Origin: a virus
IMG/VR virus record: IMGVR_UViG_3300032242_001077
Span: 1-25,733 of that record
DNA: 25,733 bases
Direction: 5' to 3' (one strand)
Numbering within the stretch: position 1 is the first letter of the stretch; each line of letters opens with the position of its first letter. Made by a program: the position numbers and the translations under genes. The notes beneath the pieces were generated by a model. It was not told where the DNA came from and made no database searches. It was given only the letters and a program-made list of their open reading frames with translations. Of the stretch, positions 1 to 25,733 are shown piece by piece.

Positions 1-2
1 TC

Positions 3-2186
3 CAGATCACCGGCGGCGGCGGCGAACAGCGGTTTTATTGGGTGCCGTTCAACTGGGACCGGGTCACCGTCTGCAAGTGGCCGCACATCCGGGTGGACAT
101 GCGGATCGACGGCGGTTTCGTGGTCCTCGCCCCCAGCAGACACACCTCCGGCCAGAACTACGCATGGATGGACGGGATGGCCCCCTACGAGATCGACATC
201 GCCATCGCGCCGAAGTGGCTGCTGGATGTGTGGGAAGACCTCGCCAACAAATATGGCGGCAGAGCCTCAGGGCCGCCCACAGACGGCCAAGTCAGCACTT
301 TACGCACAGACACACCCGAAACCGCCAAAACCCTCTCAGGCAAGCTCCGTGACGGACGGGAGGGCTACATGACCTCGCTGGTCTGGCGGGCGGTGGTGGA
401 TCTCTATCTGGACAGCCCGATCAAGGGCTCGGAAGACGTCATGCCGGACGAGCGGGAGGCGGCCTACGAGCGATACTCGGCCAACGTGGTCCCGCGCATC
501 GGCACCGTCCGGGATGATCATGACGCCATGCTGGAGCAGGAGGGCCGAGGCCGGTCCCTGTTCGCCCACAAGTGGGCCGTCGCCATGTCCCAGTGGGACA
601 CCAAGGTGAAGGAGGCGGCGGGGCTCCGGGAAGCCCACCCAGAGCCCTTTCAGGTCGAGACGCAGGATCCCACCACCGGCGAGGTCATGACCCCTGAGCA
701 GGCCGCTACGCTGCCTCCAGACGGTCCCCCGCCCATCACCAACGTGTTCGACCCGTGGGACAGGCTGCCAGTGCCTGATTTCCCCCTCCACACGCTCCCC
801 CCGAAGGTCAGGGCCTACGTCAAGAAGGCGAGCCTCTCCACCGGCGGGGACATCAATGGGTGCGCCATGACGGCGCTCCTGACAGCCGGGGCGGCCATTG
901 ATCAGTCGTTCCGCCTCAAGATGCGCAAGGGCGGCACATGGGAGGCTCCCCCGCTGTTCTGGCTGATGCTCTATGGGCAGCCCTCCACCAAGAAGACGCC
1001 GATCATCAAGTCGTTCCTGTGGGCGCTGGACAAGGTCGAGGCCACGGCGCGCATCGCCTACAATGCGGCGGTGGCGGCTTGGAAGGCCAACGGCGGCAAG
1101 AAGGGGGACGATGATCAACCCTGTCTCCCGGTCAGATACATCACCTCGGACGCCACCACGGAAAAGGTCGGCGACATCCTGACCCGGCAGGACCGTGGGC
1201 TTCTCCTGCACAAGGACGAACTCAGCGGTTGGCTGTTTTCTCTGGACGGGGCAAAGCCCGGGCAGGAGGCGGGCAAGTCATTCTGGGCCAAGGCCTTCAA
1301 CGGGGGGCATCACGCTGTTGACCGGGTGATCCGGGGCGAGATGTTCGTGTCCAACCTCGCGGTGCTGGTCATCGGCGGCATGCAGCCGGAGGAGATGGCC
1401 AAGGCGCCTGACCTCACGTCCAACGGGCTTCTCCAGAGGTTCCTGATCGTGCTGCTCAGGCCAGCGGTCAAGGGGCAGGATGTGGACGACAAACAGGAGG
1501 CGGATGACTGGTTCACCCTCATCTCCAACCTGTCGTCCCTCAAGTCCCACCGCATGATCCCGTCCCCCGGCGCCGCAGCGGTCTTCAACCGGTTTCAGGA
1601 CACCTGCGCGGCCATGGAGAGCATCACGGCTCTGGGGGCCAAGCTGACCACCCATATCGGAAAGCTGCCGGGCATCCACGGGTCCATCGCCCTGATCCTG
1701 CACCTCATGGACGGACTATGGGATGAGCCGGTCTCAGAGAGCGCAGCAGCCCGTGCGGAGGAGATCCTGAGGGACTTCTGCATTCCGCATGCGATGGCCT
1801 TCTACGGGGCTCACGGGGACGCTGGAGACATGGAGCAGATCCGGTCCACGGCCTCGTTCCTGATCACGTCCGACAAGGAGCGGTTCACGCCTCATGACTT
1901 TGCGGCCAACAGCCGGTCGATGCGGGGCATCGGGATGTGGGAGCTGGCCAAGCGCCTGTCGGTGTTCGTGGTCAACGGATGGCTGGAGGAGGAGCGGGAC
2001 AAGCATGGGGCGGCCATCAAGGCGTGGCTGATGCGGCCCGGGATCCGTGAGGCGCTGGCCAGTCGCAGGGCTGAGCAGCAGGTCCAGAGGGGAAAGGTGG
2101 CCAGTCTGTTGGCTGAACAGCGGGCAAAGGCGGCTGGGGCTGCTGGTGCTGCTGGGGCGTCGAAGGGCGCTGAGCGGGATGAGTAA
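3..2186 (+). CDS. Primase-polymerase/DUF3987 primase-helicase, 5' partial
   Basis: This is a replication protein that probably combines primer synthesis with a helicase-type ATPase. The frame is open to the left edge, so the true start lies outside the window. The first visible residues (a GGGG stretch, then RIDGGFVVLAPSRHTSG and YAW) match the C-terminal part of the bifunctional primase-polymerase domain. After a linker, a DUF3987-type domain begins near nt 790. It has a degenerate Walker A, GQPSTKKT, at about nt 975-998, where the usual Gly before Lys is replaced by Lys. A Walker B-like LLLHKDE lies near nt 1200-1220, and NGLLQRF near nt 1420-1440 is a possible arginine-finger region. The C-terminus is Ala/Gly-rich and low in complexity. 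The GTG at 42 is the first start-like codon in the window but lies inside the conserved domain, so I reject it as the start. The DUF3987 family call is firm; the biochemical activity is inferred. Confidence 0.85.
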   Translation, partial: QITGGGGEQRFYWVPFNWDRVTVCKWPHIRVDMRIDGGFVVLAPSRHTSGQNYAWMDGMAPYEIDIAIAPKWLLDVWEDLANKYGGRASGPPTDGQVSTLRTDTPETAKTLSGKLRDGREGYMTSLVWRAVVDLYLDSPIKGSEDVMPDEREAAYERYSANVVPRIGTVRDDHDAMLEQEGRGRSLFAHKWAVAMSQWDTKVKEAAGLREAHPEPFQVETQDPTTGEVMTPEQAATLPPDGPPPITNVFDPWDRLPVPDFPLHTLPPKVRAYVKKASLSTGGDINGCAMTALLTAGAAIDQSFRLKMRKGGTWEAPPLFWLMLYGQPSTKKTPIIKSFLWALDKVEATARIAYNAAVAAWKANGGKKGDDDQPCLPVRYITSDATTEKVGDILTRQDRGLLLHKDELSGWLFSLDGAKPGQEAGKSFWAKAFNGGHHAVDRVIRGEMFVSNLAVLVIGGMQPEEMAKAPDLTSNGLLQRFLIVLLRPAVKGQDVDDKQEADDWFTLISNLSSLKSHRMIPSPGAAAVFNRFQDTCAAMESITALGAKLTTHIGKLPGIHGSIALILHLMDGLWDEPVSESAAARAEEILRDFCIPHAMAFYGAHGDAGDMEQIRSTASFLITSDKERFTPHDFAANSRSMRGIGMWELAKRLSVFVVNGWLEEERDKHGAAIKAWLMRPGIREALASRRAEQQVQRGKVASLLAEQRAKAAGAAGAAGASKGAERDE

Positions 2187-2195
2187 GGCTGAAAA

Positions 2196-2297
2196 CGTGG
2201 CAAGTGTGGTATGCGTGTGTGAGGTAATAATATTTTCTCTCTCTCTTACTGTTTTTGCGCAGATGTGTTCGCGCGCGCGTATACCACACTTGCCACG
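2196..2297. repeat. 17-bp perfect inverted repeat flanking a 68-bp spacer
   Basis: The arm CGTGGCAAGTGTGGTAT (2196-2212) is exactly reverse-complemented at 2281-2297. The spacer contains AT-rich and pyrimidine-rich DNA followed by alternating CG/TG runs on both sides. It starts just after the primase-helicase stop codon. It could be a recombination, replication or regulator site. It is a poor terminator candidate because the loop is long and no T-tract follows. Confidence 0.7.
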
Positions 2298-2347
2298 GTC
2301 TGGTTTTGATGGCGGAGCGGTCCATTTGGAGATGATGGCCGAACACG

Positions 2348-2373
2348 AAAAAGGCGGAGCCTGCGCCCCGCCT
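2348..2373 (-). terminator. Rho-independent terminator of the minus-strand gene at 2404-3078
   Basis: On the minus strand AGGCGG (2373-2368) pairs with CCGCCT (2357-2352) around a 10-base loop and is followed by a run of five T. It lies 30 bases beyond the stop of the upstream minus-strand gene, which is the expected place. Confidence 0.7.
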
Positions 2374-2403
2374 CGGTCGGTGGTCCAATGGGATGGTGGT
2401 CGG

Positions 2404-3078
2404 TCAGGAGGCCTTGCGGCGCTCCAGCTCTTGGCTGGCGGCGACCAGCACGTTCAGCGGGGTCAGCTTGCCCGCGAGGTAGAAGAAGCACCGGGGGAAG
2501 ATGGTGCCGAACTGGTTCTGGACGTAGTGCCAGTTCACGGACACCGGAAGGCCGCCGAAGATCTCGCCCAGTTCGAGGGCCCGGCCATACTGGGCCTTGC
2601 GCAAGGCGAGGATGTCCTCGATCTGAGCCCGGACGGCGACCACGGCCTCGTTGTCCTTGCGCTCGACGGGGTTGATCGGAGCGGCCTTGATGTCGGCCCG
2701 CAGGGCGATCAGGTCACGGATGAAAGCCGCGTGCCCCTCAAAGCCCGCCTGAGCCGCGAAGATGGTCAGGTGGCGCTCCCGCACCTGATGGAGATCGAAG
2801 GGGGTCTCACGGGCCGCGAAATAGGCTCCACGGACGTCCCACTCGGCGCTGGTCAGGGCGGAGCCCTTGTGTTGGCCGGGAGCCCCATCGCGGATGCTGT
2901 CGGCGAAGGCGTCACGGATGGCCTCGTAGGCGCGGTTCAGCTCGGTCAGGGCGTCCTTCTGGGCGGACTTGGTCACGAACCCGGCTTCGAAGGCGGCGTA
3001 GGCCCGCTCGATGCGCGCGGGGACCTTGGCGAGGCGGTCGGCGGTGATCTGGGACTGGGTGGCGCGATAGTTGGTCAT
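2404..3078 (-). CDS. Hypothetical phage protein, 224 aa, helical
   Basis: I do not recognise the family. The predicted protein begins MTNYRATQSQ and is mostly alpha-helical and charged, with Ala/Glu/Arg-rich segments (AQIEDILALRKAQYGRALEL). An aromatic patch near the C-terminus (NWHYVQNQFGTIFPRCFFYL) could form a small globular core. The ATG at 3078 is chosen because GGAG lies 7 bases upstream. A longer reading from TTG at 3090 would place that ribosome site inside the gene. It has its own promoter (3132-3160), whose leader is nearly duplicated in front of the gene at 3382-3603. A terminator follows at 2348-2373, so this is probably a one-gene unit. The position beside replication genes suggests an early function, which is inference. 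Confidence 0.75.
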   Translation of the reverse strand: MTNYRATQSQITADRLAKVPARIERAYAAFEAGFVTKSAQKDALTELNRAYEAIRDAFADSIRDGAPGQHKGSALTSAEWDVRGAYFAARETPFDLHQVRERHLTIFAAQAGFEGHAAFIRDLIALRADIKAAPINPVERKDNEAVVAVRAQIEDILALRKAQYGRALELGEIFGGLPVSVNWHYVQNQFGTIFPRCFFYLAGKLTPLNVLVAASQELERRKAS

Positions 3079-3160
3079 GATGGTCTCCAAGGGGGCAGGT
3101 GTGGGCCAGCGGCTTTCCGACCGCAGGTGAGAAGGTATAGAGGGCGTGACGCCCTGTCAA
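3076..3160 (-). repeat. Promoter-leader module, copy A
   Basis: This is the first of two near-identical leader modules. In the direction of transcription it holds TTGACA, a 15-base palindrome (AGGGCGT-N-ACGCCCT type), a hairpin with CGG/CCG arms around TCGGAAAG (3109-3125), and the ribosome-site block GGAGACCATCATG. Copy B at 3601-3671 has the same elements in the same order. Spacing between the hairpin and start codon differs. Confidence 0.8.
3132..3160 (-). promoter_or_regulatory. Sigma70-like promoter with operator palindrome for the gene at 2404-3078
   Basis: A perfect -35 TTGACA lies on the minus strand at 3160-3155. Candidate -10 boxes are TACCTT (17-base spacer) or TATACC (15-base spacer). 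The spacer holds the perfect palindrome AGGGCGTGACGCCCT (3141-3155, plus-strand reading), placed where a repressor would block RNA polymerase. The -35 box overlaps the stop codon of the gene at 3157-3372. Confidence 0.7.
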
Positions 3161-3372
3161 TGGAATATCTTCAGGGCCTCTTCACTGTCACGCAAGGCGC
3201 ACTTGGCCCAGTTGATGTCGCGGCCCTCATGCAGGCGGGAGATCTGGATGTTGATCTTCTCGATGCGCTCCTCCAGTTGGCCACGGGTGAGGTGGGACAG
3301 GTATCCCAGCTGCTCGGCCCGGGACTTGGGGAAGGATGGGGCGGATGGGGTGAAGCGGGTGCGGCGAGCCAT
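3157..3372 (-). CDS. Small basic hypothetical protein, 71 aa
   Basis: I do not recognise the family. The N-terminus is basic and proline-rich (MARRTRFTPSAPSFPKSR). It is followed by a predicted helical pair (EQLGYLSHLTRGQLEERIEKINIQISRL). AGGAGA lies 6 bases before the ATG. The gene starts 9 bases after the stop codon of the gene at 3382-3603, so the two are very likely one transcript from the promoter at 3643-3671. Its stop codon overlaps the -35 box of the next promoter downstream. Short basic proteins with helices in phage early regions are often nucleic-acid or host-factor binders, but nothing specific is visible here. Confidence 0.7.
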   Translation of the reverse strand: MARRTRFTPSAPSFPKSRAEQLGYLSHLTRGQLEERIEKINIQISRLHEGRDINWAKCALRDSEEALKIFH

Positions 3373-3381
3373 TGGGATCTC

Positions 3382-3603
3382 CTAGGCGATGGCGGCGAGG
3401 ATCAGGGCCTCGCGCTGGGGGGACGAGAAAACGCGGAAGCTGCGACCGGCGCCCTGATGGGTCTTGACCGTCGTGGTCAGGTGCAGACCAACCGGGGAAG
3501 TGAACCAGTCGAACCGACGACCGTCGGAGAAGGTGGCGACCCCAGCGTGGGGGCGTCCGTTGCCGCCGTAGCGGGAGCTGATCTTCAGGTCGGTCAGGGT
3601 CAT
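3382..3603 (-). CDS. Hypothetical protein, 73 aa, beta-rich
   Basis: I do not recognise the family. The protein begins MTLTDLKISSRYGG and alternates hydrophobic and polar residues (AGVATFSDGRRFDWFTSPVGLHLTTTVKT), suggesting a small beta-sheet fold. The ATG at 3603 is chosen because the same GGAGACCATC block seen before the gene at 2404-3078 lies in front of it. A longer reading from 3714 would run through the promoter and leader hairpin. It is the first gene of a minus-strand pair with the gene at 3157-3372. Confidence 0.7.
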   Translation of the reverse strand: MTLTDLKISSRYGGNGRPHAGVATFSDGRRFDWFTSPVGLHLTTTVKTHQGAGRSFRVFSSPQREALILAAIA

Positions 3604-3671
3604 GATGGTCTCCGTGGGCTGCGGCTTTCCGACCGCAGATGGAGAATACATAGGGTGTGACGCCCTGTCAA
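3601..3671 (-). repeat. Promoter-leader module, copy B
   Basis: This is the second copy of the module at 3076-3160. It holds TTGACA, the palindrome in a slightly altered form (AGGGTGTGACGCCCT, 3652-3666, plus-strand reading), the leader hairpin CTGCGG/CCGCAG (3619-3638) around the same eight-base loop, and the identical ribosome-site block. Copy B lacks about a dozen bases present in copy A between hairpin and start codon. Confidence 0.8.
3643..3671 (-). promoter_or_regulatory. Strong sigma70-like promoter for the genes at 3382-3603 and 3157-3372
   Basis: On the minus strand TTGACA (3671-3666) is separated by exactly 17 bases from TATTCT (3648-3643). The spacer contains the operator-like palindrome. 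This is the best sigma70 match among the minus-strand promoters and defines the family. Confidence 0.8.
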
Positions 3672-3687
3672 TGCAGTTTGTTGGATA

Positions 3688-3702
3688 GTCCACAAAGTGG
3701 AC
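3688..3702. promoter_or_regulatory. Perfect palindrome GTCCAC-AAA-GTGGAC in the divergent intergenic region
   Basis: A 6+3+6 perfect inverted repeat lies between the minus-strand promoter at 3643-3671 and the plus-strand gene at 3789. It sits in the putative spacer between TTGGAT (3681) and CATATG (3703), so it may overlap a plus-strand promoter. The 18 bases from 3685 recur with two mismatches at 16736-16753. Confidence 0.5.
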
Positions 3703-3728
3703 CATATGGGTCAAAATGAGAACGCAAG

Positions 3729-3749
3729 CGGAACAGATGGTGTGTTCCG
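3729..3749. promoter_or_regulatory. Inverted repeat CGGAACA-N7-TGTTCCG, putative operator
   Basis: Seven-base arms are perfectly complementary around a 7-base spacer, so half-site centres lie 14 bases apart. It lies 40 bases upstream of the plus-strand gene at 3789 and is not followed by a T-tract. It fits a dimeric repressor site better than a terminator. Confidence 0.5.
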
Positions 3750-3766
3750 TTAACCAATTGAATTAC

Positions 3767-3780
3767 TGACAAGATTGTCA
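3767..3780. promoter_or_regulatory. Palindrome TGACAA-GA-TTGTCA just before the gene at 3789
   Basis: A 6+2+6 inverted repeat ends 8 bases before the ATG at 3789. A protein bound here would cover the start region of the gene. It differs in sequence from the two other palindromes of this intergenic region. Confidence 0.45.
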
Positions 3781-3788
3781 ATAGGATC

Positions 3789-4418
3789 ATGGGAGATGGT
3801 TGGATGGGTATAAAGCCGGTTCGGAAGGATGATCGACCCAGTGTGGAGCCGCGTCCGAAGGCGTCGGCTGACTGGCTGCAGAGCAACGCCACGTATCTGG
3901 CGGGTCAGTCGTGGGTGGATGAGATGGATGTGGTGTCACGCGACATGGAGCGGTATTGGGGCGTGGGTCGGCTACGCACCCTTGTCACGCCTGAGCTGCG
4001 CGAGAAATTCGACCGGCAGCGGTTCAAGGTGAACAACGCCATCTGGTGCGGCGATCTGGAGGAGGTGAAGACCGAGACCAAGCGGATGGTCGCGGCATGG
4101 CGTGCGCTGGACCGTGCGGCCAAGGAGGCCGGTCATCGCCGCCTGAGCCCTGAGACATGGGAGATCGGCCTCAAGGACGGCTCTGTGCTGGTCCTGTGCC
4201 GGTCTGACGATGACGCCCGTGCTGTGCGCCCTGACGGCCGCCAGACGGTCGTGTGGACGCTGGACGAGGTCCGCAACATGATCGACAGCGAGGCGTGGCT
4301 GAATGCGGCCAAGCGGGAGTTCCCGGGCGCCGTGGTGCAGGCCAGCAAGACCCAGATTGCGGATCCGCTGGCCTGCCTGATCACTGGGAGTGCGCTGGAC
4401 GACCCGATCCCCTTCTAG
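3789..4418 (+). CDS. Hypothetical protein, 209 aa, with an SSB-like acidic C-terminal tip
   Basis: I do not recognise the family with certainty. The N-terminal 60 residues are polar. The middle (TPELREKFDRQRFKVNNAIWCGDLEEVKTETKRMVAAWRALD) is helical. A C-terminal beta-rich part (WEIGLKDGSVLVLCRSDDDA, TVVWTLDEVRNMI) resembles small alphaproteobacterial and phage proteins of unknown role. The last residues, ALDDPIPF, closely resemble the acidic tip of bacterial single-stranded DNA-binding proteins (DDDIPF), which docks replication and repair enzymes. No OB-fold is evident. The ATG at 3789 has AGGA 4 bases upstream. An alternative ATG at 3804 has GGGAG 8 bases upstream and would shorten it by five residues. 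It stands alone on the plus strand between divergent minus-strand units, behind three palindromes. Confidence 0.75.
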   Translation: MGDGWMGIKPVRKDDRPSVEPRPKASADWLQSNATYLAGQSWVDEMDVVSRDMERYWGVGRLRTLVTPELREKFDRQRFKVNNAIWCGDLEEVKTETKRMVAAWRALDRAAKEAGHRRLSPETWEIGLKDGSVLVLCRSDDDARAVRPDGRQTVVWTLDEVRNMIDSEAWLNAAKREFPGAVVQASKTQIADPLACLITGSALDDPIPF

Positions 4419-4427
4419 GGGATCGCT

Positions 4428-4513
4428 GGTTGCATAGATAATTCCACACAACCAATGTGCGATTACCGATAACGCACCTTAGGCGCGTTTGGTGGTCATA
4501 GACTGCGTCTATG
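4428..4513. terminator. Cluster of three hairpins between convergent genes
   Basis: The gap between two converging genes holds three inverted repeats: GGTTG/CAACC (4428-4453), GTGCG/CGCAC (4457-4477) and the perfect CATAGAC-TGC-GTCTATG (4497-4513). The last one overlaps the stop codon of the minus-strand gene at 4509. Position suggests bidirectional transcription termination, but no T-tract follows any of them. A binding-site cluster is the alternative. Confidence 0.4.
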
Positions 4514-4727
4514 CGGGCGGCGGGTCGGCCACCTGATCGAGCAGCCACGAGGGCGTGATCAGGCCTTGGTCGTAAGCCCTGAGGATCAGGGCGGCGTATT
4601 GGGGGATGAGGTAACGCCCCAGCCCCCATGAGCGTGCGTGCCGCTCGCCGACGCCGCATATCCATGCGACATCGGCCCGGCGCAGCTTGTTGCGGTCCAG
4701 CAGGTCTCGATACTCTACAACGTCCAT
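4509..4727 (-). CDS. Small HTH-type DNA-binding protein, 72 aa
   Basis: This is a probable Cro/XRE-like regulator. The stretch RNKLRRADVAWICGVGERHARSWGLGRYLIPQYAALILRAY fits a helix-turn-helix of the phage repressor type. In that reading the turn falls around VGERHAR, and a following helix packs on the fold. GGAG lies 5 bases before the ATG at 4727. The preceding membrane protein stops 1 base upstream, so translation is probably coupled. It is transcribed with that gene from the promoter at 4948-4976. The size and place, in a region full of palindromes, suggest control of early genes. Its operators are unknown. Confidence 0.65.
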   Translation of the reverse strand: MDVVEYRDLLDRNKLRRADVAWICGVGERHARSWGLGRYLIPQYAALILRAYDQGLITPSWLLDQVADPPPA

Positions 4728-4728
4728 G

Positions 4729-4923
4729 TCATCTCCATGCGAGGCAAAGGCAGACCGCAGTGATGGCCAGCGCCACCGCCACGGCTTCGGTCGTCAGCCG
4801 CCAGATGCGCGCCCAGTCTATGGTGTGCCCATACTCCGCGACCTCGTCGCCGATGATGGGCATGTGGCCATTGGATCGTGGGCCGTTCAGCAGGTGCTGG
4901 TGTCTTGGGTCGATAGTCATCAT
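4729..4923 (-). CDS. Small single-pass membrane protein, 64 aa
   Basis: The protein begins MMTIDPRHQHLLNGPRS and ends with a hydrophobic segment (TEAVAVALAITAVCLCLAWR) that fits one transmembrane helix near the C-terminus. The N-terminal 40 residues are polar, so an N-in or N-out single-pass protein is expected. GGAG lies 5 bases before the double ATG at 4923/4920. A longer reading from 5001 would swallow the promoter, so I reject it. Its stop TGA is 1 base from the ATG of the HTH gene. Function unknown; a membrane-acting early protein or superinfection-exclusion factor is only speculation. Confidence 0.6.
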   Translation of the reverse strand: MMTIDPRHQHLLNGPRSNGHMPIIGDEVAEYGHTIDWARIWRLTTEAVAVALAITAVCLCLAWR

Positions 4924-4947
4924 GCATCTCCATGCGTTGGGATGCCC

Positions 4948-4976
4948 AGCGTAGGGCGTAACAGCCGCCCGGTCAA
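4948..4976 (-). promoter_or_regulatory. Third member of the TTGAC-GGGCG-CGCCC promoter family
   Basis: On the minus strand TTGACC (4976-4971) is followed after 17 bases by TACGCT (4953-4948), a weak -10. The spacer again holds a GGGCG...CGCCC inverted repeat, here with a longer centre (4954-4970). It lies about 25 bases upstream of the minus-strand membrane-protein gene. Confidence 0.55.
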
Positions 4977-5406
4977 TCCCCTCCGTCTCCGCCATGGGCA
5001 AGCACTCAGCGCACTACTGCGCCTGTGCTTGCTCTATACTTACATGCTCGCATGTATACATGACTATGCTTGGGTATACTTGCCGTCTACTTGGGTCGGC
5101 GAACGAATACTTGACGGGGTCAACGCGCTGTGCATTCGACCCCCGGCACCCCCCCCTATTGGAACGCTGGGTCCCATATAGGGTTACCGCGCGCACCAAC
5201 GTCATACCCACCAAAAACGCCAAAACGCCAAATCCACCAAAACAGCCATGTGATAAAAAGGACACACCCCACAGGACCCCCCGCCCCATCCCGGAAAAAA
5301 GAGGGGGGGGGTATAGCCGGAAAAAAAATCGACAGGGTATTGGAAAAAACAGCCTGTTATGTCACGATGTGCAAATTGAAGATGTCACCCCAACATGGAG
5401 ATGAAG
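4977..5406. other. Non-coding control region: candidate origin or operator cluster
   Basis: About 430 bases without a credible gene. TATACT, TATACA and TATACT occur at 5035, 5055 and 5075, exactly 20 bases apart. A perfect 16-base palindrome TACATGCTCGCATGTA lies at 5041-5056, CTTGGGT occurs at 5069 and 5090, and TTGACGGGGTCAA at 5111-5123. From about 5205 comes a CCAAAAACGCCAAAACGCC-type stretch. Then GGAAAAAA runs begin at 5293, 5319 and 5342, with nine consecutive G between the first two. This fits an iteron-type origin or a dense operator region between the leftward and rightward operons. No clear plus-strand promoter with both boxes was found. Confidence 0.5.
5041..5056. repeat. 16-bp palindrome inside the TATAC repeat array
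   Basis: TACATGC-TC-GCATGTA is a 7+2+7 perfect inverted repeat. It overlaps the second TATAC element, and its centre is at 5048-5049, midway between the first two elements. Confidence 0.6.
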
Positions 5407-5676
5407 ATGACTGACAAGCCGAGCGAGAGCGCCGACGTCCTGAACCAAGCCGCCCAAGGCCGCCTGCGGACGATCATCGAGCGCATCGAGCGCCTGAATG
5501 CGGATGCCGAGGCCGTGGCCAATGACATCAAGGAGGTCTATGCCGAGGCCAAGGGCGAGGGCTTTGACACCAAGATCCTGCGGCAGGTGATCAAGCTGCG
5601 CAAGATGGACAAGGCCGCCCGGGACGAGATGGAGGCCCTGATCGACCTCTACCTGTCGGCCATCGGGAGCCTCTGA
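5407..5676 (+). CDS. gapR: GapR family (DUF2312) nucleoid-associated protein, 89 aa
   Basis: This is a homologue of GapR, the alphaproteobacterial nucleoid protein that clamps overtwisted DNA ahead of replication and transcription and stimulates topoisomerases. Residues 17-89 follow the family pattern: GRLRTIIERIERL, then DIKEVYAEAKGEGFD, then KILRQVIKLRKMDK, then a C-terminal helix ending YLSAIG. These helices form the dimer/tetramer clamp in characterised members. Length is typical. The ATG at 5407 has GGAG 6 bases upstream; earlier in-frame ATGs at 5395 and 5401 overlap that site. It heads a twelve-gene operon directly downstream of the repeat-rich control region. A phage copy could protect replicating DNA or replace the host protein. 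Confidence 0.9.
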   Translation: MTDKPSESADVLNQAAQGRLRTIIERIERLNADAEAVANDIKEVYAEAKGEGFDTKILRQVIKLRKMDKAARDEMEALIDLYLSAIGSL

Positions 5677-5939
5677 TGCACATCAAGGGCAATGATGAGC
5701 GGCTGCTCGACCTGATGGCGGCCGTTGAGGAGTGTCAGCGGTTCATGGACAAGGCGCAGGGCGCCATCGAGGAGTATGAGCGCAGGATTGGCCATTCCGA
5801 GGCTATGCACATTTGGGCCAACACCGGGCGTGATTATTCCAACGTGCCGACCTGCGAGACCAACACCCGCCTGATCTCGGCCGCCAAGCGCGCGTCTCTG
5901 GATCTGTCGCAGGCTCTGGTGGAGGTGCGGCGGCGATGA
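5676..5939 (+). CDS. Hypothetical protein, 87 aa, coiled-coil
   Basis: I do not recognise the family. The sequence is predicted to form two long helices (ERLLDLMAAVEECQRFMDKAQGAIEEYERRIG and the C-terminal TRLISAAKRASLDLSQALVEVRRR) joined by a polar loop with ANTGRDYSNVPTCET. Its ATG shares one base with the TGA of the GapR gene (TGATG), so it is translated by coupling. The next gene overlaps it by ATGA. Confidence 0.75.
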   Translation: MHIKGNDERLLDLMAAVEECQRFMDKAQGAIEEYERRIGHSEAMHIWANTGRDYSNVPTCETNTRLISAAKRASLDLSQALVEVRRR

Positions 5940-6304
5940 GCAAGCATGCGATGTGGAAAGGGAATGAAATCCACCCCGGCGACAAACTGCTGGTCGAGGT
6001 GGAGTTTGTGAAGCGGGACGTTCATAATGGCGGGGCTGATGACAGGGACCTGACTGTTTTTGTCAGTGTTCCTGATGGGTGCGCGGGGTTCTCGACCTTC
6101 CCGATGGACACGGGAAGGATCCGCAAGCTGCTGCCTCTTGAGATCTCGGTCGGCTGCGATGTGGTGTTTTCTGATTTGAACAGCAACGCGCGCTACAAGG
6201 TGGTGCATCTTCATGAGGACTGGGTGATGGTCAAGGGCAGCACCAACAGCAGGCCGATAGTCACGCACCGGAGCAACCTGATCCCTGTGAGGTTCAAGTC
6301 GTGA
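5936..6304 (+). CDS. Small beta-rich phage protein, 122 aa, paralogue group member 1
   Basis: Function unknown. Near the N-terminus it has HPGDKLLVEVEFVK, and near the C-terminus an ARYKVVHLHEDWVMVKG element followed by SNLIPVRF. This alternation of short strands around Gly-Asp turns fits a small SH3-like or double beta-barrel fold. The same two elements recur in the genes at 6518-6841 and 7124-7450, so the three are probably paralogues from duplication within the operon. It is linked to its neighbours by 4-base overlaps on both sides. Confidence 0.7.
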   Translation: MSKHAMWKGNEIHPGDKLLVEVEFVKRDVHNGGADDRDLTVFVSVPDGCAGFSTFPMDTGRIRKLLPLEISVGCDVVFSDLNSNARYKVVHLHEDWVMVKGSTNSRPIVTHRSNLIPVRFKS

Positions 6305-6531
6305 GCGAGCCTGACGAAATCAATGAGCGGCTGGCCAAGACCCTCCGCATGGCGGCCATGTCCGACCGGGCTCTGGTGCAAGGCTTGCTTGGCGCCGTGG
6401 CCAAATATATCACCGACGAGGAGGTCCAGCAGGTTATGGACGCCTTCGGGGAGGTGGTGAAGCGCAGTTGGTATCGCCACCGCGCGACATCGACCCTGCA
6501 GATCGAAGGGAGCGAAGATGAAGCCTCGTGA
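6301..6531 (+). CDS. Hypothetical protein, 76 aa, GTG start
   Basis: I do not recognise the family. It is helical and acidic (DEINERLAKTLRMAAMSDRALVQGLLGAVAKYITDEEVQQVMDAFGEVVK) with a short basic patch, then an acidic tail. The GTG at 6301 overlaps the previous stop (GTGA), and a GAGG lies about 8 bases upstream, which supports this start over internal ATGs. The next gene starts inside its last codons. Confidence 0.65.
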   Translation: MSEPDEINERLAKTLRMAAMSDRALVQGLLGAVAKYITDEEVQQVMDAFGEVVKRSWYRHRATSTLQIEGSEDEAS

Positions 6532-6841
6532 GGGGGATATCCTGACCATCCGGTTGTCGGCGATATCGCCCACGCCCGGCAACCTGTTTCGGGGTTTTGA
6601 TCCGGAAAAGCAGGAGAGCGCCCATACTCCCTTTGACGCCGAGATCCTGAGTATCCAGCGCGGGAGCTTCTGCACGGGAGACCCTGTCATTTTGGCCGTG
6701 GACCGTGACCCACGCAAATGGGAGATCAAGGCGCTGATCGGCGATCAGGCGTGGGTCGAGATGGTGGATCCCAACTATCCGGACATCAAGGACCGGGTGG
6801 TGGAGGTCAAGCATCTTGGCCACTGGAGCGAGGTGAAGTGA
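6518..6841 (+). CDS. Small beta-rich phage protein, 107 aa, paralogue group member 2
   Basis: Function unknown. It begins MKPREGDILTIRLSAIS and contains TGDPVILAVDRDPRKWEIKALIGDQAWVEMV followed by RVVEVKHLGHW. This follows the strand pattern of the gene at 5936-6304 (Gly-Asp-x-Val, x-Lys-Trp/Tyr, Asp-x-Trp-Val, a final Val-x-x-Leu). A ribosome site GGGAG lies upstream of the ATG at 6518, inside the previous gene, giving a 14-base overlap. The start of the next gene shares one base with its stop. Confidence 0.7.
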   Translation: MKPREGDILTIRLSAISPTPGNLFRGFDPEKQESAHTPFDAEILSIQRGSFCTGDPVILAVDRDPRKWEIKALIGDQAWVEMVDPNYPDIKDRVVEVKHLGHWSEVK

Positions 6842-6987
6842 TGCACATGTTTGGGGCTTTCCTGACCGTTCTCATCGTGGCGCTCTTCGTGGTCGTCATG
6901 GCGGCGGGCCTGCTGATGCTGGTTGTCGATACCATCGCCACCGCGATTGACCGTCTGGTCAAGTGGGTCGAGAGGGGCGGTCGTTGA
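6841..6987 (+). CDS. Small membrane protein, 48 aa
   Basis: The protein begins MHMFGAFLTVLIVALF and has a continuous hydrophobic stretch over roughly residues 4-34, then a positively charged end (DRLVKWVERGGR), so a single transmembrane helix with the C-terminus inside is likely. The ATG at 6841 shares one base with the previous TGA. Single-pass size alone does not prove a holin, and no endolysin is nearby. Confidence 0.65.
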   Translation: MHMFGAFLTVLIVALFVVVMAAGLLMLVVDTIATAIDRLVKWVERGGR

Positions 6988-7127
6988 CCCGCCTTGGACA
7001 GCACCCGAACAGGACGTGGGGCCCGGGCTGGGATCTGCAGCTCGCGGCCCTGATCCGTGGCTGGGGCGACGGGTCGATAACCGTCTGCCCCTACTGCGGC
7101 CACAAGATGCCGGAGAGGGCGAGATGA
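6984..7127 (+). CDS. Zinc-ribbon microprotein, 47 aa, TTG start
   Basis: The short frame reads M-TRLGQHPNRTWGPGWDLQLAALIRGWGDGSITVCPYCGHKMPERAR. CPYCGH is a zinc knuckle (C35, C38; H40 possible third ligand); only one CxxC pair is visible, so the metal site would need dimerisation or other ligands. The TTG at 6984 overlaps the previous stop (TTGA), and its own TGA overlaps the next start (ATGA). It therefore completes the unbroken chain of coupled genes from 5407 to 8592. Without it there would be a 136-base gap. Trp-rich segments could bind nucleic acid or a host protein. Function unknown. Confidence 0.7.
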   Translation: MTRLGQHPNRTWGPGWDLQLAALIRGWGDGSITVCPYCGHKMPERAR

Positions 7128-7450
7128 TTGAGATCAACCCGGGCGACAAGATCTTGGTCGAGATCCTGACCAATCCCCCCAAGACCTATCTGGTCGGGAC
7201 GGTGGACGTCGTCAGCGACAATTCGATCATCTGGCGGGTGCATTTCCGGAATATGGAAGCGATGCCCTCTCGCCGGTCGCGGCTGGGCGTCATCAAGGTG
7301 CTGCACCCGGAGACCGATCTGGGCGAGGCCTATGAGGAGCTGATCCGGATCCAGAATGCGCGGGACCATGTGGTGGCCGCCGCCGATCAGACGGCTATGG
7401 CCATGTCCGAGAGTGTAGATGTCGAATTGATGAAGCGGAGGCACGGATGA
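7124..7450 (+). CDS. Small beta-rich phage protein, 108 aa, paralogue group member 3
   Basis: Function unknown. The N-terminus IEINPGDKILVEILT closely matches NEIHPGDKLLVEVEF of the gene at 5936-6304. The middle (DVVSDNSIIWRVHFRNMEAMPSRRSRLGVIKVL) fits the second strand element of that group. The C-terminal 45 residues are helical (EAYEELIRIQNARDHVVAAADQTAMAM), an extension the other two lack. It is linked by ATGA overlaps to both neighbours. Confidence 0.7.
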   Translation: MIEINPGDKILVEILTNPPKTYLVGTVDVVSDNSIIWRVHFRNMEAMPSRRSRLGVIKVLHPETDLGEAYEELIRIQNARDHVVAAADQTAMAMSESVDVELMKRRHG

Positions 7451-7722
7451 AATACCGGAAGAAGCCGGTTGAGGTCGAGGCGTGGCCGGTGAGCGATCTG
7501 CTGCTGGCCCGGTGGACGCACAAGGGCAAGGTTCCGGATCCGATCTGGGACGAGATGCTGGCCGGGCGGCTGGCGTTCTATGCCGAATACATCACGGTCA
7601 AGACGCTGGAGGGCTACATGAGGGCCCGGCCCGGCGACATGATGATCCGGGGTGTGATGGGCGAGATGTATCCCTGCCGCAAGGACATCTTTGCGGCCTC
7701 GTATGAGAGGGTGGAGGCATGA
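7447..7722 (+). CDS. Conserved phage protein of the PGD-IIRG-YPC type, 91 aa
   Basis: This belongs to a common family of small phage proteins of unknown function. The start MKYRKKPVEVEAWPV and the end RPGDMMIRGVMGEMYPCRKDIFAASYERV match the recurrent pattern 'KYRKKPV-EA ... GD-IIRGV-GE-YPC-PDIF--TYE'. Members are usually around 80-120 residues, so this one looks complete. It starts within an ATGA overlap. It is probably an early accessory protein. Confidence 0.8.
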   Translation: MKYRKKPVEVEAWPVSDLLLARWTHKGKVPDPIWDEMLAGRLAFYAEYITVKTLEGYMRARPGDMMIRGVMGEMYPCRKDIFAASYERVEA

Positions 7723-7958
7723 CGGACCGAGGCTACAGCATTCCGGCGTCCATTTTGGAGGGTCCGGTCGAGGTTTCGGCGCCTGTAAACCCGACAATGG
7801 CCCGGCGCGGCATTGATGAAGCGGTTCTGGTGCGGCTTATCACCGACGCCACCATCGACTACCGGGTTCATGAGGATGTGGTGAAGCGCGGATTGTCTCA
7901 ATTCATCGCTGGCCGCGTGAAGGGGTTCATTGGGCTGACCATGGCGCCGAAACCATGA
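7719..7958 (+). CDS. Hypothetical protein, 79 aa
   Basis: I do not recognise the family. The first 25 residues are polar with prolines; the rest (RRGIDEAVLVRLITDATIDYRVHEDVVKRGLSQFIAGRVKGFIGLTM) is predicted helical with a short hydrophobic end. It overlaps both neighbours by four bases, so it is coupled within the small-gene operon. Confidence 0.65.
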   Translation: MTDRGYSIPASILEGPVEVSAPVNPTMARRGIDEAVLVRLITDATIDYRVHEDVVKRGLSQFIAGRVKGFIGLTMAPKP

Positions 7959-8341
7959 GGGTCCTGATCTGCGGCGGCCGAGATTATGCCGACTTCGAGG
8001 CGGTGCAGGATGATCTGGAGCGCCTTTTGGCTGTCCACGGGGCTGATCTGACGGTCATCCATGGCGGGTGCGCCACCGGCGCGGACAAGATCGCCGACAA
8101 ATGGGCCAAGGCTAACGGGATCCCCCGGCAGGTTTTCGCCGCCGACTGGCTGACGCACCAGAACAAGGCCGGTCCGATGCGCAACCAGCGCATGCTGGAC
8201 GAGGGAAAGCCCGATCTGGTGATCGCATTCCCGGGTCGGCGGGGCACGGCGGACATGATCCGGCGCACCAAGGCCGCTGGCGTGCGCCTGATCGACTATA
8301 ACGCCCGCGCGAAACTCATGATGAAGGAGAAAACCCCATGA
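7955..8341 (+). CDS. DUF2493 (YspA/SLOG-like) nucleotide-binding protein, 128 aa
   Basis: This is a Rossmann-type protein of the DUF2493 family, part of the SLOG superfamily thought to bind nucleotide-derived ligands. Visible motifs in order: MRVLICGGRDYAD at the N-terminus, VIHGGCATGADKIADKWA (glycine-rich ligand loop), FAADW, GPMRNQRML, and DLVIAFPGRRGTADMI. All family landmarks are present and the length is typical. In phages such proteins are frequent early genes with no proven role; interference with host nucleotide signalling or defence is conjecture. It is ATGA-linked on both sides. Confidence 0.85.
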   Translation: MRVLICGGRDYADFEAVQDDLERLLAVHGADLTVIHGGCATGADKIADKWAKANGIPRQVFAADWLTHQNKAGPMRNQRMLDEGKPDLVIAFPGRRGTADMIRRTKAAGVRLIDYNARAKLMMKEKTP

Positions 8342-8592
8342 TCTGGAACCCGTGGAAGCGCATTCGGGAGCTTGAGGCCGAAAACACGCTGCTGAGGACG
8401 TCCCGAGACGCCTTTTTGGACGCCACCCTGCCTAGTCAGGATACCAAAACGGTCCACATCGGTGAATACAAGTTCGATCACGAGGTCCAGCAGGGCGCCG
8501 TGACCCGGGTCCACCACGTTGTGGTGCCGTGGACCACGATCAAGGAGATCATGGTCGGTATTCGGCTTCATGCCGTGTCCAAAATGGATTGA
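8338..8592 (+). CDS. Hypothetical protein, 84 aa
   Basis: I do not recognise the family. An N-terminal amphipathic helix (WKRIRELEAENTLLRTSRDAFL) resembles a short coiled coil. It is followed by beta-type sequence (KTVHIGEYKFDHEVQQGAVTRVHHVVVPWTTIKEIMV). It is the last gene of the overlapping operon. Its stop codon lies inside the -35 box of the promoter at 8589-8616. Confidence 0.6.
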   Translation: MIWNPWKRIRELEAENTLLRTSRDAFLDATLPSQDTKTVHIGEYKFDHEVQQGAVTRVHHVVVPWTTIKEIMVGIRLHAVSKMD

Positions 8593-8616
8593 CAGGCTGT
8601 CTCGCCCTGCTAAGCT
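8589..8616 (+). promoter_or_regulatory. Promoter driving the tRNA-like element
   Basis: A perfect TTGACA (8589-8594) and TAAGCT (8611-8616) are 16 bases apart. A start about seven bases after the -10 falls at roughly 8622-8625, just ahead of the first acceptor base at 8627. TTGACAG (8589-8595) also forms an inverted repeat with CTGTCAA (8615-8621) that frames the promoter. The -35 box and CGCCCT in the spacer recall the minus-strand promoter family. Confidence 0.6.
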
Positions 8617-8626
8617 GTCAATTCCA

Positions 8627-8696
8627 GTCCCCGCTCAGGTGAGCGGCAGGGCTTTCAATCCCAAGCCGGGGGGTTCGATACCCCACGGGGACGCCA
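8627..8696 (+). tRNA. Compact tRNA-like element, possibly degenerate tRNA-Glu (UUC)
   Basis: The 5' GTCCCCG (8627-8633) pairs perfectly with CGGGGAC (8686-8692), followed by G and an encoded CCA (8693-8696). This is the acceptor end typical of bacterial tRNA-Glu. A T-arm has four G-C pairs, a G-A mismatch at its base, and the canonical loop TTCGATA (8674-8680). The middle is abnormal. The D-arm is reduced to GCTC/GAGC with a 4-base loop and no linker bases. The anticodon hairpin GGC-A-GGG/CCC-AA-GCC carries CTTTCAAT, in which TTC could be the anticodon. At 70 bases it is about six short of a normal tRNA. It may be a functional tRNA mimic, a primer, or a decaying tRNA. Confidence 0.55.
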
Positions 8697-8724
8697 AAGC
8701 AGCGATGCACAGAGGAGAGCCGCC

Positions 8725-8739
8725 ATGACTTCCTATTGA
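8725..8739 (+). other. Five-codon mini-frame with strong ribosome site
   Basis: AGAGGAGAG (8711-8719) precedes ATG ACT TCC TAT TGA. The stop is followed immediately by another ATG at 8740. This is a good initiation site for a four-residue peptide, which suggests a leader or reinitiation device rather than a protein. Confidence 0.35.
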
Positions 8740-8820
8740 ATGGCCACAAGGACCATGATGCAACCTAATATCGGTCCAAATATCCAATTAAATCAATCAT
8801 TTACAGGATTTGCATCATGA
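8740..8820 (+). CDS. Possible 26-aa microprotein, uncertain
   Basis: The frame encodes MATRTMMQPNIGPNIQLNQSFTGFAS and ends in an ATGA overlap with the gene at 8817. It begins directly after the stop of the five-codon mini-frame, so it would be translated by reinitiation. Composition is Asn/Gln-rich and AT-richer than its surroundings. The overlap architecture matches the rest of this phage, but so short a frame could be chance. Confidence 0.3.
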   Translation: MATRTMMQPNIGPNIQLNQSFTGFAS

Positions 8821-9224
8821 CTGTCGTGAAAACCCGCGCGGATCTTCCAGAGCTTCGCGTGAAAATCAAAAGTCTGGCCGCTGAGGCTGTCATCATTCGC
8901 CGGGAAGAGCGTAAATCTCTTGGCAATGCCCGTTGGCTGAAGAACAGCCAGCAGGACGCGTCTGGCTTCTACAGCCAGTATGACCGCCTTCACAGCCACC
9001 GTGTCTATGACGTCCGTGACGAGGCCCGGGGAGCCCAGCTCGCCTATGCCTACCTTCGCGGTGTGCCCAAGGCCAAGGTGGAAGCCAATACGAAATGGGA
9101 AGACGTGCCCGCTCGCGTGGTTGGCATCGCCTTTCGGTTGGTTGGCAAATACGGGTCTTGGTCGTCCAGTTTGAAGCCCTCAGAGTTCACGAGGGATTTC
9201 AGTGGCTGGTATTCTGCTCGCTGA
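8817..9224 (+). CDS. Hypothetical phage protein, 135 aa
   Basis: I do not recognise a named family. It is mostly helical: TRADLPELRVKIKSLAAEAVIIRREERKSL, then HSHRVYDVRDEARGAQLAYAYLRGVPKAKVEANTK. The arrangement of an Arg/Glu-rich helix followed by 'VRxEAR--xLAYxxLRG-PxxxxE' recurs in small proteobacterial phage proteins of unknown role. AGGA lies about ten bases before the ATG. It ends just before the hairpin at 9231-9254. Confidence 0.7.
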   Translation: MTVVKTRADLPELRVKIKSLAAEAVIIRREERKSLGNARWLKNSQQDASGFYSQYDRLHSHRVYDVRDEARGAQLAYAYLRGVPKAKVEANTKWEDVPARVVGIAFRLVGKYGSWSSSLKPSEFTRDFSGWYSAR

Positions 9225-9230
9225 TTATCC

Positions 9231-9254
9231 GGCCCCGGGAGCAATCCCGGGGCC
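9231..9254 (+). terminator. Perfect 10-bp hairpin with GCAA tetraloop
   Basis: GGCCCCGGGA pairs perfectly with TCCCGGGGCC around GCAA, a stable GNRA-type loop. It lies 6 bases after the stop of the gene at 8817-9224. The following sequence TCCTCAT has no T-tract, so it may act as a processing or stability element or a weak terminator rather than a classical one. Confidence 0.6.
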
Positions 9255-9273
9255 TCCTCATCAAGGAACAAAT

Positions 9274-9708
9274 ATGTCGAACACCCCAAATCTGGACGCC
9301 GAAGAGGCCTTTTGCGCCGCCAAGGCGGTTGCACCGCGCGTGACGCTGGAGAGCATCAAGGCGCGCATCAAGCATTGTTTCACCTTCACGGCGGGCGCCG
9401 CCGTCGAGGCCTTGGTCAGCACCACGATCCGGTCGGAAATGGAGGTCTCCAAGGACGGGGCTCCGCTGTCCATGATCCGGCTGCGCGAGATGGCCGATCT
9501 GGCCATGCCTCAGCTCGACCTGCTGACCATCTACGTGGGGATCCTCGACAATGGCTGGTCTGTCATTGGCAAGTCCGCACCCGCCAGCCCGGAGAACTAC
9601 GACGAGCAAAAGGGGCGGCAGCTCGCGGAGGAGGACGCCATCCGGCAGCTCTGGCCCCTTGAAGGTTACCTGCTGCGCGAGGCGCTGTCGAAGGCCGACC
9701 CATCATGA
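9274..9708 (+). CDS. N4 gp49/Sf6 gene 66 family protein, 144 aa
   Basis: A member of the small phage protein family named after N4 gp49 and Sf6 gene 66. The diagnostic stretch runs from ARIKHCFTFTAGAAVEAL through LDLLTIYVGILDNGWSVIGKSAPASPENYD to ARQ-like EEDAIRQLWPLEGYLLREAL. The family is frequent in tailed phages near replication or middle genes; its biochemical role is unknown. AAGGA lies 7 bases before the ATG at 9274. An upstream in-frame GTG-type start at 9202 would run through the hairpin and previous stop, so I reject it. The following gene overlaps by ATGA. Confidence 0.85.
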   Translation: MSNTPNLDAEEAFCAAKAVAPRVTLESIKARIKHCFTFTAGAAVEALVSTTIRSEMEVSKDGAPLSMIRLREMADLAMPQLDLLTIYVGILDNGWSVIGKSAPASPENYDEQKGRQLAEEDAIRQLWPLEGYLLREALSKADPS

Positions 9709-10088
9709 AACGGAACGGGAACGTCGTTTACATGTCGCCTGAGGCGAAGCGGATCCACGACGCCCACAAGAACGGCAGCTACGTCCACGAGGCTGATAGC
9801 GCCCTGCGGGGCCTGCGGGACGCCGAGGGCATACTCCGGGCGCAGCATACTGCGGGGTCCACGGTGGTCGGTAGAGTTACCGTGGGTCGGCAATGGTATG
9901 AGCAGATGCTGAAGGACATCATCACCCTGCAAGGCGAGCAGGAGGTCATGCTGGGCAAGCTGAAGGAGGCTGAGGTTGCTTTGAAAAAGTCAGCAGTGAC
10001 CTTGGATGGCGCCTGCGCTGATCTGAAGTTCATGATCGACCTGCGTAACCGGGTGCCCGGCTGGGTCCGGTGGATATTTGGAGCATGA
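9705..10088 (+). CDS. Hypothetical coiled-coil protein, 127 aa
   Basis: I do not recognise the family. The C-terminal half (WYEQMLKDIITLQGEQEVMLGKLKEAEVALKKSAVTLDGACADLKFMI) has heptad-like spacing and is likely a coiled coil. It ends with a short amphipathic VPGWVRWIFGA that could touch membrane. It starts within the ATGA overlap with the gp49-like gene, so the two are coupled. Confidence 0.65.
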   Translation: MKRNGNVVYMSPEAKRIHDAHKNGSYVHEADSALRGLRDAEGILRAQHTAGSTVVGRVTVGRQWYEQMLKDIITLQGEQEVMLGKLKEAEVALKKSAVTLDGACADLKFMIDLRNRVPGWVRWIFGA

Positions 10089-10089
10089 A

Positions 10090-10362
10090 GTGACCGATTT
10101 CGTGATCCCGGATGATCCTACCGCCTACAGTTTCAGCATTTCCGGGCCTGCCGCGTCCGCGATCACGATCTCCGGCATTGTCACCGTCTGGGCGGACGGG
10201 GAGGTCGAGTTTCTGAACGGGCACGCCCCCAAGGAGGCGGCCTTGGGCATGTGGGTGGCCTTGGGCGGCTTCATGAGGCAGTCCACAACGGCGGAAAACG
10301 TGCGCCTGAGGGCCGAGATCGAGCGGCTTAACGCCCTGCTAGGTGACAATCAGTCGAAGTGA
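10090..10362 (+). CDS. Hypothetical protein, 90 aa, GTG start
   Basis: I do not recognise the family. The first half is beta-type (DFVIPDDPTAYSFSISGPAASAITISGIVTVWADGEVEFLNG). The second is helical with an Arg/Glu-rich coiled-coil end (ENVRLRAEIERLNALLGD). The GTG at 10090 lies 1 base after the previous stop and has GGAG 6 bases upstream; a TTG at 10078 would add four residues. Confidence 0.6.
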   Translation: MTDFVIPDDPTAYSFSISGPAASAITISGIVTVWADGEVEFLNGHAPKEAALGMWVALGGFMRQSTTAENVRLRAEIERLNALLGDNQSK

Positions 10363-10395
10363 GCTATATCATGCGTGAAATCCCAAGGGGGACGC

Positions 10396-10998
10396 ATGAA
10401 AACCCACGTTCTGCCCAAAAACACCCATGTTGTGACCAAGAACACCATCGCGACGGTGGTGAGCCTCGCCAGAATTGGCTGGGATCAGGAGCGTATCGCC
10501 ACCACCATGGGCATCACGCTCAATACATTCCGAAAATATTACCGCGAGCCCTTCCATGCGGGCAAATTGCATGCCCAGACCAAGGTCACCGAGACGCTCT
10601 ACAGCATCGCGACGAACCCGAACCACAAAGGGTGCGTGGCGGCCAACATCTTCATCCACAAGACCCAGTTGGGCTTCCGCGAGGTCACCCGCACCGAGAT
10701 CACCGGCCCCAACGGCGGCCCGCTGCAGGCCCAGTTCTCGGTCGGCAATGTGATCGACCCCCGGGGCCTCAGCCCTGACCAGCGCGAGAACCTCCGCGAC
10801 ATTGTCAGCACCGCCCTGATCGCCCAGCAGGAGGCTGGGGAGGATGATGAGCCGGAGGACGATGTTGTGGTCGAGGGCGCCTATGATCCGCGCGACTTCC
10901 CGGACAAGGCGACCGTCCAAGCCGAGGCGGGTGTCGAGATGGTCGCCGAGGCGGTCTGCAATGCGCTGACTGAGGGCGACGATGGCGAGGAGGAGTAG
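10396..10998 (+). CDS. Terminase small subunit candidate (TerS), 200 aa
   Basis: This is probably the DNA-recognition subunit of the packaging terminase. Residues around 15-55 (TIATVVSLARIGWDQERIATTMGITLNTFRKYYREPFHAG) form a helix-turn-helix like those of small terminase subunits. A helical middle (HAQTKVTETLYSIATNPNHKGCVAANIFIHKTQ) could drive ring formation. The C-terminus is very acidic (EDDEPEDDVVVEG, EGDDGEEE), a common site for contact with the large subunit. The ATG at 10396 has AAGGGGG 5 bases upstream. It lies directly before the large subunit gene, which is the usual place. Confidence 0.75.
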   Translation: MKTHVLPKNTHVVTKNTIATVVSLARIGWDQERIATTMGITLNTFRKYYREPFHAGKLHAQTKVTETLYSIATNPNHKGCVAANIFIHKTQLGFREVTRTEITGPNGGPLQAQFSVGNVIDPRGLSPDQRENLRDIVSTALIAQQEAGEDDEPEDDVVVEGAYDPRDFPDKATVQAEAGVEMVAEAVCNALTEGDDGEEE

Positions 10999-11001
10999 CC
11001 T

Positions 11002-12627
11002 TTGCGCATCGACATCGGAGGGGGCCTTATTGTCGATCCCGTCCAGCAGCTCAAGGCTCTGGACCGGGCTGAGTATGAGGACAGCCTCTACCTGTTTCTT
11101 CGGGAGGCGTGGAAGTATATCGATGCCTCCCCGTGGAAGGATGGATGGCCAATCGAGGCTGTGGCCGAACATCTTCAGGCCGTCGCAGACGGCGATATCA
11201 AGCGCCTTATCATCAACATCCCGCCGCGCTGTGGAAAGAGCACTATCACCTCCGTGGCCTTCCCGGCGTGGGTCTGGGCCCAGCCCTACAACAGCGCCAC
11301 CTCCGGGCCGGGTGTTCAGTTCCTGCATGCCTCCTACGCCCAGCAGCTCACCCTGCGGGACAGCGTCAAGTGCCGCCGCCTGATCGAGAGCCCATGGTAT
11401 CAGGAGATGTGGGGCGACCGTTACCAGCTCAGCAGCGACCAGAGCACCAAGAGCCGCTTCTCCAATGACCACAGCGGCGAACGCCTGATCACCTCGGTCG
11501 GCGCGGCGGTGACCGGCGAAGGCGGATCCATCATCGTGGTGGACGACCCCAACGCGGCCTCGGAGGCCTTCTCGGAGGCGACTATCCAGTCCACCATCGA
11601 CTGGTGGGACAACGCCATGTCCACCCGCCTGAACGACCCCAAGACCGGCGCCTACGTGATCATCCAGCAGCGCCTCGCCGAAGACGACCTGACTGGCCAC
11701 ATTCTTGAGGGCAACACCGGCGACTGGACGCACCTGTGCCTGCCCATGCGCTATGAGGCCGCCCGGTCCCTGCCGACCAAGATTGGCTGGAAGGATCCGC
11801 GCGCCGTCGAGGGTGAGCTGATGTGGCCGGATCGGTTTGGGGATCAGGAAGTCACGGTGCTGGAAAAGCAGCTTGGCCCGTTCCAAGCCGCCGGGCAGCT
11901 CCAGCAGCGGCCTGAGCCCGCCGGTGGCGGCGTGATCAAGCGGGAATGGTGGCAGCTCTGGGAGCCAGAAACCTTCCCGCCGATGGACTTCATCATCGCC
12001 TCCCTCGACACCGCCTACACCCTGAAGCAGACCAACGACTTCAGCGCCCTCACGGTCTGGGGGGTCTTCTCGACTGACGCTTCGGCCACCGTGGGTCGGT
12101 ATATCGATGCCGAGGGCCGACCGGTCTACATTGACCGGACCTACAACGACAGCGCCCCCAAGGTCATGCTCATGTATGCGTGGCAGAAGCGGCTGGAGCT
12201 GCATGAGCTGGTCGAGGAGGTCGCCAAGACCTGCAAGCGCCTGAAGGTCGATGTGCTGCTGATCGAGAACAAGGCCGCCGGTCACTCGGTGTCGCAGGAG
12301 CTGCGCCGCCTCTACAGCCACGAGCGGTTCTCGGTTCTGCTGCACGACCCCAAGAGCATCGACAAGCTGTCCCGCCTCTACTCCGTTCAGCATTTGTTCT
12401 CAGAGGGCATGGTTTACGCTCCCGACCGGGCTTGGGCGGAAATGACCATCACGCAAGTAGGGCAATTCCCTAAGGGCAAGCACGATGATATCGTGGACAC
12501 CGTCTCACAGGCGCTGCGGCATCTTCGGGACCTTGGGCTCCTGACCCGCAGCGATGAGCGGAGCCACGAGCTGGAGAGCATGAAGACCTACCCCGGCGGC
12601 AAGGATCAGCCGCTCTACCCAGCCTGA
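11002..12627 (+). CDS. Terminase large subunit (TerL), 541 aa
   Basis: This is the ATP-driven DNA packaging motor and headful nuclease. The N-terminal ATPase carries a Walker A-like IPPRCGKST (residues 73-81) and a Walker B SIIVVDDPN (about 176-184). A coupling motif is not obvious. The C-terminal RNase H-like nuclease has ASLDTAYTLKQTNDFSALTVWG (Asp336), VDVLLIENKAAG (Glu422) and KHDDIVDTVSQAL (Asp495/Asp496). These are the expected acidic metal ligands. Length is normal. The start is a TTG at 11002 with GGAGGAG upstream, 3 bases after the TerS stop. The Cys in Walker A, where many relatives have His or Gly, is a minor variation. Confidence 0.93.
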   Translation: MRIDIGGGLIVDPVQQLKALDRAEYEDSLYLFLREAWKYIDASPWKDGWPIEAVAEHLQAVADGDIKRLIINIPPRCGKSTITSVAFPAWVWAQPYNSATSGPGVQFLHASYAQQLTLRDSVKCRRLIESPWYQEMWGDRYQLSSDQSTKSRFSNDHSGERLITSVGAAVTGEGGSIIVVDDPNAASEAFSEATIQSTIDWWDNAMSTRLNDPKTGAYVIIQQRLAEDDLTGHILEGNTGDWTHLCLPMRYEAARSLPTKIGWKDPRAVEGELMWPDRFGDQEVTVLEKQLGPFQAAGQLQQRPEPAGGGVIKREWWQLWEPETFPPMDFIIASLDTAYTLKQTNDFSALTVWGVFSTDASATVGRYIDAEGRPVYIDRTYNDSAPKVMLMYAWQKRLELHELVEEVAKTCKRLKVDVLLIENKAAGHSVSQELRRLYSHERFSVLLHDPKSIDKLSRLYSVQHLFSEGMVYAPDRAWAEMTITQVGQFPKGKHDDIVDTVSQALRHLRDLGLLTRSDERSHELESMKTYPGGKDQPLYPA

Positions 12628-12634
12628 GGACGCC

Positions 12635-12862
12635 ATGATAACCCCCATGCACATCACGCCGGTCCGGGCCTCTGCCACGGTCACCATGCTGAAATTCGGC
12701 TCTGAGCCGACATGGGAGGTCAACGTCTGGGGTGAGGAGCCGCATGACAGCAGGCGGACCTACACCATCAAGGCGAAAACTGATAATGATGCCGCGTTTG
12801 AGGGTATCCGTCAGTTCTGCGAAGAGATGGAAGCTCTGGATAGCGCACCGAAGGACGACTGA
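12635..12862 (+). CDS. Hypothetical protein, 75 aa, between TerL and portal
   Basis: I do not recognise the family. The protein is beta-rich at the start (HITPVRASATVTMLKFGSEPTWEVNVWGE) and helical at the end (AAFEGIRQFCEEMEALD). GAGG lies upstream of the ATG at 12635; an ATG at 12647 is an alternative start. Its place between packaging and portal genes suggests a head-related accessory, without direct evidence. Confidence 0.65.
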   Translation: MITPMHITPVRASATVTMLKFGSEPTWEVNVWGEEPHDSRRTYTIKAKTDNDAAFEGIRQFCEEMEALDSAPKDD

Positions 12863-12863
12863 C

Positions 12864-15155
12864 ATGGCCATGACCCCGGGCTTGAGCCCCTCTATCCGGC
12901 AGTCTGGACTGGGCGGCGCCGAGTTGGCCAACGATGACGACGTTCAGGTCATCGTGGATGACGGCGAGCCGGGTGATGCCGAGGTCAAGGACGAGAAGGG
13001 AAACGTCATCCAGATCGAGCATGATGACGGCTCGATCACGATTTCCCTTGATGGCTCTCCGGTGGTTCCGGCCAAGAACAAGGGTGATCGCGGCTGGTTC
13101 GACAATCTGGTCGATGACATCCCGGACGGTGAGCTGAACCGGATCTCATCCGATCTGCTGCGCGGCATCGATGACGACCTCAACAGCCGCAAGGAATGGA
13201 TCGAGGACCGCACGGCGGGCGTCAAGCTGCTGGGGCTGAAGATCGAGATCCCCGGGCTCGGGGGCGGGTCTGACAGCGCCCCGGTTGAGGGCATGTCCAA
13301 GGTTCGCCACCCCCTGATGCTGGAGGCCGTCCTGCGCTTTCAGGCAAATGCCCGGTCGGAGCTTCTGCCGACCGATGGCCCGTGCAAGATCCGCAACGAT
13401 GACAACGATGCTGATCTGGCCGAAGACCTGCTGGCCTCGGCCTACGAGAAGGACATGAACCACTACCTGACGACCACGGCGTCAGAATACTATCCCGACA
13501 CGGACCGGATGCTGTTCCTGTTGGGCTTCGGCGGGACGCAGTTCAAGAAGGTCTACAAGTGCCCCCTCCGCAACCGCCCCGTCTCCGAGACGGTGGACGC
13601 GGACGACCTGATCGTGAACCAGACCGCCACCGATCTGCAGAACGCCAAGCGGGTCACCCACCGGGTGATGATGCGGCCGTCCACGGTGCGCCGGATGCAG
13701 CTCCTTGACGTCTACCGCGATGTCGAGCTGAGCACGCCGCTGCAGCCGGATCTCGACAGCCTGCAGCGTGAGGAGAAGGCGCAGCAGGGTCTCGACCCCG
13801 GCGGCGGGAACCCAGAAGACCGCGACCGGCAAATCTACGAGTGCTATTGCGAGCTTGACCTCAAGGGGTATGAGCACAAGTGGAAGGGCAAGCTGAGCGG
13901 CCTTGAGGTGCCCTACGTCGTCACGATTGACGTCTCCTCGCGCCAGATCCTGTCCATCGTCCGCAATTTCAACGAGCCCGCCAAGGACCGCCTGCCGGTC
14001 GCCCGCAGGCGCTTCGTCCAATACACCTTCGTGCCGGGCTTCGGCTTCTATGCCATCGGCCTGCTGCACATCCTCGGCAACACCACCAACGCGGTCACGG
14101 CCGCATGGCGGGAGCTGCTGGACAACGGGATGTTCGCCAATTTCCCGGGCTTCCTGATTGCCAAGAGCGGGGCCCGCCAGAACACCAACATCTTCCGGGT
14201 GCCGCCCGGTGGCGGGGCGCAGATCGACACCGGCGGGATGCCCATCAGTCAGGCCGTCATCCCCCTGCCTTACCAGACCGGCGGCATGGCGCCGCTGATG
14301 CAACTGGTCGAGGACATCGCCCAGACCGGCATGCGGATCGGCGGCACGGCTGAAACGCAGGTGGGCGAGGGCAAGGACGAGATGCCGGTCGGGTCAACGC
14401 TGGCCATGATCGAGCAGGCTACCAAGGTCATGAACAGCGTCCACAAGCGGCTGTGCGCGGCGCAGGCGGTGGAGCTGCAGCTCATTGTCGAGTGCTTCAA
14501 GGAGAACCCTGAGTGCTTCTGGCAGAGCGATGACATGCCATCCAAGACCCCGTGGGATCAGGACACGTTCATGCGCGCCGTGAACAACGTCAATCTGGTG
14601 CCGCAGGCGGACCCCAATACGGCCAGCCATGGCCAGCGGATCATGAAGGTCATGGGCATGAAGCAGTTGCAGGCCCAGAGCCCGCAGCTTTACGACGCCC
14701 GGGCCGTGGACACCGCCGCGCTCAAGACGCTGGGCTGGTCGAACCCCAACGAGTTCCTGACCCAGAAGGCCCCGGATCCGACGCCTGAAATGCTCAAGGG
14801 TCAGGCGGAGGCCAAGGTCGCCCAGCAGGAGGCGGACGCCAAGACGCTGGACAGCCAGACCAAGGCCAAGGAAACCGACGCCAAGATCCAGCAGGGCGCG
14901 TTTGCGCCCAAGCCTGACGGCGGTCTGGCTGGTGGTGCGCCGCAGGGCGACACGCAGGCCGACATGATGACGGCTCAGGCTCGCCTGATCGACGCCCAGA
15001 CCAAGTCCCAAGCCATCGGCGTCAAGCATGCCGAGACGCAGATGGACGACCAGAACCGGGATCTCGACCGTCAGGGCCGCGAACGCGTTCAGATCCTTGA
15101 GATCGCGCGCGACGTCTTGCTCCATGAGCCGCGCCCAGAGGGGAAGAAAGAATGA
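12864..15155 (+). CDS. Portal protein, P22-like, 763 aa
   Basis: This is the dodecameric vertex ring through which DNA enters and leaves the head. The core from residue about 80 has typical portal sequence: WIEDRTAGVKLLGL, then HPLMLEAVLRFQANARSELLP, then YYPDTDRMLFLLGFGGTQFKKVY, then an INxVTAAWRELLDNG-type helix with AIGLLHILGNTTNAVTAAWRELLD. The large size fits P22-type podovirus portals. The C-terminal 110 residues are a Lys/Gln/Ala-rich helical barrel. The N-terminal 60 residues are very acidic (NDDDVQVIVDDGEPGDAEV) and resemble the start of the scaffold at 18469. The ATG at 12864 is chosen because it follows the previous stop by 1 base with AAGGACG upstream. Confidence 0.9.
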   Translation: MAMTPGLSPSIRQSGLGGAELANDDDVQVIVDDGEPGDAEVKDEKGNVIQIEHDDGSITISLDGSPVVPAKNKGDRGWFDNLVDDIPDGELNRISSDLLRGIDDDLNSRKEWIEDRTAGVKLLGLKIEIPGLGGGSDSAPVEGMSKVRHPLMLEAVLRFQANARSELLPTDGPCKIRNDDNDADLAEDLLASAYEKDMNHYLTTTASEYYPDTDRMLFLLGFGGTQFKKVYKCPLRNRPVSETVDADDLIVNQTATDLQNAKRVTHRVMMRPSTVRRMQLLDVYRDVELSTPLQPDLDSLQREEKAQQGLDPGGGNPEDRDRQIYECYCELDLKGYEHKWKGKLSGLEVPYVVTIDVSSRQILSIVRNFNEPAKDRLPVARRRFVQYTFVPGFGFYAIGLLHILGNTTNAVTAAWRELLDNGMFANFPGFLIAKSGARQNTNIFRVPPGGGAQIDTGGMPISQAVIPLPYQTGGMAPLMQLVEDIAQTGMRIGGTAETQVGEGKDEMPVGSTLAMIEQATKVMNSVHKRLCAAQAVELQLIVECFKENPECFWQSDDMPSKTPWDQDTFMRAVNNVNLVPQADPNTASHGQRIMKVMGMKQLQAQSPQLYDARAVDTAALKTLGWSNPNEFLTQKAPDPTPEMLKGQAEAKVAQQEADAKTLDSQTKAKETDAKIQQGAFAPKPDGGLAGGAPQGDTQADMMTAQARLIDAQTKSQAIGVKHAETQMDDQNRDLDRQGRERVQILEIARDVLLHEPRPEGKKE

Positions 15156-16567
15156 TCCAGATCCCGAAGCGCAAGATCGAGCACGCCATTGACGTAGCCA
15201 AGAAGCTGGCCAACTCGGTGTCCCCGGGTTCCGGCGACGTGAAGATCACAAAGCCCGGCCAGCCGGTGCCGATCCATCACGTCCCGGTGCCGGGTTTTGC
15301 CAGTGGCGGGGCAGCCAAGATAAAGACGCTGATTGACCGCCGACCTGCGATGGACGGAAACACTTCTCAAGAGGTGGTCGGGCCAGCGCATGACACCCCC
15401 ACCAAATCCCTTGCTGAGGCTTTTAAGCGCGCCATAGAGCACCATACATCGTTGCCTATTCAGCAAAGGGCGCTCAATAGCAAGGCTATGGCTGATCGGA
15501 TGAGGCCATATCTCGGTGTGGATAACCAATCTGGCAGACCCAAGCCGATCATCACATCCAATCGGAAGCTGGTGAAGGCGGTCAAAGGGTATGAGGCTGG
15601 AGATGGTTATGAAGCAAGCGACCCGCTTTCGCTCCCTGATGGTCGTGGGGTCGATACCGTGGGCGTTCCTTTGTCTCCTGCTACTGAGCATGGCAGTCTG
15701 AAAATTTGTCCGAACAGCGGGTCCTGCAAAGACGTCTGCTTGGGAAAAACGTCAGGAAATTATGGCGCCTCTTACGAGGTCAATTGGCCGCGCATCAACA
15801 GCGCCCGGAAAACCAACGCCATGCTGCATGATCCGGAAGCGTTTGCTGTCCGCCTGCATGACGAAATTGCTCAGGCCAAGATGCAGGCCCAGCTTGACGG
15901 AAACCACCTCGGGGTGAGGTTGAATACGCTTTCGGATCTTCACCCCAGCATTCATGAGCCGATCATCAAGGCCCACCCGGATGTGACGTTCTATGATTAC
16001 ACCAAGATGAAGCATTACCCGGTAGCGCCCAACCATCACTACACCTACTCCTCAACGGGACTGACCCAGCCGGAAGGCATCAATGGGATCAAGAAGGGTG
16101 AGGGGGTCTACAACCCGCATGGGAACTGGCATGTCATGCGGAACCACCTTGAGGGCGGCCGGAACGTGGCCATGGTTTTCAGCCATCAGCATCACCTTCC
16201 CCATGAGGTCCATGACCTTGAGACCGACAAGAGATATCGCGTCGTGGACGGGACGACCCACGATTTCAGGCCTCTGGACCAGCAGCCTCCGGGATCTCCG
16301 GGTGTTATCGTTGGTTTGCAGAACCTGACCAATAAGGGGGTCAAGGACGAGGCCCATAGAGACAGCCATGGGTTTGTGGTAAAATACGACCCGCAGATCC
16401 AAATGGAAGTGAACAAAAGAACCGGTGAGCCGACAAAGACCCCTGTCAAGGGGCCAAGTCCGGGGCGCCATCCGGTAACCGGCAAGGCCCTTTCCGGGCC
16501 CACTATCCCGACAAACAGGACTGTGGTTATCGCACCACAGCCGAGGAGCAGGCCAAATGCCACATAA
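15152..16567 (+). CDS. GP88-domain-like protein, 471 aa, in the head operon, chimeric
   Basis: Role unknown. A central domain resembles the mycobacteriophage gene product 88 (GP88) family: VPLSPATEHGSLKICPNSGSCKDVCLGKTSGNYGA, with C186, C192 and C196. It is followed by helices, a histidine-rich stretch with KMKHYPVAPNHHYTYS, and a C-terminal pattern of NVAMVFSHQHHLP, YRVVDGTTHDFRPLD, PGVIVGLQNLT and HGFVVKYDP. The three cysteines suggest a metal or Fe-S site, which is inference. Residues 1-55 use the GC-rich codons of the neighbours and end in GFASGGAAKIKTL. From about nt 15310 codons become T/A-ending (AGG, ATA, TCT, GAT). This suggests a foreign domain fused to a native phage segment. It is coupled to the portal gene by ATGA. 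Confidence 0.65.
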   Translation: MIQIPKRKIEHAIDVAKKLANSVSPGSGDVKITKPGQPVPIHHVPVPGFASGGAAKIKTLIDRRPAMDGNTSQEVVGPAHDTPTKSLAEAFKRAIEHHTSLPIQQRALNSKAMADRMRPYLGVDNQSGRPKPIITSNRKLVKAVKGYEAGDGYEASDPLSLPDGRGVDTVGVPLSPATEHGSLKICPNSGSCKDVCLGKTSGNYGASYEVNWPRINSARKTNAMLHDPEAFAVRLHDEIAQAKMQAQLDGNHLGVRLNTLSDLHPSIHEPIIKAHPDVTFYDYTKMKHYPVAPNHHYTYSSTGLTQPEGINGIKKGEGVYNPHGNWHVMRNHLEGGRNVAMVFSHQHHLPHEVHDLETDKRYRVVDGTTHDFRPLDQQPPGSPGVIVGLQNLTNKGVKDEAHRDSHGFVVKYDPQIQMEVNKRTGEPTKTPVKGPSPGRHPVTGKALSGPTIPTNRTVVIAPQPRSRPNAT

Positions 16568-16739
16568 CCACCCTCCGAAAGAATACGCTCGTCAGCAGTT
16601 TCACAACATCGACCATTTTGACGCCAAGGATTACGTGCGTCCGGAATGGTATGAGATGCCTCAAGTGGCCCATCACTTCTCTCACGGAGGGGCCGTGGTC
16701 CAGCGCGCCATGGACCTGATCCAGCGCCACAAAAAATAG
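16557..16739 (+). CDS. Small His-rich protein with a Gly-Gly motif, 60 aa
   Basis: I do not recognise a named family. The N-terminal half is rich in His, Asp and aromatic residues (HNHPPKEYARQQFHNIDHFDAKDYVRPEWYEMPQ). The C-terminus FSHGGAVVQRAMDLIQRHKK carries the phenylalanine-x-x-Gly-Gly-x-Val motif seen elsewhere in this block. It overlaps the end of the GP88-like gene by 11 bases. Confidence 0.65.
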   Translation: MPHNHPPKEYARQQFHNIDHFDAKDYVRPEWYEMPQVAHHFSHGGAVVQRAMDLIQRHKK

Positions 16740-16753
16740 TCTACAAACTGGAC
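16736..16753. promoter_or_regulatory. Second copy of an 18-bp motif (ATAGTC-N-ACAAA-N-TGGAC)
   Basis: It matches 3685-3702 at 16 of 18 positions. Both copies lie at intergenic sites just upstream of plus-strand genes. This copy lies in a 72-base gap before the gene at 16812. No clear -35/-10 pair surrounds it. Confidence 0.35.
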
Positions 16754-16811
16754 GATCTCGTGATATTTGTGGAACTCCATCCCCGGGACGCCGGTGATCA
16801 GGGAGACAGCC

Positions 16812-17861
16812 ATGTCCGAGATGTCCGAGAAGGTTCGCCGCGAGCGCCAACAAAAGGCCGAACGCTATTGCCGAACTGACCCCAATCAAAAAGTTGATGC
16901 CTCCGGCTATCGACCGCCGGACGCCCTCAATGCAGATACTCAGACCGGCGCCCGGCCCCACCCGCGAAAGTTCAAGCGCGGCGGCAGCGTGAAGGTCGAG
17001 GGCGAGGGCTCCACCCGCAATGTCGGGCGCATGCCCCGGGCGGCGGGCGGAAAGATCCCCAAGGGCTACTACGACGACAACAAGCCAAACCTGCGTCTTG
17101 TGAAGGTCCACACAGGCCCCAACGGGCATGTGGCCAAGGTCTACAAGGATAAAGACTGGGACGAGCACCGGGTGAAGTATTTCCGCCCGGACGGCACCTA
17201 CCTGTCCAAGGCCGACAGCCACCACAGCGACAAACAGGACGCCCATGACGATGCCTTGTCGGCCGTGGAGCGCGGCACGTTCAAGCGCGGCGGTTCGGTT
17301 CACTCCGACCGTGCCGAGGATCTGGCGCTCATCCGCAAGGAGGTGAAGTCCTCAGCCTTGCGCAAAGGTCGCGACACGGGTGGCGCGGCGAATACACAAA
17401 TGCCCCCTGATCTGAAGGCTCTCTACGACAAACGCGCTCAAACCGCTGGTCACAACAAACGGTCGCGCATTCAAGAGCAGATTGACAAGATGGAAAGCGG
17501 CGCGCCGAAGGACCGCGTGGCCCGCGCCGAGGGCGGCAAGGTCAAGCACACGAAGGGCACCAACATCACGATCAACATCGGCGAAAACAAGCCGCCGGTG
17601 CCTCCGATGATGCCGCCTCCGCACCCCCCAATGATGCCACCTCCGGGCCCGCCTCCGGGCATGCCGGGCGCTCCGCCTCCGGGCGCCGGTGGGCCTCCTC
17701 CCGGCGCGCCGCCTCCCGGTATGGCTGGTCCGCCGCCGATGCCGCGCGCACGGGGTGGCCGCGCCTTCACCGCAACCAAGATGCTGGCCGAGCACGATAC
17801 CGGCTCCGGCGGCGGCAAGGGCCGTCTCGCCAAGATCCGGGCCTACGGCTGTCAGGACTAG
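16812..17861 (+). CDS. Proline-rich protein with four Gly-Gly motifs, 349 aa
   Basis: I do not recognise the full-length family. The N-terminus is basic (EKVRRERQQKAERYC). Gly-Gly motifs occur as FKRGGSVKVEG, FKRGGSVHSDR, RAEGGKVKHTK and RARGGRAFTATK. A middle segment (DWDEHRVKYFRPDGTYLSKADSHHSDKQDAHDDAL) matches a small domain common in phage accessory proteins. From about nt 17590 to 17745 lies a Pro/Met/Gly/Ala tract of PPG-type repeats, like a polyproline-II rod. The end is a short basic helix (KGRLAKIRAYG). GGGAGA precedes the ATG at 16812. An upstream start at 16767 has no such site. It could be a flexible virion or head-assembly linker, which is inference. Confidence 0.7.
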   Translation: MSEMSEKVRRERQQKAERYCRTDPNQKVDASGYRPPDALNADTQTGARPHPRKFKRGGSVKVEGEGSTRNVGRMPRAAGGKIPKGYYDDNKPNLRLVKVHTGPNGHVAKVYKDKDWDEHRVKYFRPDGTYLSKADSHHSDKQDAHDDALSAVERGTFKRGGSVHSDRAEDLALIRKEVKSSALRKGRDTGGAANTQMPPDLKALYDKRAQTAGHNKRSRIQEQIDKMESGAPKDRVARAEGGKVKHTKGTNITINIGENKPPVPPMMPPPHPPMMPPPGPPPGMPGAPPPGAGGPPPGAPPPGMAGPPPMPRARGGRAFTATKMLAEHDTGSGGGKGRLAKIRAYGCQD

Positions 17862-17868
17862 GGAGTGA

Positions 17869-18066
17869 ATGAGAACCTTCAGCGATAGGTTCGAGGAGCA
17901 GCTAGTCAAAATGCTCCTTGAGGAAATTGAAAGGTCATCGGTGGCGCTGGCAAATGGCTCCGCCGCTGACTTTGCAGAATATAAGTTCCAAGCAGGTAGG
18001 GTAAATGGCCTCAGGCTGTGCATCGACTACTGTGAAGAAGCAAGATCAATCATATCGAGAGGTTAA
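17869..18066 (+). CDS. Small helical phage protein, 65 aa
   Basis: Function unknown. RTFSDRFEEQLVKMLLEEIERSSVALANGSAADFAEYKFQAGRVNGLRLCIDYCEEA fits a two-helix hairpin, and the pattern 'LANGSAADxAEYRxxxGxxxGL' recurs in small proteins of podovirus head operons. GGGAG lies upstream of the ATG. It starts 7 bases after the proline-rich gene and ends 3 bases before the co-chaperonin gene. Confidence 0.65.
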   Translation: MRTFSDRFEEQLVKMLLEEIERSSVALANGSAADFAEYKFQAGRVNGLRLCIDYCEEARSIISRG

Positions 18067-18069
18067 TAC

Positions 18070-18462
18070 ATGCCATCCATGACTATGGATCACGAAAAGG
18101 ATCCCAAGTCTGAAATTCTGGATCGGATGGGGGATCTCAGCTCCGTTGAGATCTTCAACAATCAGGTCCTTTGCGCCGTCTACCAGCGACCCGAACGGAC
18201 CAAGAACGGCATCATCCTGACGTCCCAGACCCGGGATGAGGACAAATATCAAGGCAAGGTCGGCCTGATCGTGAAAATGGGTTCCGAGGCCTTCAAGGAC
18301 GCCTCGGACCAATGGTTCAAGGGCGCGACCTTTGACGAAGGTGACTGGGTGGTTTTCCGCCCGTCGGATGGCTGGAGCCTTGAGGTCAACTCAGTTCTCT
18401 GCCGCATTATCGATGACGTGAACGTTCGCGGTCGCGTCCAGCAGCCAGATCAGATTTGGTAG
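18070..18462 (+). CDS. GroES-like co-chaperonin, 130 aa
   Basis: This is a Cpn10-fold co-chaperonin analogous in role to T4 gp31 or host GroES. It would form a lid ring on host GroEL to fold the capsid protein. The pattern VLCAVYQRPERTKNGIILTSQTRDEDKYQGKVGLIVKMGS, with the mobile loop around TKNGIILT, matches phage GroES-like proteins. So do GDWVVFRPSDGWSLEVNSVLCRIIDDVNVRGRV towards the end. A 30-residue polar N-terminal extension precedes the fold. No GroEL gene is in the window, so a host chaperonin must be used. Its place before scaffold and capsid genes fits head assembly. Confidence 0.85.
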   Translation: MPSMTMDHEKDPKSEILDRMGDLSSVEIFNNQVLCAVYQRPERTKNGIILTSQTRDEDKYQGKVGLIVKMGSEAFKDASDQWFKGATFDEGDWVVFRPSDGWSLEVNSVLCRIIDDVNVRGRVQQPDQIW

Positions 18463-18468
18463 GACATC

Positions 18469-19350
18469 ATGAGCAACCGCGAAGACGACATCGAAATCCA
18501 GATTGACGACCCGGCGGGTGCGCCGGAGGTCGTGATCGAGGACGCCCCTAAGGCGAAGCCGGTAGAGGCCGAAGAAGGTATCGAGGCGCTCCGGGCTCAA
18601 TTGGCCCGCGAGAAGGCCGCCCGGGTGGCCGCCGAGGGGCAAGCCGCCGAAGCCACGCGGACGGCCTACAGCGCCCGCGCTGAGGCCCACGACAGCAACC
18701 TGCACCTCGTCTCCAACGCCATCGACACGGTGCGCCAGTCGAACGACATCCTGAAGTCCAGCTATAGCGCGGCCATGGAGGCCGGTGACTATGACCGGGC
18801 GGCGGACATCCAGCAGGAGATGTCGTCCAACAGCGCCAAGCTGATGCGTCTGGAGGAGGGTAAGCAGGCTCTGGAGAGCAACCCGGCGCCGGTGACACCG
18901 CCCACCCTGCACCAAGATCCGGTGGAGGCCGTAGCCCGCTCCCTGACGCCGCGTTCCGGCGAATGGATCCGCAGGCACCCGGAATATGTCACGGACCCGC
19001 GCCTCTACCAGAAAATGCTGAACGCGCACTCCATGGCGGTCGCTGACGGCATCCCCGTGGACAGCGACGACTATTTCGCCGAGGTCGAGCGCGCCCTGCG
19101 GATCACCCGTGACGCTGTTCCGGCCCGGTCGGATGACGCCACCGAAGGCGCGGCCCGGGTCACGCAACATCGCGTGTCTCAGGCCCCGCCGTCCGCCCCC
19201 GTCTCGCGTGACGGCGCCGCGCCCGGCCAGCGACCCAACGTGGTCCGCCTGACCAAGGAGCAGGCCGAAATGGCCGAGATGATGGGCATGAAGCCTGCGG
19301 AGTATGCCAAGCACCTGCAGGACCTCAAGAAAGAAGGAAGGATCCACTGA
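18469..19350 (+). CDS. Scaffold-like head assembly protein, 293 aa
   Basis: This is a likely internal scaffold for procapsid assembly. It has an acidic N-terminus (REDDIEIQIDDPAGAPEVVIEDA), a long coiled-coil region of about residues 40-130 rich in Ala, Glu and Arg, a proline linker, and a C-terminal helical pair (KEQAEMAEMMGMKPAEYAKHLQDLKKEGRI). The last resembles capsid-binding helix-turn-helix ends of scaffolds. It lies between the co-chaperonin gene and the capsid genes, which is the usual place. The next gene begins at its last base. The identification rests on composition and context rather than on a sequence family match. Confidence 0.75.
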   Translation: MSNREDDIEIQIDDPAGAPEVVIEDAPKAKPVEAEEGIEALRAQLAREKAARVAAEGQAAEATRTAYSARAEAHDSNLHLVSNAIDTVRQSNDILKSSYSAAMEAGDYDRAADIQQEMSSNSAKLMRLEEGKQALESNPAPVTPPTLHQDPVEAVARSLTPRSGEWIRRHPEYVTDPRLYQKMLNAHSMAVADGIPVDSDDYFAEVERALRITRDAVPARSDDATEGAARVTQHRVSQAPPSAPVSRDGAAPGQRPNVVRLTKEQAEMAEMMGMKPAEYAKHLQDLKKEGRIH

Positions 19351-19994
19351 TGTCCGACGAAATCGCCCCTGAAGCCGCCCAGAAGCGGGTGCGCCGCAAG
19401 ACGAACGAGCTGACCAAGGAGGCCGAGCGCAAGGCTGCGGCCGCCCTGCAGGCTTCCCGAGCCGATATGGATCCGCCCGCGCCCTCGCACACCTCCATGC
19501 GGAGCGACATGCGAAACGACATGCGCGAGGAGGACCCGCGTGAGCGCGCCGCCCGCCGCGCCGCCGAGGTTCGCGCCAATGTCGGCACCATGGATGACGG
19601 CACGGACGAGTTCTATATCGACCCGGCCACTGTCCCGCCGGGCTGGTCCTACGAGTGGAAGCGCAAGACCAATGTGGGCGCCGAGGACCCGGCCTATCAG
19701 GTCAGTCTGGCGCGCAAGGGCTGGGATCCTGTCCCGGCCAGTCGCCATCCGTCCTACATGCCCACCGGCAGCTCCAACGCGACCATCGAGCGCAAGGGCA
19801 TGATCCTGATGGAGCGGCCCAAGGAGCTGACCGACGAGGCCAAGGGGATCGAGTATCGCAAGGCGCGCGATCAGGTCCGCCACAAGGAGCAGCAGCTCAA
19901 CGCGGCGCCGGACAACCAGTTCGGGCGCAACAACAAGGACCAGTCGATGGTCAAGGTCCACAAGTCCTATGACATGGCTATCCCGAGCGAATAA
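19350..19994 (+). CDS. Conserved phage structural accessory protein, 214 aa
   Basis: This is a conserved protein of podovirus head operons with unknown role. The hallmark DPATVPPGWSYEWKRKTNVGAEDPAYQVSLARKGWDPVPASRHPSYMP, followed by IERKGMILMERPKELTDEA, recurs in such phages between scaffold and capsid genes. The first 70 residues are basic and Met/Arg-rich (MRSDMRNDMREEDPRERAARRAAE) and predicted disordered or helical. The ATG at 19350 shares one base with the scaffold stop (TGATG). A terminator follows at 20025-20055. It may be an internal head protein or assembly factor. Confidence 0.75.
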   Translation: MSDEIAPEAAQKRVRRKTNELTKEAERKAAAALQASRADMDPPAPSHTSMRSDMRNDMREEDPRERAARRAAEVRANVGTMDDGTDEFYIDPATVPPGWSYEWKRKTNVGAEDPAYQVSLARKGWDPVPASRHPSYMPTGSSNATIERKGMILMERPKELTDEAKGIEYRKARDQVRHKEQQLNAAPDNQFGRNNKDQSMVKVHKSYDMAIPSE

Positions 19995-20024
19995 TAGGTA
20001 GTGACGGCCTGTTATAGTGAAGGT

Positions 20025-20055
20025 GGGGCGGTGATTTCGATCATCGCCCCTTTTT
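20025..20055 (+). terminator. Strong Rho-independent terminator before the capsid block
   Basis: GGGGCGGTGAT pairs with ATCATCGCCCC (one G-T wobble) around TTCG, an extra-stable tetraloop, and is followed by five T. It ends the packaging and assembly transcript 30 bases after the stop of the gene at 19350-19994. Confidence 0.9.
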
Positions 20056-20059
20056 CGTG

Positions 20060-20087
20060 TTGACGGGTTGTTTTTTGCAGCTATAGG
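20060..20087 (+). promoter_or_regulatory. Promoter of the capsid block
   Basis: TTGACG (20060-20065) is followed after 16 bases, including a run of six T, by TATAGG (20082-20087). It lies immediately after the terminator and about 100 bases before the first virion gene. The leader between (20095-20188) is rich in short C/G repeats and ends with AAAGGGAG as the ribosome site. This separation fits independent high expression of capsid genes. Confidence 0.7.
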
Positions 20088-20188
20088 ATCGCCCCAATAC
20101 CTCCCCCGGCGTGGAGGTCTTCAACACCCCAGCTCCTAATCGCCCCGGCGCGCGATGAACGGCTTTCCTCTCAAAGGGAGACCCCGTC

Positions 20189-21178
20189 ATGGCGAACACG
20201 TTCGCGCCGAACGGATTTCAGCAATATCAAGGCACCGGCTCACTGCCGACCTATGAGCAGACCCAGCTCGCCATCGCGAGCACCAACACCAACCCCATTT
20301 ATTTCGGCGACCCGGTAACCCAAGCCGCCAATGCCACCGGCATCGGCACGGGCTACATCACGCAAGGTTACAGCGCGGTCACCCTGACTGTCGGCGCCAC
20401 CGCGATCACCTCGAACGCCACCACTGGCGCGATCACGGTGACCTTCTCGGCCCCGACCTCGATTGGCGGCGCTCTTCCGACCTCTCCGAACGTTTGGGCT
20501 CCGCCCGTTGGTTCGATCCTGCTCATTCAGGGCTCGACCATGACGTCGGGTAACCTGAACGGCGCGTTCACCATCACGTCCTCGTCCACGACCACTGCGG
20601 TCTGCGGCAACTCGAACGTGACCATCAACGCCACCTCGACCGCCTCCGGCACCGTGACCGTTCTGGTCCCTATCGCGGGCATCTTCGTGGGTTGCCGTTA
20701 CCTGTCCACCGCGAACAAGTATCCGGTGTGGCGCAATTACTGGCCGGGTTCGGACGCCAACGGCGACGTGCAGGCTTATGTGATCACCGACCCGAACGCT
20801 CAGTTCTCGGTCATGACGGGTCACTCCCTGACCACGGCGGCTCCGGTGAGCTTCGGCGCCATCGGCCAGAACATCGGGTTCCACTACACCCAGAACGGTG
20901 TGGCGACGACCAACGGCGTTCCGGCCACGGGCCTGTCCACCATGTTTGCTGACCAATACACGCTGCAGACCGGTGCGGGTAACGCCTCAGGCTCCTCGTG
21001 GACGCAGGCGCAGGTGGCCAACGCATACCTGCCGTTCCGCATTGTCGCGCTCCAGAACTACGTTCCCGGCGCGATCAGCCCGCTCGTTTCCATCAACGGA
21101 AACGACAACACCACCGCTTACAACCGTGTCGTGGTTGCCTTCAACAACTCCATGCCGCGTCAGTTTGCCGGTATCTAA
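20189..21178 (+). CDS. Capsid-associated virion protein, 329 aa
   Basis: This is probably a major virion component made with the capsid, perhaps decorating it. The ends match proteins that sit beside capsid genes in many tailed phages: MANTFAPNGFQQYQGTGSLPTYEQTQL with FGDPV at the start, then AGIFVGCRYLSTANKYPVWRNYWPGSDANGDVQAYVITDPNAQFSVM later. Between them lies an inserted Thr/Ser/Ala/Val-rich beta segment (residues about 60-160) resembling Ig-like or decoration domains. The first gene after the capsid promoter. AAAGGGAG precedes the ATG. The exact position in the particle is not shown by sequence. Confidence 0.75.
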   Translation: MANTFAPNGFQQYQGTGSLPTYEQTQLAIASTNTNPIYFGDPVTQAANATGIGTGYITQGYSAVTLTVGATAITSNATTGAITVTFSAPTSIGGALPTSPNVWAPPVGSILLIQGSTMTSGNLNGAFTITSSSTTTAVCGNSNVTINATSTASGTVTVLVPIAGIFVGCRYLSTANKYPVWRNYWPGSDANGDVQAYVITDPNAQFSVMTGHSLTTAAPVSFGAIGQNIGFHYTQNGVATTNGVPATGLSTMFADQYTLQTGAGNASGSSWTQAQVANAYLPFRIVALQNYVPGAISPLVSINGNDNTTAYNRVVVAFNNSMPRQFAGI

Positions 21179-21193
21179 CTAGGAGCTAGGTAA

Positions 21194-22108
21194 ATGGCTG
21201 TTAACCTTTCAGCAATCAAAGACCTTCTCCTGCCCGGTCTGCGTGGCATTGAAGGCAAGTATGAGATGATCCCATCTCAATACGACAAGATCTTCACCAA
21301 GCATGACAGCAAGCTGGCGCTCGAACGCACCGCTGAAATGCGTTACCTTGGGTTGGCTCAGCTCAAGACCGAAGGCGGCCAGACCGCCTTTGACAACGCA
21401 TCCGGCGAGCGTTTCGTCTATGCTCAGGAGCACTCGGAAATCGCCCTTGGCTATGCGATCACCCGCAAGGCCATCGACGACAACCTCTACAAGACGCAGT
21501 TCCATCCTTCGAACCTCGGCCTCATTGAGAGCTTCCAGCAGACGAAGGAAATCTACGGCGCCTCGATCTTGAACACGGCGACGACCTACAACAACGCAGT
21601 CGGCGGCGACGGCGTGGCGCTCTGCTCCACGGCCCACCCCATCGACAGCGGCACGGTCGCCAACACGCCGGTCACGCAGGTGGACCTGAACGAGGCCACC
21701 CTGCTGAACGCGATGATCGCGGTCCGCACCAACTTCCGAGATCAGGCGAACCTCAAGGTCTTCGCCCGCGCCCGGAAGCTGATCATCCCGCCTCAGCTTG
21801 AGCCGGTGGCCATCCGTCTGACCAAGACCGAGCTTCGCCCGGGCACGGCGGACAATGATGTGAACGCCCTGTTGACCACCGCCGGTGGCCTGCCTGAAGG
21901 CTATATGGTCGATGATTTCCTGACCTCCCAGTTCGCTTGGTTCCTGTTGACCAACATCGACGGCCTTGCCTACATGGAGCGCGTGAAGTTCGAAACCGAT
22001 ATGCAAGTGGACTTCGTGACTGACAACCTATTGGTGAAGGGTTACGAACGATACAGCTTTGGGTATTACAACTGGCGTGCGATCTACGGCTCGTTCCCGA
22101 CCTCGTAA
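21194..22108 (+). CDS. Major capsid protein, Mu gpT-like HK97 fold, 304 aa
   Basis: This is the head shell protein. Sequence such as LLPGLRGIEGKYEMIPSQYDKIF, DNASGERFVYAQEHSEIALGYAITRKAIDDNLY and LFVRARKLIIPPQLEPVAIRL-type (here LKVFARARKLIIPPQLEPVA) fits the Mu-like (gpT) branch of HK97-fold capsid proteins. The end, FETDMQVDFVTDNLLVKGYERYSFGYYNWRAIYGSFP, is the conserved P/A-domain closing motif. Length is typical for an uncut subunit without a delta domain. AGGAGCTAGGTAA precedes the ATG. The scaffold at 18469 and the co-chaperonin at 18070 are its likely assembly partners. Confidence 0.9.
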   Translation: MAVNLSAIKDLLLPGLRGIEGKYEMIPSQYDKIFTKHDSKLALERTAEMRYLGLAQLKTEGGQTAFDNASGERFVYAQEHSEIALGYAITRKAIDDNLYKTQFHPSNLGLIESFQQTKEIYGASILNTATTYNNAVGGDGVALCSTAHPIDSGTVANTPVTQVDLNEATLLNAMIAVRTNFRDQANLKVFARARKLIIPPQLEPVAIRLTKTELRPGTADNDVNALLTTAGGLPEGYMVDDFLTSQFAWFLLTNIDGLAYMERVKFETDMQVDFVTDNLLVKGYERYSFGYYNWRAIYGSFPTS

Positions 22109-22120
22109 GGAGACCGCCCC

Positions 22121-23350
22121 ATGGCTATCAGCGCAATGTCGGGGCCACTGATCATCTATGGTCAGTCCCCGTTCGCCGCCCTCGAATACAATCCGGATCT
22201 CGGTTCGTCGCTCTTCTATTCGGGCGCTGGCATCCTCGATCCGCGTCAGCCCTTCACCTACTTGCCGGGCGAGGCCGAAAGCCAGCCTGACGTGGGTTGG
22301 CTGGGCTTCGACAACATCACCACGCTGACGGCCGTGACCTATACCAAGGCCGTGGGCGCTATTTCGTCTGCCGGTTCCACCACCGGGTCCGCCACCTACA
22401 CCCTGCCGCTGGTGACGGCAAACTCGGCCACCACGGGCGTCTACGTCACCCAGTCGTTCACCCGATCTGACACGGGCGTGGCCGACACCAACACCGGTGC
22501 CGGTCTGGTGGCCCTCGATGCCTTCACTTCGGTGACGGCTTCGATCACCAACGGCATCATGACTGTGACGGCCAACTCCGCCATGCCCATCACTCCGGGT
22601 ATGATCATTGTTTCGGTCGGAGGCGCGATTTCGCTTGGTGCGATTGCGGGCGTCTATGTCGTTCAGCAGCTCACTGCCGGTGCGGCAGGGAACGGCGTGG
22701 CCGGAACCTACCAGCTCAGCCTCGGCGCCCTGACGGTCGCCAGCGGCACCATCACGCTGGCGCTTCCCAACGTGCTGTCCTGCGCCATTCCTTATGGGTT
22801 CTCGGCGGGCACCAACCCGTCGATCCCGCTGTGGAACCCTTCGGCGCTGGTTGGCCGCGCTGTCCAGATCACGGTTCCGGCTAGCCCCGGACCATACGGT
22901 ATTGCCACAGTGTCCGGATATGACATTTACGGCTACCCAATGGTCGAGGCGATTACTTTGGGCGGCGCAGGGGCTTACCTAGGGAAGAAGGCATTCCGCT
23001 ACATCAGGTCTATCGTCCTGTCGGGCGGCACGCCGGACACCGGTAAGAACTACACTGCAGACACCACCGATATCATCGGCCTTCCGCTGCGCTCCGACAA
23101 CTTCGGGGATCTGGCGGTCAACTACGCGGCTTCGTTGACGGCTCTGACCGGCATCACGGCGGCGACCAACTATGTCGCCAGTGACCGCACTTCGCCAGCG
23201 ACTTCCACTACCGGCGATGTTCGGGGGACCTTCGGGGCCTTCACATCGGCAACCGGCACAAGTAAACTGGTCATCCGCCAGTCGCCGCAAGCGCAGAATG
23301 TTGGGTATACGACCGGTCTTTACGGCGTCACCCAATTCAGCAACTTCTAA
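22121..23350 (+). CDS. Beta-rich virion protein, 409 aa
   Basis: This is a likely structural protein of unknown place. The N-terminal 90 residues (MAISAMSGPLIIYGQSPFAALEYNPDLGSSLFYSGAGI) and the C-terminal 170 form a core. Between them lies a repeat-like beta segment, TSVTASITNGIMTVTANSAMPITPGMII, then GNGVAGTYQLSLGALTVASGTITL. This segment matches the common phage 'TASISGTTMTVTAVSSGTL' module, and a second copy occurs in the gene at 23860-24759. AAGGAGA precedes the ATG. It follows the capsid gene by 12 bases. Confidence 0.75.
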   Translation: MAISAMSGPLIIYGQSPFAALEYNPDLGSSLFYSGAGILDPRQPFTYLPGEAESQPDVGWLGFDNITTLTAVTYTKAVGAISSAGSTTGSATYTLPLVTANSATTGVYVTQSFTRSDTGVADTNTGAGLVALDAFTSVTASITNGIMTVTANSAMPITPGMIIVSVGGAISLGAIAGVYVVQQLTAGAAGNGVAGTYQLSLGALTVASGTITLALPNVLSCAIPYGFSAGTNPSIPLWNPSALVGRAVQITVPASPGPYGIATVSGYDIYGYPMVEAITLGGAGAYLGKKAFRYIRSIVLSGGTPDTGKNYTADTTDIIGLPLRSDNFGDLAVNYAASLTALTGITAATNYVASDRTSPATSTTGDVRGTFGAFTSATGTSKLVIRQSPQAQNVGYTTGLYGVTQFSNF

Positions 23351-23364
23351 GGAAGGTATGAGCC

Positions 23365-23793
23365 ATGAAGGGTCATAAGGAAAACGAGCGGCGTCACCGC
23401 AAGACTGGTGGCGTCAATGAGGCCGAGATGGACCTCAAGGTGAAGCCTTCCGCGCGCGTGAACGCCCCCAAGGTGGATGACGCGGCTGAAGAGCGCGCGT
23501 GCGGTGGTCCGGTCAAGGGCCGCCACAAGCGTAAGAGCGGCGGCGCCCTGCACAAGGCTAACACCGGCGAAGGCTTCGGCCCGCAGGACGAGCCGACCAA
23601 GCGTGCGCGCGGCGGCGGCGTCAAGGGCAAGCATGTGGGTGATGTCGAGGGCGAAGGCGCCAAGCACCATGCCGGGCGCAAGCCTCGTGCACGGGGTGGC
23701 AAGGCGGCCTCGGACACCCATCCGTTCACTTCGGCTGCCCACGGCCAACAGCCCAAGGGTCGCAAGCTCGACATGGAGATGGACGGGGTCTGA
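23365..23793 (+). CDS. Basic Gly-Gly-motif protein, 142 aa
   Basis: I do not recognise the family. It is strongly basic and low in hydrophobic residues (KGHKENERRHRKTGG, KGRHKRKSGGALHKAN, KRARGGGVKGKHVG, RKPRARGGKAASD). The repeated [KR]x(0-2)GG[A-Z][VA]K motif is the same as in the genes at 16557 and 16812. It is probably disordered and could bind DNA or nucleoprotein inside the head, which is inference. AAGGAAGG precedes the ATG. It ends shortly before the terminator at 23821. Confidence 0.7.
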   Translation: MKGHKENERRHRKTGGVNEAEMDLKVKPSARVNAPKVDDAAEERACGGPVKGRHKRKSGGALHKANTGEGFGPQDEPTKRARGGGVKGKHVGDVEGEGAKHHAGRKPRARGGKAASDTHPFTSAAHGQQPKGRKLDMEMDGV

Positions 23794-23820
23794 TCCCCCT
23801 GTCCGCTTCTGGATATCGTG

Positions 23821-23843
23821 CGGGGGCCTAGCGCCCCCGTTTT
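23821..23843 (+). terminator. Rho-independent terminator after the capsid block
   Basis: CGGGGGC pairs with GCCCCCG around CTAGC and is followed by TTTT. It lies 27 bases after the stop of the gene at 23365-23793. No promoter was found between it and the next gene, so read-through may be needed. Confidence 0.85.
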
Positions 23844-23859
23844 GCTGTAAGGATGCCCA

Positions 23860-24759
23860 ATGCGCCCAATTACCGTCACTGTTGGCCCCCTTGCCGCCGC
23901 GAGCGCCAACAACATCTGCACCTCGCAGACCCCAACCAATCAGTTCTCCCTGAACGGGACGCTGGCCACTGCCGCCGCGACCTTCACGGCCTCGATCACC
24001 GGCAACGTCATGACCGTGACGGCCATGACCAGCGGCACGATCCAGCTTGGTCAGCAGGTTGAGGCCCTCGGCGTCCCCGCCAACACCTACGTCATCGGGC
24101 CGCCCGCACCCTTTACTCCGGGTCAGGCGACCCTCGTGGGTGGCGCGGCGGGCGGCATCGGCGGCACCGGCGCCTATGTTCTCTCGACCAACAGCACTGT
24201 GGGCTCCACGACCCTCTACACCAATGCAGTGGCCACGCTGGACACTGCCCGGCGGGTTCTGTTCACGCCGGTCGCCAATGAGACGGGCAAGAACGTCACG
24301 CTCACCGGAACGGATGCCACTGGCCTTCCGATCACCGAAGTGCTGGCGCTCGGCAACGCTACCGCGACTTACACCAATCTGGACTTCAAGACCGTCACAT
24401 CGATCCTGATCTCCAGCGCGGCCGCCGGTGCGATCACGGTCGGCACCAACGGCGTGGCATCGTCCCCGTGGGTCCGCTTTGATGAAAATGCGAACTCTCA
24501 GGTGTCGATCCAGCTCACGGCGACTGGCACGGTCAACTACACCCTTCAGCAGACCTTGCAGAGCGCCAACAGCCCCACGAACCCTGTCCTGCCCTATCAG
24601 GTGACGTTCCTGAACTCCACGGATCTGGCGGTCGTCAATGCGACGGCGTCGGTGCAAAGCAACTATGCCTACAACCCGGCCTTGGCCAGAATTACCCTGA
24701 ACTCGGGAACGGGCTCGATTTCCGGGGTGTTCCTGCAGTCCGGCTTCGTGGCCTACTAA
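23860..24759 (+). CDS. Beta-rich virion protein, 299 aa
   Basis: This is a likely structural protein of unknown place. Residues 1-20 (RPITVTVGPLAAASANNICTSQ) begin a beta-sandwich. A module TATFTASITGNVMTVTAMTSGTIQLGQQV, then VLSTNSTVGSTTLYT, repeats the element found in the gene at 22121-23350. The following 180 residues are Thr/Val/Ala-rich with few charges (NVTLTGTDATGLPITEVLALGNATATYTNLDFKTVTSILIS). AAGGATG precedes the ATG at 23860. Candidates include head decoration or tail-fibre attachment protein. Confidence 0.7.
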   Translation: MRPITVTVGPLAAASANNICTSQTPTNQFSLNGTLATAAATFTASITGNVMTVTAMTSGTIQLGQQVEALGVPANTYVIGPPAPFTPGQATLVGGAAGGIGGTGAYVLSTNSTVGSTTLYTNAVATLDTARRVLFTPVANETGKNVTLTGTDATGLPITEVLALGNATATYTNLDFKTVTSILISSAAAGAITVGTNGVASSPWVRFDENANSQVSIQLTATGTVNYTLQQTLQSANSPTNPVLPYQVTFLNSTDLAVVNATASVQSNYAYNPALARITLNSGTGSISGVFLQSGFVAY

Positions 24760-24772
24760 TTGGAGATAAGCT

Positions 24773-25733
24773 ATGCCTTCTGCTGGTCTTGCAAGCGGCC
24801 CGGGTCTGGTTAGCGGCAGCTCGAACACGAATGCCATTCTCTACGCCACGCCCGGATCGTTCACCTACGTCCCGTCGCCCAATGCCGTGAGTGTCTATGT
24901 CTATGCCGCATCCGGTGGCGGCGGCGGTGGTGGCGGTGCTCGACAGGCAACTTTGTCAGCATGTTCCGGCGGCGGTGGCGGCGGTGGCGGTGCTGCAATG
25001 TCGCGCACATTCCGCGTGAGTGATCTGGGTGGCTCTGTGGCCATCACCGTGGGCGCTGGTGGCGCGGGAGGTGCAGCAGCAGCAGCAGATAGCACTCTGG
25101 GCACGGCTGGAAGCAACGGCGCAACCTCCAACTTTGGCATCTGGCTGACGCCCGGCTCCGGCGGCGGCGGCGCGGGCGGGCAGCTTGCAGGGAATAGCGG
25201 CGGCGGCGGAAGTGCTGGCGCTGGCGGTGCGGCGTCGGGACAGCAGGGCACAAACATTGCGGGTGGAACGGCTGGATTTTTCAATGGTTCGACAGGCGGG
25301 TTTGGCGCTTCAGGCGCTCGCGACACTTCCCTCACGGCCATTGGCGACGGCGGAACAGGTGGCTCTGGGGCGGGTGGCCTCAATGGCGGCGCTGGTCCAG
25401 CCGGTGGAGGTTCGATTGCTGGCGGAACTGGCGGAGGTGCTGGCGGCGGAATTTCCACCACTCCGGCGGCGTTTGCCGGTGGCGGCGGCGGGACGGGCAT
25501 TAGAAATTTGGGAACAGGCGGCGGGGCCATCAACGGCAACGGTTTCGGCGGCTCCAACGTTACCACACCGTCCACACAGGTCGGCATCGGCGGCGGCGGC
25601 GGGGGATCAGGCCTTACCGGAGCGGCGGGAAATGGCGGCAACGCCACGACCTCCTCAGGCGGCGGCGGCGGCGGCAGCATGATCAACGTGGCCAACGGGG
25701 GAACATCTGCTGGCAACGGCGGCAACGGCGGCA
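24773..25733 (+). CDS. Glycine-rich fibre- or adhesin-like protein, 3' partial
   Basis: The frame opens with MPSAGLASGPGLVSGSSNTNAILYATPGSFTYVPSPNAVSVYVYAASGGGG and runs off the window after 320 codons without a stop. The start FTYVPSPNAVSVYVYAASGGGG is the typical lead-in of glycine-rich phage fibre domains ('TFTVPAGVTSVRV-AWGAGGGG'). Over 35% of the visible residues are Gly, in runs up to eight, with N/T/S-rich spacers. This fits a polyglycine-II sandwich, as in receptor-binding fibre tips. GGAGATAAG lies before the ATG. Such repeats slip easily during replication, so length may vary between relatives. Confidence 0.8.
   Translation, partial: MPSAGLASGPGLVSGSSNTNAILYATPGSFTYVPSPNAVSVYVYAASGGGGGGGGARQATLSACSGGGGGGGGAAMSRTFRVSDLGGSVAITVGAGGAGGAAAAADSTLGTAGSNGATSNFGIWLTPGSGGGGAGGQLAGNSGGGGSAGAGGAASGQQGTNIAGGTAGFFNGSTGGFGASGARDTSLTAIGDGGTGGSGAGGLNGGAGPAGGGSIAGGTGGGAGGGISTTPAAFAGGGGGTGIRNLGTGGGAINGNGFGGSNVTTPSTQVGIGGGGGGSGLTGAAGNGGNATTSSGGGGGGSMINVANGGTSAGNGGNGG

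Follow-up and report, generated by a model that had tools for sequence, protein, structure and literature searches.

A GP88 protein with a predicted radical-SAM-like fold and its QFH partner gene in a putative virion-cargo slot next to a phage portal gene

Phage polyvalent proteins, as presented in the main text of Iyer et al. (2017, PMC5512222), are linked to portal and terminase genes and are injected together with the DNA. The same text describes T4 Alt, an ADP-ribosyltransferase carried inside the head and delivered into the host along with the DNA (PMC5512222); the terms 'GP88' and 'radical SAM' do not occur in that text. Here we analysed a stretch of 25,733 nucleotides (hereafter the window), positions 1 to 25,733 of the IMG/VR virus record IMGVR_UViG_3300032242_001077, in which a gene for a GP88-domain protein directly follows the portal gene. 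The features are as follows.

11002..12627, + strand: terminase large subunit (Pfam and PHROG profiles; start uncertain)
12870..15155, + strand: portal protein (SU10_portal, phrog_1216; start uncertain, the ORF opens at 12732)
15152..16567, + strand: GP88 fusion ORF, ATG start, 471 aa (coordinates exact)
15152..15316, + strand: leader, aa 1-55 of the GP88 ORF, with a predicted helix at 6-21, GFASGG and phage-typical codons
15401..16564, + strand: aa 84-471, conserved with relatives; the GP88 domain lies within this part
15674-16315, + strand: Pfam GP88 match, aa 175-388 (profile search)
15707..15739, + strand: invariant cysteines C186 X5 C192 X3 C196, between the first strand and the next helix of the predicted fold
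16557..16739, + strand: QFH partner ORF, 60 aa, with an N-terminal YARQQFHN motif and the C-terminal tag HFSHGGAVVQRAMDLIQRHKK
16794..17861, + strand: low-complexity, GG-rich ORF marking the end of the cargo slot
18070..18462, + strand: GroES-like co-chaperonin (Pfam and PHROG profiles)
21194..22108, + strand: major head protein (phrog_371)

The portal and GP88 ORFs share 4 nt at the portal stop, and the QFH ORF overlaps the GP88 ORF end by 11 nt. A first-pass annotation had placed the GP88 gene between the portal and head-assembly genes; its position is indeed there, yet three further ORFs (the 60-aa ORF, the GG-rich ORF and a 65-aa ORF) precede the GroES and head genes. A chance origin of the GP88 ORF was rejected from its homologues and its codon use. 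A tRNA scan of the window found none.

The GP88 protein was originally described as a leader of about 55 phage-typical codons fused to a separate body, and the codon analysis agrees. Residues 1-55 have a GC3 of 0.84 and a CAI of 0.68, with values of 0.60-0.78 for the 11 other window genes tested, whereas the GP88 gene overall has the lowest CAI of the 12 genes (0.475). The contrast between leader and rest was reached by 0 of 2000 synonymous shuffles. A scan along the gene located the likelihood change point in codon use after codon 47, which nearly coincides with the end of the leader similarity (aa ~53); a low-confidence (disordered) stretch of the leader model begins at aa 24. The same leader (aa ~1-53) is N-terminal on different cargo in L228, L229 and L230, three leader-only loci in the slot-survey tally of seven, whose portals are the closest to that of the window (71-72% among the 80 kept portals). 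Leader and cargo are therefore exchangeable, and the body is a module separate from its leader. The leader gave no significant match in the next closest portal loci, L231-L235 (66-69%).

Among 40 relatives, with copies and short matches removed, the body GC3 is below the portal GC3 in 33 and slightly above it in seven; the CAI contrast ratio, ~0.63 in the window, averages 0.85 in the relatives and falls below 0.75 in 7/40. The relatives match GP88 and mostly have the lower body GC3, which is the opposite of the uniform, GP88-free genes that would speak against a chimera. The idea that the cargo was recently captured, as a single event, is not supported as stated: in 52 loci GP88 is found next to a portal of the window type on the same strand (at up to about 300 nt in 38 of them and up to 5 kb in the other 14), and its partner ORF stays with it when the virion module differs. 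A younger exchange within the window lineage is possible from codon use, since its CAI contrast exceeds that of most relatives. Pairwise portal and GP88 distances correlate with r=0.36 (n=36), compared to 0.74 for portal-terL (n=22), 0.56 for portal-scaffold (n=16) and 0.29 for portal-GroES (n=18); we place little weight on the first value because the last is also low.

From portal to GroES the loci vary strongly, forming a hypervariable cargo slot in which ADP-ribosyltransferase domains, of the kind named for polyvalent proteins, are abundant. Room for it is present in 44 of 80 portal loci, its size ranges from under 0.2 to ~6 kb, and it is almost empty in some relatives. Among the 59 slot ORFs scanned for domains (of 103 representatives, longest first), 32 carry ART-PolyVal, six GP88 and three InPase; slot ORFs were called by a simple longest-ORF rule, so that on contigs lacking GroES some of them may be genes that lie past the slot. 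GP88 and ART-PolyVal share one ORF in three of the eight GP88 proteins scanned (L053, L105 and L054, the last below the Pfam cut-off). The IMG/VR loci are not independent, as repeated contigs are included; among the portal loci, L248, L271, L277 and L293 are the contigs of the GP88 loci L052, L111, L056 and L051, respectively. A search for a cultured phage with the GP88-QFH cassette found none, with a single match at E 0.1.

In addition to leader exchange, the slot displays tag enrichment, as many of its proteins have a short C-terminal tag made of a Gly-Gly motif and a helix. Gly-Gly motifs recur in the window, with GFASGGAAK in the leader, HFSHGGAVV in the ORF at 16557-16739 and several xxGGxV motifs in the ORFs at 16794-17861 and 23365-23793. 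The suggested likeness of the leader motif to its neighbours stands to this extent; the strict tag pattern, however, is on the 60-aa QFH ORF and absent from the GP88 protein. The patterns were written after seeing examples, and in loci L231-L307, then held out for counting but with some ORF ends already viewed, the tag occurs 47 times versus 2.3 in shuffles and on 28 of 106 slot ORFs. Eight other virion gene classes all have a count of 0, with at most 1.1 expected. It lies within the last 45 aa in 24/31 cases (3.0 expected), with no N-terminal enrichment (11/68 versus 10.9 expected). Because of this, and because the pattern is absent from GP88, the leader was not counted as the same tag. Twelve of 43 QFH proteins have the helix-element ending (1.0 in shuffles), and 20 have neither recognised tag ending.

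GP88 and QFH are linked as a two-gene unit. A profile built from members including more divergent ones placed a QFH ORF directly after fusion-type GP88 in 100 of 106 loci, compared to 86/106 with the first profile and 50/106 with a stricter pattern; nine of the 115 GP88 loci, with too little room or no called ORF, had been set aside. The six loci lacking a separate match are L050-L053, in which QFH is fused to GP88 (L050-L052 being one identical protein), L048 with a distant solo-like form, and L112. A scan with QFH only found GP88 directly upstream in 28 of 29 QFH loci, 22 of which are contigs already known through GP88, the seeds' own contigs included; six of the seven new contigs have GP88, and the seventh has only 135 nt upstream. 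No QFH match was found in 77 loci from solo-GP88 queries or phage records (L117-L124 and L159-L227), a set that may include forms other than solo GP88: Tunturi_5 (L117) has an N-terminal extension, and L124 repeats L048. The QFH protein has a conserved N-terminal and a variable C-terminal part.

Pfam GP88 (PF17338) is the only Pfam domain in the window protein (E=1.6e-17, 64.5 bits versus a cut-off of 24.4), which also matches PHROG 1617 (E=1.6e-29, function unknown); neither Pfam nor PHROGs offers a functional description for GP88. The GP88-like pattern with a CX5CX3C cluster read from the letters alone is thus confirmed, in the form of C186, C192 and C196. A search that did not require cysteines, over 217 loci with repeated contigs included, found all three kept in 216/216 loci with a GP88 match, at a spacing of C-X4-9-C-X3-C (first gap 4-9, second gap 3). 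Besides the cysteines, 12 charged or polar residues show no variation across the 43 rows of alignment A3; R256, N258, S261, D262 and Y281-Y283 are also invariant in these 216 loci. As the A3 rows were chosen by a Cys/YDY pattern, their cysteines in 43/43 are no conservation test; with an E limit of 10, all 43 match Pfam GP88, the best at 8.8e-54. Alignments A1 (16 rows) and A2 (9 rows) were not picked by cysteine, and in A4 the cysteines stand at 90% or more because at least one row was cut behind them. Literature searches on PF17338 or the GP88 domain gave no matches, and broader searches had no account of the family among the matches listed. A distant kinship with DUF5131 was suspected from motifs; the DUF5131/phage Gp37-Gp68 profile (PF07505) matched neither the window nor 40 other records, most holding GP88, and a literature search on DUF5131 together with phage gave no matches. 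A search of genome contigs for a bacterial origin of the window GP88 subfamily, with two exact peptide patterns sensitive to close copies only, returned 30 pattern stretches, none of them a relative.

Structural alignment of two GP88 AlphaFold models, of proteins about 30% identical, revealed a weak best resemblance to radical-SAM enzymes, with VIA-align Z of 4.3-5.5 and 4.8-6.4, all below 8, the level under which the tool flags common arrangements. These neighbours, which we take to be radical-SAM enzymes, fill ranks 1-19 for one model and 1-7 for the other, above other barrels, and include the RiPP maturases SuiB and SkfB. Foldseek against the PDB found no match at E<=0.001 for either model; by sequence, the PDB gave three matches to the window protein at E 0.6-1 and none to the GP88 profile. 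The canonical CX3CX2C motif is absent, the window having CX5CX3C; non-canonical radical-SAM motifs exist, and radical-SAM clusters sit after strand 1. From these models we infer that GP88 may be a radical-SAM-like Fe-S protein.

GP88 also occurs in a solo form. HTVC023P gp26, Lo5R7ANS gp02 and HTVC120P gp03 share the domain, the three cysteines, RxN..SD and YDY with the window protein, and the solo proteins of isolated phages (232-294 aa in six examples) have neither a leader nor a QFH match. The cultured phage HTVC023P is related through its capsid (40%) and its portal (31%); unlike the window GP88, its GP88 lies outside the cargo slot. The hosts of cultured portal relatives include Caulobacter. 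In HTVC120P solo GP88 precedes the integrase and RNA polymerase genes, in Lo5R7ANS it is near the left end, and these gene positions suggest an early-acting product.

We propose that GP88-QFH forms an effector cassette of radical-SAM-like type, that it occupies a virion-cargo slot and probably enters the host with the DNA, and that the window gene is one occupant of this slot in mostly uncultured phages; we regard this reading, with a putative fold, activity and packaging, as about evenly balanced. The enzymatic part of slot proteins is exchanged between phages, and here it comes as the GP88 plus QFH cassette. Both proteins would be made late, together with the head proteins; the tag would draw them into the prohead, with QFH as a putative adaptor, and they would enter the next host along with the DNA, where GP88 might modify a host target early in infection. 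Since the gene sits in a cargo slot among domains of virion-effector type, the first-pass suggestion that the cargo might be packaged is reasonable. That a modular tag system loads the heads of widespread uncultured phages, with a new radical-SAM-type enzyme and QFH adaptor among the cargo, is a bolder and rather unlikely generalisation. No phage-injected radical-SAM effector was among the literature matches listed. If cargo does enter the head, phage particles could be loaded with foreign proteins by means of the tag as a short signal, and the slot would amount to a natural collection of the proteins that phages inject first; for GP88, the link to QFH supplies a partner and the radical-SAM-like model a testable chemistry.

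The strongest challenge concerns the chemistry, as GP88 may not be a radical-SAM protein at all, its three cysteines binding zinc or being structural and its barrel likeness generic. The Z values below 8, the lack of a significant Foldseek match, the non-canonical cysteine spacing and the empty PDB profile search all fit this account, to which we give somewhat less than even credence. However, radical-SAM enzymes top both model lists above other barrels, the cysteines follow strand 1 as in radical-SAM clusters, and the conservation extends to the 12 residues in the pattern-picked rows of A3 and, in 216/216 loci, to R256, N258, S261, D262 and Y281-Y283. It is much harder to sustain that the gene is native, that its codon contrast between leader and body arose by chance and that ordinary descent lies behind the leader similarity: seven of 40 relatives do lack a lower body GC3, but the shuffles and the same leader on different bodies tell against it, and L228-L230 already contradict it, leaving it scarcely credible.

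Two other alternatives concern the role of the pair. GP88-QFH could work late inside the producing cell, for example in virion-protein modification or assembly, and never be injected, the portal adjacency reflecting its substrate. It shares the strand of the head genes and overlaps the portal gene, promoter-like and terminator-like sites in 12500-18500 are within about one sd of shuffles, and late action is possible for any gene between portal and head genes. Against this, the slot is hypervariable and almost empty in some relatives, so its content is not needed for assembly; its neighbours are effector-type domains, and some phages have solo GP88 at their left end. We consider such a late role unlikely, slightly more so than the general tag system above. 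More doubtful still is that GP88 is a radical-SAM-like maturase with QFH as its substrate, a precursor peptide that would be used in or by the virion once modified. Known precursor peptides have a conserved N-terminal and a variable C-terminal part, as QFH does, and its small size, the tight two-gene linkage and the presence of SuiB and SkfB among the neighbours are in keeping with this idea. The in-frame fusions in L050-L053, however, would be unusual for an enzyme and its precursor, and the lack of QFH in the 77-locus set implies that the GP88 family works without it.

The injected effector cassette, our preferred reading, can be placed among known systems. The best structural matches of the GP88 models are the radical-SAM enzymes QueE, TYW1, NifB and MiaB, which likewise have three cysteines after strand 1; they differ in having CX3CX2C instead of C-X4-9-C-X3-C, with no sequence match between the two. 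T4 Alt is a different enzyme, and GP88 would work alike if packaged. Compared to the polyvalent proteins in the main text of PMC5512222, window-type loci share the portal/terminase context, ART-PolyVal and InPase; what they add is a C-terminal tag and a small gene dedicated to a partner protein. The window gene is encoded beside the portal and terminase packaging genes, as polyvalent proteins are; two or more disparate domains, also typical of them, were not found in the window protein, which has one recognised domain, whereas some relatives carry GP88 and ART-PolyVal fusions. By its domain content, the window GP88 is accordingly filed as putative cargo of a polyvalent-type locus and not as a polyvalent protein. 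Altogether, the GP88-slot locus is a variant of the known polyvalent and virion-delivered effectors.

The GP88-like gene that the first-pass annotation had proposed is a real ORF and lies where it was placed, and it is followed by a small partner ORF termed QFH:

15152-16567, + strand: GP88 fusion ORF (protein P0001), ATG start, 471 aa
16557-16739: QFH partner ORF, 60 aa, of a family with an N-terminal FYxQF(H/P) motif

The GP88 ORF and the portal gene share four bases (ATGA), at the start of the former and the end of the latter. The GP88-like pattern corresponds to a Pfam GP88 match at residues 175-388 (E 1.6e-17, far above the cut-off), and P0001 also matches PHROG 1617, a family of unknown function (E 1.6e-29). 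The expected cysteine cluster consists of C186, C192 and C196, all three of which are present in every one of the 216 loci that match GP88; this count is unbiased, as cysteines were not a selection criterion, which strengthens the case for conservation of the site. Beyond the cysteines, R256, N258, S261, D262, Y281, D282 and Y283 are among the residues invariant in all 216 loci.

The AlphaFold models of P0001 (43 sequences, pLDDT 84.8, pTM 0.79) and of a solo GP88 without leader (24 sequences, pLDDT 89.3, pTM 0.87) both consist of alternating strands and helices, with the cysteines between the first strand and the next helix. A Foldseek search against the PDB gave no significant match for either model. 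In a VIA-align ranking, radical SAM structures occupied ranks 1-19 for P0001 (best QueE, Z 5.5, 176 aligned, 5.0 Å; lowest Z 4.3) and ranks 1-7 for the solo form (QueE Z 6.4, NifB 6.2, TYW1 6.0; lowest 4.8), with unrelated barrels ranking below them in both cases. We take these top-ranked structures to be radical SAM enzymes, although some titles do not carry that label. Because Z values under 8 may reflect no more than a common arrangement, GP88 is predicted to be radical-SAM-like, as distinct from a radical-SAM enzyme.

Codon use changes within the gene, as had been noticed for its first ~55 codons: residues 1-55 have a GC3 of 0.84 and a CAI of 0.68, versus a CAI of 0.36-0.49 in later sections. 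The CAI of the whole ORF (0.475) is the lowest among 12 genes compared, the contrast was equalled by none of 2000 synonymous shuffles, and a likelihood analysis places the change point after codon 47. With the portal of the window as query, 354 relatives were confirmed and the 80 best retained. In three loci with portals 71-72% identical to the window's (L228, L229 and L230), the ORF adjoining the portal opens with the same leader, sharing a helical start, SPG, PGxPIPV and PVPGFAxGG, and continues into other proteins (796, 526 and 1015 aa); in our reading, the last two have an ART-like start with YHGS/YHGT. A leader profile gave strong matches in these three loci and in L072, a match at 9e-4 in L054, and matches at 0.008-0.02 in L245, L247 and L105, each time at the N-terminus of an ORF in the slot, the cargo region downstream of the portal gene; no significant match was found in L231-L235 (portals 66-69% identical). 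The similarity stops at residue ~53, near the codon-use change, and the same leader is found on other proteins; the proposed chimera of native leader and foreign body is therefore right as anatomy, and the leader is a separate module.

Many slot ORFs carry a tag, GG followed by a short helix-like element (A)(L/M/V/I)x(L/I/V/T/A). It occurs 47 times in 28 of 106 slot ORFs of held-out loci (2.3 in shuffles) and not once in eight other virion gene classes (at most 1.1 expected). When only complete slot ORFs of 250 aa or more are considered, the last 45 residues hold 24 of the 31 held-out tags (expected 3.0). N-terminal enrichment was absent both in held-out (1/31, expected 6.0) and in all loci (11/68, expected 10.9), so that these counts do not identify the leader, an independent module, with the tag. 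In the window, GP88 carries GG at residue 52 without the full pattern; the 60-aa ORF downstream bears the tag at its end. Elsewhere in the window, a short ORF after the capsid genes (23365-23793) has repeated xxGG stretches and is possibly an internal virion protein, and PHROG matches were found at 7955-8338 ('GTP-binding domain' family, E 9e-28) and 42-2183 (DNA helicase, E 2e-23).

QFH proteins are conserved at the N-terminal motif and variable at the C-terminus. Of 106 fusion-type GP88 loci with enough room, 100 have QFH after GP88; among the 50 picked up by a strict pattern, 30 show a 4-nt overlap. The pairing is kept across different virion modules, including lineages with portals only ~27% identical or undetected. 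The two are fused in frame, QFH behind GP88, in L050-L052 (one identical protein) and L053. A QFH-only scan confirmed 29 loci, 28 of which have a GP88 stop at most 11 nt upstream, the remaining one having just 135 nt of upstream sequence; this test is less independent because 22 of the 29 contigs had been fetched via GP88 (six of the seven new ones have GP88). QFH gave no match in any of 77 loci of the solo-GP88 set, was confined to GP88-bearing contigs among the 80 best portal loci, and gave one isolated-phage match (E 0.1) that is probably chance. From this linkage in sequence, GP88 and QFH are treated as a two-gene cassette. Among 43 QFH proteins, 12 end in the helix element (shuffles 1.0), 20 in neither recurrent ending, and 11 in ~HPAxxIPGxHIxxxxxGxPxFTG (e.g. 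L058, L062, L086, L103, L104, L110 and L116), which is also seen on some slot ORFs (L051, L054).

The idea of a recent capture was not borne out. GP88 and this portal type share a strand in 52 of 53 loci, GP88 starting at most ~300 nt from the end of the portal match in 38 of those 52 and at most 5 kb in 14. The GC3 of the GP88 body is below that of the portal in 33 of 40 relatives but not in seven (mean difference over the 40, -0.12). Exchange repeated over time fits better than a single recent event; the distance comparison supports this only mildly, as GroES shows a similar pattern.

The solo GP88 lies near the left end in Lo5R7ANS and in HTVC120P, there preceding the genes for integrase and RNA polymerase, and upstream of terminase in HTVC023P; the left end of phage genomes is a place of early genes. 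An early-acting solo form and a fused form in a cargo slot would be reconciled if the latter arrives ready-made with the virion. We infer this delivery, as well as the role of QFH, preferably an adaptor and possibly a substrate of GP88, and the GP88 target. In the 309-kb Tunturiibacter phage Tunturi_5, a GP88 with its own N-terminal extension (L117, 4344-5678) is annotated 'minor head protein'.

At least 2.5 kb of sequence follows the portal in 44 of the 80 loci. The distance from portal to GG-rich ORF/GroES ranges from <200 bases (L266, L305) to ~6 kb, and the large slot ORFs vary from phage to phage. The conserved low-complexity GG-rich ORF that closes the slot (window 16794-17861) contains, across 56 relatives, 38.7 GG per 1000 aa, ~2-fold that of shuffles (19.8). 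The Manatee Spring 61-kb genome (capsid 87%, portal 61% versus the window) has three large slot ORFs, none with a GP88 annotation or a tblastn match of P0001, and all ORFs at this position are small in Caulobacter phage RW and phage DSL-LC04. DSL-LC04, a portal relative (L336), has a PcfJ-like annotated gene (5454-7931) between terminase and portal, perhaps a second cargo position. The 170 slot ORFs of 150-1499 aa gave 103 representatives, and Pfam domains in the 59 longest were ART-PolyVal (32/59), GP88 (6/59) and InPase (3/59). The terms 'GP88' and 'radical SAM' are absent from the main text of PMC5512222, PMC9503650 and PMC7824862. The ART-PolyVal name refers to polyvalent proteins, which are described as injected together with DNA; up to 35% of them are phage-encoded and likely packaged, mostly with a portal-terminase system (PMC5512222).
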